Source: Nitrososphaerota archaeon
GTDB lineage: Archaea; Thermoproteota; Nitrososphaeria; Nitrososphaerales; Nitrosopumilaceae
Reading direction: 5' to 3'
Assembly: GCA_005877205.1 (NCBI GenBank)
Contig: VBPL01000040.1
Span: 1 to 64,000, forward strand
Length of the DNA stretch: 64,000 nucleotides
Shown in pieces: positions 1 through 64,000 of this stretch; the first letter of the stretch is position 1, and every line of letters begins with the position of its first letter. A program made the translations under genes and the position numbers. A model generated the notes under the pieces. It was given only the letters and a program-made list of their open reading frames with translations. It had not been told where the DNA came from and searched no databases.

Positions 1-110
1 ATCGTTATATTCAAAAATTCTGCGATCTTTTTCAACATTACGTTCATTCTAGCTTTATTATTAGCTTCCATATGTAGTCAAATGGAATCGTCTTATCCTT
101 ACCCCCGCAT

Positions 111-527
111 TCACTTATTCAGCCCTTTTTTTATTATTTCTAACGCGTTTATTGCTCTTTCAGGTTTTGGCAGTTGAATCATAAATACGTTGGAGCTTCC
201 GTATTCAGAGTGCGGCGAAGATAGAGCCAGCATCGAAGTATCAGCAAGCGCTTCAAAGAATCCCAGTGACTCGTTTGCATATAATAAAAACTGCTCTTCC
301 ATACCACCTTGTGAAAAAGCCATAGTTACCCTGACAAATACGTTCCCCAGTCCATCTTGAAGTATGTTAAGATTAGTTTCAACTGAGACGGGTTTGCCTG
401 CCACAGATTTCATGATATCATCAAATTCTTCCAGTATGATACACGGGACCTTTTTTCCGTTAAAATCAAAGACGGTAAAATCTTTGTGTCGTTGAGTCAA
501 CAGTCTGTCTAGTTCATTGTTTTCCAT
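111..527 (-). CDS. Hypothetical protein, third gene of the ATPase operon
   Basis: Unknown protein of 138 aa. It has no membrane segment, signal peptide or metal motif; it appears to be a single compact domain of alternating beta strands and a C-terminal helix ending in a lysine-rich tail. The ATG is preceded by GGTGA nine bases upstream, a good Shine-Dalgarno match. It lies 49 bp downstream of the AAA+ ATPase gene on the same strand, so it is probably the last gene of that operon and a partner of the ATPase. No family is recognised; the link to the ATPase rests on position only. Confidence 0.75.
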   Translation of the reverse strand: MENNELDRLLTQRHKDFTVFDFNGKKVPCIILEEFDDIMKSVAGKPVSVETNLNILQDGLGNVFVRVTMAFSQGGMEEQFLLYANESLGFFEALADTSMLALSSPHSEYGSSNVFMIQLPKPERAINALEIIKKGLNK

Positions 528-576
528 GATATCAGGTCACCAGTTCTCTTTTTAAAAGGATGCAAAATTTAGATTA

Positions 577-2181
577 TCAGATTATACTTAGAGTTCTTGC
601 AAGTATCTCTGCTCTCTCGTTATCCTCTTCAGCAATTTTTTTTCCAGTATACTTGCTGTTAAAGTAGAATAGATCAATCATTTTGGATTTGTCTATATTT
701 ACTACTGTTGCGTTATACGGACTAGGAATCTTCTTATTTGTTAGTATTACCAACTTGTCAACTACAACAGATTTTGAGATATTAGAAATCTCAACCAAGT
801 TCGAAGAATCATTTTTATTTGCTACTACGGCTATGCCTACCTTTGATCCAAATGAGTCTTGGTAGACTGCATCAAGTGGAAGACTTTGTTTTTCTAATTT
901 GCATATATTGCCCATTTCCTGAGCAAAATTAGTCAGGTTGTCGACAGCTTTTTTGAGTTCTCTTTCTGTAGAATCATCATCACAGCTTCTTCTGATAGAA
1001 ATAAAGTCGGATATTGGAATATCCATTATGCTTCCTCTAACTCTTAGACCAGGATAGGTTTGTCTAATTGCATCGTCTATCGCATTTTCATCAATCTTTT
1101 CCAGCTCTAATTCTTCAGACTTTTCCATGGTATGATATAGTATGTTAATAAGAGATCGAACGTTTCGAAATTCTGGGAATTCGTCGCAAAGAACCTGAAT
1201 CTTGTTATATAGTTCTTCTTGTTCCTTGGAACCAAATTTGTCATTTTTATCATTGTGTTTGATATATTCTACTGCTATCTCTGATAATTCCTCCTTTGAA
1301 TTCGAACCCACAAGATCTATCTTGTAATTTGCCTTCTCCAATCTATCAAAGACAGACGGATTTGAATTCTGTACCTCTAGATAACCTGAAGGCGTTGATA
1401 CCAGCAACAGTACCGACGCAGGAATATGTGCGTTAATTATTCCCTTTACAAATTCAATTGACTCTTTGTTCCCATCAAACTCGTCCATTTCAAAGAGAAC
1501 AATCTTTCCCAGGAATCTTTGAGTTAATTTTGATATAGATGACATCATTCCGATTAGCTCTTCTAAATTACCAATACTTTCAAACGAATTGGTTACAACA
1601 CTTTTAATGAAAGTCGCTTCAAAATGATTGAATCGTTGAATTAGAAATACCTTAAGGTTTTCAACAGAAACCTGCTCTTTTCCCCTAACAATATCAGCGA
1701 CTTTATCTTTTATGGTCAAGCCAGTGATTTTATTTACGAAACTATAATCAAGAGCTTTTTTTGCAGAGCCATCTCCGTTTTCAGCTCTCTCTCCCAGGTA
1801 TTCTAGGAATTTGCTTCGTAGTTGTACAAAAAACTCATTCTCCAAGCCTTTGAGTATTGCGTTGTAGATACTTGACATGGTTTTGGGTGATATGGTTGAT
1901 AGATCAACAAAGGAGCACGCTATATTGTGCCTACCTTGAAGATTCTTAATATGCAAGGCCAGGTGGGTCTTGCCAGATCCAACATCTTGAATTACGGTAA
2001 TTACTCGAAAATCCCCCGTTGCGGCTTCTCTTCCGTGTACTTTACAGTTGAGCTCTTTAATACACTCTAGTATGGCAGATTTTGCCTCCTTGTGTCTCTT
2101 TCCTCCAAGAATTTTTGCGTCTTTTTCTGTAGGTGTAGGACTGCTAGGGTAGGGATTGGTTTCTAATCCATAAGCGTACAT
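577..2181 (-). CDS. ORC/Cdc6-like AAA+ P-loop ATPase of unknown function
   Basis: A 534-aa P-loop ATPase. Walker A is QDVGSGKT at residues 65-72, where the usual first glycine is Gln. Walker B is VLFEMDEFD near 228-236, a sensor-1-like VSTPSGY lies near 261-267, and an arginine-finger-like FDRLEKA near 278-284, the order found in the ORC/Cdc6/STAND branch of AAA+ proteins. The N-terminus carries NPYPSSPTPT (9-18) and GGKRH (26-30), reminiscent of substrate-presenting ATPases. The last ~150 residues are a separate alpha/beta domain. Its start overlaps the upstream gene stop as TAATG with GTGAGG before it, so the two are translationally coupled. It is probably not the replication initiator because no canonical C-terminal Cdc6 winged helix is visible. 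A role in DNA binding, chromosome organisation or defence is possible but unproven. Confidence 0.8.
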   Translation of the reverse strand: MYAYGLETNPYPSSPTPTEKDAKILGGKRHKEAKSAILECIKELNCKVHGREAATGDFRVITVIQDVGSGKTHLALHIKNLQGRHNIACSFVDLSTISPKTMSSIYNAILKGLENEFFVQLRSKFLEYLGERAENGDGSAKKALDYSFVNKITGLTIKDKVADIVRGKEQVSVENLKVFLIQRFNHFEATFIKSVVTNSFESIGNLEELIGMMSSISKLTQRFLGKIVLFEMDEFDGNKESIEFVKGIINAHIPASVLLLVSTPSGYLEVQNSNPSVFDRLEKANYKIDLVGSNSKEELSEIAVEYIKHNDKNDKFGSKEQEELYNKIQVLCDEFPEFRNVRSLINILYHTMEKSEELELEKIDENAIDDAIRQTYPGLRVRGSIMDIPISDFISIRRSCDDDSTERELKKAVDNLTNFAQEMGNICKLEKQSLPLDAVYQDSFGSKVGIAVVANKNDSSNLVEISNISKSVVVDKLVILTNKKIPSPYNATVVNIDKSKMIDLFYFNSKYTGKKIAEEDNERAEILARTLSII

Positions 2182-2747
2182 TAGAGATTCCTCACATAAC
2201 CATGAACAAGCCCACGAACAATAATTCCTTCGTGACCGCCTGACGAGACTTCGTATCTTTCTCTTTTTTGCTCAATAAGATCAGCAGCTAACGTGTAAAA
2301 TTTTTCCTTTGATAGATTTTTAGCTTCACAAATTTTTTCCCTAACCTTGGAAAATGGTGTCCATCCAATAGAAGTAGATGATTCATTTAGGTACTTGTTA
2401 AAGACAATTTCAAAATCATCGTTTGCCAAGGCAGAATCTTGATTCGAGATGCTTTCCACTTCCTCTAGCAAATTCTGTGTATGCCCCTTGGGTTCAGATT
2501 GGCTTGTGCCAGATACCATGTCAAGCACCAGCTTGAATTTCGGATCATTTTGAGTTAGATAATGAATATAATTTTCTTTAGACCAGATACAATAAGTGAC
2601 TCCTTTTTTTTCAATGAATATTTGTTCTTTTTTCTTGAGTCTCTCAAGCATATTGTCGCATTCTTTGCCGTATATTTTCTTCAGGGCAACCTTCTTGATA
2701 CCATCTACTCCTGCAGACTCTATTTTCTGCAAGATATTCACGGTCAT
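2181..2747 (-). CDS. Double winged-helix protein, first gene of the ATPase operon
   Basis: A 188-aa protein with two apparent winged-helix domains. The N-terminal one (about 1-62) has helices followed by a hairpin ending in YCIWSKENY. The C-terminal one (about 110-188) has a helix-turn-helix at FYTLAADLIEQKRE followed by a wing with SGGHEGIIVRG. An acidic linker rich in Glu, Ser and Asn separates them. The ATG lies about 26 bp after a TATA-like element at 2766-2778, so the mRNA is probably leaderless. The TAATG overlap with the ATPase gene implies a complex or at least coordinated production. It could be the DNA-binding subunit that delivers the ATPase to DNA; a kleisin- or ScpB-like role cannot be excluded. 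Confidence 0.75.
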   Translation of the reverse strand: MTVNILQKIESAGVDGIKKVALKKIYGKECDNMLERLKKKEQIFIEKKGVTYCIWSKENYIHYLTQNDPKFKLVLDMVSGTSQSEPKGHTQNLLEEVESISNQDSALANDDFEIVFNKYLNESSTSIGWTPFSKVREKICEAKNLSKEKFYTLAADLIEQKRERYEVSSGGHEGIIVRGLVHGYVRNL

Positions 2748-2765
2748 GGAGAGATCTGTCGCGAA

Positions 2766-2778
2766 ATTTTATTTAATA
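2766..2778 (-). promoter_or_regulatory. TATA box of the ATPase operon
   Basis: On the minus strand this reads TATTAAATAAAAT and is centred about 26 bp before the ATG at 2747, the spacing expected for a leaderless archaeal transcript. Confidence 0.55.
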
Positions 2779-3139
2779 CCCAACGTAGCCTAGACCGACA
2801 ATTTAGTGAAAAATTATTGCTTCATATCAAGTCTCTCACTGAGACGACGGTTTGCCAGATGAGATTACTTGTTCTAGTCATAAGCAAGTCAAATTATAAG
2901 TTATGATGAGATAAAACCAATAGCAGAATGATGATTGGGTATTGCTGATTATGATGAATTATACCTGGGGTATCTGACTGCTCTCTCAAGATTTAGATAA
3001 TGTGTCAAGAAACTGAGCTCCTGCAGTATTACGATACTGAATAAACTCTGTCTCATGAAATCTTGAAAACAAATGAACATTCATGCCGGTAATACTGAAC
3101 TTACCACGATGTTAATAGTACGGTATGGTACGGTAATTC
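2779..3139. other. Intergenic region with no convincing gene
   Basis: About 360 bp between the divergent ATPase operon and the C2H2 mini-gene. It is AT-rich and broken by stops in all frames. One minus-strand ORF of 32 codons (3084 to 2986, starting MNVHLFSRFHETEF) has a protein-like composition but no clear promoter or ribosome site, and could be a gene remnant. The near repeat TACGGTATGGTACGGTAA lies at about 3119-3136, just before the mini-gene. Confidence 0.4.
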
Positions 3140-3247
3140 ATGTTAAGCTGCGAATTTTGTCCAAAACAGTTCATCGAGACTGCAAACGGCTTGGTAGAAA
3201 AGATGTTTCACGAAGTTCTCCATGACCCAGAGACAGTTAATAACTAA
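3140..3247 (+). CDS. 35-residue C2H2-type zinc finger mini-protein
   Basis: A short ORF from ATG 3140 to TAA 3247. It encodes MLSCEFCPKQF followed by a helix with HEVLH. The ligands C4, C7, H24 and H28 fit a C-x2-C-x16-H-x3-H pattern, slightly longer than the classical C2H2 spacing. The acidic tail ends DPETVNN. A run of seven T (3258-3264) follows, as expected for an archaeal terminator, which supports an independent transcript. Single-finger proteins of this size are known in archaea, but this one has no assigned function. It may bind DNA, RNA or a protein partner. Confidence 0.6.
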   Translation: MLSCEFCPKQFIETANGLVEKMFHEVLHDPETVNN

Positions 3248-3257
3248 CTCTGGGCTA

Positions 3258-3264
3258 TTTTTTT
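3258..3264 (+). terminator. Oligo-T terminator after the C2H2 mini-gene
   Basis: TTTTTTT lies 10 bp after the mini-gene stop, directly following TCTGGGCTA. Oligo-T tracts on the coding strand terminate archaeal RNA polymerase. Confidence 0.5.
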
Positions 3265-3290
3265 AACATACACAAAAATCAAAAACGAAC

Positions 3291-3301
3291 TTTTTTATCG
3301 G
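3291..3301 (+). promoter_or_regulatory. TATA box of the coiled-coil gene
   Basis: TTTTTTATCGG is centred about 27 bp before the GTG start at 3323, which suggests a leaderless GTG transcript. Confidence 0.5.
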
Positions 3302-3322
3302 CTAGCTTTGTTCTAATTAAAA

Positions 3323-4651
3323 GTGGCTAAATCAAAACGAGTAGAATCTAAACAGGATAGAGACTCGACTTCCGATGTTCTCAAAAAAATGAGTTCAATT
3401 TCTGATGCCACCAAGATTCTGGCCTCAGAAGTCAAAGCAATGTCAAAGATTTTTGCAGAGAATCAGAAGATACTGATCTCACTGAAGAGTATGGTAGATG
3501 CAGTCAACTCGTCACTGGAACAAATTCAAAAGAATTCAAGACAGATAAACATTATTGAAGAAGACACCCAGCGGCTATTCTCTGGAATGAGCCAAGTGAA
3601 AACACATTCCACTCTGATTGATAAAATTAATGATCAAGTAAGTAAGCTTCATGACCAGGTTGGCAAGGTTCGTCAAAAACAAGAATCTATTCCTGATACC
3701 AATAAAATCATGCAAAGTGTAGCTGACAACTTGGATTCTATTAGAAATAACTCTAAGATGATAATGCATGTTTCAGAAAAGACTGAAAAGATACGTGAAG
3801 AACTCAAGAACGTAGCAAGCAACGCTGAGTCGCTTTCAAACCTAAGCCAAGAGATTGGAGAATTAAAGCAAAGTACAAAGGAAATTTCGGCCAAAGCCGA
3901 AAAGATGGTGCATTTGGAAGAGAGTATTTCCAACCTAAAAGGCGATATTGGCAACATATCAACAAAGACTGAACCCCTGCTTAACTTGGACTCTCAGATA
4001 AGAAACGTCGGAACAGAGATTTATTCTTTAATCAAGAAAACTGACTCACTTTCTGCTCTAAGTGATGACATCAGAAATGTTAACGCTGAATTTGCTAATT
4101 TCAGGGAAAACGTACTTGGCAGGACCAAAGAGTTGGATGAGAAAATGGCAGATTTTTCAGAGTTACTAAATAAAAACTCATCATCTATATCGGAATTCAA
4201 CAAAAAGACTCACGAAATCTCTCAACAACTGCAAGAGATCCGAGGAATAACTCACAAGACATCCCAAAGCACCTCGCGTGAAGTAATGGGATTATTACGC
4301 TTGTCCGAATTTCAGTCCAATATAAGAATGCGTTCTGAATCAAAGTACGGAACCCTAGAAGACATACAAAAGATGGTATCTCAAGCAGTTGACATGATAA
4401 ACTTGTTTGATCGTCTTTCAATTGAGACAGAAACTAAAATGCCATTGCCACTTGAGGTTAAACAATGGAGCATATCAAAAATATTAGACTGTGCTGACAG
4501 GTGGGAAATTAGATTCACAGATGTCTTCAGGCTTTTAACAAGTGAACTTGGCTCTGATCTTGTTAAAGAATCAATTAGGATAGAACAGGTTCGTGATCTC
4601 TATGGAATACGGGCAGTAGACGAAGTAAGACACGAACTGAATATATCTTAA
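3323..4651 (+). CDS. Long coiled-coil protein, methyl-accepting-like repeats without membrane segments
   Basis: A 442-aa protein starting with GTG. Residues ~20-320 form an almost continuous coiled coil rich in Ser, Asn, Lys and Glu, with recurring segments of the type SxLSxxIxNLxxEI roughly every 35-40 residues (NLSQEIGEL, NLDSQIRNVG, ALSDDIRNVN). No Walker motif, membrane segment or chemotaxis signalling tip is present. The last ~110 residues look globular and helical (from about RLSEFQSNIRMR to the end). It resembles rod-like structural or chromosome-tethering proteins and the cytoplasmic coiled coils of methyl-accepting proteins, but no family can be assigned. It is convergent with the glycosyltransferase gene, sharing 4 bp at the stops. 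Confidence 0.75.
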   Translation: MAKSKRVESKQDRDSTSDVLKKMSSISDATKILASEVKAMSKIFAENQKILISLKSMVDAVNSSLEQIQKNSRQINIIEEDTQRLFSGMSQVKTHSTLIDKINDQVSKLHDQVGKVRQKQESIPDTNKIMQSVADNLDSIRNNSKMIMHVSEKTEKIREELKNVASNAESLSNLSQEIGELKQSTKEISAKAEKMVHLEESISNLKGDIGNISTKTEPLLNLDSQIRNVGTEIYSLIKKTDSLSALSDDIRNVNAEFANFRENVLGRTKELDEKMADFSELLNKNSSSISEFNKKTHEISQQLQEIRGITHKTSQSTSREVMGLLRLSEFQSNIRMRSESKYGTLEDIQKMVSQAVDMINLFDRLSIETETKMPLPLEVKQWSISKILDCADRWEIRFTDVFRLLTSELGSDLVKESIRIEQVRDLYGIRAVDEVRHELNIS

Positions 4652-6678
4652 TTTTCATCAGATATTTCGAAGGATTGCAATCGATCTCTTTTCTTCTTTA
4701 GTACAGCAAAGATTCCAATTATTACGGCAACCCAAATACATCCAAACAAGATGTTTGAAATACTGACGTACATGTATGGCGTAGCATCAAGTAGATTACG
4801 TATCATTACATCAGACATCAGGTGTACGTTAGACATTCCTGTGTGATATGCAGCACTGTCAGCCGGGACGTTTGAAATTTTGTCAACCGTTGATATCATA
4901 TCATTAAGATCTCCCTGAATCTTTCCAAAATCAGTCGACTCAGTTGGAAATATCCAAACAGGATTACCTGTTTTTGGGAGATAATCTTTTACTTTGTTAA
5001 GGTCAGTGTGCATGATCTGTGGGTCTGATGTAGTCTGGATTCTAAACAGAACTCCTCTTGCCTCGTCTAGCGGATATACTCGGATATTATATTCCTCAAA
5101 TGCCATGACAACACCAAGTATTATAATACCAATGATTCCTACCAATGCAATTTTATAGTATGTATTTGCCATCCGCTGAACCTTTGATTCAATTCGCATA
5201 TTTCTTGATTTGCTTTTTTTAGATATCGAGTGCGATACACTGAGGTAGGCTATGTATAAGAAACCAACTACCTGTATGCCTAGTATTGGGGCAAAGACCG
5301 GGTTATTAGAAAAGATCGCAACAAACATACCAATGATTCCATAGATGCCAAAGAATATCTCAAGAAGCGTAGTTTTTGTAAATGGTAGGGCGTATGCTTT
5401 ATCCCTCCAATCGTCACTATTTTTTACAATCCCAAACTTTGGAGTACGCAAAAATTCATTCTTTTTCCCAAACAGAGCGTCAAATACAGCTACTGTATTA
5501 TTTACTGACATCCCAGCGGAATAAAATACCAAGTATAGATAAGAGAGGACTTTTGATTTCCAACTCTTTGCCCATAATTCACGTATTATCATGATGTAGG
5601 CAATTGGGCCCACTGCAAGGTATGCTACTATTGTAAGAACCGGCAATCCACTTACCACATAGAGGTTTATCTTGGCCGCAAGTAATATTGGCAAGATGAG
5701 AAATTGTATTAGCATTAAAGGATGGACGATATGTCTTGTAAGCTGGACAAAAGCTTGGACCTTGGCTTCGATTGGAATTCGTTTTATTGCAACATCTCCA
5801 AGTAACTTTATTGCACATTGAATAGATCCTTTTGCCCACCTAAACTGCTGTCTCTTTGCTGCATTCATTTGAACAGGCAGTTCGGCATCTACTACTATGT
5901 CTTGTATGAATACACATTTCCAACCTTTCATCTGAGCACGATAGCTCAAGTCAAGGTCTTCTACTAACGTAGATGTATGCCATCCTCCCGAGTCTTCGAT
6001 GCATTGTCTTTTCCATACGCCTGCTGTACCGTTAAAATTTATGAAAAGATTGGTATTACTTTTTGCTTTTTGTTCTATTAGAAAATGAAGGTCAAGACTT
6101 AGAGCTTGGGCTTTTGTAAGGGCTGAGTATTTTTCGTTGACATGTCCCCATCTACACTGAACTAAACCAATTTCAGGTTTACAAAAATATGATAGTGCCT
6201 TTTTGAGAAACCATGTTGGGGGGATAAAATCTGCGTCAAAAATAGCGATAAAATCACCTTTGGCAAATTTCATGGCATACCGGAGAGCACCTGCTTTGTA
6301 GCCCTTCCTGTTTCCTCTTCTGACGTGTATGATGTCAAATCCTTTCTTTTGATAGTCTTCCACTAGGTTTTTCAAAATGTCATTAGTTTCATCGTTGGAA
6401 TCATCAAGTACTTGGATGCATAATTTTTCCTTTGGATAGTCTAATGAGCAAACAGCATTGACTAATCTAGCCGCTACATACTTCTCATTGTATATGGGCA
6501 GTTGAATCGTAACTGTTGGAGTTTCGTTTAATTCTACAGATTTACTCTTTTTTTTCTGTCTAGACAAAATAACCAGATAATAAAAATTACAAGTGTAAAG
6601 AGTTATCACAATTGCTATGGTAATGAAGAGATTCCACAAAAATTGTATCAACGGGTTTGGAAGGGCGTGTGTCAGCAT
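4648..6678 (-). CDS. Membrane glycosyltransferase family 2, cellulose-synthase-like
   Basis: A 676-aa processive-type GT2. One membrane segment at 15-38 is followed by the cytoplasmic GT-A domain with DDSND (92-96), the metal-binding DAD (148-150), the catalytic ED (240-241) and QQFRW (277-281), the complete D,D,D,QxxRW set. Several membrane helices follow (~305-500). A second soluble region of about 100 residues between helices near 515-535 and 640-660 is probably outside the cell (MAFEEYNIRVYP to MYVSISN), followed by a basic cytoplasmic tail. It probably polymerises or transfers sugars for a surface polysaccharide or glycan. The product is unknown. No c-di-GMP PilZ domain is visible. Confidence 0.88.
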   Translation of the reverse strand: MLTHALPNPLIQFLWNLFITIAIVITLYTCNFYYLVILSRQKKKSKSVELNETPTVTIQLPIYNEKYVAARLVNAVCSLDYPKEKLCIQVLDDSNDETNDILKNLVEDYQKKGFDIIHVRRGNRKGYKAGALRYAMKFAKGDFIAIFDADFIPPTWFLKKALSYFCKPEIGLVQCRWGHVNEKYSALTKAQALSLDLHFLIEQKAKSNTNLFINFNGTAGVWKRQCIEDSGGWHTSTLVEDLDLSYRAQMKGWKCVFIQDIVVDAELPVQMNAAKRQQFRWAKGSIQCAIKLLGDVAIKRIPIEAKVQAFVQLTRHIVHPLMLIQFLILPILLAAKINLYVVSGLPVLTIVAYLAVGPIAYIMIIRELWAKSWKSKVLSYLYLVFYSAGMSVNNTVAVFDALFGKKNEFLRTPKFGIVKNSDDWRDKAYALPFTKTTLLEIFFGIYGIIGMFVAIFSNNPVFAPILGIQVVGFLYIAYLSVSHSISKKSKSRNMRIESKVQRMANTYYKIALVGIIGIIILGVVMAFEEYNIRVYPLDEARGVLFRIQTTSDPQIMHTDLNKVKDYLPKTGNPVWIFPTESTDFGKIQGDLNDMISTVDKISNVPADSAAYHTGMSNVHLMSDVMIRNLLDATPYMYVSISNILFGCIWVAVIIGIFAVLKKKRDRLQSFEISDEN

Positions 6679-6729
6679 TGGAGTTTTTCAACTCACAAGT
6701 CTTTATAGTCCTACCGCTGGCTTTACCTT

Positions 6730-7686
6730 TTAGCCCTTTTTGAAAATTTTGATCGCTTGGACAGGACAAACATTTTCGCATGCCAAGCAGAAGATACAAT
6801 CAGGTTCTCTTGCCATCAAGGGCTTTTTTTCTGAAGATGGGTTTCCCTTAAACTCAGCCCATTCGTATACCTTAACTGGGCAAGCGTCGATACACGCACC
6901 GTCAGCTATACAAATATCGTAATCAACAGAAACGGTTTCCCCCCATATTCCCAAGATCTCATTTCCTTTCCTAGGACCAAAGATCTTTATCTTATGACCA
7001 CTAGATGGAGCAGCAAATGTTTCAGTCACCTTAAGCTTTGACTTGAATTCCACGTCTATTGGACCTGGTTTTGCACCTGTCGGTGTCTCAGCCTCTACCT
7101 GCTTGATCGCCTCTTGTCCTGGCGGAGGAGCGGCTGGCTTTGGTTTTGGTTTTGCGTTTGGAACTATCTGAGCTAATGGAGTCATTTCTTCTAATTCTCT
7201 GACGGCCTGCTCTTGTTGGAGTTGTTTAGTCTTTACAAAATATTCTATCATCTTGTCAGCAAGCACGCTATTTCGTAATATTGTATCTATTATCATCTTG
7301 GCGTTTGCATCAGCTTTCTTTCTATAATCTTTAACCCAGAGACCATCTCCATATTTTTCGACTGGATATATCTGATAAATCATATCAACGACTTCTCCGG
7401 TCACTATTTCCACCTGAACCTCAAGTTCAATCTGCTTGTATCCTCGAGCATTTGGGTCTGGCATATTTTCTTCTTTCCATCGATATGTTGCATAGATTCT
7501 GTCAGCAAATTGATCCATGACAAAGACTTTCTTGAAACCATTAACTATAGAATCAATTTCGTATTTGTCCTCTAATTTTATCGGAAGCCGATATAGACCC
7601 AGCTTATAGCTGTGTAGTGGATATATTCCCCTCTTTGATGTAGCCGACTGAACTGTGTAAACTTTGTCCTTTAAGAGAAGAGACAC
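6730..7686 (-). CDS. Fusion protein: unknown N-terminal domain plus zinc-ferredoxin-like dicluster domain
   Basis: A 318-aa protein in three parts. Residues 1-~160 are an unknown domain with many aromatic residues. Residues ~170-195 form a Lys/Pro/Ala linker (KPKPKPAAPPPG). The last ~95 residues closely match the seven-iron zinc ferredoxin of Sulfolobus (known family), including SGHKI, CIADGAC-x3-CP and CIFCLAC-x3-CP. The Asp in CIADGAC replaces the second cysteine, so cluster I should be [3Fe-4S]; cluster II is [4Fe-4S]. Of the Zn ligands of the Sulfolobus protein, one His (SGHK) is kept, another site is Trp (GIWG), and the late Asp is not obvious, so zinc binding is doubtful. It is likely an electron carrier dedicated to a partner bound by the N-terminal domain. 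Confidence 0.85.
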   Translation of the reverse strand: MSLLLKDKVYTVQSATSKRGIYPLHSYKLGLYRLPIKLEDKYEIDSIVNGFKKVFVMDQFADRIYATYRWKEENMPDPNARGYKQIELEVQVEIVTGEVVDMIYQIYPVEKYGDGLWVKDYRKKADANAKMIIDTILRNSVLADKMIEYFVKTKQLQQEQAVRELEEMTPLAQIVPNAKPKPKPAAPPPGQEAIKQVEAETPTGAKPGPIDVEFKSKLKVTETFAAPSSGHKIKIFGPRKGNEILGIWGETVSVDYDICIADGACIDACPVKVYEWAEFKGNPSSEKKPLMAREPDCIFCLACENVCPVQAIKIFKKG

Positions 7687-7726
7687 TGTATTTCTACTAT
7701 TGATGGCGAGACTTTAAAAACGCTTC

Positions 7727-8059
7727 TTAGTAATCCGGGCAAGTTTCTTCTCGAATCTTTCTGTATCTTTCTTCCATCTCTTTTGCATAATCGAGAACTT
7801 TGTCTAATGTAAATTTGTTTTTTGGGAAGTACCATCTAATGCCTACTTTATGACCAATTCCATCCATGTCGTGGATCATTCCTTTTTCGGCTTCGACACT
7901 GTATTTCTCGTCAATCGATCTTTCCTGCACAGTTAATCCGCGCTTTGTCTTGTCTTCCATTATGATATCTAAAGGTCCGTCTTTAATTGCGTAGAAGATG
8001 CCTTTCTTTAAGATCGTATGTTCCTGGTCTGATTCGTTATTTTTCAATTGGATTTCCAA
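7727..8059 (-). CDS. Hypothetical protein overlapping the rhodanese gene
   Basis: A 110-aa protein, soluble, rich in Lys, Glu and Asp, with one Cys three residues from the end (ETCPDY). Its start lies 23 bp inside the rhodanese reading frame, so the two are co-translated. A GIRWYFPKNKF segment may form a beta strand core. No family is recognised. The exposed C-terminal Cys beside a sulfurtransferase suggests it might accept or carry sulfur; this is inference from position. Confidence 0.65.
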   Translation of the reverse strand: MEIQLKNNESDQEHTILKKGIFYAIKDGPLDIIMEDKTKRGLTVQERSIDEKYSVEAEKGMIHDMDGIGHKVGIRWYFPKNKFTLDKVLDYAKEMEERYRKIREETCPDY

Positions 8060-8882
8060 TCATATTACCCCATTCAGTCCAAGAGCCATCATAGTTTCTA
8101 ACTTGTGGGTATCCAAGAAGATACTTCAAGACAAACCAAGTATGTGATGATCGCTCACCTATTCTACAGTAGCATATTACGTCTCTATCACGTGTGACTC
8201 CTTTCGATCCATAAATTTTTTCTAGTTCTTCAACTGCCTTGAATGTTCCATCAGTGTCATTTACTGCAGAAGCCCATGGAATATTGTTAGCCCCTGGAAT
8301 ATGTCCACCTCTTTGGGCATGTTCCATAGGATACTCTGGTGGTGCAGTAATCTCGCCGGAGAATTCCTTCGGAGAGCGAACATCAACTAGAACTGTTTCT
8401 TTTCTGTCAACTGCTCTTCTCACATCAAACAAATAAGCTCTGATTCCTTCATTTGGAGGTTGAGAAATATATTTTGTTCTTTGAATCTGTGGTTCATCCT
8501 TTGTGTACGATTTCTTTTCTATTTCCCATTTCTTTCTTCCACCATTCATTATCTTCACTTTTTCATGTCCATAATACTTGAAGATCCAAAAAACAAACGC
8601 TGCAAACCAGTTATTAAAGTCGCCGTACATAATAACTTCCGAGTCTGTAGTTATTCCATTTCTTGACATTAATTCTTCAAATTGAGCTTTGTTTACAATG
8701 TCACGGGTAATAGGGTCATTGATATCGCGTTTCCACCAAATCAGACTAGCACCTGGGATATGACCCTGCCTGTAAGCATTTTCTGGGTCGTAATCCACTT
8801 CAACGATTTTGATCGATTTGTTGTTCAGATTTTTTGCAACTGTTTCTGTATCGGTTAGAACATCCGGATGCGCATAATTCAT
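8037..8882 (-). CDS. Two-domain rhodanese, thiosulfate/3-mercaptopyruvate sulfurtransferase
   Basis: A 281-aa tandem rhodanese. The N-terminal domain has the GHIPGASLIWW and YGDFNNWFAAFVFW signatures but no catalytic cysteine. The C-terminal domain has LVDVRSPKEF, GHIPGANNIPW and the active loop CRIGERS with Cys239 as the persulfide carrier. The loop resembles thiosulfate sulfurtransferases more than mercaptopyruvate enzymes. It sits upstream of the 110-aa gene and near the ferredoxin fusion, possibly one sulfur/redox transcription unit. Confidence 0.93.
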   Translation of the reverse strand: MNYAHPDVLTDTETVAKNLNNKSIKIVEVDYDPENAYRQGHIPGASLIWWKRDINDPITRDIVNKAQFEELMSRNGITTDSEVIMYGDFNNWFAAFVFWIFKYYGHEKVKIMNGGRKKWEIEKKSYTKDEPQIQRTKYISQPPNEGIRAYLFDVRRAVDRKETVLVDVRSPKEFSGEITAPPEYPMEHAQRGGHIPGANNIPWASAVNDTDGTFKAVEELEKIYGSKGVTRDRDVICYCRIGERSSHTWFVLKYLLGYPQVRNYDGSWTEWGNMIGNPIEK

Positions 8883-8940
8883 ATTTTCTCTTCCACTACT
8901 TTACTAAAAAGAGCTCCTAATATTTTATACTTATCAGATG

Positions 8941-8950
8941 CTTTTTAAGT
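8941..8950 (+). promoter_or_regulatory. TATA box of the nadK-nob1 unit
   Basis: CTTTTTAAGT is centred 28 bp before the TTG used by nadK, consistent with a leaderless TTG start. Confidence 0.55.
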
Positions 8951-8973
8951 GAAACTAGAATAGTACTTTTTGC

Positions 8974-9789
8974 TTGGATCTTAATAATGTCGCAGTTGTA
9001 AGCAAATTTGGCTCCAAGGAAGCCGAAGATGCAGCAAGAAAAGTCGCAAAGAAATTTCTTGCAAGAAAGGTCAAGGTGTATACAGTATCTCCGGTAGATG
9101 TTGATGGAACAAAAAAAGTAAACGATTTGGAGGAGCTTAAGACAACCAGGCTTGACCTAACCATCACTCTTGGTGGAGACGGAACAACTTTACGCACATT
9201 CAGATATTTGGAAAATGAGGTTCCTAATTTGGCGATCAATGTAGGCGGAAACCGTGGCATATTATCAGAAATTACCTTGCCTCAGATAGATGCTGCAATT
9301 GACCAAATAATTTCTGGTAACATATTCCTAGATAGAAGAACTAGAGTAGTTTCTTCTTGTGGTGGCAAGGACTTTCCACCAGCACTTAATGAGATATTCA
9401 TCAATAGACAAAACCTCACAAAGACTTCGCTATTTGAGATAAGATTCCAAAATGATACTGCTACCCAGAAAATGGATGGGGTTATAGTAGCTACACCAAG
9501 CGGTTCCACGGGACACTCTTATTCTCTTGGAGGACCTATTTTGCATGAAAGCCTTGATGTTCTTATAATAACTCCGGTTGCTCCGGTAAACAAGTTACCA
9601 TCGATTGTAGTTCCAGATGAAAAAATTGAGATCATAAGCAACCATGATTCAAACATAATCATGGATGCTCAAGTAATCAAAGCCGCTAGGTTTGATGATG
9701 TGATTACAATTCGAAAATACAAAAAGCAAGCAGTATTTGTAAGACTCAAAAAGCAAGGTCTAAGACAGATGAGTAAGCTTGGCTTCTAA
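8974..9789 (+). CDS. nadK: NAD kinase
   Basis: A 271-aa ATP/polyphosphate NAD kinase that phosphorylates NAD to NADP. The GGDGT motif is at residues 67-71, followed by the NVGGNRGILSE segment (family NxGxxGFL) and the second glycine-rich motif TPSGSTGHSYSLGGP, all diagnostic of the family. The TTG start is supported by the TATA box 28 bp upstream and by the correct N-terminus length. It overlaps nob1 by 11 bp. Confidence 0.95.
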   Translation: MDLNNVAVVSKFGSKEAEDAARKVAKKFLARKVKVYTVSPVDVDGTKKVNDLEELKTTRLDLTITLGGDGTTLRTFRYLENEVPNLAINVGGNRGILSEITLPQIDAAIDQIISGNIFLDRRTRVVSSCGGKDFPPALNEIFINRQNLTKTSLFEIRFQNDTATQKMDGVIVATPSGSTGHSYSLGGPILHESLDVLIITPVAPVNKLPSIVVPDEKIEIISNHDSNIIMDAQVIKAARFDDVITIRKYKKQAVFVRLKKQGLRQMSKLGF

Positions 9790-10285
9790 AGTCCTAGATG
9801 CCACTTCTTTTTATGCCGGAATACCCTTTTCTTCGCAAGAGGCTAGTTTTACAACACCTTTAGTCTTTGAAGAAATCAAGCATATCAAAAAAGAACAAGG
9901 TGCGATTAATGCTCTTATTGAATCAAACAGACTAGGTATAATTGAACCCAAAAGAGAGTTTGTAGAAACAGTACAGCAAAAGGCAAAGCAGACAGGAGAT
10001 ATTCAAACTCTTTCAGATGAAGATGTCTCTATAATTGCACTTTGTTTGCAGTTAAATGGTGAATTAGTTACAGACGATTTTGCAATATCAAACGTAGCCA
10101 AACATCTCAACTTAAAGGTGACCCCAGTCATGACAAGAGGAATAGGGAAGATAAAGGACTGGATTTATTTTTGTCCTGGCTGTGAGAAGATTTTTTCTAA
10201 AATTTCTCAGTGCCCTATATGTGGAAATAAGTTAATGAGGCGTTCAGCCAAGAGGAAGTCTTTTTCCAACCCAATCGGCAAATGA
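9779..10285 (+). CDS. nob1: rRNA maturation endonuclease Nob1 (PIN domain plus zinc ribbon)
   Basis: A 168-aa protein. The PIN nuclease domain begins with VLDATSFYAG (D7) and carries TLSDEDVSIIALC and LVTDDFAISN, giving the acidic catalytic set. The C-terminal zinc ribbon is CPGC-x8-CPIC. Nob1 cuts the 3' end of 16S rRNA in 40S/30S maturation. TTG start within the end of nadK; the overlap of 11 bp implies coupling. Confidence 0.93.
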   Translation: MASKVLDATSFYAGIPFSSQEASFTTPLVFEEIKHIKKEQGAINALIESNRLGIIEPKREFVETVQQKAKQTGDIQTLSDEDVSIIALCLQLNGELVTDDFAISNVAKHLNLKVTPVMTRGIGKIKDWIYFCPGCEKIFSKISQCPICGNKLMRRSAKRKSFSNPIGK

Positions 10286-10344
10286 ACTATCTAGTGATAT
10301 TATCATTCAATCGGTACAGTTGATACCAGATATTTGAATCGTGG

Positions 10345-11031
10345 TCAGATATCGTGTAAAGTCTTCTGGTTCGTTCTTTTTGCACTCTTGGTTTGTGCAT
10401 CAAGTATCTTCCTAATCTTTTGTGCACGCGCCTCTCCCAGACCCTTGATTTTTGATAGTTCATTAAAGGATGCGTTCAATGAATTACTTGGAGAGCCAAA
10501 TCTCTCTAGCATCCTAGATGCTAGTTTTTCGCCAACACCGGGAAGACTACATAGCACAGATAATTGTTGCTTATTCAGGTCTCCAGATTTTCGTATTTTT
10601 TTGAGAAATGGACCCTTGATGCTGCCCTGTCTTGCACACATTGAGATTAGCAATTTAGCAGTATGAGACGCATTTGGTGTAGGAACAACTGGGATCTTAA
10701 AATCAAGAACTACGGACGATATTGCCCCATAGAAGACTAGTGGATTTTCCGTAATTTGGTCTATTTCGTCCACATTACCTTCTATTACAATCGTTGGATG
10801 CTCAAAGTGTTCTTTTAGTCTGTTGCATTGATCAAACAACCTGCCGTCAAAAACTGAGGAAATGAAATCATACATGCTCTTTCTTTCTACTACCGTTTCT
10901 GGTGCAACTATATAGTCGCCTACGGGAAGGTTTGTCATCTCAACTTTTACGCCCACTTCTTTTAGTAGATCAGGAATTCCACATTTTCTTTCCCGTTCGT
11001 CAATTACCATTCGTAGGTCTTCTATTTTCAT
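10345..11031 (-). CDS. XPF/ERCC4-type structure-specific nuclease
   Basis: A 228-aa enzyme with an ERCC4 nuclease domain (DERERKCG near 11-18, GDYIVAPETVVERKS with the GDx(n)ERK signature) and a C-terminal tandem helix-hairpin-helix (LPGVGEKLASRML and IKGLGEARAQKI). It cuts branched or flap DNA in repair and replication restart. It lacks the helicase half found in euryarchaeal Hef, giving the short crenarchaeal/thaumarchaeal form, which usually depends on PCNA. It lies 26 bp after the prefoldin gene. Confidence 0.93.
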   Translation of the reverse strand: MKIEDLRMVIDERERKCGIPDLLKEVGVKVEMTNLPVGDYIVAPETVVERKSMYDFISSVFDGRLFDQCNRLKEHFEHPTIVIEGNVDEIDQITENPLVFYGAISSVVLDFKIPVVPTPNASHTAKLLISMCARQGSIKGPFLKKIRKSGDLNKQQLSVLCSLPGVGEKLASRMLERFGSPSNSLNASFNELSKIKGLGEARAQKIRKILDAQTKSAKRTNQKTLHDI

Positions 11032-11057
11032 TAAACTGTTAAAACTCTGTCTATATT

Positions 11058-11450
11058 TTATTTAGGAGTATCTGTCTTTTGCTGACCTGTCTGCGTAGGG
11101 CCTCTCAACATCTCTCTTATCTTAGTCTCTGATTCTTTCAAATTTTCTTTGATTCTGGTTTCTTGTTTTGCAAGTACTGTAAGCCGTGTGTTTGCAAGTT
11201 CTCCCTTTTCTTCAAGTTCCGAAACCAAACTAGTTTTTGTAGATTTGATAAGAATTGAACCGGCTGTCTTGTAGACGGTTTCGTTATCATCTGCTTTCTT
11301 TAGTACCTCAAGAGCCCTCTCAGTCTCAAGCTGTTCTGACTCGAGATGTTGCTTTTGAAGCAATATTGATTGAAGATTTTGTTGCAGCTGTTGTAATCGA
11401 GCTACCTGCTCTTGCAACCATGGAGGAATTTGTTGTTCGCCAGAAGACAT
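11058..11450 (-). CDS. pfdB: Prefoldin beta subunit
   Basis: A 130-aa protein with two long heptad helices (about 10-48 and 80-118) flanking a beta hairpin (ETVYKTAGSILIKSTK), the beta-prefoldin layout. With the alpha subunit (42208-42636) it forms the jellyfish-like hexamer that hands unfolded proteins to the thermosome. The gene follows pcc1 by 23 bp in the exosome superoperon. Confidence 0.93.
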   Translation of the reverse strand: MSSGEQQIPPWLQEQVARLQQLQQNLQSILLQKQHLESEQLETERALEVLKKADDNETVYKTAGSILIKSTKTSLVSELEEKGELANTRLTVLAKQETRIKENLKESETKIREMLRGPTQTGQQKTDTPK

Positions 11451-11473
11451 GATTGACTCAGCCGTTGTTTTGT

Positions 11474-11722
11474 TTATATCTTTACCGATTCTATTGAATC
11501 ATTACTTGCCTGAACAAGTCGTAGAGTTGAATTTAGGTTAGCGCGAAGGTGTGAAAGTTCTTGTGTTTCAATTAAAATTGTAATTTTTTTATCATCAAAA
11601 AGCATTTTTGTCTGAGTCGGGTTTTCGTCATAGAATTTGTTATCAGTCTCAATAGATTTGAAAATTGCTTTAGTGCGTTTGTCTGCTGAAATTTCTATCT
11701 TGGCATTATAGCTTGATGTCAT
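11474..11722 (-). CDS. pcc1: KEOPS complex subunit Pcc1
   Basis: An 82-aa protein with the beta-alpha-beta layout of Pcc1, the dimeric core subunit of KEOPS, which makes t6A37 on ANN-decoding tRNAs. The family-typical C-terminal helix is LSHLRANLNSTLRLVQ. It overlaps the L37Ae gene by 17 bp, the usual superoperon position. Confidence 0.88.
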   Translation of the reverse strand: MTSSYNAKIEISADKRTKAIFKSIETDNKFYDENPTQTKMLFDDKKITILIETQELSHLRANLNSTLRLVQASNDSIESVKI

Positions 11723-11921
11723 AAGCCATGCCTGCTACCTTAAATCCGCATTTTTTACAGGCCCAAATTCCAACAGCTACTCTTCCAAATCTTTCAGAAC
11801 CACACTCGGTACAACGTCTTTTTGCCTTTAAGAGTCGGTGTATTGCTGTAAACTTCTTGCGTGGTTTTAGCCCATACTTTTGGCCTAATCCTTTTAATGA
11901 TGAGCCTTTACTCTTTGCCAT
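11706..11921 (-). CDS. rpl37ae: Ribosomal protein L37Ae (eL43)
   Basis: A 71-aa zinc-ribbon ribosomal protein with CTECGSE and CKKCGFK, a basic N-terminus and the GLGQKYGLKPRKK segment of the family. It overlaps rrp42 by 14 bp and pcc1 by 17 bp. The RNA polymerase subunit P gene often found after it in archaea is not here. Confidence 0.95.
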   Translation of the reverse strand: MAKSKGSSLKGLGQKYGLKPRKKFTAIHRLLKAKRRCTECGSERFGRVAVGIWACKKCGFKVAGMAYDIKL

Positions 11922-12732
11922 CTTGCATCAGCTGTTCAAGCCGCTTCCTTATTTTTGTTCCCACAGAAAGAGCTATTTCTGAACATCGAACAAGTTGGTC
12001 AACGGTAAAGCCGTTACTGCCTCCCTTTTGTAATGCGCATATATTTCCCTCTGAGTTGGTCGTTATTGTAATTCTTGAATCCATGCAAGCTTCCTCTTCT
12101 GTTGTAGGATCGACAACTATGTAGTCTCCTATCCTTGCCATCGTTACTGACACCGGCAGTGTCTGTACTGGAGCTTTTGAGGTAACTCCTTCAACTAGGA
12201 CTGGTGCCTCATCTTTTATTTCATACTTTGGAACAGTACATGATAGAATGGCTGCTACTGAGGCGTAAGAACATGCATCAAAGAGGTTTCCATCGGCATT
12301 GATTATGCTACTATCGATAAACAGACCTATTACTGATTTGTTTTCCTTCAAAACAAGTTGGTGGAGGTCGATCATTTCTGTCTCTCTTATTCCCCTATCT
12401 ACTACTCTTGCAAGCTCTATTACGTCTTCTGTTGGCGGACCAGGTTCTACGTTTGGATCTGCTAAAGGTAGAATTTCTGCTGTACAGATGAGGATTCCTT
12501 TGTCACCAAGATCCGGAAACGGTTTGTCAGGTTGTATTTTTACACCTGTGATAACCTCGGTATTTGCTAGCTTTACTCTTGCAGAACCATTTGCTTTTGG
12601 AATTACTCCAGTCTCAATGGATAATTGTCTTTGCTCTTCTAAAGCCCTACCATCAACTCTCTTGCCTTCCTTGAGTAAGTCTAAGATTCTATCTCGCTTT
12701 AATTGATCTAGTATTACTGAGCCCAAATTCAC
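11908..12732 (-). CDS. rrp42: Exosome RNase PH-like subunit Rrp42
   Basis: A 274-aa RNase PH-fold protein. It forms the hexameric exosome ring with Rrp41 but is the non-catalytic partner. Visible features are GKRVDGRALEEQR, GSARVKLANTEVITGVK and the C-terminal YIVVDPTTEEEACMDSRI. It overlaps the rrp41 stop by 4 bp (ATGA-type). Confidence 0.96.
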   Translation of the reverse strand: MNLGSVILDQLKRDRILDLLKEGKRVDGRALEEQRQLSIETGVIPKANGSARVKLANTEVITGVKIQPDKPFPDLGDKGILICTAEILPLADPNVEPGPPTEDVIELARVVDRGIRETEMIDLHQLVLKENKSVIGLFIDSSIINADGNLFDACSYASVAAILSCTVPKYEIKDEAPVLVEGVTSKAPVQTLPVSVTMARIGDYIVVDPTTEEEACMDSRITITTNSEGNICALQKGGSNGFTVDQLVRCSEIALSVGTKIRKRLEQLMQDGKE

Positions 12733-13445
12733 TGCTCTCCGTTTTGAAAGTATTTTTCCATCAAGGCTTTTCTTTGAATTTCATAGACTCGTTTGCAACC
12801 ACCAATGGCAGTCTGAAGGCATGTCTTGTACTCTTCAGGGGTTAAAATTCCATCAAGTTGCATTAGAGTAATTTTTCCTACATTAGGCATCATGGCTACT
12901 GGCATATCTGCCTGGCCTTCTTGATCCTCTTCGTTATTGACATCCAAGACTATTCTGTCGGCTACTTTTCCGGCGGCACAAGCCGATACCAAATCGCGCA
13001 TTGGAATTCCTGCATCTGCAAGTGCTACTGCAGCTGCATCAAGAGCTGCACATCGTGAGCCGCCATCTGCCTGAAGAACTTCAACAAATACGTCTATGAC
13101 AGTTCTTGGAAAGTCCTTGAGAATTAAGGCTGGTTGTAATGCTTCTTTGATAACTTTCGATATCTCGATCTCCCTTCTAGATGGAGCTGGATTTTTCCTC
13201 TCTGTCACAGAAAAAGGAGACATGTGATATCTGCAACGTAAAATTCCGGTGTCTTGGTTTGCCATATGTTTTGGATGTACGTCTCTGGGACCAAAAATAC
13301 CTGCTAAGATCTTATTTTTACCAAATTCAATGTACGCAGAGCCATCTGCATTTTTCAATACTCCGACTTTAATCGAAATATTCCTTAGTTCATCTACTCT
13401 TCTTCCATCGCATCTAATTCCATCTTCAGTCATTAATTGTGTCAT
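12729..13445 (-). CDS. rrp41: Exosome RNase PH-like catalytic subunit Rrp41
   Basis: The phosphorolytic 3'-5' exoribonuclease subunit, with GIRCDGRRVDELR, GSAYIEFGKNKILAGIFGPRD, CRYHMSPFSV and LQADGGSRCAALDAAAVALADAGIPM. The ATG at 13445 is chosen because GAGGGTG lies about six bases before it. A longer frame from TTG 13469 would add eight residues; a third choice is ATG 13433 (MTEDGIRC). It overlaps rrp4 by 20 bp and is 238 aa from this start. Confidence 0.95.
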   Translation of the reverse strand: MTQLMTEDGIRCDGRRVDELRNISIKVGVLKNADGSAYIEFGKNKILAGIFGPRDVHPKHMANQDTGILRCRYHMSPFSVTERKNPAPSRREIEISKVIKEALQPALILKDFPRTVIDVFVEVLQADGGSRCAALDAAAVALADAGIPMRDLVSACAAGKVADRIVLDVNNEEDQEGQADMPVAMMPNVGKITLMQLDGILTPEEYKTCLQTAIGGCKRVYEIQRKALMEKYFQNGEQ

Positions 13446-14130
13446 TATATTCACCCTCTGGTACCCCAAGCATAGATTTGACTCTTTCAGTCAAGTTCGG
13501 TGTATGCGCCAGGGCATCAACCATCTTGACTGCTTCTATTGCCTTTAATAATCCCTCTGGATCCTCACAAGAAATAACAATCCAGCCGTTCTGGCCGATT
13601 GTTATCATTGCTTTGGTTGCCATCTCTATTGTCTGAATCATCGAACCGCGTTTGCCTATCAATCTTGGTACTTTGCTTGGAGAAATCTCGACTAGTTCTC
13701 CAGATTCTATTTTGCCAAGATCTCTATCTTGTACAGTCAGAAGGGGATCTCTTGATCTATCAAAATTAGCAACTCTAGCTGCAACCAAGTCTCCTATGTT
13801 CAATCTTTGTCTAAGCTCGTCTTTAGTGGGAGAATAGTCTCTTCCAAAGACATCTTGAGCTGGAAGGAATCCTATGAATGGGGAGTTGATATCAAATTCC
13901 CAAGAAAGTGGCGAAGTCCCAACTACTTTACCTATAACAAGATCGTTTGTTTTTGGAATGTATGTTCCAGTTAATGGTATTACTCTAACGGCATTTTCAT
14001 AAATTTCCGAAATTCCTACGCTTGTTGCAATTATTCGGTCACCGTCTTGGTAGACATTTTGTTCTGCTCTAAGCGGTCCGGTTACAATTATGTCACCTGG
14101 TATAACGTATCGTCTTTTTACGTCCATCAT
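13426..14130 (-). CDS. rrp4: Exosome RNA-binding cap subunit Rrp4
   Basis: A 234-aa protein of the exosome cap: an N-terminal domain (RYVIPGDIIVTG), an S1 domain (about 65-135, containing NIGDLVAARVANFD) and a KH-like domain (VPRLIGKRGSMIQTIE). It recruits RNA to the Rrp41/Rrp42 ring. ATG overlaps the SBDS stop by 4 bp. Confidence 0.96.
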   Translation of the reverse strand: MMDVKRRYVIPGDIIVTGPLRAEQNVYQDGDRIIATSVGISEIYENAVRVIPLTGTYIPKTNDLVIGKVVGTSPLSWEFDINSPFIGFLPAQDVFGRDYSPTKDELRQRLNIGDLVAARVANFDRSRDPLLTVQDRDLGKIESGELVEISPSKVPRLIGKRGSMIQTIEMATKAMITIGQNGWIVISCEDPEGLLKAIEAVKMVDALAHTPNLTERVKSMLGVPEGEYNDTIND

Positions 14131-14813
14131 TTAGCAACCTCTACAGAAGCTGTGCCTTTTGTTACAGAACCTAATCTATCTATCACGTTTGCCCTTGCCG
14201 CAGCCGGTATATCTAGTATTACTTTGAGTGAACCATTAGATTGCCATTCTTCTTTTTTTAAAGTTCCATATGATTTCAAAACAGAGTAAGATTGAGCCGC
14301 AAATTGTGCAGGGACAAGAATTTCAAGTAACATGTTCTCTGATTTTAGTGGAATTATTGAACGGAGTTGTTCGATTACATCTTTTGTCTGTTCATCAGTA
14401 CTTCGAAAAGGATCAACTGATACCTTGGCATCATCCATAGCCTGCTCAATTCTCAGTGGCGGATGTGGAAGATGCGATCTTGGGTCTACAAAGCTTTTTG
14501 CTATAAAGTCGATTATCTGTTTGCGCTTTTCTGTGACCATCTTCCGTCTCTGGTCAGTAGTAAGATTGAGATCACCTTTCTGTAGTATTATTGCAGCAAT
14601 AGCAATGGCATCTGTGGTTTTAAACGCTTTTGTCAGTTTCTCAGTAGATGCCCTTGTTCCCTTGTTAGAATCGGAATAGACTTCATCAGAAACCAGAACT
14701 CCTGAGATTTCTTTTCTTTTCCCTAGTTTATATTCCAAAGCCGGGTCTGGCTTGACCAAGATTTCAAATTTCTCACCTTCGACTGCTAGTCTGACCACTG
14801 TTACCTTCTCCAT
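14127..14813 (-). CDS. sbds: Ribosome maturation protein SBDS/Sdo1
   Basis: A 228-aa protein with the SBDS N-terminal domain (YKLGKRKEISGVLVSDEVYSD), the three-helix middle domain (TTDQRRKMVTEKRKQIIDFIAK, DPRSHLPHPPLRIEQAM) and an RRM-like C-terminus. Eukaryotic SBDS releases eIF6 from the 60S subunit; the archaeal role is likely similar. It is the first gene of the exosome superoperon, with a TATA-like TAGATAAATA about 29 bp before the ATG. Confidence 0.95.
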   Translation of the reverse strand: MEKVTVVRLAVEGEKFEILVKPDPALEYKLGKRKEISGVLVSDEVYSDSNKGTRASTEKLTKAFKTTDAIAIAAIILQKGDLNLTTDQRRKMVTEKRKQIIDFIAKSFVDPRSHLPHPPLRIEQAMDDAKVSVDPFRSTDEQTKDVIEQLRSIIPLKSENMLLEILVPAQFAAQSYSVLKSYGTLKKEEWQSNGSLKVILDIPAAARANVIDRLGSVTKGTASVEVAK

Positions 14814-14900
14814 AATTGTTGTGTAATGTTTCTTGGTATTTATCTATACAGAAAAACTCGCTAGATTTTTATTTGGATTTTCAGCCTTCTCCAACAAGAT

Positions 14901-15536
14901 TTGACTTCTCTAGAGATAGTTGAGCAAAGTGGAAACAGAATTGTCGTTAGACTTAAGAAAATACCTCTACAATATGCTAATGCTCTTAGACGAATTTGCT
15001 TGTCTGGAGTTCCTACCTTTGCCGTTGATGATGTTGTAATAATTGAAAATTCGTCTGTTTTGGCTGATGAAGGAGTGGCCCACAGACTTGCAATGATTCC
15101 ATTAAGGACTGATCTTTCAAGATTCGTCGAACCTTCTGCGTGTGATTGCCACAGCGAACTTGGTTGCAGTCGTTGTAGAGTATTATTGATGCTAGATTCT
15201 GGTAGTTCTGACACCACACGCACTGTAACTTCTTCCGATCTTAGCTCAGAAGACGAAGTGGTAAAACCTGTTAGTCCCAACATCCCCATAGCGGTCTTGG
15301 CACCAGGTCAGAAGCTAAAGTTTGAAGCCTATGCAAGACTTGGACGAGGAAGCGAGCATGCCAAGTGGAACTCAGCAAGTGTGGCAGCTCTAATAGATGG
15401 CAATAACCCGGAGGAACACATCTTGACTTTAGAAACCGTTGGGAGCTTGACAGCAGCAGAGGTAATTAGAGCGGCAGTTGATGAGCTTGAAAAAAGACTA
15501 GGAGATTTCCAGCATACAATAGCAACGATTGGTTGA
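14901..15536 (+). CDS. rpoD: DNA-directed RNA polymerase subunit D (Rpo3)
   Basis: A 211-aa alpha-like assembly subunit with PLQYANALRRICLSGVPTFAVDDV and EGVAHRLAMIPL. The cysteines in CDCHSELGCSRCRVL lie where some archaeal D subunits bind an Fe-S cluster, but the set looks incomplete. A TTG start lies about 30 bp after a TATA-like TTTTTATTT, so probably leaderless. It leads the L18e-L13-S9 operon. Confidence 0.96.
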   Translation: MTSLEIVEQSGNRIVVRLKKIPLQYANALRRICLSGVPTFAVDDVVIIENSSVLADEGVAHRLAMIPLRTDLSRFVEPSACDCHSELGCSRCRVLLMLDSGSSDTTRTVTSSDLSSEDEVVKPVSPNIPIAVLAPGQKLKFEAYARLGRGSEHAKWNSASVAALIDGNNPEEHILTLETVGSLTAAEVIRAAVDELEKRLGDFQHTIATIG

Positions 15537-15576
15537 AGCATATATTATATTTGGGTTAAATTTGGCATAATTACAC

Positions 15577-15924
15577 ATGACCAATCAAGTAGTATTAGAA
15601 ATGGCAAAGGAGCTTCGTGGGGCCTCAAAGAAAAACAACGCTCCAATATGGTTAAAACTTTCAAAGCTTGCTCTAAAACCATCTAGGGCTAGAAGAGTAA
15701 TCAATTTGGGTCAACTTGATAAATTTGTAAATGATAATGATATAGTAGTAGTACCAGGGAAGGTCCTAGGTACAGGAAACATAACGCACAAGATAACGCT
15801 TTGTTCATTTTCGATATCTGATAGCGGAGCAAAGAAAGTGACACAGTCAGGAGGAAAGATGGTGGAATTTGCTCAATTAATAAAGGACCATCCAACGGGA
15901 AAGGGAGTGAAGATAATTGGCTAA
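15577..15924 (+). CDS. rpl18e: Ribosomal protein L18e (eL18)
   Basis: A 115-aa protein of the L15/L18e fold with WLKLSKLALKPSRARRVINL and a VVPGKVLGTGNI segment. It lies 40 bp after rpoD; its stop overlaps the L13 start by 8 bp. Confidence 0.95.
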   Translation: MTNQVVLEMAKELRGASKKNNAPIWLKLSKLALKPSRARRVINLGQLDKFVNDNDIVVVPGKVLGTGNITHKITLCSFSISDSGAKKVTQSGGKMVEFAQLIKDHPTGKGVKIIG

Positions 15925-16396
15925 GCAACAAGTACAAGTGGAATCTGCACAAAAGAAGCAAGGTCCACAAAACATTATTGTAGATGGGACAAATCAAATA
16001 GCAGGCAGACTGTGTTCTCACGTTGCAAAACTTCTCATAACTGGAAATAGAGTATCAATAGTAAACTCTGAGAATATCATGCTTAGCGGTGACAGGAAGG
16101 CAATCATAGAAGAATACAGAAAATATCTCGAGATATCTAGCATAACAAATCCTAAATTTGGTCCTTTCCATCCTCGTAGGCCTGATACAATGATATCGAA
16201 GATGGTACGTGGGATGCTTCCAAAGAACAAACCTTCTGGAAAAACTGCGCTAAAGAGATTGAGAGCATATTTGGGGGTACCAAATGAATTAAAATCAAAA
16301 AAGACAACACAGTTTGAAGATGCTAAGATCAAAAAACCAGCTCCATACTACACAAGTTTGGGAGATCTGGGACGTATGGTGGGATGGCACGAATAA
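15917..16396 (+). CDS. rpl13: Ribosomal protein L13 (uL13)
   Basis: A 159-aa protein with IVDGTNQIAGRLCSHVAKLL, MVRGMLPKNKPSGKTALKRL and a C-terminal LGRMVGWHE. The N-terminus is ~18 residues longer than the conserved core. TTG start inside the end of L18e (TTGGCTAAG). Confidence 0.95.
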   Translation: MAKQQVQVESAQKKQGPQNIIVDGTNQIAGRLCSHVAKLLITGNRVSIVNSENIMLSGDRKAIIEEYRKYLEISSITNPKFGPFHPRRPDTMISKMVRGMLPKNKPSGKTALKRLRAYLGVPNELKSKKTTQFEDAKIKKPAPYYTSLGDLGRMVGWHE

Positions 16397-16839
16397 TGGC
16401 AAAGCTTGAAAGCTATTTTGCATCAAGAAAGACTGCAAGAGCGCATGCTTTCATTACGAAAGGAGTTGGACGTGTAAGAATTAACAATATTCCAGTAGAG
16501 ATGATTCAACAAGAAGTTGCAAGAGAGGTCATACTTGCACCACTCGAAGTTGCAGGAGAACTTAGAAACAAAATCGATGTTTCGGTTAGAGTCCGCGGTG
16601 GCGGTTTTATTGGACAGTCCTACGCTTGTGCGGTAGCAATTTCGAGAGCCATGACAGGATGGACAAAGTCTAGAAAAGAACCAAAGGATCATCCACTGAC
16701 AAAATCAGCTCGAGAAGATCTGAGAAGGCGACTTGGAGAATACGATAAACATTTCTTAAGTGGCGATGACAGAAGAAAGGAACCAAAGAAGTTTGGCGGT
16801 CCTAGCGCCAGAAGAAGAAAGCAAAAATCCTACAGATAG
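16384..16839 (+). CDS. rps9: Ribosomal protein S9 (uS9)
   Basis: A 151-aa protein with SRKTARAHAFITKGVGRVRIN, VRGGGFIGQSYACAVAISRAM and the basic tail ending RRRKQKSYR that reaches the P-site tRNA. Two starts are possible: ATG 16384, or ATG 16396, which overlaps the L13 stop as TAATG and would give MAKLESYFASRK. The later one looks more natural. Confidence 0.95.
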   Translation: MARIMAKLESYFASRKTARAHAFITKGVGRVRINNIPVEMIQQEVAREVILAPLEVAGELRNKIDVSVRVRGGGFIGQSYACAVAISRAMTGWTKSRKEPKDHPLTKSAREDLRRRLGEYDKHFLSGDDRRKEPKKFGGPSARRRKQKSYR

Positions 16840-16841
16840 CG

Positions 16842-17575
16842 TTGAAAGCTGTAATTTTGTCCGGAGGACATGGAACCCGTGGAAGGCCTTTACAGACTTT
16901 GTTCCAAAAGCTATGATTCCTGTTCAAGGAAGACCGCTTATCTACCACTTGGTAAGATACCTGTCCTCGTTTAACGTTATTGATGAGATAATCATACTTG
17001 CAGATTTTACTGGCATTGGTAAGCAAATTGAGAGCTATTTTGAAGGTAACATTCTTGTAAAAAAGCCAATTAGATTTGTCCAGGATTCACAGAGCGGAAC
17101 CGGAGGCGACCTACTTCATCTTAGTCGATTCCTTGGCAAAGGTTCAGATTTTCTACTTTGGTTTGTCGATAATCTCAGTCCAATTGATATCAAGGTTATG
17201 CATAAATTCCACAAACAAAAAAAGACCATTGCTACAATTGCGACAAGAAAGTACAGACGAGAAGAAACTGGATTTGCAGTAATAAGAGATGGACTTGTCA
17301 AAGAGTTCAAAGAAAAGCCCGCGATAGAACTTGGAATGGCAGAGTGTCTTGGTGTCTATATGCTAAATTCGAAAATACTGAGTTCAATCAGGTCAAAAAA
17401 GCCCAGAAAAAAAGATCTGAATCTGTCTTACGATATTTTGCAGCCAATGTCAAAGAGTGGTGAGATAAGTGCATACGACATCGGCAGGATACCTTGGATT
17501 GATATCGACTCTCCCACAAGAGTTGATAGAAACAAAGAACTTGTGAGTCAAATAATTAAGAAGCTGGGAACTTAG
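16842..17575 (+). CDS. Nucleotidyltransferase (sugar-nucleotide pyrophosphorylase) with an apparent -1 frameshift
   Basis: The natural start is TTG 16842, two bases after the S9 stop, giving MKAVILSGGHGTRGRPL, the classic pyrophosphorylase signature. At about 16890-16893 the frame must slip by one base: the continuation TDFVPKAMIPVQGRPLIYH is encoded one frame back, and one missing A (TTACAG for TTAACAG) would restore it. The only uninterrupted frame would begin at 16760, inside S9, and lacks the GGxGTR motif. The rest is intact (RFVQDSQSGTGGDLL, ETGFAVIRDG, IDIDSPTRVDRN). It would charge sugars as NDP or dTDP derivatives. Sequencing error, real mutation or programmed shift cannot be told apart here. 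Confidence 0.8.
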
Positions 17576-18146
17576 TGTTTGCCTGAGATCTTTCGTATTT
17601 TGATATTTTATCTTCACGCGTTAGAGTAATTGCAATATCATCTAGTCCCTCAAGAAGAATTTTCTTCCAATGATCCTCTATTTCAAATGGAATCTGGGTA
17701 CCATCAAATTTGATGAGTTGGTTTTCCAAATCTACTTCGATTTCGGATTTTGTCTCAAAGAGTTTTTGCAATGTTTGTTTGCTTACCTTTATTGGAAGGA
17801 CACCGTTCTTGAAGCAGTTGCTGTAGAAGATATCTGCAAACGAGGTAGATATTATTACTCGAAATCCGTAATCTAGCAATGCCCAGACAGCATGCTCTCT
17901 ACTAGAACCACAACCAAAGTTGTCTCGCGTAACCAAGATCTTGGAGTTTTTGTATTCAAGGTCGTTTAAGATAAAATCTCTTCTTGCCTTGCCGTCCTTT
18001 TCGAACCTCCAGTCAAAGAATAAGTACTGGCCAAATCCAGCCTTTTTTATTAGCTTTAGAAATTGCTTGGGAACTATTTGATCAGTATCTACGTTGATTT
18101 TGTCTAATGGGGTAATAATGCTATGAATTGTTCTAAACGGTTCCAT
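17556..18146 (-). CDS. leuD: 3-isopropylmalate dehydratase small subunit, bacterial type
   Basis: A 196-aa swivel domain with INVDTDQIVPKQFLK, NFGCGSSREHAVWAL and SNCFKNGVLPI. The length matches bacterial LeuD (about 200 aa) and exceeds the archaeal form (about 160-170). With the adjoining LeuC it isomerises 2- to 3-isopropylmalate in leucine synthesis. It is 1 bp after leuC, and its 3' end overlaps the convergent nucleotidyltransferase by 20 bp. Confidence 0.95.
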   Translation of the reverse strand: MEPFRTIHSIITPLDKINVDTDQIVPKQFLKLIKKAGFGQYLFFDWRFEKDGKARRDFILNDLEYKNSKILVTRDNFGCGSSREHAVWALLDYGFRVIISTSFADIFYSNCFKNGVLPIKVSKQTLQKLFETKSEIEVDLENQLIKFDGTQIPFEIEDHWKKILLEGLDDIAITLTREDKISKYERSQANTKFPAS

Positions 18147-18147
18147 T

Positions 18148-19560
18148 TCAGTTCAAATCCATTTCTCTTACGTCCACAAAATGTCCGTAAATTGATGCAG
18201 CAGCTGCCATCACTGGACTTACAAGATGCGTTCTGCCTCCTGTCCCTTGTCTTCCTTCAAAGTTTCTGTTTGATGTACTCGCACATCTTTCACCAGTTGC
18301 TAGTATGTCAGGGTTCATACCTAGACACATGCTACAACCTGATTCGCGCCATTCAAATCCTGCGTCTTTAAAAATTTTGTCAAGGCCAATCTCTTCTGCT
18401 TGTTTTTTTACATTTTGTGATCCTGGTACTATCATGGCTCGAACTTTTGGCGAGACCTTCTTTCCTTTTACAATCGTTGATGCTTCAATCAAATCTTCCA
18501 ATCTAGAATTGGTGCAAGAACCGATGAAGACTCGATCAACTGTGATATCAGTAATTGGAGTTCCAGGTTTGAGTCCCATGTACTGGAGCGCTCTGTTTGC
18601 CGCTTTTTCTTCTTCTGGATTTCCTTTTGCATATTCTTCGGCAAACGGAACACTCCCGGTAACATCCACTGTCATTGCAGGATTTGTCCCCCAGCTGACC
18701 TGTGGCACAATTTTATCTGTACAAATTGTAAAGGACTTGTCAAACTTGGCACCAGAGTCTGTCTTTAGGTTTTCCTTCCAATATTCTACATATTCATCAT
18801 AATTTTTCGGAATATACCTTCTTCCCTTCAAGTACTGAAATGTCTTCTCATCTGGCGCAACTAAGCCAGCCCTTGCTCCCCCCTCGATTGACATGTTACA
18901 TATAGTCATTCTCTGTTCCATGCTGAATTCTGATACAACCTCTCCTTTATACTCGAATACACATCCAACCCCACCCCCAGTTCCAATTTCTCTAATTATT
19001 GATAGAATGATGTCTTTTGCAGTAACTGCGTGAGGATTTTTTCTTTTTCCTTCGATTTTGATCTCAAATGTATTTGGTTTTTCCATCCAGATGCATTGAG
19101 TAGCTAAGACATGTTCAACATCGCTTGTTCCTATACCAAATGCAAACGCACCAAAGGCGCCCTGAGTAGATGTATGACTATCACCACACACTATTGTGGT
19201 TCCCGGAAGTGTGATGCCAAGTTCAGGACCGATTACATGAACTATACCTTGATTTGGGCTGTTAATGTCAAAAAGCTGAATTCCAAATTCCTTGCAGTTT
19301 CTTTCTAGTGCTTGTATCTGCATGGCAGATGTCTGGTCCACAATAGGAAGTGAACGATTGTTTGTTGGTACGTTATGATCCATTGTTGCAAAAGTAAGAT
19401 CTGGTCGTCTAACCTTTCTTTTGTTCATTCTCAATCCATCAAATGCCTGAGGAGATGTTACTTCATGAACTAGATGTCTGTCTATGTAAAGTAATGAACG
19501 TCCATCTTGTTCATCGATTAGGTGCGAATTCCAAATTTTTTCAAATAAGGTTTTTGTCAT
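18148..19560 (-). CDS. leuC: 3-isopropylmalate dehydratase large subunit, bacterial type
   Basis: A 470-aa aconitase-family enzyme. The 4Fe-4S ligands lie in FIGSCTNSR and [12 protein letters not shown], and [21 protein letters not shown] and [13 protein letters not shown] are present. The length and motifs match bacterial LeuC (about 466 aa). Minus-strand TTATATCTC is about 28 bp before the ATG, and GAGGAG lies 12 bases before it. Probable ancient acquisition from bacteria, since a second, archaeal-type enzyme lies beside it. Confidence 0.95.
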
Positions 19561-19611
19561 GCAAATTACTTCTCCTCAAACGAGAGATATAATAGTATAA
19601 GAATTTGATTT

Positions 19612-20094
19612 CTATGGTTTGTAGTTAAAAAGCCCTCCCGCTGAAATTATCTTTCCAACCAATTCAGGGAATGGCTTCATTTTGTAGGTCTTGTTTTTTG
19701 TCAAATTTTTGATTTCATTTTTAGATATGTCAATCTCAAGAAAGTCACTATCTGAGATATCCTTGTAAGCATTCTCCTCAATTTCAATTGGAAGCAAGAA
19801 TGCACCGTCTACGGCGTTACGGTAAAATATTCTTGCAAAGGACAAAGCCAACACTGCCTTTATTCCAGAGTATGAAAGTGCGATTGGAGCGTGTTCTCTT
19901 GAAGAACCACAACCAAAATTCCTTCCTGCTACTATGAAGTCGCCTGGCTTTACTCTTTTGTGAAAGTCCTTGTCAAGCCCTTCCATTGCATGCTTTGCAA
20001 GTTCGCCATAGTCGTGAATCTTAAGATATGGTCCTGGTAAAATGACATCTGTATCGATATCGTCTTTGTCATATTTTATTACAGAGCCCTTCAT
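19612..20094 (-). CDS. Archaeal-type isopropylmalate/homoaconitate dehydratase small subunit
   Basis: A 160-aa small subunit with IDTDVILPGPYLKIHDYGEL and NFGCGSSREHAPIAL. The substrate loop reads YLKI; in characterised archaeal homologues a basic residue here (YLRT) goes with homoaconitate or broad specificity, while YLVM-like loops go with isopropylmalate. That suggests homoaconitase (LysU-like) in the aminoadipate lysine pathway, but it is inference from one loop. ATG overlaps the large-subunit stop by 4 bp. Confidence 0.88.
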   Translation of the reverse strand: MKGSVIKYDKDDIDTDVILPGPYLKIHDYGELAKHAMEGLDKDFHKRVKPGDFIVAGRNFGCGSSREHAPIALSYSGIKAVLALSFARIFYRNAVDGAFLLPIEIEENAYKDISDSDFLEIDISKNEIKNLTKNKTYKMKPFPELVGKIISAGGLFNYKP

Positions 20095-21365
20095 TTTAGA
20101 TCCCTAGGGTCAGTGATCTTACCTGTTACGGCTGATGCTGCAGTAACAAGTGGCGATGCAAGATAGGTCTTGGATTCTACATGTCCCATTCTTCCTGGAA
20201 AGTTTCTGTTCGTAGTACTTATACAGACCTCATCTTTTGCCAATACACCCATGTGTGCTCCACAACATGCTCCACATGTTGGCGGTCCAACAACAACTCC
20301 TGCATCCATGAAAATCTTCAAAAGTCCTTCGTCCATTGCTTTTCTGAATATGGACATAGCTGCGGGTAAGACCTCAGTTCTTATCTTCACAGTTCGCCCT
20401 TTGAGAATTTTTGCAACAGCACGCAAATCTTCTAGCTTTGCGCCTGTACATGAGCCAATGTATGCTTTGTCAAGCTCTGTAGAAGAGAGTTCACGTGCAA
20501 CAACAATATTTTCTGGTGAAAATGGTTTTGCCACAATAGGCTCTAGCTCCGATGCCTCATACTCGTACACTTTTTCGTATCGAGCATCTGCATCACCATG
20601 AACCTCGTTATATTTGCTAGCGCCTCTCGCTGCAAGATAATCTCTTATTTGTTGATCTGGTTCTATTATTCCATTTTTTGCACCTGCTTCTGTTGTCATG
20701 TTTGTAAGTGTAAGCCGTTCCTCAACAGACATTTCTGAAATTCCAGTGCCACCAAACTGCATTGTCTTGTATGCTGCACCATCGGTACCAATATCGCCAA
20801 TTATTTTTAATATGAAGTCTTTTGCCATCACATAATCTGGGAGTTTACCATTGAGCTTAAAGTATAATGTCTCCGGCACTTTGAACCAAATTTTTCCATT
20901 TAACATAACATAGGCAACATCAGTGTGACCAAGACCAGCTGCAAACGCTCCGAGAGCTCCCGTTGTATTTGTGTGAGAGTCACCTCCAACGTAAACCTCG
21001 CCTGGCGATACCATTGCTTCTTCATGAGATAGTGTGTGACAGATCCCATATTGGCCCATTCCATACTTGAAATGTTTCTTTATTCCAAATTGCTTTGTGA
21101 AATTAGTTAACAATACTATATTTTGCGCCGATATTTTGTCAGCCGCTGGGACAAAGTGATCCTCAGCAACCCACACTTTGTCAGGATCCCACAACCTGTC
21201 AATTTTCATTCCTCCCTTTTTCAATTTTTCAAATACTGCTATTACTCCTGGTCCTGATACATCATGAACCATTACTTTATCTACGTTTACAAATATCACG
21301 TCTCCCGGAGATACCTTAGGCTTACCTGAAGCTCGTGCTAGAATTTTCTCAGTAATGTTCAACAC
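20091..21365 (-). CDS. Archaeal-type isopropylmalate/homoaconitate dehydratase large subunit
   Basis: A 424-aa aconitase-family large subunit of archaeal length (about 420). Fe-S ligands are in YIGSCTGAKLEDL and PTCGACCGAHMG; VGGDSHTNTTGALGAFAAGLGHTD and STTNRNFPGRMGH are also present. It pairs with the 160-aa small subunit. Candidate LysT-type homoaconitase, because a separate bacterial-type LeuCD can serve leucine synthesis. Confidence 0.9.
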   Translation of the reverse strand: MLNITEKILARASGKPKVSPGDVIFVNVDKVMVHDVSGPGVIAVFEKLKKGGMKIDRLWDPDKVWVAEDHFVPAADKISAQNIVLLTNFTKQFGIKKHFKYGMGQYGICHTLSHEEAMVSPGEVYVGGDSHTNTTGALGAFAAGLGHTDVAYVMLNGKIWFKVPETLYFKLNGKLPDYVMAKDFILKIIGDIGTDGAAYKTMQFGGTGISEMSVEERLTLTNMTTEAGAKNGIIEPDQQIRDYLAARGASKYNEVHGDADARYEKVYEYEASELEPIVAKPFSPENIVVARELSSTELDKAYIGSCTGAKLEDLRAVAKILKGRTVKIRTEVLPAAMSIFRKAMDEGLLKIFMDAGVVVGPPTCGACCGAHMGVLAKDEVCISTTNRNFPGRMGHVESKTYLASPLVTAASAVTGKITDPRDLK

Positions 21366-21435
21366 GAAAAATGGACTTTATTTGAAATTAAAATGTTTGC
21401 AGAACCCTAAATAGTAATAGCATTTAAAATCAACT

Positions 21436-22206
21436 ATGTCGCTTACAGTCCTTCCTGTGAAATCCTCATTAAAAACAGAAGAATTTGATCTATTTGAAAG
21501 TCTTGCATCAGACCTAGAAAGGAACAATTTGAAACCTGAAAATGGAGATGTGGTTGTAATATCAAGTAAGTATGTTGCAAACTCGCAAGGAAGGATGATT
21601 GAATTTGAAAAAGTTGTACCATCTTCTGATGCGAAGAATCTTGCGTCAAAATTTCGTATGAAGCCAAAAATGGCAGAGATAATTCTAAGGGAATCTGATG
21701 TCATATTTGGAGGGATTGCTGGATTTATACTTACATCGGCAGATAATATACTCGCACCTAACGCTGGCATAGACAAATCCAACACTAAAAGTGGCAGTGT
21801 TGTTCTATATCCTATTGATTCCTATTCTGTAGCAGAACAGCTCAAGCGAAAATTTCTGCTAAAGTATAACGTTCATGTTGGTATGATCATAGCAGACAGT
21901 AGATTGATGCCAGGTAGAGCAGGGACTGTAGGTATTGCAGTTGCATGCGCAGGTGTAGAACCTACATCGGATCTACGGGGTCAAAAAGACCTTCATGGTA
22001 ATCCTCTAAAAGTTACATTCCAAGCAGTTGCCGACAATCTTGCCTCGATAGCAAATCTCAAGATGGGTGAAGGCGCTGATGCCATTCCCATTGCCATAAT
22101 TAGAAACTCTGGAGCAAAGATTACAAACAGAAGGATACGAGAGGATGAGATGGCCATCTCTTATGAACAATGTGTATATGTTCGTGGACTAGAAACAGGA
22201 ATCTAA
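21436..22206 (+). CDS. cofE: Coenzyme F420-0:L-glutamate ligase
   Basis: A 256-aa CofE/FbiB-N family ligase that adds glutamate to F420-0 using GTP. Visible family segments are DVVVISSKYVANSQGR, VGMIIADSRLMPGRAGTVGIAVACAG, DLRGQKDLHGNPLKVT and VADNLASIANLKMGEGADAIP. It points to F420 use by this organism, as known in Thaumarchaeota. Confidence 0.95.
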   Translation: MSLTVLPVKSSLKTEEFDLFESLASDLERNNLKPENGDVVVISSKYVANSQGRMIEFEKVVPSSDAKNLASKFRMKPKMAEIILRESDVIFGGIAGFILTSADNILAPNAGIDKSNTKSGSVVLYPIDSYSVAEQLKRKFLLKYNVHVGMIIADSRLMPGRAGTVGIAVACAGVEPTSDLRGQKDLHGNPLKVTFQAVADNLASIANLKMGEGADAIPIAIIRNSGAKITNRRIREDEMAISYEQCVYVRGLETGI

Positions 22207-22217
22207 AGATAACCATA

Positions 22218-22228
22218 GTTTTAATAGG
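22218..22228 (+). promoter_or_regulatory. TATA box deciding the start at 22251
   Basis: GTTTTAATAGG is centred about 28 bp before ATG 22251, which supports a leaderless transcript and argues against the longer frame starting at 22170 inside cofE. Confidence 0.5.
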
Positions 22229-22250
22229 GCTAAATTGGACGCCAAGCTAT

Positions 22251-22805
22251 ATGGTGGAATTCTTCACTAGGTACCCCAAAACTATATCCTTTCTAGATGG
22301 ATTGAGGGGCAGGATTAAGGTGGATAAGATGAGTGGGGTAGAACAACTAACCATAGTTGTCAAGAAAAGCGTGGATGACATGCTGAGGATCTTCTTTAAT
22401 GAGGGTTTCACGCATGTCAAGTTTGAACACAAACAGACAACACAAATTGGTCATGGGCTATCTCTCAAACTCAAAAAGCCTTGGGAAATGCATGTTAGAC
22501 TTTTAGAGATGAAAAAGGGACTTGTTGCCATACAAGCTGAAGTCGAAGTATCACGAGACTATCTTCAACATCTATTCTGTCAAAGGACACCGGTGTTTTA
22601 TGAAATAGAGACACTGCTCAAAAAGCATCAAATTGAATACAGAATTTGGAATCAAAGAATACGAAAGTATGTCAAAGCAGTATTTGATAATTACAAGGTC
22701 CAGCTTAAGACTCCTAGTTTTCCTGTATTGGCCTGGAAGCCAATGCTATATGTGATAGTAACAATAGGTGGGCTTTATCTATTCAAGTATATCCTCACAA
22801 TTTAG
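22251..22805 (+). CDS. Hypothetical protein with one C-terminal membrane anchor
   Basis: A 184-aa basic, soluble protein from ATG 22251, ending in a single hydrophobic helix (PMLYVIVTIGGLYLFKYILTI) that would anchor it with the N-terminus in the cytoplasm. No motif is recognised. The body is mixed alpha/beta, with a conserved-looking YEIETLLKKHQIEYRIWNQRIRKYVK segment split between helix and strand. A tail-anchored topology is unusual for archaeal proteins of this size. The start is set by the TATA box at 22218-22228. Confidence 0.7.
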   Translation: MVEFFTRYPKTISFLDGLRGRIKVDKMSGVEQLTIVVKKSVDDMLRIFFNEGFTHVKFEHKQTTQIGHGLSLKLKKPWEMHVRLLEMKKGLVAIQAEVEVSRDYLQHLFCQRTPVFYEIETLLKKHQIEYRIWNQRIRKYVKAVFDNYKVQLKTPSFPVLAWKPMLYVIVTIGGLYLFKYILTI

Positions 22806-22868
22806 AAGATATAATTGGTAAAAAATTTTCTAAATTAAATTCAAATTTGAATATAAATCTGCATATAG

Positions 22869-23176
22869 TTCAAAAAGATAACGGCAAACGACACTTTTGA
22901 TGGAAGTTTTGTTCTATGGGATAGCAACAACGATGGCGTAGTAAGTGCCGGAGACAAGTTTGATTTCCGCGTTATTGAACATGGACAAATAATGGATTCA
23001 AGTGAGAACAAAATAGAGACATTTACTGCTACAGATCACTTGAATGAGAATTCTGGTGGACCACTTATTACGGTTCAAATCAACGTAATAGTGATATATG
23101 CGGAGGATCAGGCAAAGTATTCCATGTTCACTCTGGTATAACCGTGGACGAGAACGAAGAATTTCATCCTCACTAA
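22869..23176 (+). pseudogene. Remnant of an EF-hand-like secreted protein gene
   Basis: An open frame without a start codon begins after the TAG at 22866. It encodes FVLWDSNNDGVVSAGDKFDF, with a DxNxDGxxxxxD calcium loop like EF-hand or dockerin modules. Near 23085 the coding sense moves one frame and continues as CGGSGKVFHVHSGITVDENE to TAA 23176. A missing 5' end plus a frameshift in a 440-bp gap indicates a decayed gene. Thaumarchaea encode many secreted proteins with such loops, so the parent may be another gene in the genome. Confidence 0.55.
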
Positions 23177-23245
23177 CATACGTAGTCTTGCCAAATGCAT
23201 TGTTTAACAAATTCTTTAATTACAATTTTTCATCATACTTTGTAA

Positions 23246-23779
23246 GTGAGCTCGTCTAGACCTCCGCTGTCATTAAGATTCTATGGAATATCTCCATGGG
23301 AACTTGAAGTAATCTACGCGCTCCTTAACAGTCTTTTTGCAGTTAACGAACATCCAGATGCTGAACAGGAAGATGAGTACTATACCGTGGTTGACATCAC
23401 ATTTCCACTTGCTTTCAATGATGCTTTTTTTAGGTGGTTTGGAAGCTCAAGGTGGGATAAGATGAAGGGTATTTTGAAAGAATTGAAGAGACGACGCGGT
23501 GATGGAACGACCCTACGAATATACATGAAATTTACTGGAACGCCAAACATTACATTCATGATAGACCTTGACCAGAGAAACCAATTTGATGCAGCCATTG
23601 ACAAGATAGATTTTGTGCTGGAATTGATACCATTTCATCTTGATCCAAAAAAGTTGCCTCGTGATATCACACAAGTATGGTATCATTTTGATGAGATGTC
23701 TGGGAGATGGACTATCACTTCTGCCGCATCAACAAAAGAAACCTACCTATTCTCACAAAACGAATGGAAGGTTACTTGA
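23246..23779 (+). CDS. Conserved-looking hypothetical protein
   Basis: A 177-aa soluble protein, no cysteines, rich in Phe, Trp and Asp, with LRFYGISPWELEVIYALLNSL at the start and a charged KGILKELKRRRGDGTT segment. GTG start with a TATA-like CTTTAATTA about 28 bp upstream, consistent with leaderless translation. The pattern of alternating strands and amphipathic helices suggests one alpha/beta domain. No function can be assigned. It overlaps the convergent gene by 8 bp. Confidence 0.7.
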   Translation: MSSSRPPLSLRFYGISPWELEVIYALLNSLFAVNEHPDAEQEDEYYTVVDITFPLAFNDAFFRWFGSSRWDKMKGILKELKRRRGDGTTLRIYMKFTGTPNITFMIDLDQRNQFDAAIDKIDFVLELIPFHLDPKKLPRDITQVWYHFDEMSGRWTITSAASTKETYLFSQNEWKVT

Positions 23780-24206
23780 TTTCTTTTTCTAGTGGCTCAA
23801 GAAGAGAATGTAATTCACGATATTTCTTTTCCATAAAATCTAGTGATTCTTCCAGTTTCTTTGATTTACCGTATTTGTATCGGATAAGCTCTCTGTGTCT
23901 CCAAAAATTCTTTCCCTCTCCGACAGACATTGTACTAAAGTAGTCAGGACCTTTGAGACTATCAGGCAGTTTGATATTATAAGGAAACAGAAATTCTGCC
24001 ATAAACCATTCGTCACCATCTGGATAATCAGAACCGGTATCGATATCAAAAAAGAGATGGAGTAGACTTGTTTGCATGAGACCGTCATCTCTTATTGTGG
24101 GATGTTTTATGTCCGATTTTTTAAAATCCAAGTTAAGAAGATTTGGTTCAAAGTACCCCTTGATTATGGATTTGCGGAAAACCCTGTTTACCTCATCCAG
24201 GTTCAA
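23772..24206 (-). CDS. Hypothetical protein
   Basis: A 144-aa soluble acidic protein with an aromatic middle part (DEWFMAEFLFPYNIKLP) and a C-terminal amphipathic helix that may be a short coiled coil (KKLEESLDFMEKKYRELHSLLEPLEKEI). No cysteine or known motif. Lies convergent to the 177-aa gene and 80 bp downstream of the oxidoreductase genes on the same strand. Confidence 0.65.
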   Translation of the reverse strand: MNLDEVNRVFRKSIIKGYFEPNLLNLDFKKSDIKHPTIRDDGLMQTSLLHLFFDIDTGSDYPDGDEWFMAEFLFPYNIKLPDSLKGPDYFSTMSVGEGKNFWRHRELIRYKYGKSKKLEESLDFMEKKYRELHSLLEPLEKEIK

Positions 24207-24286
24207 TTCAGAATTTCTTCCTTCATCATGCTAATAACTTAGATCATTATCCCTATGAGCTTGATAAATAAATCCAGTCAGGGGTC

Positions 24287-25252
24287 CTATACCTCTAAGG
24301 AATCCAGTATTTTTGAAATATCAGTTATTGGCCTACTACCAGAAGAAATTTCTTGATATGCTGGTGGATTTTCAAGATAGTTTGGAATCCTGTCAGCTAT
24401 CCTTTCGTGGTATGGGGCAACTATCTCGTTTTTGTAGAATATTCCTGTCGGGATTTTACTGTCCCATTCGTTTGACTTGATTAGTGCCTGTGCTATCTTT
24501 TCATTTTCCTCATCTGGCGAATCGATATGTACTACTGGGTCAAAGCCCGTGTCTTCTAGCTTGTAGATCCTAGGTCTTGGCTTCTTTGTTATCTCATCTA
24601 TGTGGTCCATTCCTGCAAACCAGTCTCTTGTATTGATATCATTGTAGGTAGGACAAGGCTGTAATACATCCAGGAAGGCAAGCCCCTTGTGCTTTACAGC
24701 CGCAATTATGAGATCCTTTAGCTGTCTTACGTCATAAGCATAGCCTCGTGCAACAAACGTAAATCCGCTAGCGACAGCCAGTGCAATTGGGTTTACAGCT
24801 TGGTTAACATTTGGTTCTGGAAGAGACTTTGTTTTAAGTCCAAGCTTCAGCGTTGGAGAAGCTTGCCCTTTTGTAAGACCATAAACTGCGTTGTTGAATA
24901 TGATGTATGTCATGTCTACATTTCTTCTACCAGCTGCAACAAAGTGGCCTGCTCCTATACCCAGGCCATCGCCATCTCCGCCTGCTGCTATAATTGTCAT
25001 TTCAGGATTTGCAAGCTTGGCCCCTTGCGCAAACGTTAGAACTCTTCCATGTAACGTATGAATACCGTATACGTTGACAAAGTGCGATGTCTTGCCAGAA
25101 CATCCAATTCCTGAAAATATGGCTGCCTTGTGTCTCGGCATATTCAGTTCGGCAAGTGCCATCTGTATGGCGTTTACAATTCCAAAGTCTCCACAGCCTG
25201 GGCACCAATCATTGTGAACTTCTGTGGTATAATCTGAAAGATTAGACACCAT
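24287..25252 (-). CDS. korB: 2-oxoacid:ferredoxin oxidoreductase beta subunit
   Basis: A 321-aa thiamine-diphosphate subunit with [10 protein letters not shown] near the start, [28 protein letters not shown] for Mg-TPP, and [16 protein letters not shown]. It oxidatively decarboxylates 2-oxoacids to acyl-CoA or, reversed, fixes CO2, using ferredoxin. It is probably 2-oxoglutarate/pyruvate type; the motifs do not separate the substrates. It overlaps korA by 11 bp. Confidence 0.94.
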
Positions 25253-27155
25253 ATGTCAACACCTGCTTTTTCTCGGCTTTCTTTTCTAGAATTTTTTTGA
25301 TTGACTCGTATAATTCGGTGGAAGTCATTGCCCTCCCAGAATACTTTAAGATGTAATAATCTACTTTGTGATCCAAGTGTTCGTTAACAAGTGAACCAAG
25401 CTGACCGGAATGGTTTGCTTCGATATCAATTATTGTGCTGACGTTTTTAAGTAATGACTTGATGTAGTCGGTTGGAAATGGAGTTAGCAGTTTTATCTGG
25501 ACAAAGCCAATTTTGTGGCCCTCTTTCTTTAGTATCTCTATTGCATCAAGTATAGGACCCTTTGTTGAGCCCCAGCTTACAATGCAAACCTCAGAGGTTC
25601 CATAGTTTACAGCCTGGTCTTCCTTTGGAATTGTTTGTAGTGCTACCTCAAGCTTTTGGGCTCGCTTGTCCATTTTATATACTCGGTTTACTGGGTCTTC
25701 TGAGATGTGACCAAACTCGTCGCTCTCATCACCTGTATTCCAAAATATGCCATTTTCAAGCCCAAGCTTTGATCTTGGTGAGATACCATCAGATGATGGC
25801 TCAAATCTTCGGTAATTTGGAGTGCTGACTGTTTGTAACAGTTTACCTCTTTCAATGGTAATTTTTTTCAGATCAAATCTTTTTACCGTTGCTACTGTAC
25901 TTGCAATGAACTTGTCCATCATGTGTATTACAGGCATCTGAAACATTTCTGCAAAGTTGAAACACTTGGCAGTATCATAGAACCCTTCTTCGATATCACC
26001 TGAAGCATAGACAATTCTTGGAAAATCTCCATGTCCTGCATGTATTGCAAATTGCAGATCATCCTGTCCATGTCTTGTTGGAAGACCTGTAGATGGTCCA
26101 CTTCTTTGGTATAATGTTACAACAATTGGTACTTCATTTATTCCAGCCCAACCCAGAGTCTCTGCCATAAGGGAAAATCCAGGACCTGATGTACTAGTAG
26201 CTGCTCTGGTTCCAGTAACAGCTGCTCCAACTACCATTCCGATTGCTGATATTTCGTCTTCTGTTTGCACCACAATTGTTGAACCTGGCCTGCTATTTTC
26301 TACGTCAAAGGTTTCGTTTGATTCTAGAAATACACTTTCGTCTGATGCTGGTGTGATTGGATAGTACGACTGGAATCTGCATCCGCAAGCAATCTTTCCT
26401 AGTCCGGTTGACTGGAATCCTTGCACTAGAAGAGTATTAGGTTCCTTTTGAATCGGAGCCAATTGGTACTTGAATTTTTGAAACTTGGCTGAGGCAAAAT
26501 TATACGCGTAATTTGCGGCGTGCTTGTTCATCTCAGCTATCTCTTTTTTCTTTGCAAAGACGCCTTCTACTGAACCAAGGAGTGTGTCAGGTGGAAGGCC
26601 TAACAATCCAAGTGATACCGAGACAGCTAGTACGTTTTGCATACGGAACATACCACGAAGTTTTGGGTTACCCGTCTCATCTGCTAGATTAGCTAGTATA
26701 GTCTTGAATGAAACAGGATAAAGCGTGACGCCTCGTTCCTTTGCTGCATCAAGCATGCCTTGAATCGTATTTGGTTTGTTTTTTGAGCCGAGATATTTTA
26801 CAAGTCTATCCTTGAATGGCTCGTCAAGTGTTGGGACCTCGTCTGCCTTTATTGATACTAGGTCAGACTCGTATACTATTGCGCCATCATAAAAGACATC
26901 CTCGGCATGACGGAATAATGTTTCGGAATCAAAAGCAGCAAGCATTGTGATACCGTTAATATTTGAGCGAATTTGTTTGTCTGAAACCCGGACTCCAAAG
27001 TAGCTGTGCTCTCCTTTGATATTAGAATAATATTCTCTTTTTCCAAAAATTTTGAGACCACAACCTGCACAAGCTCCTGCAAAGATATTTGCCGCAGTTT
27101 CAACACCTCCTCCTTGAGGACCGCCGATAACCCATGTTAAATCAATAGAAGCCAC
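25242..27155 (-). CDS. korA: 2-oxoacid:ferredoxin oxidoreductase fused gamma-alpha subunit
   Basis: A 637-aa fusion of the gamma domain (about 1-195, [20 protein letters not shown] at 12-31) and the alpha domain (about 235-637, [46 protein letters not shown]). This two-subunit arrangement is typical of aerobic archaea such as Sulfolobus and of thaumarchaea. With korB it forms an alpha2beta2-type enzyme. Confidence 0.95.
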
Positions 27156-27211
27156 GTTAAACCTAGACTACAATCAAATATTAATAATGCTATAATTCTT
27201 GGTCTTTGGTA

Positions 27212-27346
27212 TCATCCGCCAGTTGCGGCATCAAATAGAGCACATTCACACTTGTCGCGCTCTCCACAAAAAGGACATACACAAACACACTTTTCAATAG
27301 CATTCCCACATTGAACACAGACAGCAAACTCTTCTTTGTGTTTCAA
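27212..27346 (-). CDS. 44-residue cysteine-rich zinc-ribbon mini-protein
   Basis: A short frame on the minus strand from TTG 27346 to TGA 27212. It holds eight cysteines arranged CVQC, CVCVCPFC and CEC, enough for two metal sites. The TTG sits about 25 bp downstream of the TATA element at 27369-27377, which fits leaderless translation. The tail ends DAATGG. Possibly a metal carrier or a regulator; similar tiny CxxC proteins in archaea are uncharacterised. Confidence 0.55.
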   Translation of the reverse strand: MKHKEEFAVCVQCGNAIEKCVCVCPFCGERDKCECALFDAATGG

Positions 27347-27368
27347 TTCGGTATGGTTAACATCGTTT

Positions 27369-27377
27369 TATTATAAA
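27369..27377. promoter_or_regulatory. Bidirectional TATA element
   Basis: ATTATAAAT/TTTATAAT is nearly palindromic. It is centred about 24-26 bp from both the TTG of the zinc mini-gene (minus strand) and the ATG 27396 of the dehydrogenase (plus strand), so one element could drive both. Confidence 0.5.
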
Positions 27378-27383
27378 TGAGTT

Positions 27384-28391
27384 TTGAGCAAGATCATGCT
27401 TAAAATCGTCAGTTATGAACAAAAACAGTTGAAAATTTTACTTACTCGCAAACTACATGATTTTGCGATAAAAGAGCTTAGGAAACGATACGATGTGGAA
27501 ACCCATACTGGAAAGATACCAATGCCAAGAGAGTTACTTGTATCCAAGATTCGTGATAAGGAGGGTCTGATTTGCTATCCGTATGATACTATCGATTCAG
27601 ATGTAATACAAGCTGGTAGAAAACTTCGGGCAATCTCAACCTTTTCTGTGGGATATGACCATATTGATGTCAAGGCTGCTACAAGACGTGGTATTGTCAT
27701 AGGATATACACCTGAGGTTTTGACTCGGGCTACTGCTGATTTAACCATGGCCCTGATGCTTGCTGTATTTAGAAGAATTCTGGAAGGAAATGATATCGTT
27801 CGGAAAAATAAGTGGAGAGTGATTTTTGGTCCGTATGAATTTCTTGGGTCTGACCTTTATGGAAAGACGTTGGGCATCTTTGGGATGGGAAGAATTGGAA
27901 AGGCTGTTGCAAAAAGGGCATCTGGTTTTGAAATGAAAATCTTGTATCACAACAGAAAAAGACTTGCCGTACAAGAAGAACGAAAGCTTGATGTAAAGTA
28001 TGTTTCTTTAGATGAGCTTTTCAGAAAAAGTGATGTGATAACAATACATTCCCCTTATACACGAAATACACACGGAATTGTAAATCTGAAACTATTGAAA
28101 AAAATGAAAAAGACTGCATTTTTGATTAATACAGCCCGTGGAAAAATAGTAAACGAAAAGGATCTCATCTATGCTTTAAAAAAAGGAATTGTTGCAGGTG
28201 CAGGTCTTGATGTGTTTTGGAAGGAGCCTATTTCCGGAAGACATCCTTTTTCAAAGATGAAAAATGTCGTAATCATGCCACACAGTGGTAGCTCTACTGT
28301 GGAAACTAGAGCAGAAATGGCTCAAATCACGGTAAAGAATCTGGTTTTTGCACTATTAGGTAAGAAGCCAATTTATCAAGTTAGGATTTAA
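27384..28391 (+). CDS. D-isomer-specific 2-hydroxyacid dehydrogenase
   Basis: A 335-aa NAD(P)-dependent dehydrogenase with the Rossmann motif GMGRIGKAVAKRA, catalytic Arg in NTARGKIVNEKDL, catalytic Glu in AGLDVFWKEP and catalytic His in MPHSGSS. The VGYDHIDVKAATRRGIVIGYTP segment is typical of glyoxylate/hydroxypyruvate reductases. The substrate is probably glyoxylate or hydroxypyruvate, uncertain. The frame opens at TTG 27384, but ATG 27396 fits the TATA spacing better. Confidence 0.92.
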   Translation: MSKIMLKIVSYEQKQLKILLTRKLHDFAIKELRKRYDVETHTGKIPMPRELLVSKIRDKEGLICYPYDTIDSDVIQAGRKLRAISTFSVGYDHIDVKAATRRGIVIGYTPEVLTRATADLTMALMLAVFRRILEGNDIVRKNKWRVIFGPYEFLGSDLYGKTLGIFGMGRIGKAVAKRASGFEMKILYHNRKRLAVQEERKLDVKYVSLDELFRKSDVITIHSPYTRNTHGIVNLKLLKKMKKTAFLINTARGKIVNEKDLIYALKKGIVAGAGLDVFWKEPISGRHPFSKMKNVVIMPHSGSSTVETRAEMAQITVKNLVFALLGKKPIYQVRI

Positions 28392-28393
28392 AG

Positions 28394-28648
28394 CTATATC
28401 AGATCGTTTGGGTCAATTCTGATACAGTTTGTTCCAACTGGCTTTAGGGCATCAAAGCTGATTATTCCCTTTGGTACCTTGCCTTCCTTTTGTAGTATCT
28501 CAAGCTTGTCTGCAAATGTCTTTTTGTGTTTTTCACATGCTACTCCAACCATGTATTCTCCATCTTTTGCCTTTATAGACATGACAAATTCTGGAGGTAA
28601 CTGGCAGTCTCTTCCTTTTTCTCGCATGGAACAACGCTCAGGTAACAT
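28394..28648 (-). CDS. Small cysteine-containing hypothetical protein
   Basis: An 84-aa protein with four cysteines: RCSMREKGRDC at the start, ACEKH in the middle (with a His) and NCIRI near the end, which could bind a metal. A YMVGVACEKHKK segment follows a beta strand. Nothing identifies its family. It is convergent with the dehydrogenase, 2 bp from its stop. Confidence 0.65.
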   Translation of the reverse strand: MLPERCSMREKGRDCQLPPEFVMSIKAKDGEYMVGVACEKHKKTFADKLEILQKEGKVPKGIISFDALKPVGTNCIRIDPNDLI

Positions 28649-28764
28649 GAAACTTGCTTGATTCTCTTGAGGATATTAAGCTTGATCGGGGTAAAAAGAG
28701 GAGCTAGTTTGTATGGTAACATTACACACGAGCAATAATAGAGGAAAGATTGTTTGTACCAATA

Positions 28765-28923
28765 ATGCAACAGCACACCAAGCTTTTGAGAAAAACTACA
28801 TGCCCTTTATGTAAAGCCGAAGTTATGTTACAGTGGGAGCCTCGATACCGTGGCTTTAAGGGAATCTGCCACAACTGTGTATTCAGCTGGATAGACCGAA
28901 AGCTTAGACTCAAAACTAGATAA
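28765..28923 (+). CDS. 52-residue zinc-ribbon mini-protein
   Basis: A short frame starting ATG 28765 and ending TAA 28923, with a CPLC/CHNC zinc ribbon (C13, C16, C35, C38) and a basic C-terminus ending RKLRLKTR. GAGG at 28741-28744 lies five bases before an alternative TTG at 28750, which would add five residues and may be the true start. The aromatic stretch between the knuckles (LQWEPRYRGFKGI) resembles transcription-factor or ribosomal zinc ribbons. A 60-codon frame on the other strand overlaps it but has no such motif. Confidence 0.6.
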   Translation: MQQHTKLLRKTTCPLCKAEVMLQWEPRYRGFKGICHNCVFSWIDRKLRLKTR

Positions 28924-29019
28924 TGTCTGTACCTTAAATTTCCTAACTTTTTCAAAACTTCTCTCAGGCTGTGGATTATCAGTTTCTCTCAAAGACAATA
29001 AGATTGTCATGAAAAATTG

Positions 29020-30297
29020 TTAAAAAGTCCAGATGGAATCTTTTGGCTGCGTTTTGTAGTTTAACAAGCCTTTCTCCTGTAGTATCTTCACTATACCAGC
29101 AGAATAAGCAGGCGCACCAGTTGCACCTGGAGAATTGTAATTTACGACATGATACGAATTTACACCTTCAAGTTCCATGACATCAGGAACAAACTTTCCA
29201 TCAGGAGTAATCACAGGAGTTCGTATTCCCGCTGTTCCACGCTCTGAAAAAAATTCAGGCCTTATTTTAGGAATAAACTTTTGGACTCGTTCGATCATTA
29301 CTGATTTCGATACGGAACTCAGCCATTCTTTTGCTATTAAATTTACAAAATCAGGATTCATGAGAAGCTTTCTTGTGCTACTTGTTACGATATCAGCGAG
29401 TTTAGACACAAAAGTCTCAATGTCTCCAACATATCCAGAATAGGTCTCAGGGCTTGGAACCGGTACAGCGTTTGGCCCAACCTCTACTCGACCATCTACT
29501 CGTAGAATCCAGTGTGGGTCTAAAAACGGAAAGTCTGGATAGTTTGGAACAGAATAAATGTTGGTTTTTACTAGTCCAGTATATTGTTGTCCAGCAATCC
29601 AGTACTCTCCCCTAAAATGTAAACTCGAATAATCAAGTACAAGGCCAAACTTTTTTGCAATATCCAAAGAATATCCACCGGCACAGTTTATCACAAGCTT
29701 TGTTTGAAGCTCGTTTCCATCATGGAATACCAAGACAGGCTCGTTTGCTATATTTTTCACAGATTCTACTTTAGAATTTACTAAAAATTTAGTTCTGTTT
29801 CTTTGCGATTCTTCTTTTATACCACGAGTAAAGGCGCCATAATCCACTATTGTATCAGTTTTACAGTATATCGCAGAATAACACTGTACATTTGGTTCCC
29901 GCTTTTTTACTTCATTACCATCTAATAGTTCGATATCCTTTGGAGAGATGCCGTTTTTTGGACCCCACTCCAGATACTTTTCTAAAACATTGTGCTGGTC
30001 CTCGTCTAGTCCAACTTCTAGTGTTCCTACCATTTTCCATGGTAGTCTCCTCCTTTCTGCAAATGTCTTCCACATTTCATGGGATACAAATGCTGCTTTT
30101 GCAAGCTTTCCTTTCTTTTCTGGGTTTAAATAAAATGGAGAATGAACCACGCCAGTGTTTCTGCTACTGGTATGCATAGCAACTTCAGACTCTTTTTCAA
30201 TTAATACCACGTTGATATCATAAAGAGTTGAAAGCCAGTATGAAATGCAAGTGCCAAGCAAACCTCCTCCTATTATAGCTATGTCGCACTTTCCCAA
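29020..30297 (-). CDS. FAD-dependent oxidoreductase, L-2-hydroxyglutarate oxidase-like
   Basis: A 425-aa DAO-fold flavoprotein. The N-terminal FAD motif is DIAIIGGGLLGTCISYWL (5-22), followed by SSRNTGVVHSPFYLNP, LVINCAGGYSLDIAK and a C-terminal YNSPGATGAPAYSAGI that contacts FAD. These match the LhgO/L2HGDH family (known to oxidise L-2-hydroxyglutarate). The substrate here is inferred. Confidence 0.88.
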   Translation of the reverse strand: MGKCDIAIIGGGLLGTCISYWLSTLYDINVVLIEKESEVAMHTSSRNTGVVHSPFYLNPEKKGKLAKAAFVSHEMWKTFAERRRLPWKMVGTLEVGLDEDQHNVLEKYLEWGPKNGISPKDIELLDGNEVKKREPNVQCYSAIYCKTDTIVDYGAFTRGIKEESQRNRTKFLVNSKVESVKNIANEPVLVFHDGNELQTKLVINCAGGYSLDIAKKFGLVLDYSSLHFRGEYWIAGQQYTGLVKTNIYSVPNYPDFPFLDPHWILRVDGRVEVGPNAVPVPSPETYSGYVGDIETFVSKLADIVTSSTRKLLMNPDFVNLIAKEWLSSVSKSVMIERVQKFIPKIRPEFFSERGTAGIRTPVITPDGKFVPDVMELEGVNSYHVVNYNSPGATGAPAYSAGIVKILQEKGLLNYKTQPKDSIWTF

Positions 30298-30363
30298 TGA
30301 TATGAACTGGTAAGGCTGGCATTTAATGGATTTGAAAACGATCTCAATGTTTTAAATTACGAA

Positions 30364-31287
30364 ATGGATTCACCAGTATCGTTGACAGGAAGAGACTGGA
30401 AACTAACTACAAGAATGGCAGTAAGCTTTCTTGCCCTGACGGTAATCTATCTTATATTTCTGAGTTTTATATCAGTATACTTTGGGTTGGGCATTCTTCC
30501 CATATCTATCATGGCTGGATTGATGATACTAGTCCAGTGGTTTTTCTCCGATAGACTAGTTCTTTGGAGCACTGGAACCAAATTGGCATCAAAAGAGCAG
30601 TATCCTCAATTACACCAAATTGTAGAAAACCTGGCACAAAAGGCAAGGATTCCAAAACCAAGAGTTGGCATAATGGAAACAGAGGTGCCAAACTCTTTTG
30701 CCACAGGAAAGGGCCCCAAGAGCTCAGTCGTAGCTGTAACAACTGGAATAATGAAAATTCTTGACGAAAAAGAACTTGAAGGAGTTTTATCACACGAGTT
30801 ATCCCACATACGCCACAGAGACGTTACAATAATCACACTTGCAAGTCTGTTTTCTACTATAGCATGGTATCTTATGCAGTCTTCTATGTTTGGTGCAATG
30901 TGGGGAGGATATGGTTACGGCGGAAGACAGCAGAGTGGAAATGCATTCTTGGTTATAATAGTGGCAGCTATTGTGTGGGTCCTCAGTTTCTTGATAATAC
31001 GTGCGATATCAAGATATAGAGAATTTGCAGCAGATAGAGGTGGTGCCCTACTTACAGGTCAGCCGATGTATCTGTCAAGAGCATTGATGAAGATAACTGG
31101 AAAAGTCAAGGTTGCCCCAAAACAACAGCTGCAAAAGCTGGAGGGCATGAATGCATTTTTTATCATTCCAGCAATTTCAGGCAATACCATTGCCAGATTC
31201 TTTGCAACTCATCCTCCTGTTGAAGAAAGAGTTAAGCGTTTAATGGAAATCGAGGCCCAGTTACGCAAAGAGGGACGAATGCAATGA
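30364..31287 (+). CDS. htpX: Membrane zinc metalloprotease HtpX
   Basis: A 307-aa M48 protease. Two membrane helices (about 17-40 and 43-62) precede the catalytic motif HELSH (144-148), further helices lie near 150-175 and 190-212, and the third zinc ligand is Glu in REFAADRGG. It degrades misfolded membrane proteins. The usual HtpX length is ~280-310 aa. Confidence 0.95.
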   Translation: MDSPVSLTGRDWKLTTRMAVSFLALTVIYLIFLSFISVYFGLGILPISIMAGLMILVQWFFSDRLVLWSTGTKLASKEQYPQLHQIVENLAQKARIPKPRVGIMETEVPNSFATGKGPKSSVVAVTTGIMKILDEKELEGVLSHELSHIRHRDVTIITLASLFSTIAWYLMQSSMFGAMWGGYGYGGRQQSGNAFLVIIVAAIVWVLSFLIIRAISRYREFAADRGGALLTGQPMYLSRALMKITGKVKVAPKQQLQKLEGMNAFFIIPAISGNTIARFFATHPPVEERVKRLMEIEAQLRKEGRMQ

Positions 31288-31336
31288 GTTTTCATTCCCT
31301 AAATTTGAATCCGTAAAGACTCCGTAATTGAGTATT

Positions 31337-31357
31337 ATAGCCTATTTTTCGGGCTAT
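31337..31357 (+). terminator. Hairpin downstream of htpX
   Basis: ATAGCC and GGCTAT form a six-pair stem around TATTTTTCG, 50 bp after the htpX stop. The T-rich loop may itself terminate transcription. Confidence 0.35.
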
Positions 31358-31669
31358 TTGCATTATAACTAATTTTGTCTTGGTTTCAGTTTACGTTTGT
31401 CAGGTATGTGAACCCACGTCAAAAACTCTATAGTTAGTAAACTATTATTATCAGACATACAACCCCGTCATCCTCTTTATGATCAAAATGTTATAAAAAA
31501 TGATCTTTTCATTTTTGAAAACAAGCCAGATTCATAATGGTATTTAAAAAGATCAACGATTTTTGAAAAAATCGCAAAATCAGTAAAAAAATTTTTGATT
31601 CTCTTTGTACTAAAGAAACTTGTCTACAAATAATCAGACGAGTAAAATTCCAAGACCACATTTCCACTT
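31358..31669. other. Intergenic region, no gene seen
   Basis: An AT-rich gap of about 310 bp. It holds an inverted repeat CGATTTTT-GA-AAAAATCG (31557-31574) and a smaller one ATAGTT-AGTA-AACTAT near 31431-31446. No coding frame with a credible start is present; the repeats could be operator sites for the downstream wing-helix gene, which is speculative. Confidence 0.4.
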
Positions 31670-32170
31670 TTGGCAGAACAGATTTTTATCATATTAATTG
31701 TATTTTTATTTGTGGTATTGGAGGGGTTGGCGAGAAATATCATTTCAGAAAATTGGAAAAACATCAATACAAAACCTAGTGTAGACATGAATTCCTTCTA
31801 TGAAAACATCGTACGTGATGACAAAACTGAAAATTATGCAACCACGTCTACTGAATGGATAACAGTAGACAGCCCCCTCTGTGAATTAATTCTAGAAACA
31901 TTTTCTGATTTTGATAAGAGGAGAATCGTGAATATGATATCGGAAAAGCCTCTGACAATTCCTGAAATCCTGTACAGATGCAAAATCCCGTCTACTGCAG
32001 GCTATAGAAAAATCAATTCATTAATTAAAGAAGGCATTATTGTAGCTTCAGGTTTTGTTTCTGTTCAAAACAGAAAGAAAGTAAAAAGATACAAGTCAAT
32101 AATCGAAGATGCAAAAATCTTCATTGATAAACAAAATATCAGCGTCAAAGTCAGATTGAAGAAACAATAA
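31670..32170 (+). CDS. Membrane-tethered winged-helix protein
   Basis: A 166-aa protein with an N-terminal hydrophobic helix (EQIFIILIVFLFVVLEGLA) and a C-terminal winged-helix domain (about 64-166): ISEKPLTIPEILYRCKIPS followed by the recognition-like segment TAGYRKINSLIKEGII and a basic wing (QNRKKVKRYKS). The layout suggests a DNA-binding domain held at the membrane, as in some archaeal sensors. TTG start; no internal ATG is better placed. Target unknown. Confidence 0.75.
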   Translation: MAEQIFIILIVFLFVVLEGLARNIISENWKNINTKPSVDMNSFYENIVRDDKTENYATTSTEWITVDSPLCELILETFSDFDKRRIVNMISEKPLTIPEILYRCKIPSTAGYRKINSLIKEGIIVASGFVSVQNRKKVKRYKSIIEDAKIFIDKQNISVKVRLKKQ

Positions 32171-32222
32171 GACGATCTCTGTTTATCTTGCGACGTGCTG
32201 TCCTGATTAGTCTGGATTAAGG

Positions 32223-32320
32223 CGCCGGGAGAGAGATTTGAACTCTCGAACCCTTGCGAGTACGCGCTTTATGGTTACCAATTTCCAGGCGCGCGCCCTA
32301 CCAGGCTAGGCGACCCCGGC
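32223..32320 (-). tRNA. tRNA-Ser(GGA) with a 14-nt intron
   Basis: Read on the minus strand the acceptor GCCGGGG pairs with TCCCGGC (one G-U), D stem GCCT/GGGC, anticodon stem CGCGC/GCGCG, T arm GAGAG-TTCAAAT-CTCTC and discriminator G. A type II variable arm (ACTC-GCAA-GGGT) identifies it as tRNA-Ser (or Leu); anticodon GGA makes it Ser. The canonical 37/38 intron is ATTGGTAACCATAA (32269-32282). The mature length is 84 nt; CCA is not encoded. Confidence 0.88.
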
Positions 32321-32357
32321 ACTGATTTTCGCCAAGTCAATTTCGTTGTAAAACCGA

Positions 32358-32367
32358 CTATATATTA
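32358..32367 (-). promoter_or_regulatory. TATA box of the tRNA-Ser gene
   Basis: TAATATATAG on the minus strand, about 40 bp before the mature 5' end, leaving room for a short leader trimmed by RNase P. Confidence 0.55.
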
Positions 32368-32408
32368 CTGTAAATGACACATTTCCAATATCACAAAGAT
32401 GCTAAGAT

Positions 32409-32440
32409 CGTGAGAGAACCAAAGGCAATCTCTTCTCACG
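32409..32440. repeat. Inverted repeat in the 32.3-32.5 kb gap
   Basis: CGTGAGA at 32409-32415 pairs with TCTCACG at 32434-32440, and further pairs are possible inside after a one-base bulge. It lies in the 230-bp gap between the tRNA-Ser promoter and the zinc-ribbon gene. It could be a structured RNA or an operator; nothing else is seen in this gap. Confidence 0.35.
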
Positions 32441-32551
32441 GACAAAAAGTTGTTATATGATTAGTATGTGATTTGTTTGAACTAAATTCTCTCATTAATG
32501 ATTTTAATGCAAAAGTGAAAATTTTTAAGAAGCTATTTTCTTTCTGAATTA

Positions 32552-33121
32552 ATGGTGTTCTGTGGGAATTGTGGCAAAAGATTTCTCTATAAAGAAAAAT
32601 TCTGTACTAGTTGTGGAACTGAATTAGAGAAAATATCAGAGATAGCAAGAGAGGTAGGCGAAATTATCAAAAACGAATACAGAAAACAATTGTCAAATCC
32701 GGAACATAAGGAAATAAAGGCAGAGGTTGCTGAATCCAAGAACAAACCAGTCCAAACCGCTTCAAATGAACTTCAGTCATATTGGCAAATTATAGACTCA
32801 CTTAGAGCAGAGCTAATCCAATACAAAAGCAAGCTTGATGCCATGACTGCTGAGAGATCTAGACAAGATAATGTTGATTTGCTAAGACAGGAGGTTATCC
32901 AATACAAAAGCAAGCTTGATACCATGACTGCTGAGAGATCTAAACAAGATAATGTTGATTTGCTAAAAAGAGAAATAGCCGAATTCAAGAATAGCGGGCC
33001 TCGTACTCTACCAAGTGGAGATGATGTAAACAAGCGAATCATTCATTCACTTGGCACAGACATAGAAAAGTTGAGGAAAAATCTTGAATTAGTCATGGTT
33101 GAGGCAGAGAAACTTCAATGA
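32552..33121 (+). CDS. Zinc-ribbon and coiled-coil protein with an internal duplication
   Basis: A 189-aa protein. The N-terminal zinc ribbon is CGNCGKRFLYKEKFCTSCG (residues 4-22); the rest is a charged coiled coil (about 30-189). Two copies of a 27-residue unit starting IQYKSKLD lie at about 89-142. A TATA-like ATTTTTAAG is about 26 bp before the ATG. Related zinc-ribbon/coiled-coil proteins are common in archaea without a known role; it may scaffold a complex. Confidence 0.75.
   Translation: MVFCGNCGKRFLYKEKFCTSCGTELEKISEIAREVGEIIKNEYRKQLSNPEHKEIKAEVAESKNKPVQTASNELQSYWQIIDSLRAELIQYKSKLDAMTAERSRQDNVDLLRQEVIQYKSKLDTMTAERSKQDNVDLLKREIAEFKNSGPRTLPSGDDVNKRIIHSLGTDIEKLRKNLELVMVEAEKLQ
32816..32977 (+). 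repeat. 81-bp tandem duplication inside the zinc-ribbon gene
   Basis: Two head-to-tail copies (32816-32896, 32897-32977). The first ~69 bases of each differ at only two positions (GCC/ACC and AGA/AAA), so the duplication is recent. The period is 27 codons, so the coiled-coil frame is kept. Confidence 0.85.
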
Positions 33122-33200
33122 TAACAGAAAATAAACAATTCCGATCGTTTAACTGTGATATAATTTTTAAAAACGAATTAGGTATTCCCGAGATTAATTA

Positions 33201-33665
33201 TTACATTAATTGATTTACCTTGAATATGTTGATTGTAACAGATTTATGCAACACGCTTCCCGAATCTGGTAACGTACTTGAAACAATCTTGTAACGACCT
33301 TGGAATATTTTGCTTCCGTCTGTTTTTGTTTGGTCCCAGACAAACGTTTTTTCTTCTTTTGGATTAAGAATAGAAACTACCTGAACAGATATTGGCGAGA
33401 AGATAACAGTTCCATCAAGACCTACGATTCTTAGTCCATAAGCTGAATCCGAAAAGGTGAGAGGAATTGTTCCCGAGTTTATTATTCTGATGTGAACTGG
33501 TTCACCTAGACGATAGTTTATTTTTTCAGGAATAACAGTAAGAGATGGTCCGCTCTCATAGACTAGTGTTGGAGTCTGATTTGCTATCTGAGAAAGATAT
33601 GCTCCTAATGCTCCAGCACCAAAGACTCCTGCTACAAAAAATATCGTGGCGCCTCTAGGAATCAA
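33201..33665 (-). CDS. Membrane-anchored extracytoplasmic beta-sandwich protein
   Basis: A 154-aa protein with an N-terminal hydrophobic segment (ATIFFVAGVFGAGALGAYL) acting as signal anchor, then an Ig-like beta domain: LTVIPEKINYRLGEPVHIRI, TIPLTFSDSAYGLRI, EEKTFVWDQTKTDGSKIF and QGRYKIVSS, resembling the intracellular proteinase inhibitor/BsuPI fold, which has an NxGxxPLxFxDxxYGLxI core. It could inhibit or protect against extracellular proteases; the assignment is tentative. Confidence 0.7.
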   Translation of the reverse strand: MIPRGATIFFVAGVFGAGALGAYLSQIANQTPTLVYESGPSLTVIPEKINYRLGEPVHIRIINSGTIPLTFSDSAYGLRIVGLDGTVIFSPISVQVVSILNPKEEKTFVWDQTKTDGSKIFQGRYKIVSSTLPDSGSVLHKSVTINIFKVNQLM

Positions 33666-33691
33666 CTTACTAAATTTGATTTGATTCCTTT

Positions 33692-34690
33692 TTAATTGTT
33701 AACTACTGTCTTTGAACGCCAACTCTTTGGGTATGTGTTTGGCGCCATGATAATTCGCTTTGTGTTGAACGCAAAGCCTTTTGTGTTTTCAACTATTTCG
33801 TGTTCTTCCATGATAGCTTCTGCAAGTGCAACAACCTCGCCTTTTTTTGTGTAGATTCCCACTATATCTCCACGTTTAAGGCCGTGTGATATTTCAAGAA
33901 TTCCAGGTATTGCAAGCTGTGCACCATGGCATAAAGCGTCTACTGCTGAGTCTCTTATGACTACTGATTTTATCTCACTTAGAGAGTGTTCTATTGGGAT
34001 CACGATTCGTCTAAGTTTTGAGTCATCGTCTTTTTCTTTCCATAATGCATATGCATCCACGAGATCATGCATTCTTACTAGGTTCGAATCTTCATTGAAC
34101 TGTCCCACCCTTGTTCTTCTCAGTTCAATCATGGTTGCTCCAGGTCCTAGAATTTCTCCCATGTCGTAGAAAATTTTCCTAACATAAGTTCCTGCCTCAC
34201 ACAATATTCTCAACAACAAGAGTCTCTCCTTTTGCTCAACAACCTCTATCTCGTATACATGTCTGACTCTGGTTTGTCTTGACACAGATGATCGTTGCGG
34301 AGGTTTTTGGTAGATCTTTCCTGTTAATAGTTTCAACACTTCTTCAAGTTTTTCTTTTGGTGGAAGTGAGTGTAATCTCCCTAATGCGTGATATTCTTTT
34401 GGACCAAGCAATAGAACTATCAGAGCTTTTGTTGCCTCGCCAAGACCTATTGGTAAGATTCCAGAAACCTGTGGATCTAGAGTTCCACTATGTCCAGCTT
34501 TTTCAACATGTAGTATCCTTTTGACCCAAGCTACTGTTTCGTGGCTTGTTGGACCGTTAGGCTTGTCCAATAAAATAAAACCATAATTTAGCAACTGTTC
34601 AACTGACCTTTGATCATAGTATATACCATAGGCATCATTTGTGATGTCCTGGTCTATTACCCTAAGACCTTGAAGTTGTTTTAGAGTCAT
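33692..34690 (-). CDS. cbf5: tRNA/rRNA pseudouridine synthase Cbf5 (TruB family)
   Basis: A 332-aa protein. The catalytic Asp is in HSGTLDPQVSGILPIGLGEATK, followed by KPPQRSSVSRQTRVR and EAGTYVRKI, with a C-terminal PUA domain (about 240-320). It is the catalytic subunit of H/ACA ribonucleoprotein and can modify tRNA U55. The 3' most gene of the spc-type operon, overlapping cmk by 29 bp. Confidence 0.95.
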   Translation of the reverse strand: MTLKQLQGLRVIDQDITNDAYGIYYDQRSVEQLLNYGFILLDKPNGPTSHETVAWVKRILHVEKAGHSGTLDPQVSGILPIGLGEATKALIVLLLGPKEYHALGRLHSLPPKEKLEEVLKLLTGKIYQKPPQRSSVSRQTRVRHVYEIEVVEQKERLLLLRILCEAGTYVRKIFYDMGEILGPGATMIELRRTRVGQFNEDSNLVRMHDLVDAYALWKEKDDDSKLRRIVIPIEHSLSEIKSVVIRDSAVDALCHGAQLAIPGILEISHGLKRGDIVGIYTKKGEVVALAEAIMEEHEIVENTKGFAFNTKRIIMAPNTYPKSWRSKTVVNN

Positions 34691-35246
34691 AATAGCTTCT
34701 TACTGCCTTTTTTGCTTGTTCAAGTACTTGATCTGGCCCAAGACCATCAGTATTTATCACCTCGTCAAAAACGGAGAGGTCGTCGCCAAAATTAAACCCA
34801 TAAAGTTTCTTGTATAGTATCTTGTTTTCTTTGTATCTTTTCTTGACTATCTCAAGTGCACTCCCAACTGATATATGATCTCTTATGGTCATCCTTTTTG
34901 CGCTGGCTTCCTGAGAGCCAGCAAGCCAGATCTTGACTCCGTCTTTGACTAACCACGGAAGAGTATAGCTTGTTATTATGACATTGTTGTTTAGGAATAT
35001 TTTTTTAAGTTTTTCATCGACTTCTTTGTCAAACTCTTGGTTTCCTTTCCTGATATTCAAAAAATTCATTCCCGCTTCCGTATCCCAGAAGTCGTCTCTG
35101 TCTGTGACAAACCCTTGTTCTTTTGCTATCTCTTTGAGCACATCACCGCCGCTTAAATATTTCAAATGAAATTCCTTTGCTAGGCCTTTTGCTATTGTAG
35201 TTTTCCCAATGGCTGGGGGACCAGAAATTATGACTGACCGAAGCAA
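34662..35246 (-). CDS. cmk: Cytidylate kinase
   Basis: A 194-aa archaeal CMP/dCMP kinase: P-loop GPPAIGKTTIAKGLA (9-23), LSGGDVLKEIAKEQG, and a lid with ASAKRMTIRDHISVG. Position in the operon between the EMC3-like gene and cbf5 matches other archaea, except that L14e is missing between cmk and cbf5. Confidence 0.93.
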   Translation of the reverse strand: MLRSVIISGPPAIGKTTIAKGLAKEFHLKYLSGGDVLKEIAKEQGFVTDRDDFWDTEAGMNFLNIRKGNQEFDKEVDEKLKKIFLNNNVIITSYTLPWLVKDGVKIWLAGSQEASAKRMTIRDHISVGSALEIVKKRYKENKILYKKLYGFNFGDDLSVFDEVINTDGLGPDQVLEQAKKAVRSYYDSKTTSRS

Positions 35247-35247
35247 T

Positions 35248-35865
35248 TCAGCTTAAGTCCATTGTGGTTTTAGTAAGACGCATTATTATCCCACTAAAGG
35301 AAGCAGAGGAAAGGAAGTACCACGCCCAGAAGTAAAGGTCGTTTACATGTTTGCAGATTTGTGGTTGCGATGCAACTTTTTCAGCAGTACATGTAAGCTG
35401 GAAGAAATCTCCGGGAATGAAATTGAGCGGGATAGGAGAATTCGCCACTGTGTAAGAAAAGAGCGGAGGAAGAACAAAGTAGAATATCAAAATTAGTGGC
35501 AGGAAGGTAATCATCATTGGTCTCATGTTCATTTGCATTACCTCCATGTTCATCTTGTTCATGTATGCGGATTTTTTGCTGAGTTCGTCTATCTTTTCTT
35601 GGTCTTTTGATCTAAATGCTGCCATTCGTTCTTTTTGCCAAGCCCTGGTCTCTTTGAGTAGTCTTCGGAGTTTGTCGTGGTCTACCATCTTGCGCTTTAT
35701 TATTGCATTGAATAGGTTAAGACCAATTGCAATAAATGTTATGCCAATGGCAGAGGGAATCATTCCCTTTACTATAGGATTTGCACTCCCAAGTGGACCT
35801 TTACTTAGGCCTGGAATCTGAAGCAATATGGAATTTAGAAAATCAAAGATGATGCTATGTTCCAT
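35248..35865 (-). CDS. EMC3/TMCO1-like membrane insertase (DUF106)
   Basis: A 205-aa protein of the DUF106 family, the archaeal relative of YidC/EMC3/TMCO1. Membrane helices are near 35-55, 115-140 and 175-195. The cytosolic helical hairpin between the first two is basic and methionine-rich (KRKMVDHDKLRRLLKETRA to MEVMQMNMRPMM), the feature that binds nascent chains. It sits directly downstream of secY and adk, which fits a role beside SecYE. Confidence 0.92.
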   Translation of the reverse strand: MEHSIIFDFLNSILLQIPGLSKGPLGSANPIVKGMIPSAIGITFIAIGLNLFNAIIKRKMVDHDKLRRLLKETRAWQKERMAAFRSKDQEKIDELSKKSAYMNKMNMEVMQMNMRPMMITFLPLILIFYFVLPPLFSYTVANSPIPLNFIPGDFFQLTCTAEKVASQPQICKHVNDLYFWAWYFLSSASFSGIIMRLTKTTMDLS

Positions 35866-36454
35866 TGTTGAACCCTATTGCACTTACAATACCTTTAGCT
35901 GCTTCTTCAATCTTGTCTTGGATATTAAGAACCATCTTTATCGGGGAACCGCATAAAATAGAACAAGTAGAGAGCATAGCGCTTGTAACGTCAAGTTCTT
36001 TCTTGATTGCATCAATTGATACTATATCTCGATTTCTTGTCTTGTCTTTCATCCTACGGTTGTAGATCTCTTCAGGTCTTGCAGTTATCATGATAAAGCT
36101 ATCCGGGTTCAATATCTCTAATACGTTATGGGGTAGGCCAGGGTAGAAACCCTCCTTTGTCGATATGAATGCGTGGGTATCAACAATTACTGCGTCATCT
36201 GCAATCGAAGCAATCTTTTTGGCTGCCGCAGACTGGAGTTCTTTTTGTACCTTTACGGAAAGTTTTCTAAGGTCATCTCTGCTTTGGATTCCGTTTTTCT
36301 TTGCCTCCTCAAACATTACACTTCCAAAGATTGATACACTTACGCTGATCTTCTTTTCTTTTAAGAGTTCAACTACTCTTGATACAATTGTAGTTTTTCC
36401 AACCCCTGGTATTCCTACTATGATCACGCGTTTACTTTCTGCCAAGGAATCCAC
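35855..36454 (-). CDS. adkA: Archaeal adenylate kinase AdkA
   Basis: A 199-aa kinase of the trimeric archaeal type: P-loop VGIPGVGKTTIVSRV (13-27), AKKNGIQSRDDLRKL, VDTHAFISTKEGFYPGLP and a short lid with RMKDKTRNRDIVS. It makes ADP from AMP and ATP. It overlaps secY by 23 bp and the DUF106 gene by 11 bp. Confidence 0.94.
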   Translation of the reverse strand: MDSLAESKRVIIVGIPGVGKTTIVSRVVELLKEKKISVSVSIFGSVMFEEAKKNGIQSRDDLRKLSVKVQKELQSAAAKKIASIADDAVIVDTHAFISTKEGFYPGLPHNVLEILNPDSFIMITARPEEIYNRRMKDKTRNRDIVSIDAIKKELDVTSAMLSTCSILCGSPIKMVLNIQDKIEEAAKGIVSAIGFNNGT

Positions 36455-37871
36455 CCAAGGAAGGCATTACTTCTTCTACTTTTTCTTTGACAAGCAAGTT
36501 GTAGTAGTTTATCAGAATGTCAACTGTTAGAAGCATTCCGGTTCCTGAACCAAATGTACCTAACACATCAGAAGTACCAGCTATTAATCCAAGTATCATG
36601 GAACCAATTATTGTTACAGATGGAATGTACTTTTCTAGCAAGGCTTCTACAGGTTGCTTTGAACGCCTAAATCCTGGGACCTGAACATCAGCATCTAGCA
36701 AGTTCTTGGCTGCACTCTTTGCTGACAGTCCTCCAAGTTCAATCCAAAGTCTTCCAAAGAGTACTACAATACCTACCATGAACAGGATATACAGAACTGC
36801 TCTTTGGGGGTCAAGTGCAACAATATCAAGACCACGTGGTGCAGTAATATAGTAAAGAATACCGCCTGTTGGAGTGGATGGTGAGGTAGGATCAAACATT
36901 CCAACGAAGTTCAGAAGTGGATTTGCATTTCTGGGGTTGAAGTTAGCCCATAAAATCTGGCCCATAAATACCGCGTTTGCCGTGAGAGCTGAGGCCAAGA
37001 TAACAGGAATGTTTGAGACGTACATCAACTTGATTGGATACACAGCAGAGAATCCTCTGTACTTTGTCGATACTATAGGAATCTCTATTTTAATTCCCTG
37101 AGTATATACCAGAATCAATAGAACTCCAGCCGTTACGAATAATCCAAACATGGCAGGCAGCTGATTAGTTCTAAACAATAGGTTCGAGTAGTCACCTGCC
37201 ATCATAGAGTGAACGATATTAGCAAATACTCCTACCGGTCCACCATCTCCTCCTGGAATCGGACTAAACAAACTCCATATCACCTGCTGGGCTACACCGG
37301 CTGCAATAAACATGCTAATTCCACTTCCAAGTCCCCATCCTTTCTGCACCATCTCATCTAGCAACATTATAATCGCAGATGCGCCGATAAGCTGGCCTAC
37401 TAGTATAAAGCCAGCTTCGTGACTTGGTAACCTTGGTCCGTACACTGCCATCCCATATAGTGAAGATTCTGCAATGATTACAATGTAAGTTACAATTTTC
37501 GTAGCTGTTTGATAGAGTTCTCTATCCTCTGGCTTTTTGAAATCCAAATGAAATATTTCTGAACCTTTCAATAGCTGCATCAAAAGACCAGCCGTAACTA
37601 TCGGTCCAATTCCAAGTTCTACTAGTGTTCCTTGTTGTGATGCAAAAATTACTCTTGCAAATGCAAGGAAGTCAAATGCTGGTGTTGTTGCTCCGTAAAG
37701 CGGAGTCTGTCCCATAATCATGTAAATGAAGAGAGCCAAACCACACCACATCAAACGTACGTGCAGTGGAATTTTCTTTTTGGGCTTTGGCACCTGCGGA
37801 ATGTAGGCCTCAGCCTTTGATATTATTGTCCTTAGAAAACCTGTCGGCGTTCCTTCTTCTTGTTCAGTCAC
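36432..37871 (-). CDS. secY: Preprotein translocase channel SecY (Sec61 alpha)
   Basis: A 479-aa protein with ten membrane helices. The plug/TM2 region begins GTLVELGIGPIVTAGLLMQLL and FADE-like LYQTATKIVTYIVIIAES is present; the RYRGF-like loop is STKYRGFSAVYPIKLMYVSNIP and the TM8-9 loop holds QVPGFRRSKQPVE. It forms the protein-conducting channel with SecE (49081-49260). Start overlaps the L15 stop by 4 bp. Confidence 0.96.
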   Translation of the reverse strand: MTEQEEGTPTGFLRTIISKAEAYIPQVPKPKKKIPLHVRLMWCGLALFIYMIMGQTPLYGATTPAFDFLAFARVIFASQQGTLVELGIGPIVTAGLLMQLLKGSEIFHLDFKKPEDRELYQTATKIVTYIVIIAESSLYGMAVYGPRLPSHEAGFILVGQLIGASAIIMLLDEMVQKGWGLGSGISMFIAAGVAQQVIWSLFSPIPGGDGGPVGVFANIVHSMMAGDYSNLLFRTNQLPAMFGLFVTAGVLLILVYTQGIKIEIPIVSTKYRGFSAVYPIKLMYVSNIPVILASALTANAVFMGQILWANFNPRNANPLLNFVGMFDPTSPSTPTGGILYYITAPRGLDIVALDPQRAVLYILFMVGIVVLFGRLWIELGGLSAKSAAKNLLDADVQVPGFRRSKQPVEALLEKYIPSVTIIGSMILGLIAGTSDVLGTFGSGTGMLLTVDILINYYNLLVKEKVEEVMPSLGGFLGRK

Positions 37872-38290
37872 GCTACAGCTAACACCTCGCCGCCTGATTG
37901 TTTGATCTTTTCCTCCGCAGAAACGGAGAATCTTTCCACCTTAACAACATAAGCATTCTTAGTCTGTCCTCCCCCTAACAGCTTATCGTAGCCTAGTTCT
38001 ATAAGGTCGATAACCTTCTTTCCCTTTTCTTGTTTTCCGAATTTTGCATAGATATCGTCTAGATCCCTTACACTAACCCACTTTCTGACGAGGTATGGAT
38101 GTGGCGGGTGAGTAGAATCATGACCAAAGTGTCTTGGTTCAGTCAAAAGCATCCTGATAAAATGGTGCTTGTGCATGCCGGATCTACCAAGTCCTCCTTT
38201 GTGACCGCTTGCCCTATGCTGGCCAATCTGTCCCCATCCATGATTCCTTCCTCCTCTGAATTTTCTTGTCTTTCTTAGTCTGGTTGCCAT
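37868..38290 (-). CDS. rpl15: Ribosomal protein L15 (uL15)
   Basis: A 140-aa protein with the basic glycine-rich N-terminus TRKFRGGRNHGWGQIGQHRASGHKGG cut short here to its key RGG and GQHR motifs, and a C-terminal L15 fold (VIDLIELGYDKLLGGG). It lies 1 bp after L30. Confidence 0.95.
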   Translation of the reverse strand: MATRLRKTRKFRGGRNHGWGQIGQHRASGHKGGLGRSGMHKHHFIRMLLTEPRHFGHDSTHPPHPYLVRKWVSVRDLDDIYAKFGKQEKGKKVIDLIELGYDKLLGGGQTKNAYVVKVERFSVSAEEKIKQSGGEVLAVA

Positions 38291-38291
38291 T

Positions 38292-38759
38292 TTACATCAT
38301 TAACCTCACTTGTGCAAGAAGTTCTTTGTGATTTCCAAGAATTCCTCCCTCACCATACATCTTCTTGGTACTACGCTTGAATCCATGTCTTGGAGGCGAT
38401 AAGGCAAACCATGGCTTGAGCGGCTTTAATTTGGATAATGCAACAGAACCTTCTACTAATGATTTTGCAAGCTCGTCTGTACTTTTGAATCCTAATTTCG
38501 CTACGTCTTCTGGAGCAAGTCTTCGATATCCTTGCTTTCTGGCTCTCTTGTCTAGCAGTTCCTTTGCGGTGTTTATGTCGATTTCTTGCCAGGATACATA
38601 GTGCTTAATCTTATTCAGCATTCCTTTTGTGTTGTTACTTTCTGGAATAATTGTAGCTCTAAATCTCTTGTCTAAATGGAGAAGATCCAGTGTTGTTTGT
38701 GCCCAATGAGGGATATTTATCGTACCTTTCATTCTAACTACCAAAAACGCCTTTCCCAT
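38292..38759 (-). CDS. rpl30: Ribosomal protein L30 (uL30)
   Basis: A 155-aa archaeal L30 with MKGTINIPHWAQTTLDLLHL, ESNNTKGMLNKIKHYVSW and the archaeal C-terminal extension ending LSPPRHGFKRSTKKMYG. It lies 7 bp after S5. Confidence 0.95.
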   Translation of the reverse strand: MGKAFLVVRMKGTINIPHWAQTTLDLLHLDKRFRATIIPESNNTKGMLNKIKHYVSWQEIDINTAKELLDKRARKQGYRRLAPEDVAKLGFKSTDELAKSLVEGSVALSKLKPLKPWFALSPPRHGFKRSTKKMYGEGGILGNHKELLAQVRLMM

Positions 38760-38766
38760 TTACATC

Positions 38767-39396
38767 TCAACCCTGACTGAATGTTTGCCTCAAGCAATTC
38801 AAGACCGCTCTTGATGTAGAGGTCATTGTGTTTGTGGATCCTGTACTTTTGGTCCACGCATCCTTTAGACCTGCAAGTTTCAAAAGATTTCTTATGTTTC
38901 CACCGGCAACAAGTCCTAGACCTCTTGGTCCTGGGATAATTTCCACAGTTACACTTCCGCCTCTTCCTCTAACCTTAAACGGTACAGAATGTAGCTGATC
39001 GCATCTACACTCCCAGCTCCCACAACCGAGCTTGACTGGACCCACACTAAGATAAGCTTGGTTTGTTGCCTTTTCAATTGCTATTCTCATTTGTTTTGAT
39101 TTTCCTTGGCCTATACCTAACCAACCGTTTTCATCGCCTGCAGCAACTAACGCTTTGAATCTTGTGTACTCTCCGTTCGTTGTCTGTTTTTGAACAATTC
39201 CAACATCGATTACCTCAGTCTTAATTGCAGGCAATAATTTTTTGATAATTCCAGCTTCTTGAATTCTATAACCATTTTCGTAAATTTCTTTCATTGATGT
39301 AATCTTGTTAGTCGCAACTAGTTGTCCTAACTTTGTTCTAGGAACCCATTCCTGTTCGATTTCTCTTGATCTTTGTCTCTGTTGTGTATTGCTCAT
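38767..39396 (-). CDS. rps5: Ribosomal protein S5 (uS5)
   Basis: A 209-aa protein with EWVPRTKLGQLVATNKITS, GENGWLG-like DENGWLGIGQGKSKQMRIAI and VEIIPGPRGLGLVAGGNIRNLL. It overlaps L18 by 4 bp. Confidence 0.95.
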   Translation of the reverse strand: MSNTQQRQRSREIEQEWVPRTKLGQLVATNKITSMKEIYENGYRIQEAGIIKKLLPAIKTEVIDVGIVQKQTTNGEYTRFKALVAAGDENGWLGIGQGKSKQMRIAIEKATNQAYLSVGPVKLGCGSWECRCDQLHSVPFKVRGRGGSVTVEIIPGPRGLGLVAGGNIRNLLKLAGLKDAWTKSTGSTNTMTSTSRAVLNCLRQTFSQG

Positions 39397-39881
39397 TTAG
39401 ATTTAATCTCACTATCTATTGCAGATTTGACTTTATCTATATCATTTGCTACTTTCAGATGCTTACCACTAAGTCTTTCCTCAGAAGGAAAAGTTTCTGC
39501 GTCTGCAGGGACTTCAAGACCGGCATCTATTATTCCTTTCAACGCCGCAGCCATTCTTTGTGTATATCTTCTAGTTCCGCTGTAAAGTACGGCACCCTTT
39601 ATTCCCTGAGCAAGGGCCTTTTTTCCTGCTAGGTACCCAGTCAGATAAGCTGCTGGAACGCTCTTCCTTGATCCTTTCCAGTCCTTGCTCAAAAGTGACC
39701 TGGAATGAGCCGATGACAGAACTTTGTCCCCAGCTAATTCAGGTTTGTGAATTTGCACAAGGGTATTTTCGTTTGATATTTGAACTGTGATAAAGTCTCG
39801 TCTACCCATGAGAAGATTTCTTCTTTTCTTGTAGTTGGTTTTCTCATCCCGAGATCTACGCAATATTTGTGAATATGCCAT
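39393..39881 (-). CDS. rpl18: Ribosomal protein L18 (uL18)
   Basis: A 162-aa 5S rRNA-binding protein with RRSRDEKTNYKKRRNLLMGR, AAYLTGYLAGKKALAQGI and LDAGLEVP-like IIDAGLEVPADAETFPSEER. It is the first gene of this part of the spc operon seen in the window; the upstream L6/L32e/L19e genes are elsewhere (L32e-L19e at 47.1 kb). Confidence 0.95.
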   Translation of the reverse strand: MAYSQILRRSRDEKTNYKKRRNLLMGRRDFITVQISNENTLVQIHKPELAGDKVLSSAHSRSLLSKDWKGSRKSVPAAYLTGYLAGKKALAQGIKGAVLYSGTRRYTQRMAAALKGIIDAGLEVPADAETFPSEERLSGKHLKVANDIDKVKSAIDSEIKSK

Positions 39882-39935
39882 TGATACTAACCTTATTTAC
39901 AAAAAATTTTGGTGAAGCTCTTATAAACGTTAGAC

Positions 39936-40856
39936 TTACAGCAGTGCTACCAAAAGGGCCTTTTGCGCATGAAGTCTATTTTCAGCTTCATCCCATACTA
40001 CAGACTGAGGCCCATCAATTACCTCACTTGTAACCTCTTGACCCCGTTTTGCTGGAAGACAGTGCATGAAGATCGCATCAGCATTTGCTTTTTTCATAAG
40101 ATTGACATTTACTTGAAAACGTGGCAAAAAATCGTTTGTTCTGTCAGTAGTTTGGTGATGTATTGAAACAAAAGTATCTGTAACTACAACATCCGCGTCT
40201 TTTACTGTAGCTTCTGGATCGTTTAGCAATTCGACTTGAACAAATTTCTTTGATTCCTTTATTACATTTTGATTTGGCTCATATCCCTTAGGAGTTGCAA
40301 TGCTGATATCTATTGATGCCTTAGCACAGCCATATATCATGGAATTGCAGACGTTGTTACCATCTCCTACCCACGCCACCTTAAGACCGCTTAGCTTTTT
40401 CTTTTTCTCCTTGATAGTCATCAGATCCCCTAGTATTTGACATGGGTGGAAAGAGTCAGAAAGCCCATTTATCACTGGTACGGAGGAATTTTTTGCAAGT
40501 ATCTCCACTTCTTCATGCAAATAAACCCTTGCCATTATCACATCTACGTATCGTGAGAGGGTTTTTGATGTATCTTCTATAGTTTCTCCCCGTCTTAGTT
40601 GTAGTTCATCTGCAGATAGATTCAAAGCCTGCCCGCCAAGCTGAAACATTCCAGTCTCAAAGCTAACTCTTGTTCGAGTTGATGGTTTCTGGAAAATCAT
40701 TGCGAGTGTCTTGTTTTTCAGAAGCGGTTTACAGATTCCCTTCTTAAGATCATTTTTTAGGTTGATTCCGTTGATTATGATTTCAGCGAGTTCATTTTTG
40801 CTCAGTTCATTTAATGTTAATAGGTCCTTTGTCTTTAGTTTCATTTTTTCTTCCAT
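39936..40856 (-). CDS. argF: Ornithine carbamoyltransferase
   Basis: A 306-aa enzyme making citrulline from ornithine and carbamoyl phosphate. The carbamoyl-phosphate loop STRTRVSFE (59-67), HPCQILGDLMT, VAWVGDGNNVCNS, DVVVTDTFVSI and the ornithine-side HCLPAKRG are all present. ATG 40856 overlaps ftsY by 16 bp; ATG 40844 (MKLKTKDLL) is the more usual N-terminus. Confidence 0.95.
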   Translation of the reverse strand: MEEKMKLKTKDLLTLNELSKNELAEIIINGINLKNDLKKGICKPLLKNKTLAMIFQKPSTRTRVSFETGMFQLGGQALNLSADELQLRRGETIEDTSKTLSRYVDVIMARVYLHEEVEILAKNSSVPVINGLSDSFHPCQILGDLMTIKEKKKKLSGLKVAWVGDGNNVCNSMIYGCAKASIDISIATPKGYEPNQNVIKESKKFVQVELLNDPEATVKDADVVVTDTFVSIHHQTTDRTNDFLPRFQVNVNLMKKANADAIFMHCLPAKRGQEVTSEVIDGPQSVVWDEAENRLHAQKALLVALL

Positions 40857-42196
40857 CCAAACAGAGAATGGCTTTTCTTAGGTTTTTCATCGTCTGGCAC
40901 TGTCATTTCTTCTTTTTCCTCGACTTCTTCCTTAGTTGTTTCTTTCGGTTTTGGTCTTCCGTTAGAAATCCACTTCCTTATTGTAGCTGCTAATCTTCTG
41001 GCATCGTCATCATTTTCAGGAGGTAGCACATCAAAGAGATCAGAATATTTCTCTATATCATTAGTAGCAATTCCAGCAAATGGATCCCCTTGTTCTTCAG
41101 CAGCATGTTTTGGTTCTGGTTTGACCTCGACTTTAATTTCTGGTTTTACTTCCTCTTTTGGTGAAGCTTTTGTTGTGGATACAATTTCAGGTTTTTGTGC
41201 CACAACCTTCTCTTCTGATGTTTCCTCTTGCTCTATTTTCTCTCCAGGTTTTTCTGTAGGTGGAACTATTATTAATTCGGGAGTAATTTCTTGAGGTCCA
41301 AAGATCATTTCAAGAAATAAGTCCTTGTCAAAGGACTTTAGATCTTTGTACTCTTGTCCTACTCCAAGGTAAAGAATTGGACTTGAGGTTACTTTTACAA
41401 TTGAGATAGCAGCACCGCCACGTGCATCTGCATCGCTTTTTGTCAGAATTGCTCCGTCAAACTTTGTATGGTTATAAAATTCTCGTGCTTGACTTACGGT
41501 GTTATTTCCCGCAAGTGCATCACCGACAAATAGCTTTAGGTCTGGATTTACTACTTTGTTAATTTTAGATATTTGGTCCATGAGGTTCTTGCTTGTCTGC
41601 ATCCTGCCAGCAGTATCGACTAATACACAATCTATTTTGTGAGATTTAGCATAAAGTGCAGCGTCCCTAGCAACGGCAGCTGGATCCGAACCATAGTTTT
41701 GGGCAATGACTTTTATGTTTAATCTCTTTGCGTGTTCACTTATCTGCTCTATTGCTCCTGCCCTGTATGTATCTGCGGCAGCAATCACAGCTGAGAATTT
41801 GCTCTCACGTAGGAAATTAGCAAACTTTGCGATAGTTGTAGTTTTCCCGGTTCCGTTTATTCCCATAAATGATATGATGTAAGGTTCGCCTTTTTCCTTC
41901 TTCTTTTGTATATTGGATAGGATGTCGATTTTTCCTGCTGCATCAAACATGTTTGAGATGCTTTGGCGTAAGTCTTGCTTTACGATATCAGGTATCTTGT
42001 CTTTTTGAACTGTTGCGCCAACAAGTTGCTTTTTCAAGTCGTCCTTTAACATGTCAATTACTTCTGTTGCGACATCTGACTCTAGCAATGCTATCTCAAG
42101 TTGGGATAAAACTTCATCAATGTCCTTTTCTTTTAGTTCTTTCTCACCTAGGCTTTTAACAGCCGAAGAAAAGGCGTTCCTTAGTTTATCAAACAT
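40841..42196 (-). CDS. ftsY: Signal recognition particle receptor FtsY with a C-terminal charged extension
   Basis: A 451-aa protein. The N domain starts at residue 1 and the GTPase domain has MGINGTGKTTTIAKFA, AADTYRAGAIEQ, VLVDTAGRMQTS and TKSDADARGGAA. The core ends FLEMIFG near 300, where FtsY proteins normally stop. About 150 more residues follow: an acidic/lysine/proline tail, a small folded-looking part (NDIEKYSDLFDVLPPENDD) and a basic end SLFGWKKK. The charged A domain usual at the N-terminus is absent, so the tail may replace it for membrane contact. Confidence 0.94.
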   Translation of the reverse strand: MFDKLRNAFSSAVKSLGEKELKEKDIDEVLSQLEIALLESDVATEVIDMLKDDLKKQLVGATVQKDKIPDIVKQDLRQSISNMFDAAGKIDILSNIQKKKEKGEPYIISFMGINGTGKTTTIAKFANFLRESKFSAVIAAADTYRAGAIEQISEHAKRLNIKVIAQNYGSDPAAVARDAALYAKSHKIDCVLVDTAGRMQTSKNLMDQISKINKVVNPDLKLFVGDALAGNNTVSQAREFYNHTKFDGAILTKSDADARGGAAISIVKVTSSPILYLGVGQEYKDLKSFDKDLFLEMIFGPQEITPELIIVPPTEKPGEKIEQEETSEEKVVAQKPEIVSTTKASPKEEVKPEIKVEVKPEPKHAAEEQGDPFAGIATNDIEKYSDLFDVLPPENDDDARRLAATIRKWISNGRPKPKETTKEEVEEKEEMTVPDDEKPKKSHSLFGWKKK

Positions 42197-42207
42197 GATG
42201 TATGGCC

Positions 42208-42636
42208 TTACTTTGTTGAACTACGGCTTGATTGTATAAGTTTGTTCATTTCTTGCTGACCTTGTTCAAGTCTTAAAGCAACTTCCTGTCTTTGTGTTGC
42301 AAGTTGTTGAAGTGCTACTTCCAGCTCTTTGATCCTAGATTCCATGTAATTGATAGCAGAGTTTTTGTCTTGTTCTACTGCCGCGCCAGCGCCAATATTG
42401 ACAATCGTTTTTTGATTTGGATGTACTTTTGCCTTGATGTAAGCTCCTAGACCTACCGGGAATAGTGTCTCGTATTCTGTATCTGTGCTTAATGCTTTCA
42501 TAGATTCTACTGCATTTGTTGCTTCTTGCAGAAGTCTCACTACAGCTTCTTCTCTTTGCATCAAGTCAGCCATGAAAGCCTCAAGTGTCTGTAGCTGTTG
42601 CAATAGAGCTTGGGCTTGTTCTTCACTCATTTGCAA
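42208..42636 (-). CDS. pfdA: Prefoldin alpha subunit
   Basis: A 142-aa protein with two heptad helices around a double hairpin (ETLFPVGLGAYIKAKVHPNQ, VNIGAGAAVEQD), the alpha-class prefoldin layout. Forms the hexamer with the beta subunit at 11058-11450. It is 11 bp upstream of ftsY, a common archaeal arrangement. Confidence 0.93.
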   Translation of the reverse strand: MQMSEEQAQALLQQLQTLEAFMADLMQREEAVVRLLQEATNAVESMKALSTDTEYETLFPVGLGAYIKAKVHPNQKTIVNIGAGAAVEQDKNSAINYMESRIKELEVALQQLATQRQEVALRLEQGQQEMNKLIQSSRSSTK

Positions 42637-42701
42637 AAAATTCTCTCACCCGCCTATAAATGCATTCTCAAAAATTATATCAAAACAAAAAGAAGAAAGG
42701 G

Positions 42702-43325
42702 TTATGCTTTTGTTTTGGAAAGTCTCTTGTCTACTTCATCCCAGTTTACTACGTTCCACCAGGCGTTGACATAATCAGCTCGTCTGTTTTGGTACTTGAG
42801 ATAATAGGCGTGTTCCCAAACATCCAATCCCAACAAGGGAATCAGACCTTTGGTTCTTGGACTTGTCTGATTTGGCATTGTAGTAAACTCGACTTTTTTA
42901 CTTTGAGGATTGTATGTTAACCACCCCCAACCACTTCCTTGAATGGCAATGGTCTCTTTCGTGAATTTTTCCTTGAAGCTGTCAAAGCTACCAAATACTG
43001 AATTGACAGCATCTGCAATGTTTCCTCCTGGCTTTCCACCACCACTTGGTTTCATGTTGTTCCAGAAGAGAGCATGGTTTTCATAACCTCCGCCATGAAA
43101 ATTTACCGCACCTCTGACGTTTTCTGAAACTTTGTCCAAGCTCGTAAGTAACTTGGTTAGTTCCATATTTTGTAGTTCAGAACTCAGATTTGCCAATGCG
43201 TTATTCAAGCCATCAGTATATGCTTGATGATGCTTGGTGTGATGAATTTCCATTGTTCTAGCATCTATGTGTGGTTCCAACGCATCATATGCGTATGGCA
43301 CCTTTGGAAGTTCGTATTTTGTCAT
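42702..43325 (-). CDS. sod: Superoxide dismutase (Fe/Mn family)
   Basis: A 207-aa enzyme with metal ligands in HHTKHHQAYTDGLN (first His), GGGYENHALFWNNM (second His) and LDVWEHAYYLKYQNRR (Asp and His). GSGWGWL is present. Fe versus Mn cannot be decided from the sequence. It removes superoxide in the cytoplasm of an aerobic organism. Confidence 0.95.
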   Translation of the reverse strand: MTKYELPKVPYAYDALEPHIDARTMEIHHTKHHQAYTDGLNNALANLSSELQNMELTKLLTSLDKVSENVRGAVNFHGGGYENHALFWNNMKPSGGGKPGGNIADAVNSVFGSFDSFKEKFTKETIAIQGSGWGWLTYNPQSKKVEFTTMPNQTSPRTKGLIPLLGLDVWEHAYYLKYQNRRADYVNAWWNVVNWDEVDKRLSKTKA

Positions 43326-43389
43326 GAAATCTCCACGTCATTCTTGCCATTTATGGCTTTGGTTGCAAATGCATTTTATCTAGTGAATT

Positions 43390-45432
43390 TTGAGATACGT
43401 CGTGATCAATAGCTTATTAATTTTTTCTCTACCATTAATTTTCGGTGTTTTGTTCTTTGTTTCAGAATCTACAGAACAGAGGATGATTTTTCATCTTCCA
43501 AAAAGTATCGAACTGGTTGGCGTCACTTTTCCAAGAGAAAACGGGCTTGATGGTCAAGGAATCAAGATTGGAATCATAGATACAGGCATAGATTATGATC
43601 ACCCGGATCTGCATGGTTACGGTTCTTCTGGCAAAGTCCTAGGAGGATATGATTATGTCAACACTAGTGAGAAATCAAGAGATACTAACGGTCATGGTAC
43701 AGAGGTTGCTGGAATTGCAGCAGCTGATGGAAACTTTACCGGTATGGCTCCAAAATCGAAACTATTTTCATACAAGGTCTCATCTACCGGGGAATCCGTA
43801 TCATCTGACTATATTGTAAAGGCAATACAGCATGCCATCGACGACAAGGTCAATATCATAAACATCAGTTTAGGTGTCAACAGGACTAATGATGAGTTAG
43901 ACGACTCTGTGGATGAGGCAGTCAAAAATGGAATCATAGTTGTGGTTGCGGCAGGAAATAATGGACCTGACGAAAGCACAATTGGTAGCCCAGGAAAAGA
44001 CATCAATGCAATTACGGCAGGTGCCTCGTACAACAATATTACATCAAGTGTTGTAGCAACTTTTGAAGTAGGCAAAAAACAATTCGAAGTTCTTCCAATG
44101 CTTGGAACAAAACCATTGTCAGAATTAATCAAAGGCAAGGTAGTCTACGGCGGATATGGAAGAGCGAAAGATTTGGAAAATTTGGATGTCAAAGATGTCA
44201 TAGTGCTTGAAGAGCGAGGCAGCAACATCAAGGGTGAAAGGGTCTATTTTGCTGAAAAGGAAAAAAATGCCGCAGATAAAGGTGCAAAGGGTCTAATAAT
44301 ATTCAATAATCAAAGCGGAATATTTTTCGGCGAACTTTTTGTACCAAATTCCACATCAAACTACACTCCAAGAATTCCAGTCATATCAATGTCAAAAGAC
44401 GATGGCCTTAAGCTAAAAGCGATGTTGGAGAACAGTACTGTAGCTAATCTGGACATATTTTACCATCCTGATTTTGTTGCGCCTTTTAGCTCACACGGAC
44501 CAGTCTCTCCTTTTTACATTAAACCTGATCTCGTGGCTCCAGGTGTCTTTGTAAATTCTACAACATTAGGTGGAGCATACAATTTAACAAGTGGTACAAG
44601 CATGGCCGCACCTCATGTTGCAGGTGCTGCAGCATTACTCTTACAAAAGTATCCAAATCTAGATCCCGCATCTATTGCGTCTCTGCTAACTACAACCACA
44701 GATCCTGTCACTGACGCTTACAATAGTATTCTTCCGATCGAGGCTGCAGGAAGTGGTAGATTAAACGTGACAAGAGCATATGACGCCAATCTCATCATAT
44801 TACCACATAGTTTGGTCTACAACCTCTCATTTGAGAATACTTCTCAAACAAGATTGCTTCATTTACGTACTATTGATGGAACCATGTCACAATTAAAAGT
44901 GAGTTTCACATCAAGTGAGGCAACCCTAAACTTTGATTATTTGGTTTCAAATGATACAATAGACGCAAGAATTTCTGATGATGCAAAAAAGCCAGGCACT
45001 TATGATGGGTTTATTACCATAGAGGATTCAAAGACAGTCTACCGCATTCCTGTTGTTGTACATTTGACAAAGGGAAATCTCTTAACAACTGAAAAAGATG
45101 GCACTCTTTTGTTTTCAATTGATTATCCAGGTAAGTGGTCATATGCAAAAATTACTTTGACAAAGGCTGAAACACATGATGTTAGGATTACTTCTGTCAC
45201 ACCAGAAAAGACAGGTTCACTTCCAGTGTACGAAAAGGGAGAATATTGGGTTTTAGCTCAGATAAGTACCGGAAACGGAACTGATAATGCTTATCAAACT
45301 ACGAGAGTAAGTGAAATTACACAGAAGACAATTGATCTGGATTCATTTGGTCTTCCATCAAAACAAATTGCAATTATTTCTGTGATTCTTGCTTTGGTAG
45401 TTATTACTGGGTTTGTCTACAGGTGCATATGA
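43390..45432 (+). CDS. Secreted, membrane-anchored subtilisin-like protease (S8)
   Basis: A 680-aa protease. N-terminal signal peptide (about 5-26); catalytic D64 (GIIDTGIDYDHPDLHG), H102 (GHGTEVAGIAA) and S404 (SGTSMAAPHVAG). A protease-associated domain is inserted at ~225-355 between His and Ser. A beta-rich C-terminal part ends with a membrane helix (QIAIISVILALVVITGFVY), so the enzyme faces outward. No clear inhibitor propeptide is seen. The frame opens at TTG 43390; GTG 43402 would fit TATA spacing (GCATTTTATC at 43371). Confidence 0.94.
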   Translation: MRYVVINSLLIFSLPLIFGVLFFVSESTEQRMIFHLPKSIELVGVTFPRENGLDGQGIKIGIIDTGIDYDHPDLHGYGSSGKVLGGYDYVNTSEKSRDTNGHGTEVAGIAAADGNFTGMAPKSKLFSYKVSSTGESVSSDYIVKAIQHAIDDKVNIINISLGVNRTNDELDDSVDEAVKNGIIVVVAAGNNGPDESTIGSPGKDINAITAGASYNNITSSVVATFEVGKKQFEVLPMLGTKPLSELIKGKVVYGGYGRAKDLENLDVKDVIVLEERGSNIKGERVYFAEKEKNAADKGAKGLIIFNNQSGIFFGELFVPNSTSNYTPRIPVISMSKDDGLKLKAMLENSTVANLDIFYHPDFVAPFSSHGPVSPFYIKPDLVAPGVFVNSTTLGGAYNLTSGTSMAAPHVAGAAALLLQKYPNLDPASIASLLTTTTDPVTDAYNSILPIEAAGSGRLNVTRAYDANLIILPHSLVYNLSFENTSQTRLLHLRTIDGTMSQLKVSFTSSEATLNFDYLVSNDTIDARISDDAKKPGTYDGFITIEDSKTVYRIPVVVHLTKGNLLTTEKDGTLLFSIDYPGKWSYAKITLTKAETHDVRITSVTPEKTGSLPVYEKGEYWVLAQISTGNGTDNAYQTTRVSEITQKTIDLDSFGLPSKQIAIISVILALVVITGFVYRCI

Positions 45433-45434
45433 TA

Positions 45435-47093
45435 TTAGATCTGTGGCCCGGCGTCTCTGATTTCCTCTGAAACAGCGCCAAATTTCTCAAAGTTCTCAAC
45501 AAACATCTGGGCAAGCTTTCTTGCAGAAAGATCGTAGGCGTCCTTTTCAGACCATGTATTGCGCGGATTAAGTACCTCGGGTGGAACTCCAGGACATGTC
45601 GTTGGTACGTCAAAGTTGAAGATCTCATCATGTCTGTACCTTACGGTGTCAAGCTCTCCTGTGAGAGCTGCAGTTACCATCCTTCTTGTGTGATGGATAT
45701 TCATTCTCTTTCCTATTCCATACGGTCCACCTGACCAACCCGTATTAATGAGATATACTACGGTCTTGTATTTTGTTATCTTTTCTCCAAGTAATTTAGC
45801 ATATACTGATGCGTGTCTTGACATGAACGGAGCTCCGAAGCATTCTGAAAAAGTAGCTCTTGGTTCTGTAATTCCTCGTTCAGTCCCTGCAAGCTTACTT
45901 GTATATCCTGACATGAAATGATACATAGCCCCTTCTTTTGTCAATCTAGCAATAGGAGGCATTACACCAAATGCATCCGCAGTAAGGAAAATTATGACCT
46001 TTGGATTTCCACCCAAGCTTGGAATTACTGCACCTGGAATGTAGTCAAGCGGATATGCCGCTCTTGTGTTTTCGGTTATAATACCATCGTTAAAATCAGG
46101 CATTGCTTTTTTGTCGATTACGACATTTTCGAGCACAGCACCAGACCTTATTGCGTCCCAGATTTGTGGTTCAGCCTCTCTGTTTAGGTTGATACACTTT
46201 GCATAGCATCCTCCCTCAAAGTTAAAAATTCCTTTATCAGACCAGCCGTGCTCGTCATCTCCTATTAACATCCTGTTCGGGTCCGCGGATAACGTAGTCT
46301 TTCCTGTTCCCGAAAGTCCAAAGAATAGGGCTGTATTACCATTCTTGCCTATGTTAGCAGAGCAGTGCATTGGAAAGATTCCCTTTGGAGGTAAAATGTA
46401 ATTCATTACGGAAAACAAAGCCTTCTTTATCTCTCCAGCATATGGTGTTGCACCGATTAAGACAGTTTTCTTTGTGTAATTAAGAAGAATGAACACCTCT
46501 GTTCTTGTACCATCTACTTCAGGTGTTGCCTTGAAATCATTTAATGCAATAAGTGTATACTCTGGTTTGTGTGATTCAAGCTCAGCTGCAGATGGTCTAA
46601 TAAAAAGCTGTTTTACGAACAAGCTTTGCCATGCGTGATCAGTTATGATTCTAATCGGTAGCCTGTATTCTAGATCCGCTCCAACAAAACCATCAAAAAT
46701 GAAAATTTCCTTGTCTTCTATGTGTCTTTTCATTTTATCAAAGATTTTGTCAAATTTGTTCTCTTGGAATGGATGGTTAATCTTTCCCCAGTCTACAGAA
46801 TCATGAGTTTGCTCGTCATCTACGATAAATCTGTCATCTGGAGATCTGCCCGTATATTTACCGGTCCTGACCGAAATAGCGCCGTTTGCAGTCAAGACAC
46901 CTTCGTTTTTTTCTACAATAAGATCGATTAGTTTTTTGACTTGTAAGTTTCTGTGTATTTTCCGAGGCTTAATGCCCATTTCTTCCAACTGTGACACGAC
47001 TTGACGAGTTATTGCAGACTCCAAATCCTCTATCATCTGGTAAGTCGATTCGATATCAATTTCCTTATTATCTCTTCGGATCGCCCGCACCAT
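45435..47093 (-). CDS. pckA: Phosphoenolpyruvate carboxykinase (ATP)
   Basis: A 552-aa enzyme: GRSPDDRF, MHCSANIGKNGNTALFFGLSG with the kinase-1a P-loop GLSGTGKTTLS, and ADPNRMLIGDDEHGW with the metal-binding DDEHGW. It converts oxaloacetate to PEP for gluconeogenesis, needed when carbon is fixed through acetyl-CoA. The start is ATG 47093; a TTG lies one codon before. It is ATP- rather than GTP-type, the usual thaumarchaeal form. Confidence 0.96.
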   Translation of the reverse strand: MVRAIRRDNKEIDIESTYQMIEDLESAITRQVVSQLEEMGIKPRKIHRNLQVKKLIDLIVEKNEGVLTANGAISVRTGKYTGRSPDDRFIVDDEQTHDSVDWGKINHPFQENKFDKIFDKMKRHIEDKEIFIFDGFVGADLEYRLPIRIITDHAWQSLFVKQLFIRPSAAELESHKPEYTLIALNDFKATPEVDGTRTEVFILLNYTKKTVLIGATPYAGEIKKALFSVMNYILPPKGIFPMHCSANIGKNGNTALFFGLSGTGKTTLSADPNRMLIGDDEHGWSDKGIFNFEGGCYAKCINLNREAEPQIWDAIRSGAVLENVVIDKKAMPDFNDGIITENTRAAYPLDYIPGAVIPSLGGNPKVIIFLTADAFGVMPPIARLTKEGAMYHFMSGYTSKLAGTERGITEPRATFSECFGAPFMSRHASVYAKLLGEKITKYKTVVYLINTGWSGGPYGIGKRMNIHHTRRMVTAALTGELDTVRYRHDEIFNFDVPTTCPGVPPEVLNPRNTWSEKDAYDLSARKLAQMFVENFEKFGAVSEEIRDAGPQI

Positions 47094-47135
47094 CAAGAAA
47101 CGTATTTATTGTAAAATTCAGGCAGAATCCTTTAC

Positions 47136-47537
47136 ATGCCTATCAATAAAGAAGCTTTAGAACTTAGAAGAAAACTTGCTCAACGTAGGCCAGACTTCAT
47201 CAGACAAGAGAGTTGGAGATATGTCAGACTTGCAGAGAACTGGAGAAAGCCCAAAGGAATTGATAATCATCAACGAAAACAAAAGAAGGGCTGGCCAGCA
47301 CTAGTAAGAATAGGATATGGTGGACCTAAGATTGCAAGGGGATTGCATCCTTCGGGATATACTGATAATTTAGTTTACAATGTAAAAGACTTGGAAAAAC
47401 TTGATCCAAAAACAGATGGTATTAGGTTTGGTCACGGGGTAGGAAAAAAGAAGAGACTTGAGATCATATCAAAGGCAAAAGAGATGAACTTCAAGGTCTT
47501 CAACGCAAGGGTGTCAATAAGTGGTAGTAAATCTTAG
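47136..47537 (+). CDS. rpl32e: Ribosomal protein L32e (eL32)
   Basis: A 133-aa protein with FIRQESWRYVRLAENWRKPKG, KGWPALVRIGYGGPK and GLHPSGYTDNLVYN. Promoter-like GTATTTATT (47102-47110) is about 30 bp before the ATG. It overlaps L19e by 17 bp. In most archaea this pair lies inside the spc operon. Confidence 0.95.
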   Translation: MPINKEALELRRKLAQRRPDFIRQESWRYVRLAENWRKPKGIDNHQRKQKKGWPALVRIGYGGPKIARGLHPSGYTDNLVYNVKDLEKLDPKTDGIRFGHGVGKKKRLEIISKAKEMNFKVFNARVSISGSKS

Positions 47538-47970
47538 AACGAAAAGACAACTAGTCTCAAGAATTCTTCGAGTAGGCCTAGGTAGAGTAAAGTTTGATCC
47601 AGAGTATCTTGATGATGTTGCAGATGCGATTACGCGTGATAACATTCGCAGTTTAATTACTGCAAATGTTATTCAGATAAAGCCGATCAAAGGAACTTCA
47701 AAGGGTAGGGCATATTTCAAAAAGCTCCAGCGGCGTAAGCGTGGTACCAAACAAGGCTCAAAGAAAGGCAGCATAGGAGCTAGAGTAGGAAAAAAGGAAG
47801 TATACGTTAACAAGATAAGAGCGATGCGTTATCGGCTCAAGGTATTAAAGTCAAGAAAAGAAATAACAAATGAGAATTACTGGAAGCTTTACAAACAAGT
47901 TAGCGGAAACCAAGTAAGAAATCTTGCTCATTTACGTACTTTGATTGAAGAAGTACGTTCAAAAAAATAA
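47521..47970 (+). CDS. rpl19e: Ribosomal protein L19e (eL19)
   Basis: A 149-aa basic protein with NLRTKRQLVSRILRVGLGRVKF, DPEYLDDVADAITRDNIRSLI and the basic region KLQRRKRGTKQGSKKGSIGAR. The start is GTG 47521 inside L32e. Confidence 0.95.
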   Translation: MVVNLRTKRQLVSRILRVGLGRVKFDPEYLDDVADAITRDNIRSLITANVIQIKPIKGTSKGRAYFKKLQRRKRGTKQGSKKGSIGARVGKKEVYVNKIRAMRYRLKVLKSRKEITNENYWKLYKQVSGNQVRNLAHLRTLIEEVRSKK

Positions 47971-47971
47971 A

Positions 47972-48268
47972 TCAAAATCTATAAATTGTATCGGAATCAA
48001 GAATTTTTCCTTTCTTGATTTTTACTCCATCTTTTGCGAGCATTTTGGTTTTAACCCTTTGACCCCATGCATATCCTCCTACTTTTCCGCTTGACAAGAT
48101 AACTCGGTGACAGGGAATAAGAACAGGATATGGATTCTTGTTCATTATTCTACCAATAACTCTCTGGCCGTTTTTGAGTCCTACTGCTTTTGCAAGTTCG
48201 GAATAAGTTGTAACCTTGCCTCTTGGCACTTCCAAAAGTTTCTTGTATACTTTGTGTTCTAGATTCAA
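47972..48268 (-). CDS. ogt: Alkylated-DNA cysteine alkyltransferase (single domain)
   Basis: A 98-aa protein with only the active-site domain: VPRGKVTTYSELAKAVG, the helix-turn-helix GQRVIGRIMNKNPYPVLIP and the acceptor Cys53 in IPCHRVI. The N-terminal domain of Ogt/MGMT is absent, so it could be a minimal repair protein or an alkyltransferase-like one; because Cys is kept (not Trp), repair is likely. It overlaps the DtdA gene by 4 bp. Confidence 0.9.
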   Translation of the reverse strand: MNLEHKVYKKLLEVPRGKVTTYSELAKAVGLKNGQRVIGRIMNKNPYPVLIPCHRVILSSGKVGGYAWGQRVKTKMLAKDGVKIKKGKILDSDTIYRF

Positions 48269-49041
48269 ACTCTTATCAGCTCCAGCTCTGTTTTCTCAAT
48301 CAAATCAACCACTTTTTGTTTATTTGTACCAACCCCACTCCAATCAACTAGTGCAAATTTGGCTTCTTTATTCCGCTTCACTATGTGCGAAAAGATGTCT
48401 TCGTTCAAATTATCCAAGGCATGTTTTGGTATGACAGTTCCAAGAGCCAATTCCCCTTCAATTAGCTCCTTGTTAAATTTTTTGGGATAGTGGGTACCAC
48501 CAAAACAAATTGCCACATCGTGTATTTTTGGCTGTTCTAACATCTCGTCTACCACTATTGTGGCTACGCTTTCACATAATTTTTTGTCATTCCACTCCTT
48601 TCGTGTGGTGCCTATTTCTATGAATAGAGTAGGTTTACTTAGTGCAGTAGGGCCATGATGAGTCGCTTCAATTGTAATCTCAAATTTCGAGAAGACATTT
48701 CGCTTTTTCCAAAGGTGCTGCATGTATGACTTTTGTAGATATGGGTGGGGTATTGCCACCTGTCTTGGATTACCACCAAATTGAGCGTCTGCAAAGTTTC
48801 CGGTACTGTGACAAGTAAGTGCGAGCGTGCCACTCTCGGAGGCGTGTTTTGACAAAAAGACATAACCGTCATAGTTGTATTTTTCTTCAAGCCAATCTGC
48901 GGAAATTGCAGGGGTTGAGATGATTGCAAGATCAAAGTTTTTTCCACGGTAAACATCACCATTTTGTGTCATGTTTTTTGAGATAAATGAAGCCATGTTA
49001 GAACCAGCCGGATCAGATTGGTAGGCCACAAGCAACTGCAT
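48265..49041 (-). CDS. dtdA: D-aminoacyl-tRNA deacylase DtdA (archaeal type)
   Basis: A 258-aa DtdA/GEK1 family enzyme that removes D-amino acids from mis-charged tRNA. Family segments: LLVAYQSDPAGSNMASFI at the start, YVFLSKHASESGTLALTCHSTGN, TIEATHHGPTALSKPTLFIEIG and VAICFGGTHYPKKF. ATG 49041 is preferred over ATG 49098 because a TATA-like TTAATAAAG lies 25 bp upstream and the family starts at MQLLVAYQSD. Confidence 0.92.
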   Translation of the reverse strand: MQLLVAYQSDPAGSNMASFISKNMTQNGDVYRGKNFDLAIISTPAISADWLEEKYNYDGYVFLSKHASESGTLALTCHSTGNFADAQFGGNPRQVAIPHPYLQKSYMQHLWKKRNVFSKFEITIEATHHGPTALSKPTLFIEIGTTRKEWNDKKLCESVATIVVDEMLEQPKIHDVAICFGGTHYPKKFNKELIEGELALGTVIPKHALDNLNEDIFSHIVKRNKEAKFALVDWSGVGTNKQKVVDLIEKTELELIRV

Positions 49042-49049
49042 AAAATAAG

Positions 49050-49072
49050 AATTATAAATGCACTTTATTAAC
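49050..49072. promoter_or_regulatory. Overlapping divergent promoters of dtdA and secE
   Basis: ATTATAAATG (plus, about 26 bp before secE ATG 49081) and GTTAATAAAG (minus, about 25 bp before dtdA ATG 49041). The 39-bp gap holds both, so the two genes must be initiated on crossing promoters. Confidence 0.55.
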
Positions 49073-49080
49073 GTCCTCCA

Positions 49081-49260
49081 ATGGTAAACCCAAGACAAAT
49101 GTTAAAGGATATGGCCAACACAATTAAGCTTGCCAAAAAATCTGACAAGGACGATTATATGCAACATCTTAGACTAGTTCTTCTTGGAATCGCAACAGTT
49201 GGCGGTATAGGATTCATCATTCAGTTTACCTTTGCCGTAATCAATCTAGGACACAGATAG
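49081..49260 (+). CDS. secE: Protein translocase subunit SecE (Sec61 gamma)
   Basis: A 59-aa protein: an amphipathic cytoplasmic helix (MLKDMANTIKLAKKSDKDDYM) then one membrane helix (LVLLGIATVGGIGFIIQFTFAVINL). This is the archaeal SecE/Sec61 gamma layout that clamps SecY. Immediately before nusG, its usual neighbour. The alternative start is ATG 49099. Confidence 0.88.
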   Translation: MVNPRQMLKDMANTIKLAKKSDKDDYMQHLRLVLLGIATVGGIGFIIQFTFAVINLGHR

Positions 49261-49262
49261 GA

Positions 49263-49718
49263 TTGACACAGGAAGTAAAATCACATTTCTTTGCTGTTAG
49301 GACAACTGGAGGTCAAGAAAAGGTGGTGATGGGTCTTCTTGAGAATAGAATAAAACTAAAGAAATTAAACATACAGTCCGTTTTACTTTTGGAAAACCTG
49401 AAAGGGTATGTCGTAGTTGAAGCCATAGATGCAAATGCTGCCTTTGATGCCTTGCAAGGAATAAGGCACATCCGTGGCCAGCTTAGAGGAGAATTGCAGT
49501 TCAAAGATATAGAGGGTTATTTGATCAAAAAATCCACCGTATCAGAGCTTGTAGTAGACCAGATTGTTGAAATTATTGGTGGTCCATTCAAAGGCATGAA
49601 AGCTACCGTTACACGAATAGATCACGATAAAGAAGAAGCAACTGTGATCTTGCTTGATGCTCCATATCAGTTACCAGTTACTGTTGATGCAAATTATCTA
49701 AAACCATCAACTCAGTAG
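49263..49718 (+). CDS. spt5: Transcription elongation factor NusG/Spt5
   Basis: A 151-aa protein with a NGN domain (FFAVRTTGGQEKVVMGLLENR) and a C-terminal KOW domain (DQIVEIIGGPFKGMKATVTRI). It binds RNA polymerase with Spt4 and increases processivity. TTG start 3 bases after the secE stop. KOW glycine is retained. Confidence 0.95.
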   Translation: MTQEVKSHFFAVRTTGGQEKVVMGLLENRIKLKKLNIQSVLLLENLKGYVVVEAIDANAAFDALQGIRHIRGQLRGELQFKDIEGYLIKKSTVSELVVDQIVEIIGGPFKGMKATVTRIDHDKEEATVILLDAPYQLPVTVDANYLKPSTQ

Positions 49719-49756
49719 CAAAGGATTAAATTTACAGTGAAGGGGGAAGAAAAATT

Positions 49757-50239
49757 ATGGCAGAACTTCAAACTGTGTCGGCACTTGTAACAGGGGGTCA
49801 AGCAAATGCAGGTCCTCCCCTAGGTCCAACATTAGGTCCTCTTGGTGTAAACATTTTGCAGATAGTTAATGCAATCAATGAAAAAACCAAAGACTTTGAG
49901 GGAATGAAGGTTCCTGTAACCGTTACTGTCGACAAGAAAACCAAGCAATGGACAGTCGATGTCGGAATTCCTTCAGCGGCAGCTTTGATTCTAAAAGAGG
50001 CTGGACTTCAAAAGGGTTCTGGAACCTCTGGTACTACATGGGTAGGTGACATACCAATTGATGCCGTGGTAAAGGTTGCGAAGCTGAAAATAGACTCATC
50101 CTATGCACAAGATATAAAATCGGCTTCGAAGGAGGCTATTGGAACCTGTTTATCACTTGGCATAAAGATCAATGGAAAAAATCCAAAGGAAATAACCGCA
50201 GAAATAGACGCAGACAAATTCGATGATAAATTCAAGTAA
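49757..50239 (+). CDS. rpl11: Ribosomal protein L11 (uL11)
   Basis: A 160-aa protein of the GTPase-associated centre with GGQANAGPPLGPTLGPLGVN and KDFEGMKVPVTVTVD. It is 38 bp after spt5; a purine-rich GAAGGGGGAAG lies before the ATG. Confidence 0.95.
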   Translation: MAELQTVSALVTGGQANAGPPLGPTLGPLGVNILQIVNAINEKTKDFEGMKVPVTVTVDKKTKQWTVDVGIPSAAALILKEAGLQKGSGTSGTTWVGDIPIDAVVKVAKLKIDSSYAQDIKSASKEAIGTCLSLGIKINGKNPKEITAEIDADKFDDKFK

Positions 50240-50244
50240 TTAAC

Positions 50245-50697
50245 TCAAAGTGTATATGTAGGATCTTTATCTGTTCTTTGTAATTCTACAAAGGTTTCAG
50301 TGTTCTGTATCCCTTCTATCTTGCCTATCTTCTCAATGGCCACAGTATGAAGCTCTTCAAGATTCTTTGCCCTTAGAGTTATTAGAATATCAAATCTGCC
50401 GGTAACTTCTGATATCTCAATTACTTCGGGTGTCTTCATCAGGGCCTTCTGAATCTGGTCTTTAAGCTTCGGATCTCTGTTTATTCCCATTGTAGCCCTT
50501 ACCCCAATTCCAATGAGAGACTCATCTACTATTATAGTGAACTTTTTGATCAGTTTCTTCTTTATGAGCCTCTTTATTCTACTGTAAAGAACCGAAGTGT
50601 TTATTCCCAGCTTCTTTGAAAGGTTGGGAACAGAGACATTACCGTCTCGCGTGAGCTCGGTTATTATTTTCATATCAAGTTCATCAAATTTGTGCAA
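50245..50697 (-). CDS. Lrp/AsnC family transcriptional regulator
   Basis: A 150-aa regulator: N-terminal helix-turn-helix (DGNVSVPNLSKKLGINTSVLYSRIKRLIKK, here given by its ends) and C-terminal RAM ligand domain (GVRATMGINRDPKLKDQI, EISEVTGRFDILITLRAKNLEEL). The TTG start lies about 29 bp after TTTATTAAATAG, hence leaderless. It is placed within the L11-L1-L10 ribosomal region on the opposite strand and might sense amino acid supply. Ligand unknown. Confidence 0.93.
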   Translation of the reverse strand: MHKFDELDMKIITELTRDGNVSVPNLSKKLGINTSVLYSRIKRLIKKKLIKKFTIIVDESLIGIGVRATMGINRDPKLKDQIQKALMKTPEVIEISEVTGRFDILITLRAKNLEELHTVAIEKIGKIEGIQNTETFVELQRTDKDPTYTL

Positions 50698-50827
50698 CTT
50701 TGCGACTACTTTTTGTTACTATTTAATAAATGTAAGTTCTATTTCTCAAGGTTGTGTTCCTAGGACAAATTAGATGATACGAAAATCTTTAGGTGATAAT
50801 TCTTTCCCGCACACTTGCGCTAAACGA

Positions 50828-50836
50828 TTTTAAATA
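50828..50836 (+). promoter_or_regulatory. TATA box of the L1-L10 operon
   Basis: TTTTAAATA is centred 27 bp before ATG 50859, consistent with a leaderless L1 transcript. Confidence 0.6.
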
Positions 50837-50858
50837 GGCTTTCAGAAACCCTTTCGTA

Positions 50859-51515
50859 ATGATTGCCGAATCCCAGATAGCTCAGATGATAAGTGATGCC
50901 AAGAAGAGTACAAAGGAACGGAAGTTCAAGCAAGCTGTAGAGATGATCATGGTTTTCAAGGATATTGACGTAAAGAAAGGATTTGCAATAAATGAGACCG
51001 TTCAACTTCCAAAAAAGATGAATCAGCCAGCTTCCATATGTGTAATAGCATCAGGAGATCTTGGCTTGAAGGCAAAGAGCGCAAATGCAGACAAGGTTGT
51101 AGATGGAACTCAACTTGCGCAAGTTGGCGCAAACAAACGTGAATCACGCAAACTCATTAATGGTTATGATTTTTTCCTCGCAGATACACAACTTATGGCT
51201 AATGTAGGTAAGACATTAGGTCAATTCATGGGTCCAAGAGGAAAGATGCCAACACCAGTACCATTTAATGCTCCAATTGATTCCATTTTGGATAGATTTA
51301 GATCTTCGATTAGAGTAAGACTGAGAAATTCTCTTTCTGTTGCGTGCAAGATAGGTGATGAGACAATGTCAGATGAAGATCTACTAGCTAATGCAAATGC
51401 TGTAATTAGTACTGTTGAGAAAAAACTACCAAGCGGAGACAAGAACATAAAGAAAATCATGGTAAAGACTACCATGGGAAAGATAGTTAGACCGGTACAA
51501 GCAGGAACGAAATAA
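50859..51515 (+). CDS. rpl1: Ribosomal protein L1 (uL1)
   Basis: A 218-aa protein with RKFKQAVEMIMVFKDIDVKK, QFMGPRGKMPTPVPFN and SVRVRLRNS-like SIRVRLRNSLSVACKIG. It forms the L1 stalk. In other archaea L1 represses its own operon; no L1-binding mimic is evident in the very short leader. Confidence 0.95.
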   Translation: MIAESQIAQMISDAKKSTKERKFKQAVEMIMVFKDIDVKKGFAINETVQLPKKMNQPASICVIASGDLGLKAKSANADKVVDGTQLAQVGANKRESRKLINGYDFFLADTQLMANVGKTLGQFMGPRGKMPTPVPFNAPIDSILDRFRSSIRVRLRNSLSVACKIGDETMSDEDLLANANAVISTVEKKLPSGDKNIKKIMVKTTMGKIVRPVQAGTK

Positions 51516-51516
51516 A

Positions 51517-52383
51517 ATGTATCAGAATAGAACAAAGTATCCTCAAAAGAAAGCTCAGATGTACCAACAGCTTCAAGAGCTTCCTAAAAAGTACAAAGTA
51601 ATTGCTGTCGTCAGAATGGAAAAGGTTAGATCTTCACAACTATTACCATTAAGAAAGAAATTCAAGGGCGAAGTTGAAATTATAAGTATAAAGGATAAAG
51701 TTGCACAAAAGGCTCTTGCCTCTTTGAAGATTCCTGCAGTTGAAAAGTTAGCTGGTAAACTGGTTGGCCAATGTGTTCTACTGTTCACAAACATGAGTCC
51801 TTTCAAGTTAAACATTCTCTTGGGTAAAAACAAGATAATGTTAGCAGCTCGCGGTGGAGACAAAGCAAGTATCGATGTAGTAATCAAAGCCGGCAACACA
51901 GGAATTACTCCTGGTCCAATCCTTACTGATTTTAAGGAAGCGGGTGTAGCAACTAAGATTGATCAAGGTACTATTTGGATAACAAAAGACTCTACAGCTG
52001 CAAAGAAAGGCGATGTAATTTCAATAAAACTTGCAACTCTCTTGAGCAAACTTGATGTCAAGCCAGTAGAGGCTGGAATTGTACTCAATTCAGCATTGGA
52101 GGAAAGCCTGTTATACAATCAGGAAGAGTTGGTAATTGACGTCAAGAAGTATAGAGAAGCCTTTGCACAAGCACACCAAGAAGCAATGGCCCTATCTACT
52201 GAGATAGGATATGTTACTAAAGAGAATGTCAACATGATGCTTGCAAAAGCAGCACAGCATGCAAGATCACTTGCTATAGAGTCCGGTTTCCTTACAGATA
52301 AAACAAAGCAGCAAACAGTTCAAAAGGCTCATTCACAAGCTCGTGCTCTTGCAGGAAAGCTAAAGAACTACACTCCTCAGTAA
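51517..52383 (+). CDS. rpl10: Ribosomal protein L10 (P0, uL10)
   Basis: A 288-aa stalk base protein with an N-terminal RNA-binding domain (KVIAVVRMEKVRSSQLLPLR) and long C-terminal helices for P1 dimers (AHQEAMALSTEIGYVTKEN). The C-terminal acidic, GFGLF-like tail of euryarchaeal P0 is missing. It is 1 bp after L1; P1 does not follow. Confidence 0.95.
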   Translation: MYQNRTKYPQKKAQMYQQLQELPKKYKVIAVVRMEKVRSSQLLPLRKKFKGEVEIISIKDKVAQKALASLKIPAVEKLAGKLVGQCVLLFTNMSPFKLNILLGKNKIMLAARGGDKASIDVVIKAGNTGITPGPILTDFKEAGVATKIDQGTIWITKDSTAAKKGDVISIKLATLLSKLDVKPVEAGIVLNSALEESLLYNQEELVIDVKKYREAFAQAHQEAMALSTEIGYVTKENVNMMLAKAAQHARSLAIESGFLTDKTKQQTVQKAHSQARALAGKLKNYTPQ

Positions 52384-52390
52384 AGCAGAA

Positions 52391-53026
52391 CTATTTCTCG
52401 CGTGCTTTGGGTAAATTCCAATTATATTTCATTGCTACTAATCTGAGCATAGTTGTAACAATTATAGAAACTATCGCTACTGTTTCTAGCATAAAACCTG
52501 CACTTAGGAGAAGGTAGAAGACTACAACACCTAAGAAACTTGCTGAAGCATATAGTTCTTTTACAAAGACCATAGGTACCTCGTTTACAAACATGTCACG
52601 CAAGATTCCACCGCCCACAGCAGTCACCATTCCTGCCAACGCCATAGCAAGAAAATTCATGCCGAATGCTTGATACGCAAATGTAGCGCCAATTGCGGTA
52701 AAGACACCTAGCCCCAAAGCATCAAATTTTAGAAACAGGTTCCAGTGTTTTTGCATCTTTGGGTACAAGAAAAATATTGCAACGCCAGTTGCCACAGTAA
52801 TTATCACATAATTAGGATCAGATATTGAACGTGGAGGAAAGTGGCCTATGATTATATCTCGTATGGTCCCACCAGCTACACCAGTGATTGTTGCTAAGAT
52901 AATGATACCTACAATGTCTGCCTTGTGTTCAATTGCTTTGAACGCACCAGTAACAGCAAAAGCCATTGTTCCAAAAAGATCCAATGCAAGAATTATGGTT
53001 TGTATTGATAATGAAAATTCAGTCAA
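52391..53026 (-). CDS. TRIC-family (UPF0126) membrane channel
   Basis: A 211-aa protein with seven membrane helices in two repeats. Each repeat has the glycine-rich signature: GIIILATITGVAGGTIRDIIIG and AMALAGMVTAVGGGILRDMF. It matches the bacterial/archaeal TRIC relatives (YadS/UPF0126), presumed monovalent cation channels. The gene separates L10 from L12 on the opposite strand. Confidence 0.92.
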   Translation of the reverse strand: MTEFSLSIQTIILALDLFGTMAFAVTGAFKAIEHKADIVGIIILATITGVAGGTIRDIIIGHFPPRSISDPNYVIITVATGVAIFFLYPKMQKHWNLFLKFDALGLGVFTAIGATFAYQAFGMNFLAMALAGMVTAVGGGILRDMFVNEVPMVFVKELYASASFLGVVVFYLLLSAGFMLETVAIVSIIVTTMLRLVAMKYNWNLPKAREK

Positions 53027-53099
53027 ATAGCAAGTATTGGATGCTATAGTAAATAACGTTTAGAGAATAATAACAAAAAACGAATCAGAAAGAACAGAT

Positions 53100-53408
53100 T
53101 TAGCCAAATAATGCAGAAAGGCCTTGCATTGCCTCTTCTTCACTCTTGCCTGATGGAGTCTCCGGCTCTTTCTTCTCTTCTTTTGCTCCGCCACCTGCTG
53201 CTGGTGCCGCTGCTGGCGCTGCTGCTACTGCAACTGGAGCGGCTTTGATTGCGTCGTCAATATTTACATCGGCAAGGGCAGCTACGAGTGCTTTTACCTG
53301 TGCTTCATTTACCTCGACTCCTGAAGCTTTGATAATGTTTGATATATTAGTTTCATTGATTTCCTTCTTTTCTTTGTGCAAAAGCAATGCAGCGTATACG
53401 TATTCCAT
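53100..53408 (-). CDS. rpl12: Ribosomal stalk protein P1 (L12)
   Basis: A 102-aa protein starting [19 protein letters not shown] with a helical dimer domain, an Ala/Pro-rich hinge (about 60-78) and the acidic C-terminus GLSALFG that contacts translation factors. ATG 53408 is preferred to TTG 53426 because family members start MEY(I/V)YAALLL. It is detached from L10. Confidence 0.94.
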
Positions 53409-53484
53409 TGTAAACGAGTTTTGCAAGAGGCATAATATAAAACTATGGAGAATTTCAAGCCATCAAAAATATTTGGGCAATATT

Positions 53485-54000
53485 TTAGTTTAGGATCTTG
53501 AGACCCCTACAGATCGAGTACATGTATTTTTTGAGGTCCTTGTCATATAGGGTATCCATTCTTTGCTTTAGGACTCTCTTTGCTTGATCTCTTTCAGTAC
53601 CGTCAGGTAAAGATAAGACGTTGTTTATCAATTCTGGAATTGATTCTCTTACCCATCCTGTTATGATATTGTGTATATTTTTGTGGATTTTCACAACGTG
53701 ATCAGTATTTACATCAAAGACTCCAGTAAAATTATCATACTCTACCCTGTAAATTAAAGCTAAGATACAATCCTTTGGCATGGGATTCTTTAAGATTCCA
53801 ATTGATTGAGGACCTGCTTTACCTTGAGATACTTTGTTTTTCAGTCCAGCTGGGTTTATGACGATACCGTTGACTCCTATCCTAGTATCTTCAACGCCAG
53901 TCACAATGCCAACAACTATGTCACGGTATTCACCACTAGGCTTTGAAGCAAAGACATATTCTCCCTCTTTCCATCCTTTAGTTCCGAACATAGAGAACAT
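53485..54000 (-). CDS. Hypothetical protein with beta-rich N-terminus
   Basis: A 171-aa protein. Residues 1-~85 are beta-rich and read like a small barrel or KOW/SH3-type fold (EGEYVFASKPSGEYRDIVVGIVTGV, INPAGLKNKVSQ); the C-terminal half is helical and ends YMYSICRGLKILN. Start at 54000 or ATG 53991 (MFGTKGWKEG). The neighbouring alaS and ribosomal genes hint at a translation link, but no family is recognised. Confidence 0.65.
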   Translation of the reverse strand: MFSMFGTKGWKEGEYVFASKPSGEYRDIVVGIVTGVEDTRIGVNGIVINPAGLKNKVSQGKAGPQSIGILKNPMPKDCILALIYRVEYDNFTGVFDVNTDHVVKIHKNIHNIITGWVRESIPELINNVLSLPDGTERDQAKRVLKQRMDTLYDKDLKKYMYSICRGLKILN

Positions 54001-54077
54001 AAGAAATTCTCAAAAAAGATCATATTTAATGTGTTGCTCCAGAATGCTTAATATCGGTCAGAACAAAAATTTGTGAA

Positions 54078-56783
54078 ATGGACAAGAGCCAAATCCTTTC
54101 CAAGTTCTCGGCTGAACCTGAAAGGTACTATAAGGTTGCACTATTCGAAAACGAGGGATTTAGAAGAAAATCTTGTTCAAAGTGCAAGCGATTTTACTGG
54201 ACATTAGATGACAGATCGAATTCTTGTCCTGATCATTCTGATGATAGTTACTCATTCATCGGGGATCCACCCACAAGCAAACGCTTTGATTATACTCAAT
54301 CTTGGAAAGAAGTAGAATCATTTTTTGTTCAAAATGGTCACAAGTCTGTAAGTAGGTATCCTGTTGTTTGTAGATGGCGTGATGATCTTTACTTTACAAT
54401 TGCTTCGATTGTAGATTTTCAAAGAGTTATGGGTTCAAAAGTCGTTTTTGAGTTTCCAGCTAATCCTCTAGTGGTACCGCAGACGTGTCTTCGGTTCAAA
54501 GATATAGAGAATGTTGGTGTCACTGGTAGACACTTTTCAAGTTTTTGTATGATTGGGCAACATAGCATACCAAACTCACAAGGATATTGGAAAGACAAGT
54601 GTGTTGACCTTGATTTTAGACTGTTGACTGAGAAATTTGGAATCAATAAAAACGAAATAGTATTCGTTGAAGATGTTTGGGCGGGCGGAGGTTCGTTTGG
54701 TTCCTCGCTTGAGTTTTTTGTAAGAGGCTTAGAGCTTGGTAATGCAGTATTTACTGAATTTCAAGGAGACCTTGGCAACTACTCTGTACTAGATCAGAAG
54801 ATAATTGACATGGGCGCAGGTCTTGAAAGATTTGCCTGGATTACAATGGGGACGCCAACTGCCTATGATTGCTGCTTTGGTCCAATAACAAAACACATGA
54901 TACAAAAGATTGGCGTTGAAATTGACTCTCAGATCATATCAAAATACTTTAGGGCTATCGCAAGAAATCTTTCTAAATCTATTGATATCTTGTCAGCAAG
55001 AAAGACTGCTGCTAAGCTTGTAGGTATTGATCTAGAAAAACAAGACAAGATTATTTCTCCACTCGAAGGAGTGTACCTCATTGCTGATCACCTAAGGACT
55101 CTGGTTTTTGCAATTTCTGATGGTGCTTTACCAAGTAACGTAGGAGGTGGATATAACCTGAGAATGTTGCTCAGAAGGACACTGGCAACAGCTGATAGAT
55201 TTGGCTGGAATTTTGATCTTGCCGAACTCGTTGATTTACACATCGATTATTTGAAATTAACTTATCCAGAACTTGAAGAAACTCGTAAGGATGTAAAGAC
55301 AATACTTGAAGTAGAAAAAGACAGGTATAACGAGTCCAGGGTCAGGATGAAAACCATTGCAAGCACTATGAGATCTCAAAACAAGAAATTGACTGTAGAT
55401 GACCTCATTAGACTATACGAATCAGACGGTATAACTCCTGACTTTCTAAAGGAGACTCAGATAATCTATGAAATTCCTCAAACATTCTACGAAAGATTAT
55501 CTGATCTTCACCAATCAGAAAAGACCGAAAAAACCGAAGTCTTGAACCTTGATGGAATTCCTGATACGGATCTGTTATACTACAAGGACGATCCTCATGA
55601 ATTTGATGCCAAGGTTCTCAAAATAATAAACAACAAACTGGTGGTACTTGACAAGACATCTTTCTATCCAAGAGGCGGAGGCCAAGAACCGGATCATGGA
55701 AAGATTGGAAGCTATGATATTATTGATGTTAACAAACATGGTAATGTAGTAGTTCATGAGCTAAAGGGAGGTGTACCAAAAGAGAGAGAGACCGTAAAGT
55801 GCAAGATAGATTCTTTGCGCAGATACGGCATAACAAGGCATCATACTAGTACGCACGTTCTAAATGCATCGGCAAGAAGCACATTGGGTTCATGGATTTG
55901 GCAACATTCTGCATTTAAAGAAATGGATTATGGGAGACTTGACATTACACACCATTCAAACCTCACCGAAGAGGAGATAACGAAAATAGAAGATCTTGCA
56001 AACCTAACAATCCGAAAAAACATTCCAATTGTCATTAATGAATTTGAACGGGGAGAGGCCGAACAAAAATACGGATTCAGAATATACCAAGGAGGGGTTG
56101 TTCCCGTAAAGCTAGTTCGTATTGTAAACATTGAGAATTTCGACGTAGAAGCTTGTGGTGGGACTCATGTAAGAAAGACAGGTGAATTAGGATTAATCAA
56201 GATAATAAAAGCTGAAAGAATACAAGATGGAGTAGTAAGACTAGAATTTGTCTCTGGAGATTACGCCCTAAGATACACTCAAAATCAAGACAAAAAAATC
56301 TCGCATGTTGTAAAATCGCTTGGTTCTAGCAAAGAAAAGATCCTAGAATCATTTGACCATGCGATGAGGGATTCTGACGATGCCAAAAGAAAGATCAAGC
56401 AACTAATCAAAAGGATATCAGAATCAGCTGCAAGAAATGCTATCGCTCAAGCAAAAAACCTTGGGAAAGTAAAGTTGTATTCTACTGTTGAAGAAGAACT
56501 CGATGAAGAATTCCACATAGCGGTTGGAGAACAGGCAGTAAAACTTGATAAATCACTGATTTATTGCGCGCTAATTATAAGAAGCGGAACAATTCTAATA
56601 GTAGCATTCTCTGGTTCTGACGCAGTCAATACCATGAAGGCAGGGGATTTGGTAAGAGATATGGCAAAGGTTCTTGGTGGATCAGGTGGCGGAAGAGACA
56701 CATTTGGCCAAGGTGGTGGAAAGGACATATCAAAAATAAAAGATGCCCTCTTAGCAGCAGAACAGTCTATTCTTGGAAAGTGA
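54078..56783 (+). CDS. alaS: Alanyl-tRNA synthetase (archaeal)
   Basis: A 901-aa class II enzyme. An archaeal N-terminal zinc site (CSKCKRFYWTLDDRSNSCPDH) is followed by the motif 1-3 catalytic core (VVCRWRDDLYFTIASI, GAGLERFAW), the editing domain with HHTSTHVLN and CGGTHV, and a C-terminal domain containing GSGGGRDTFGQGGGKD. The upstream promoter lies in the 77-bp gap to the divergent gene. Confidence 0.96.
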   Translation: MDKSQILSKFSAEPERYYKVALFENEGFRRKSCSKCKRFYWTLDDRSNSCPDHSDDSYSFIGDPPTSKRFDYTQSWKEVESFFVQNGHKSVSRYPVVCRWRDDLYFTIASIVDFQRVMGSKVVFEFPANPLVVPQTCLRFKDIENVGVTGRHFSSFCMIGQHSIPNSQGYWKDKCVDLDFRLLTEKFGINKNEIVFVEDVWAGGGSFGSSLEFFVRGLELGNAVFTEFQGDLGNYSVLDQKIIDMGAGLERFAWITMGTPTAYDCCFGPITKHMIQKIGVEIDSQIISKYFRAIARNLSKSIDILSARKTAAKLVGIDLEKQDKIISPLEGVYLIADHLRTLVFAISDGALPSNVGGGYNLRMLLRRTLATADRFGWNFDLAELVDLHIDYLKLTYPELEETRKDVKTILEVEKDRYNESRVRMKTIASTMRSQNKKLTVDDLIRLYESDGITPDFLKETQIIYEIPQTFYERLSDLHQSEKTEKTEVLNLDGIPDTDLLYYKDDPHEFDAKVLKIINNKLVVLDKTSFYPRGGGQEPDHGKIGSYDIIDVNKHGNVVVHELKGGVPKERETVKCKIDSLRRYGITRHHTSTHVLNASARSTLGSWIWQHSAFKEMDYGRLDITHHSNLTEEEITKIEDLANLTIRKNIPIVINEFERGEAEQKYGFRIYQGGVVPVKLVRIVNIENFDVEACGGTHVRKTGELGLIKIIKAERIQDGVVRLEFVSGDYALRYTQNQDKKISHVVKSLGSSKEKILESFDHAMRDSDDAKRKIKQLIKRISESAARNAIAQAKNLGKVKLYSTVEEELDEEFHIAVGEQAVKLDKSLIYCALIIRSGTILIVAFSGSDAVNTMKAGDLVRDMAKVLGGSGGGRDTFGQGGGKDISKIKDALLAAEQSILGK

Positions 56784-56784
56784 A

Positions 56785-59661
56785 ATGACAGTGGATTGGA
56801 CATCCCTTGAAGAGAAGTGGAGACAAAGATGGTGTGTAGAAAAACAGTTTGAGAGTGATCCTGATACCAAGAAAAAATTCTTTGTTACTGTGGCTTATCC
56901 GTATCCCAATTCTCCGCAACATATCGGACATGGAAGAACCTACACCCTAGCTGATGTCCATGCAAGATTCATGCGCATGATGGGCTATAATGTCCTTTTC
57001 CCAATGGGTTTTCACTATACAGGAACACCAATCCTTGGTATGGCTAGAAGAGTTCAAGAAAATGACAAGGAGTTAATTGAAACATTCCGTACGTTATACA
57101 AAGTGCCGGAGGAGAATATTAGAGAATTTTCAGAACCAATAAAAATTGCAGATTATTTTCATCAGGAGATAAAGGCAGGCATGATAGAAATGGGATATTC
57201 AATAGATTGGAGAAGAGAGTTTACAACAATAGATCCAGTTTACAACAAATTCATCGAATGGCAGTTTCGAAAATTAAAAGAAAAGAATCTTGTGATTCAG
57301 GGTACTCATCCAGTCGGATGGTGTCCAAGGGACCAAAACCCAGTCTCTCAACATGATACCCTAGGTGATGTAGAGCCCAGCTTTACAGAGTATACCATTA
57401 TCAAATTCAGATATGATAGATATATTCTCCCAACTGCTACCTTAAGGCCGGAGACTATATTTGGGGTCACCAACCTTTGGATCAATCCTAACGTTATCTA
57501 TGAAATCGTAGAGGTAGACAATGAATCATGGATAGTCAGTTCAGAATGTGCCACCAAGTTGGAATTCCTGAACAAGAAAATAGCCAAGACTGGCAAGATC
57601 ATAGGTAAGGACCTAGTTGGCAAGAAGGTAAAAGTGCCAGAACGAAATGAGGAGGTTTTTGTATTGCCTGCCACATTTGTCAAAAGCGAAAACGGTACAG
57701 GAATTGTAATGTCGGTTCCAGCACATGCCCCGTTTGATTATCAAGCCTTGGAAGATTTGAAAAAGAATGTCAGTCAGTATCCAGATCTTGCTCTCATTGT
57801 AGATATCAAACCGATTTCCATAATAGAAACTGAAGGTTATGGCGAGGTTCCAGCACAAGACATTGTTAAAAATTTCCAAATAGGTGATCAAAATAATCCC
57901 AGACTTGATGAAGCTACCAAAGAGCTGTATTCAAGAGAATTCTACGGTGGAAAACTGAAAAAAAATACTGGCAAATTTGCCAAAAAAGTAGTTTCAGAAG
58001 CAAAAGAAGAGGTAAAGAAATGGATTCTGGCTAGCGGTAACGCGGATATTTTGTACGAGTTGAATGAATCTCCTGTCAGGTGTAGATGTGGAGCTAAATG
58101 TGTAGTTAAGCTTCTTGATAACCAATGGTTCTTAAATTATTCGGATCCAGAATGGAAACAAAAAACGCATTCGTGGATAAACGAAATGAGAATCCTCCCC
58201 GAGGAAATCAGAAATGAATTCAATAATGTAGTTGACTGGTTGCGTGAGAGAGCCTGTGCCAGGCAACATGGACTTGGAACAAAGTTACCATGGGACAAAA
58301 ATTGGATAATTGAAAGTCTGTCAGACTCGGTTATTTACATGGCATACTATATTATAGCAAAATATGTAAACAGTAAAGAAATCACATCTGATAATATATC
58401 TAATACATTTTTTGATTATGTATTCTTGGGAGAAGGAGAACCAAGGAAGATTTCGTCAGAATGTAAAATAAAGCCAGAGGTTTTGGAAAAAATAAAAGAC
58501 GAATTTCAATACTTCTATCCAGTTAATGCTAGGCACTCTGGTAGAGATCTAGTACCAAATCACTTGACATTTTTCATATTCAACCATTTAGCAATATTTC
58601 CAAGAAAATACTGGCCCGAAGAAATTGTCGTTAATGGTTCTGTTATGATGGAAGGAAAAAAGATGTCAAAGTCTATGGGAAATATCATACCTCTCAGAGA
58701 TGCCATAAGGACACATGGTGCCGATTCAATTAGGCTTGCAATTTTGATTTCAGCTGAGCTTTTACAGGATGCAGATTTTAATCAAGAAGCAGTGAGAGGA
58801 ATCAGAAACAAATTAGAAAATATGTTGGATGAATGCACCAAATACAAACCATTAAAGAATATCGATCTTCAACAGGAAGACAGATGGCTTCAAAGTCGAT
58901 TGCAACAATTGATTGCAAAAACAACTTTTTCAATGCAAAAAATGCGATTGCGAGAAGCACTACACCATGTGTTATACGAATTCGAGACAGATCTTCAATG
59001 GTATTTGAAACGAGCAATGGCTAAAAAGCGAACAGACTTTTCAGGGATTTTACATGAGATCTTTTCTGCCAGAGTGGCTATGATGTCACCATTTGTACCC
59101 TATGTCTCAGAAGAGATGTGGTCAGGGCTAGCAAATCCTGGTTTAGCATCAAAAACTGTATGGCCTATTGCAATTGAAAGTAAGATTGATTTTCAGTCAA
59201 TTCAGTCTGAGAACCTCTTGAAGCTTACATTAGATGACATCAAGAAGATAATCAAGGTGACCAGAATTAGTCCAAAGAAAATTATTGTCTATACAGCCAC
59301 GCCATGGAAAGTAAAAGCTTATCACGAAATTCTATCCAAAGTCATGGCTGGTGAGGTTAACATAGGTGCATTAATAAAATCTCTGATAGCTGATAAAGAC
59401 ATTGAAGAGATAAAAAAAGATCCAGACTTTGTAAAAAAGACTGTTAATGATATTTTATCCGAGTCCCAAGAGGAAAGCGAATCAAAGAATAAGGTAGAAC
59501 TTATTGATGAAAGAAAAGTTCTTTCTGAACTTGACTCGCTTATTCAAAGCGAGTTTGGAATACCGGTACAGGTATTTTCTGAGTCAGATCAGGATAAGTA
59601 TGATCCAAAAAACAAAGCTAGAACGGCAAGACCGTACAAACCAGCCATTCTTATAGAATAA
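56785..59661 (+). CDS. leuS: Leucyl-tRNA synthetase (archaeal/eukaryal type)
   Basis: A 958-aa class I enzyme: YPYPNSPQHIGHGRTYT (HIGH), a CP1 editing domain (about 220-430) with TLRPETIFG and the discriminator region, KMSKS in MEGKKMSKSMGN, an anticodon helix bundle and an archaeal C-terminal extension. ATG 56785 follows the alaS stop by one base, preferred to a TTG at 56773. Confidence 0.96.
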   Translation: MTVDWTSLEEKWRQRWCVEKQFESDPDTKKKFFVTVAYPYPNSPQHIGHGRTYTLADVHARFMRMMGYNVLFPMGFHYTGTPILGMARRVQENDKELIETFRTLYKVPEENIREFSEPIKIADYFHQEIKAGMIEMGYSIDWRREFTTIDPVYNKFIEWQFRKLKEKNLVIQGTHPVGWCPRDQNPVSQHDTLGDVEPSFTEYTIIKFRYDRYILPTATLRPETIFGVTNLWINPNVIYEIVEVDNESWIVSSECATKLEFLNKKIAKTGKIIGKDLVGKKVKVPERNEEVFVLPATFVKSENGTGIVMSVPAHAPFDYQALEDLKKNVSQYPDLALIVDIKPISIIETEGYGEVPAQDIVKNFQIGDQNNPRLDEATKELYSREFYGGKLKKNTGKFAKKVVSEAKEEVKKWILASGNADILYELNESPVRCRCGAKCVVKLLDNQWFLNYSDPEWKQKTHSWINEMRILPEEIRNEFNNVVDWLRERACARQHGLGTKLPWDKNWIIESLSDSVIYMAYYIIAKYVNSKEITSDNISNTFFDYVFLGEGEPRKISSECKIKPEVLEKIKDEFQYFYPVNARHSGRDLVPNHLTFFIFNHLAIFPRKYWPEEIVVNGSVMMEGKKMSKSMGNIIPLRDAIRTHGADSIRLAILISAELLQDADFNQEAVRGIRNKLENMLDECTKYKPLKNIDLQQEDRWLQSRLQQLIAKTTFSMQKMRLREALHHVLYEFETDLQWYLKRAMAKKRTDFSGILHEIFSARVAMMSPFVPYVSEEMWSGLANPGLASKTVWPIAIESKIDFQSIQSENLLKLTLDDIKKIIKVTRISPKKIIVYTATPWKVKAYHEILSKVMAGEVNIGALIKSLIADKDIEEIKKDPDFVKKTVNDILSESQEESESKNKVELIDERKVLSELDSLIQSEFGIPVQVFSESDQDKYDPKNKARTARPYKPAILIE

Positions 59662-59679
59662 TCTAATCTGGGCCACATC

Positions 59680-59688
59680 TTTTTATTA
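59680..59688 (+). promoter_or_regulatory. TATA box of the reductase gene
   Basis: TTTTTATTA is centred about 27 bp before TTG 59712, supporting a leaderless TTG start. Confidence 0.5.
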
Positions 59689-59711
59689 GGTAATTCTGGG
59701 TATTAGCTCGT

Positions 59712-60719
59712 TTGAAGATAGCTGTAGTTGGTATCGGAGTCGCCGGTGCATATCTCCTTGCAAGACTGAAAAATGAACATGAAGTGACGGGTTTCGAGAG
59801 ATCCACTCAAGAAAATCATGATTCAATTTGTGCTTGGGGAACGACAAAGGGACCTATGCACGAATTCACAAAGAAGTGTGGACTTAATTTTAATGATCAT
59901 GTGATCCATGAAGGCAAGACCATGTATATCGACATGAATTCTCAGCGATTCACTATCAAACTTATGGGTCTGTGCACCTACAACAAAATTGGTTTGATAA
60001 AGGATATGGTAAAAAGTTGCAAGGTACATTATGGAACAGTGCCAAAGATTGAAGATTTGGAATCTGAATTCGATATAATTATAGATTCAACAGGATTTCA
60101 CAGGTCTTATCTGCCTAGACTTGTTCGTGATTTCCACGTACCAACTTTCCAATATAAGGTTGAATATGAGAATGGTGTTCCTTTTGATGACTTTTATCTT
60201 AAGCCCTTCGTTTCTATGAGCGGCTATTTTTGGTACTTTCCACTGGGAAAGAATCTTGCTCACATAGGTGCAGGGGATAAAAACAGAACCCATATCACTG
60301 AGACAAATGCATTCTTGAAAAAATATGGTGGCAAAGTAATCAAGACAGTGGGAAGGCCTATTCGTCTTGCTACCCCAGATATGTGCGAGCCATTTTATCA
60401 CAGAAAGGTTGTTGGTGTTGGAGAATCCATAGGAACTGTGTATCCTCTGCTTGGGGAGGGAATTATCCCAAGTCTGACATGTGCGGATATTTTTATCGAA
60501 AATCTCGGTAACAACGAAAGATATAGACTAGAGGTATTAGAACAGTTCTCCATATATCCAAAAGTTTTATCCTTCATTAGAAACAAAATGGAAAGCAAGT
60601 TCGGCATACTAAAACACTTTGCAGATTTGATAGCTATCTACAGATACATGAAGAAAAATGAAAAGAGATTCGGAATGGAAATCCGAATGAGTGACATGAT
60701 GAAAGTGGCAAAAGCCTAG
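59712..60719 (+). CDS. Geranylgeranyl reductase-like flavoprotein
   Basis: A 335-aa FAD protein with N-terminal dinucleotide motif VVGIGVAGAYLLARL (5-19), a second conserved part IIIDSTGFHRSYLP, and the GVGESIGTVYPLLGEGIIPSL segment of the GGR family. It probably saturates isoprenoid double bonds in lipids or quinones. A YWYFPLG-like motif is FWYFPLGKNLAHIGAG. It is shorter than bona fide archaeal digeranylglycerophospholipid reductases (~390-450 aa), so the substrate is uncertain. Confidence 0.85.
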   Translation: MKIAVVGIGVAGAYLLARLKNEHEVTGFERSTQENHDSICAWGTTKGPMHEFTKKCGLNFNDHVIHEGKTMYIDMNSQRFTIKLMGLCTYNKIGLIKDMVKSCKVHYGTVPKIEDLESEFDIIIDSTGFHRSYLPRLVRDFHVPTFQYKVEYENGVPFDDFYLKPFVSMSGYFWYFPLGKNLAHIGAGDKNRTHITETNAFLKKYGGKVIKTVGRPIRLATPDMCEPFYHRKVVGVGESIGTVYPLLGEGIIPSLTCADIFIENLGNNERYRLEVLEQFSIYPKVLSFIRNKMESKFGILKHFADLIAIYRYMKKNEKRFGMEIRMSDMMKVAKA

Positions 60720-61423
60720 AATCCCATACTTACACAACCGAAATTTTCTCTGGTTGTTCTATTTGAGCTCATGGTGTAATCGTAGATTATTTGAGAATAT
60801 TGTATCAGAATATCTTTCATTTCATCAATAGATTTTGCAAAGTAAAAACCAGGGCAGTCACCGGTAAGCTGGTATGTTGCGTGAACTCTTGGCATACCCT
60901 TTTCATTCTCAAGCCATGATGAGAAGGGATACAGATAACATACTCCTGGTCTGGATGGATGGAGACCACAATACCCCTTCTCATCAAGAAATCGACATCT
61001 AATGTAGGTACCGTCCTCTGTTTCTATCTCATTCCCCTTCCGTTTGAGGTTTATCATAGTAATAATTACGGAATTTCCAGTAGGTCCCTTCTCGTCCCAA
61101 GTTGTAATGTTGGTTTCATTTTTCACAAAGTCAGAGACTTTTTTATATTTCAGATTCTTACTTATGGTTATCAAATCATCTGATGTGAGCGGGAGCCGTC
61201 CTTGCCTGTTGCAGCAATTGTGGCAATCTGGCCAATAACATTTCCATAATATATACCCGTTTTCAGTAGTCAAATAAGGAATATGAAAAATTACATCTTT
61301 TACTTTTATTTGATAATCCGAGACGTCGTTTCTTTTACCTAAAACAAAATCTCGAATTATTGGCTCAATTTTCCAATCCTTTGATAAGAGTTCAAGTGCT
61401 TCTTCAATTTTGGATTGCATCAA
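60716..61423 (-). CDS. YkgJ-family cysteine cluster protein
   Basis: A 235-aa protein. Cysteines: CYWPDCHNCCNRQGR (about 76-90), CRFLDEKGYCGLHPSRPGVCYLYPF (cut here to its Cys positions, about 143-162) and CPGF near 190, the UPF0153/YkgJ zinc- or Fe-S-cluster pattern. Function of the family is unknown, possibly metal or RNA-related. It overlaps the convergent reductase by 4 bp. Confidence 0.88.
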   Translation of the reverse strand: MMQSKIEEALELLSKDWKIEPIIRDFVLGKRNDVSDYQIKVKDVIFHIPYLTTENGYILWKCYWPDCHNCCNRQGRLPLTSDDLITISKNLKYKKVSDFVKNETNITTWDEKGPTGNSVIITMINLKRKGNEIETEDGTYIRCRFLDEKGYCGLHPSRPGVCYLYPFSSWLENEKGMPRVHATYQLTGDCPGFYFAKSIDEMKDILIQYSQIIYDYTMSSNRTTRENFGCVSMGF

Positions 61424-61459
61424 CCCATAAATTGAGACATGAACTTTTGAACGTTATCA

Positions 61460-61780
61460 ATGTTAGAAGAGAAAGGAAAATACGCCTCTGCCACACAAAA
61501 CCGGAGATTAGTATGGGAAAAAGTAATGTGGCCACTAATCTTGGAGCAAGACAGTGTTAGTTTCACATTAGAACAATACAAGAAAAGACGCGACAAAGTC
61601 TGCAAGGAGTTAAATATTCCACCGTCCAGAATCGCTGGAGGCTTTGTCTCACTTTTACTAAAAGGAATACTATACAAGGAAAATAATCTTTATTCCATTC
61701 ACTATAGACTTATTCCATATATGAGGTTAAAAGCAAGTTGTGATTATGCAACAGCAGTTCGTGAAGCCAGTACAAAATAA
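61460..61780 (+). CDS. Hypothetical protein, helical
   Basis: A 106-aa soluble, basic protein with an N-terminal helix set (NRRLVWEKVMWPLILEQDSV), a segment FTLEQYKKRRDKVCKELNIPPSRIAGGFVSLLLKGILY that resembles a helix-turn-helix (split across residues 36-73), and a wing-like NNLYSIHYRLIPYMR. A winged-helix identity is possible. ATG start 36 bp from the divergent cysteine-cluster gene. Confidence 0.65.
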   Translation: MLEEKGKYASATQNRRLVWEKVMWPLILEQDSVSFTLEQYKKRRDKVCKELNIPPSRIAGGFVSLLLKGILYKENNLYSIHYRLIPYMRLKASCDYATAVREASTK

Positions 61781-61787
61781 TTATATT
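61776..61787 (+). promoter_or_regulatory. TATA box of the tRNA-Gln gene
   Basis: AATAATTATATT is centred about 31 bp before the mature 5' end at 61813, overlapping the stop of the preceding gene. Confidence 0.55.
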
Positions 61788-61812
61788 CTCAGCCAATCTC
61801 ATCCGTTTCGAT

Positions 61813-61916
61813 AGCCCGATAGTCTAGTGGCCAAACAATTTTTGGGTTAGGGATTCCAGGCTCTGGATCTCATGAGAGGACACCTGGAGACGGCAGTTCG
61901 AATCTGCCTCGGGCTA
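61813..61916 (+). tRNA. tRNA-Gln(CTG) with two introns
   Basis: Mature parts: acceptor AGCCCGA/TCGGGCT, D stem GTCT/GGAT, anticodon stem CCAGG/CCTGG, anticodon loop CTCTGGA (anticodon CTG), T arm GGCAG-TTCGAAT-CTGCC and discriminator A. Intron one is CCAAACAATTTTTGGG (61831-61846) in the D-loop, whose ends CCAAA/TTTGG pair. Intron two is ATCTCATGAGAGGAC (61867-61881) at the canonical 37/38 site. Removal gives a 73-nt tRNA with a standard AGTGGTTAG D-loop. CCA is not encoded. Confidence 0.88.
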
Positions 61917-61941
61917 TCTTACTATTTTTTAGAATTGACCT

Positions 61942-62547
61942 TTATCTAGAGGCCATTGCTATTCTTTCTAGCTCGTTTTTCTTCTTAACAGATGGGGCAT
62001 TCATATCATTTGCTGCAGCTAAAATCAGATGCTCTGCAAGATTTTCTTCTATAGCTTTAGGATTTGAAAAAGATGCGTCTCTAATACCTTCTGCTATGAA
62101 TCTTAGTGCCAGATCAACTCTTCGCAGCGGAGCAACATCAACAGATACGTGATAGACCGTTCCACCATAGACAATTCTTGTAGTATCTTCATTGGGAGCA
62201 GAATTTTCTATTGCGCGTATTAACACTTCTACAGGGTTCTTGCCTGTTTTAAGATGAATTATCTCAAATGCTGCTTTTACAGTATTGATAGCATGAATCT
62301 TTTTTCCCCCCATTCTGCCCGTGTTCTTTGCATATTTCCTTCCAAAATGTAGTATTTTGTTTACTAGCCTTTCCACAATATTGACTTCAGTTTTATTGAA
62401 TCGCTTTAATGCAGAACGCCCAAAAGAAATTGGTACTATCTCTCTTTTTAGTGAAATTACGTTTCTGAGACCCGGGTCTTTTATATCGATCTTTGTCAGA
62501 TCCCATTTTCTGAAAAGGAGAAGGTTTTGAGTTTGAGTTTCAGTCAT
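61942..62547 (-). CDS. rps7: Ribosomal protein S7 (uS7)
   Basis: A 201-aa archaeal S7 with RKYAKNTGRMGGKKIHAINTV, AFEIIHLKTGKNPVEVLIRAI, APNEDTTRIVYGGTVYHVSVD and a C-terminal LILAAANDMNAPSVKKKNEL. It is 3 bp after S12, the last gene of the rpoA2-L30e-NusA-S12-S7 cluster. Confidence 0.96.
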   Translation of the reverse strand: MTETQTQNLLLFRKWDLTKIDIKDPGLRNVISLKREIVPISFGRSALKRFNKTEVNIVERLVNKILHFGRKYAKNTGRMGGKKIHAINTVKAAFEIIHLKTGKNPVEVLIRAIENSAPNEDTTRIVYGGTVYHVSVDVAPLRRVDLALRFIAEGIRDASFSNPKAIEENLAEHLILAAANDMNAPSVKKKNELERIAMASR

Positions 62548-62550
62548 TTT

Positions 62551-62988
62551 TTATCTCCTAGGCTTTTCTTTCTTACCATAAACAAGTTCCTTAAGAGAGG
62601 TTCCGTTTACCTTAAAGACTTTCCATCTTACTCCTGGAATATCACCCATGGCTCCTCCCATGGATGCGCCCATTCCTTCCACATGTACCTCATCGTGTTC
62701 ATCAACAAAGTTAAGGGCACCATCTTTTGGAAGGAATGCTGTTACGGTTTTTCCGTTTTTGATGAGCTGAACTCTAACACATTTTCTTACGGCCGAGTTT
62801 GGTTGCTTTGCTTCTATTCCAACTTTTTCTAAAACAATACCACGGGCTTGTGGGGCTCCGCCAAGAGGACTTGCCTTCTTGTCAAGACCAAGCTCTCGTC
62901 TCTTGTAAGTGCCAATAGACCATTTCTGTCTCTTGCGTTTATCTCTGAGAACTCTTCCTGCAAATAGACCTAGAGGAGATTTTGCCAT
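62551..62988 (-). CDS. rps12: Ribosomal protein S12 (uS12)
   Basis: A 145-aa protein of archaeal length, with [40 protein letters not shown] (decoding-centre PNSA) and a C-terminal [14 protein letters not shown]. It is 6 bp after nusA. Confidence 0.96.
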
Positions 62989-62994
62989 AAGACA

Positions 62995-63453
62995 TTATTC
63001 CAATATTTTTTCTGGACTTTGTATTAAAACACTTGAAATTTGAAAGTATCTTTTTGCTAGTAGTCTTGCTTTCTCAGCATTGCGACCTTCTCTTCCTACA
63101 ACGATTCCTTTCTTTTTCGGATCAACTAGTATAATTGCTTGAAGAGAACCATCCAGTCTCTTGTTTATCTTCACCTCAGAGATTAGCTTTGGATTGAGCA
63201 TGTTTTTGAGGAACTCAGCAGGATCCTCCGAATATTCAACAAGTTCAACGTTTCTTTTAACTACATTTTGTAAATTTCTTATTGTAGAACCACCTTTACC
63301 AATAGCAAGGCCCATCTTGCCAGGATTTACCACAAATATTACTCTGTCCTGTTTTTCATCTTCGATGCAGTCCCTTGCCGTAGCTCCCGTCACATTCTGA
63401 AAAAGTGACATTAATTTTATTTGGTCTGTTGTTAGTTTGATTGTCTCTGTCAT
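62995..63453 (-). CDS. nusA: NusA-like KH-domain transcription factor
   Basis: A 152-aa protein with two KH domains: RVIFVVNPGKMGLAIGKGGSTIRNLQ and AIILVDPKKKGIVVGREGRNAEKARLLA (GxxG loops GKGG and GREG). It lacks the S1 and N-terminal domains of bacterial NusA. ATG 63453 is chosen over the in-frame start at 63486, because the extra 11 residues (MCPPEIGFKKD) are not family-like and TTTAAAAAAG lies just before the ATG. Confidence 0.94.
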   Translation of the reverse strand: MTETIKLTTDQIKLMSLFQNVTGATARDCIEDEKQDRVIFVVNPGKMGLAIGKGGSTIRNLQNVVKRNVELVEYSEDPAEFLKNMLNPKLISEVKINKRLDGSLQAIILVDPKKKGIVVGREGRNAEKARLLAKRYFQISSVLIQSPEKILE

Positions 63454-63523
63454 GTCTTTTTTAAATCCGATCTCGGGGGGACACATTTAAATCTTGATAG
63501 AAGGTGTAAGAAAAACAAGACAT

Positions 63524-63844
63524 TTATTCTTGCTTCTCTGTTTCCAGCTCTTTTATTATTGTTTTAAGATTGGTATCGCTTAGGGCTTTCAGTGATACAG
63601 CAGAGATACGGAATTGAGTTCCACATAGCCTACCTAATTCAACTGAAGAACTGTTGTAATTTAGGGTAGGCACCTTTAAATTCTTGGCTGCTTCTTGGAT
63701 TTTTTGCAACATTCTTTCCGGAACAGAATGCGATAGTACAACTAGCTTTGTATTTTTCATGGAGTTAATGACTTCCTTGCTTCCAAAAGAACACTTACCA
63801 TCCTTCACTGCATCTTTTATGACTTTTTCTAACATCTTAACCAT
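63524..63844 (-). CDS. rpl30e: Ribosomal protein L30e (eL30)
   Basis: A 106-aa protein of the L7Ae/L30e RNA-binding fold: GKCSFGSKEVINSMKNTKLVV, ERMLQKIQEAAKNLKVPTLNY and VELGRLCG. Two starts: ATG 63844, which overlaps the rpoA2 stop, or ATG 63835, one base after the stop. It lies directly after rpoA2. Confidence 0.94.
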   Translation of the reverse strand: MVKMLEKVIKDAVKDGKCSFGSKEVINSMKNTKLVVLSHSVPERMLQKIQEAAKNLKVPTLNYNSSSVELGRLCGTQFRISAVSLKALSDTNLKTIIKELETEKQE

Positions 63845-64000
63845 CTTCTACGACCTTCATGTACAGATCCACCGTACCTGTACCGATTGGAATGTTTGCT
63901 CCAACAATGACATTTTCCGTGACACCCTTGAGTTCTTCTACTTCTCCTGCTAATGCTGCTTCGGCAATTGTAGGAACCGTAATTTCGAATGCGGCCCTTG
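63837..64000 (-). CDS. rpoA2: DNA-directed RNA polymerase subunit A'' (3' end, cut by the window)
   Basis: The last 53 codons of the split largest subunit. The frame reads AAFEITVPTIAEAALAGEVE, then LKGVTENVIVGANIPIGTGT and ends VDLYMKVVEDG, matching the conserved RpoA2 C-terminus (LxGxxEN(V/I)IxGxxIPxGTG). Stop at 63837-63839. The rest lies beyond 64000. Confidence 0.93.
   Translation of the reverse strand, partial: RAAFEITVPTIAEAALAGEVEELKGVTENVIVGANIPIGTGTVDLYMKVVEDG

Follow-up and report, generated by a model that had tools for sequence, protein, structure and literature searches.

Gene organization at the locus

The window, i.e., the whole 64,000-nucleotide stretch of DNA that was analysed, forms one end of a 70.9-kb contig (G000:C57) from the Nitrosotalea genus group, whose named records include Candidatus Nitrosotalea devanaterra and Ca. 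N. bavarica. Three co-oriented ORFs on its minus strand encode proteins of 188, 534, and 138 amino acids (genes 1, 2, and 3, respectively), exactly as the original prediction had described them. The genes and features considered here are as follows:

2764–2778, minus strand: TATA-like promoter element TATTAAATAAAATTT, which starts 31 nt upstream of the gene 1 ATG (box 31–22 nt upstream)
2181–2747, minus strand: gene 1, 188-aa protein with two predicted winged helices (WH) (ORF, AlphaFold2 model, alignment and domain conservation, profile match to Sulfolobaceae partner proteins)
Within the gene 1 protein: WH1, residues ~2–56; helical linker, ~57–123; WH2, ~129–180, with the invariant motif Y..xxGGxEGxxxxGxxxG
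2177–2181, minus strand: TAATG stop/start overlap of genes 1 and 2; the junction reads CTCTAATGTACG, with the TAA stop overlapping the ATG
577–2181, minus strand: gene 2, 534-aa predicted ORC/Cdc6-like AAA+ ATPase (ORF, AlphaFold2 model with pLDDT 84, Foldseek, alignments)
1965–1988, minus strand: Walker A motif QDVGSGKT, residues 65–72 (alignment)
1465–1497, minus strand: Walker B region VLFEMDEFDGN, residues 228–238, with D233 and E234 invariant (alignment)
577–967, minus strand: C-terminal α/β domain of the ATPase, residues ~405–534 (secondary structure, motif alignment)
111–527, minus strand: gene 3, 138-aa protein, a neighbour rather than an obligate part (ORF, distribution)

The coupling of genes 1 and 2 through TAATG had been recognized previously, and it extends beyond the window: in most relatives, TAATG, TGATG, or TAGTG occupies the same place. 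Upstream of gene 1, both the sequence of the TATA-like element and its distance to the ATG are kept throughout the genus while the surrounding sequence drifts, and this spacing fits the leaderless transcript of gene 1 that had been predicted. The possibility that the ORFs occur by chance was rejected: in nearly all genus genomes with complete copies, all three are conserved over their full length (55–80% identity; 65–76% for the ATPase), and thus they are real genes. None of the three proteins matches a curated family above cutoff in Pfam, NCBIfam, PADLOC, or PHROGs, which agrees with the earlier expectation that no characterised family would be strongly matched. In particular, PADLOC returned no match at E up to 1 for any of the three proteins, nor did NCBIfam for the ATPase, and PDB sequence searches yielded only HTH- or P-loop-level noise.

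The double winged-helix protein

Winged helices at both ends of the gene 1 protein, first read from the sequence, are supported by its AlphaFold2 model (mean pLDDT 75), in which helix-helix-strand-strand units at residues 2–56 and 129–178 flank a long helix (residues 87–123). The nearest folds are the winged helices of MarR-type regulators, TFIIIC/Pol III, and ScpB, none of them with an E-value below 0.001. In alignments of the window protein with its Sulfolobaceae counterparts, the identity of WH2 is about 26–32%, and that of WH1 is just 7–27%; moreover, Y165, G170, G171, E173, G174, G179, and G183 of WH2 are invariant in 28 sequences. This pattern of domain conservation suggests that WH2 is the constant part, probably facing the ATPase, and that WH1 is the variable part, probably facing DNA or another target. 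Winged helices also mediate protein contacts, and DNA binding by this protein is hence not assured.

The linker between the two domains can be a short helix or, at the other extreme, the ~200-residue coiled coil of Nitrosocaldus; such variation in length is as expected for a bridging protein. The Nitrosocaldus WH proteins (405–419 aa; L023:8323-9540, L024:10138-11397) carry this coiled coil as an insertion between both winged helices, and the insertion gives an Apolipoprotein-like match that is under the cutoff.

Two winged helices are likewise present in WhiP. This archaeal winged-helix protein, which is set beside gene 1 by description only, is an initiator of Sulfolobus oriC3 (PMC12141716).

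The ORC-like ATPase

The Walker A motif of the gene 2 protein begins with Gln, as the original prediction pointed out; alignment indicates that Gln is typical of the ammonia-oxidiser branch and that remoter relatives have the canonical Gly. The sensor-1 region and an arginine-finger-like segment (DRLEKA), both of which had also been noticed, proved to be strongly conserved. In the AlphaFold2 model (pLDDT 84), the AAA+ core and lid are followed by a separate α/β domain (residues 405–534). When this model was searched with Foldseek, the best PDB folds were Drosophila ORC (E 5.6e-5), Sulfolobus Orc1/Cdc6 (9e-5), and human ORC; as modelled, the fold is thus ORC/Cdc6-like, in line with the earlier reading. 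TnsC (0.55) and MuB (0.56) have the highest target-normalised TM-scores of those noted, ORC/Cdc6 ranks above TnsC, and the TM-scores over the whole length, at about 0.3 of the query, are modest and reflect the AAA+ core only.

These searches bear on one alternative, namely, that the pair is a signal-dependent transcription switch in which a STAND-like ATPase would control a winged-helix DNA-binding regulator. Weak matches of Sulfolobaceae members to nSTAND3, NACHT, and NB-ARC (and also to AAA_22) would agree with such a switch, as would the resemblance of the WH model to MarR regulators and to TFIIIC and Pol III winged helices. However, the fold search puts ORC/Cdc6 first, the conserved arginine-finger-like residue suggests an ATPase that forms a ring or filament, no sensor domain is present, and the neighbouring genes vary between families, so that no target gene is evident. 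The switch is therefore considered improbable.

The C-terminal domain of the ATPase follows the order helix-strand-strand-helix-strand-strand-helix in the model and is not a winged helix. Several Sulfolobaceae paralogues contain G(K/R)R...D(I/V)x(F/Y)...GD(I/V)K(I/L) in this domain, and an equivalent D...LDVK is found in family f43 and in one f22 genome; we take these patterns to be the PD-(D/E)XK nuclease motif on the basis of the established motif, not of a structural comparison of the domain alone. The motif-like sequence is intact (GDIKI, LDVK) in relatives such as L162, L173, L168, and L174. The motif is lost in the ammonia oxidisers, where the window ATPase reads LDAVY...VGIAVVAN and lacks the catalytic D...(D/E)xK; in the f22 ATPases of 616 aa; and in the most frequent Sulfolobaceae type, which has GLVK or GDVV. 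Judged by these residues, the window ATPase ends in a degenerate domain of putative nuclease fold, with the catalytic D/E-x-K lost. Such loss has occurred in the window branch and in at least two others. Since the motif has been lost repeatedly and the ATPase retained, cutting is probably not the core function; in the window lineage, the domain probably binds DNA or a partner without cutting.

Pairing and breadth of the two genes

The pair is recognized by a WH gene whose product has the GG.EG.G.G wing motif at its C-terminal end and which directly precedes the ATPase gene; this is the arrangement found in the window. Within the genus, the two genes are adjacent in every genome that has both on one contig. 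Among 80 named loci from GTDB species genomes, the WH gene lies immediately upstream of the ATPase gene in 69 and not in eight, while three loci are too near a contig end; the arrangement thus holds for 69 of the 77 testable loci. Six of the eight exceptions belong to a single Nitrosopumilus clade and are the true ones; of the other two, one has an ATPase gene with a broken frame downstream of a WH gene, and the other is truncated at a contig end. In the Nitrosopumilus clade (L078-L081, L083, L086, L171), a solo ATPase occupies an unrelated locus with no WH gene nearby, and the WH profile finds no WH gene in the whole genome of G351, which belongs to this clade. The WH partner is therefore not strictly obligatory for the ATPase. 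Moreover, the pair is absent from two near-complete Nitrosotalea genomes and from most Nitrosopumilus, and it is thus dispensable.

Outside the ammonia oxidisers, the WH profile finds proteins that adjoin a 440–460-aa AAA+ ATPase in the Sulfolobaceae (family f35, an identity confirmed by the presence of Sso7d). The ATPase is encoded in 29 of the 31 Sulfolobaceae genomes and the WH gene in the same 29, the same two genomes being devoid of both; the WH gene adjoins all 42 strong ATPase loci (42/42), and many of the genomes contain two paralogous pairs. With hhalign, the window and Sulfolobaceae ATPase profiles aligned over 381 columns that extend into the C-terminal domain (E 1.3e-16), and the WH profiles aligned along the length of the protein (E 1.8e-15). 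Reciprocal profile searches link both groups: the Sulfolobaceae WH profile recovers the window WH protein at E 2.5e-8, and this is its sole match in the window genome at a limit of 1e-6. Remoter versions within the phylum include a 616-aa ATPase accompanied by a WH protein of 164–169 aa (f22), a pair in f43, and pairs in f26 and f38 with a short ATPase (250–280 aa) from which the C-terminal domain is absent. By these profile comparisons, the pair is homologous from the ammonia oxidisers to the Sulfolobaceae and other Thermoproteota.

In two genomes of one Sulfolobaceae genus, a 910–916-aa protein without a Pfam match adjoins the pair (L156:4912-7644, L157:616-3366).

The third gene

The original prediction regarded the locus as an undescribed operon of three genes. 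The tight linkage of the WH and ATPase genes and the absence of a curated family bear out part of this view; gene 3, however, is separable and occurs without the pair. Its product has no match in Pfam, NCBIfam, PHROGs, or PDB sequence searches. It is found in 68 of 398 Thermoproteota genomes, most of which do not carry the pair, including Nitrosopumilus; it is near-universal in the Nitrosopumilaceae, many of them without the pair, and in Nitrososphaera. Of the three genes, G022 and G034 retain only gene 3 at this locus; the pair is cleanly absent and has left no pseudogene relics.

It is very unlikely that the 138-aa protein is a required subunit of a three-gene complex. Its position would be compatible with such a complex in most of the genus, where gene 3 lies 40–55 bp downstream of the pair, and in Nitrososphaera, where it is close by. 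In Nitrosotenuis, gene 3 and the pair are ~1.3 kb apart. Against the complex stand both the predominance of gene 3 in genomes without the pair and the situation in Nitrosocaldus, whose whole genomes carry the pair but no detectable gene 3 and have a gene for a HAD-like hydrolase there. Co-location across genomes, proposed beforehand as a check, thus gave a divided answer: gene 3 is often apart or missing, and genes 1 and 2 stay together. The unit consists of two genes, WH and ATPase, to which gene 3 is merely adjacent.

The HAD-like hydrolase gene directly follows the ATPase gene in place of gene 3 at L023:11165-11857, L024:7767-8519, and L027:8775-9506, and its start overlaps the ATPase stop in L023 and L024 (Nitrosocaldus). 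At G016:C14:60538-62589, the ATPase gene and gene 3 are split into several frames and the WH gene is whole, which reflects either an assembly error or decay.

Inheritance and comparison with known systems

The ATPase tree matches taxonomy, with Nitrosotalea, Nitrosotenuis together with the solo Nitrosopumilus clade, Nitrosocaldus, and Nitrososphaeraceae as its groups. The pair is chromosomal and vertically inherited in Nitrosotalea, Nitrosotenuis, Nitrososphaera, and Nitrosocaldus; its neighbours in ammonia oxidisers are housekeeping genes and vary between families. Searches of plasmids, phages, and IMG/VR viral contigs revealed no copies of the pair. A recent mobile element was rejected because the ATPase tree is vertical.

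TnsC/TniB and MuB, which are AAA+ proteins of the initiator clade that assemble on DNA with partners, are among the structural matches to the window ATPase, and TnsC works with target-recognition partners. Both points would suit a transposition regulator, either domesticated or relict, of the TnsC/TniB kind paired with a TniQ-like protein. In contrast to these systems, the window pair has no transposon context: transposase genes within a mobile element are lacking (vertical tree, housekeeping synteny, no mobile-element copies), no transposase or inverted repeats were seen tied to the locus, the pair is old, and ORC/Cdc6 ranked above TnsC. An origin of this kind is highly improbable.

Orc1/Cdc6 and eukaryotic ORC share with the pair the AAA+ fold, for which they are the best structural matches, and DNA-binding partners of the winged-helix type. 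An Orc1/Cdc6 protein contains both ATPase and winged helix in a single chain, whereas in the window pair the winged helices are on a separate protein and the ATPase has a C-terminus of predicted nuclease fold. Foldseek assigns an ORC-type AAA+ core fold to the window ATPase, though with modest TM-scores; the protein has no same-chain winged helix C-terminal to the AAA+ lid and does not reach the curated cutoff of TIGR02928. The match above this cutoff in the window genome is another gene (G000:C37:18633-19721). A bona fide Orc1/Cdc6 is encoded separately in all 15 genomes tested, and thus the pair does not replace the initiator. An initiator linked to an origin was considered and set aside as not apparent, as the pair is not beside orc1: in the complete genomes that were compared, the two lie hundreds of kilobases apart (0.33–0.44 Mb in G035, G006, G037, and G113, the distances being those to orc1 and not to mapped origins).

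An archaeal combination of AAA+, HTH, and PD-(D/E)XK-type domains is known from Pfam ATPase_2 (PF01637) with DUF234. For arCOG03166, a single-chain archaeal AAA+-HTH-RecB nuclease, PMC4158269 gives the annotation 'likely involved in defense (or some plasmid gene)'. The window pair is also archaeal and combines the same types of domain; unlike these proteins, it is composed of two genes and has two winged helices and a degenerate nuclease. Neither PF01637 (no match at E up to 1) nor PF03008 was found in the window ATPase when both were sought in one chain, and PF01637 has a match, below threshold, only in a Sulfolobaceae relative. BrxC/BrxD of BREX and mad8 of MADS resemble the ATPase in the P-loop region, through weak matches of distant relatives; however, these relatives are far below the curated cutoffs, and no BREX or MADS genes are neighbours.

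Such similarities raise the possibility of a defence system, in which the ATPase would sense invading DNA, the WH protein would serve as an adaptor, and the C-terminal domain would be the effector nuclease, as has been suggested for arCOG03166. The nuclease-type motif is indeed intact in several relatives, pairs have paralogues and have been lost in lineages, the similar one-chain arCOG03166 is listed as likely defence (PMC4158269), and relatives show weak AAA-level similarity to MADS mad8 and BrxD. These features have to be weighed against vertical inheritance at a syntenic housekeeping location, the lack of PADLOC matches for the window proteins, the absence of the pair from the plasmids, phages, and viral contigs searched, and the fact that at least three branches have kept the ATPase but not the catalytic motif. 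Defence is accordingly judged unlikely, and between defence and chromosome maintenance, the evidence leans to chromosome maintenance.

A proposed role for the pair

The first reading of the locus envisaged a DNA-acting machine for defence, chromosome positioning, or transposon-related control. That the gene pair acts on DNA is very probable; a transposon-related role is unlikely, given vertical inheritance and the absence of copies from the plasmids, phages, and IMG/VR contigs searched. We put at about even the prospect that genes 1 and 2 are the ammonia-oxidiser version of an ancient archaeal module of two genes, in which an ORC-like AAA+ ATPase is loaded or aimed by its WH partner and, in the window lineage, acts on the chromosome without cutting it.

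Starting from the observed gene pair, its conservation, the predicted folds, and the degenerate motif, we infer complex formation, DNA binding, an ATPase cycle, and a cellular role from fold, pairing, and inheritance. The variable WH1 would recognize DNA or a DNA-bound target, and the constant WH2 would dock on the ATPase. On binding ATP, the ATPase would then form a ring or filament on DNA, like Orc1/Cdc6, TnsC, and MuB, and ATP hydrolysis, set by the DRLEKA arginine, would release it from DNA. The nuclease-like domain, devoid of the catalytic acid and lysine, would bind DNA or a partner instead of cutting. The process served would most likely be non-essential upkeep of the chromosome, i.e., positioning, segregation, or support of repair or replication forks. 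More tentatively, the pair might constitute a phylum-wide split ORC for chromosome maintenance, with one subunit for targeting and another as the motor, and with an ancestral nuclease that has become a non-cutting DNA-binding domain more than once; we hold this broader proposal to be possible but somewhat doubtful.

In the open-access subset of the literature, which leaves out most subscription journals, no account of the pair was found for either ammonia oxidisers or Sulfolobus; this is not proof that none exists. Familiar domains are combined here in a split two-gene arrangement that, together with its breadth, appears to be undescribed in the searchable, mostly open-access literature. Apart from replication, few components of archaeal chromosome maintenance are known. 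The pair may show how ORC initiators with fused AAA+ and winged-helix domains are related to split, nuclease-linked systems. Since the pair reaches from soil ammonia oxidisers to the genetically tractable Sulfolobus, it is directly testable there.

Neighbouring genes

A divergently transcribed gene for a 442-aa coiled-coil protein (3323–4651 of the window) is a conserved neighbour of the pair in Nitrosotenuis as well as in the genus. It was set aside as a candidate partner, as G022 and G034 keep the coiled-coil gene without the pair. The interval between it and gene 1 (2748–3322) contains no MsrB gene in the window; in several relatives, an MsrB gene lies between the pair and the divergent coiled-coil gene.
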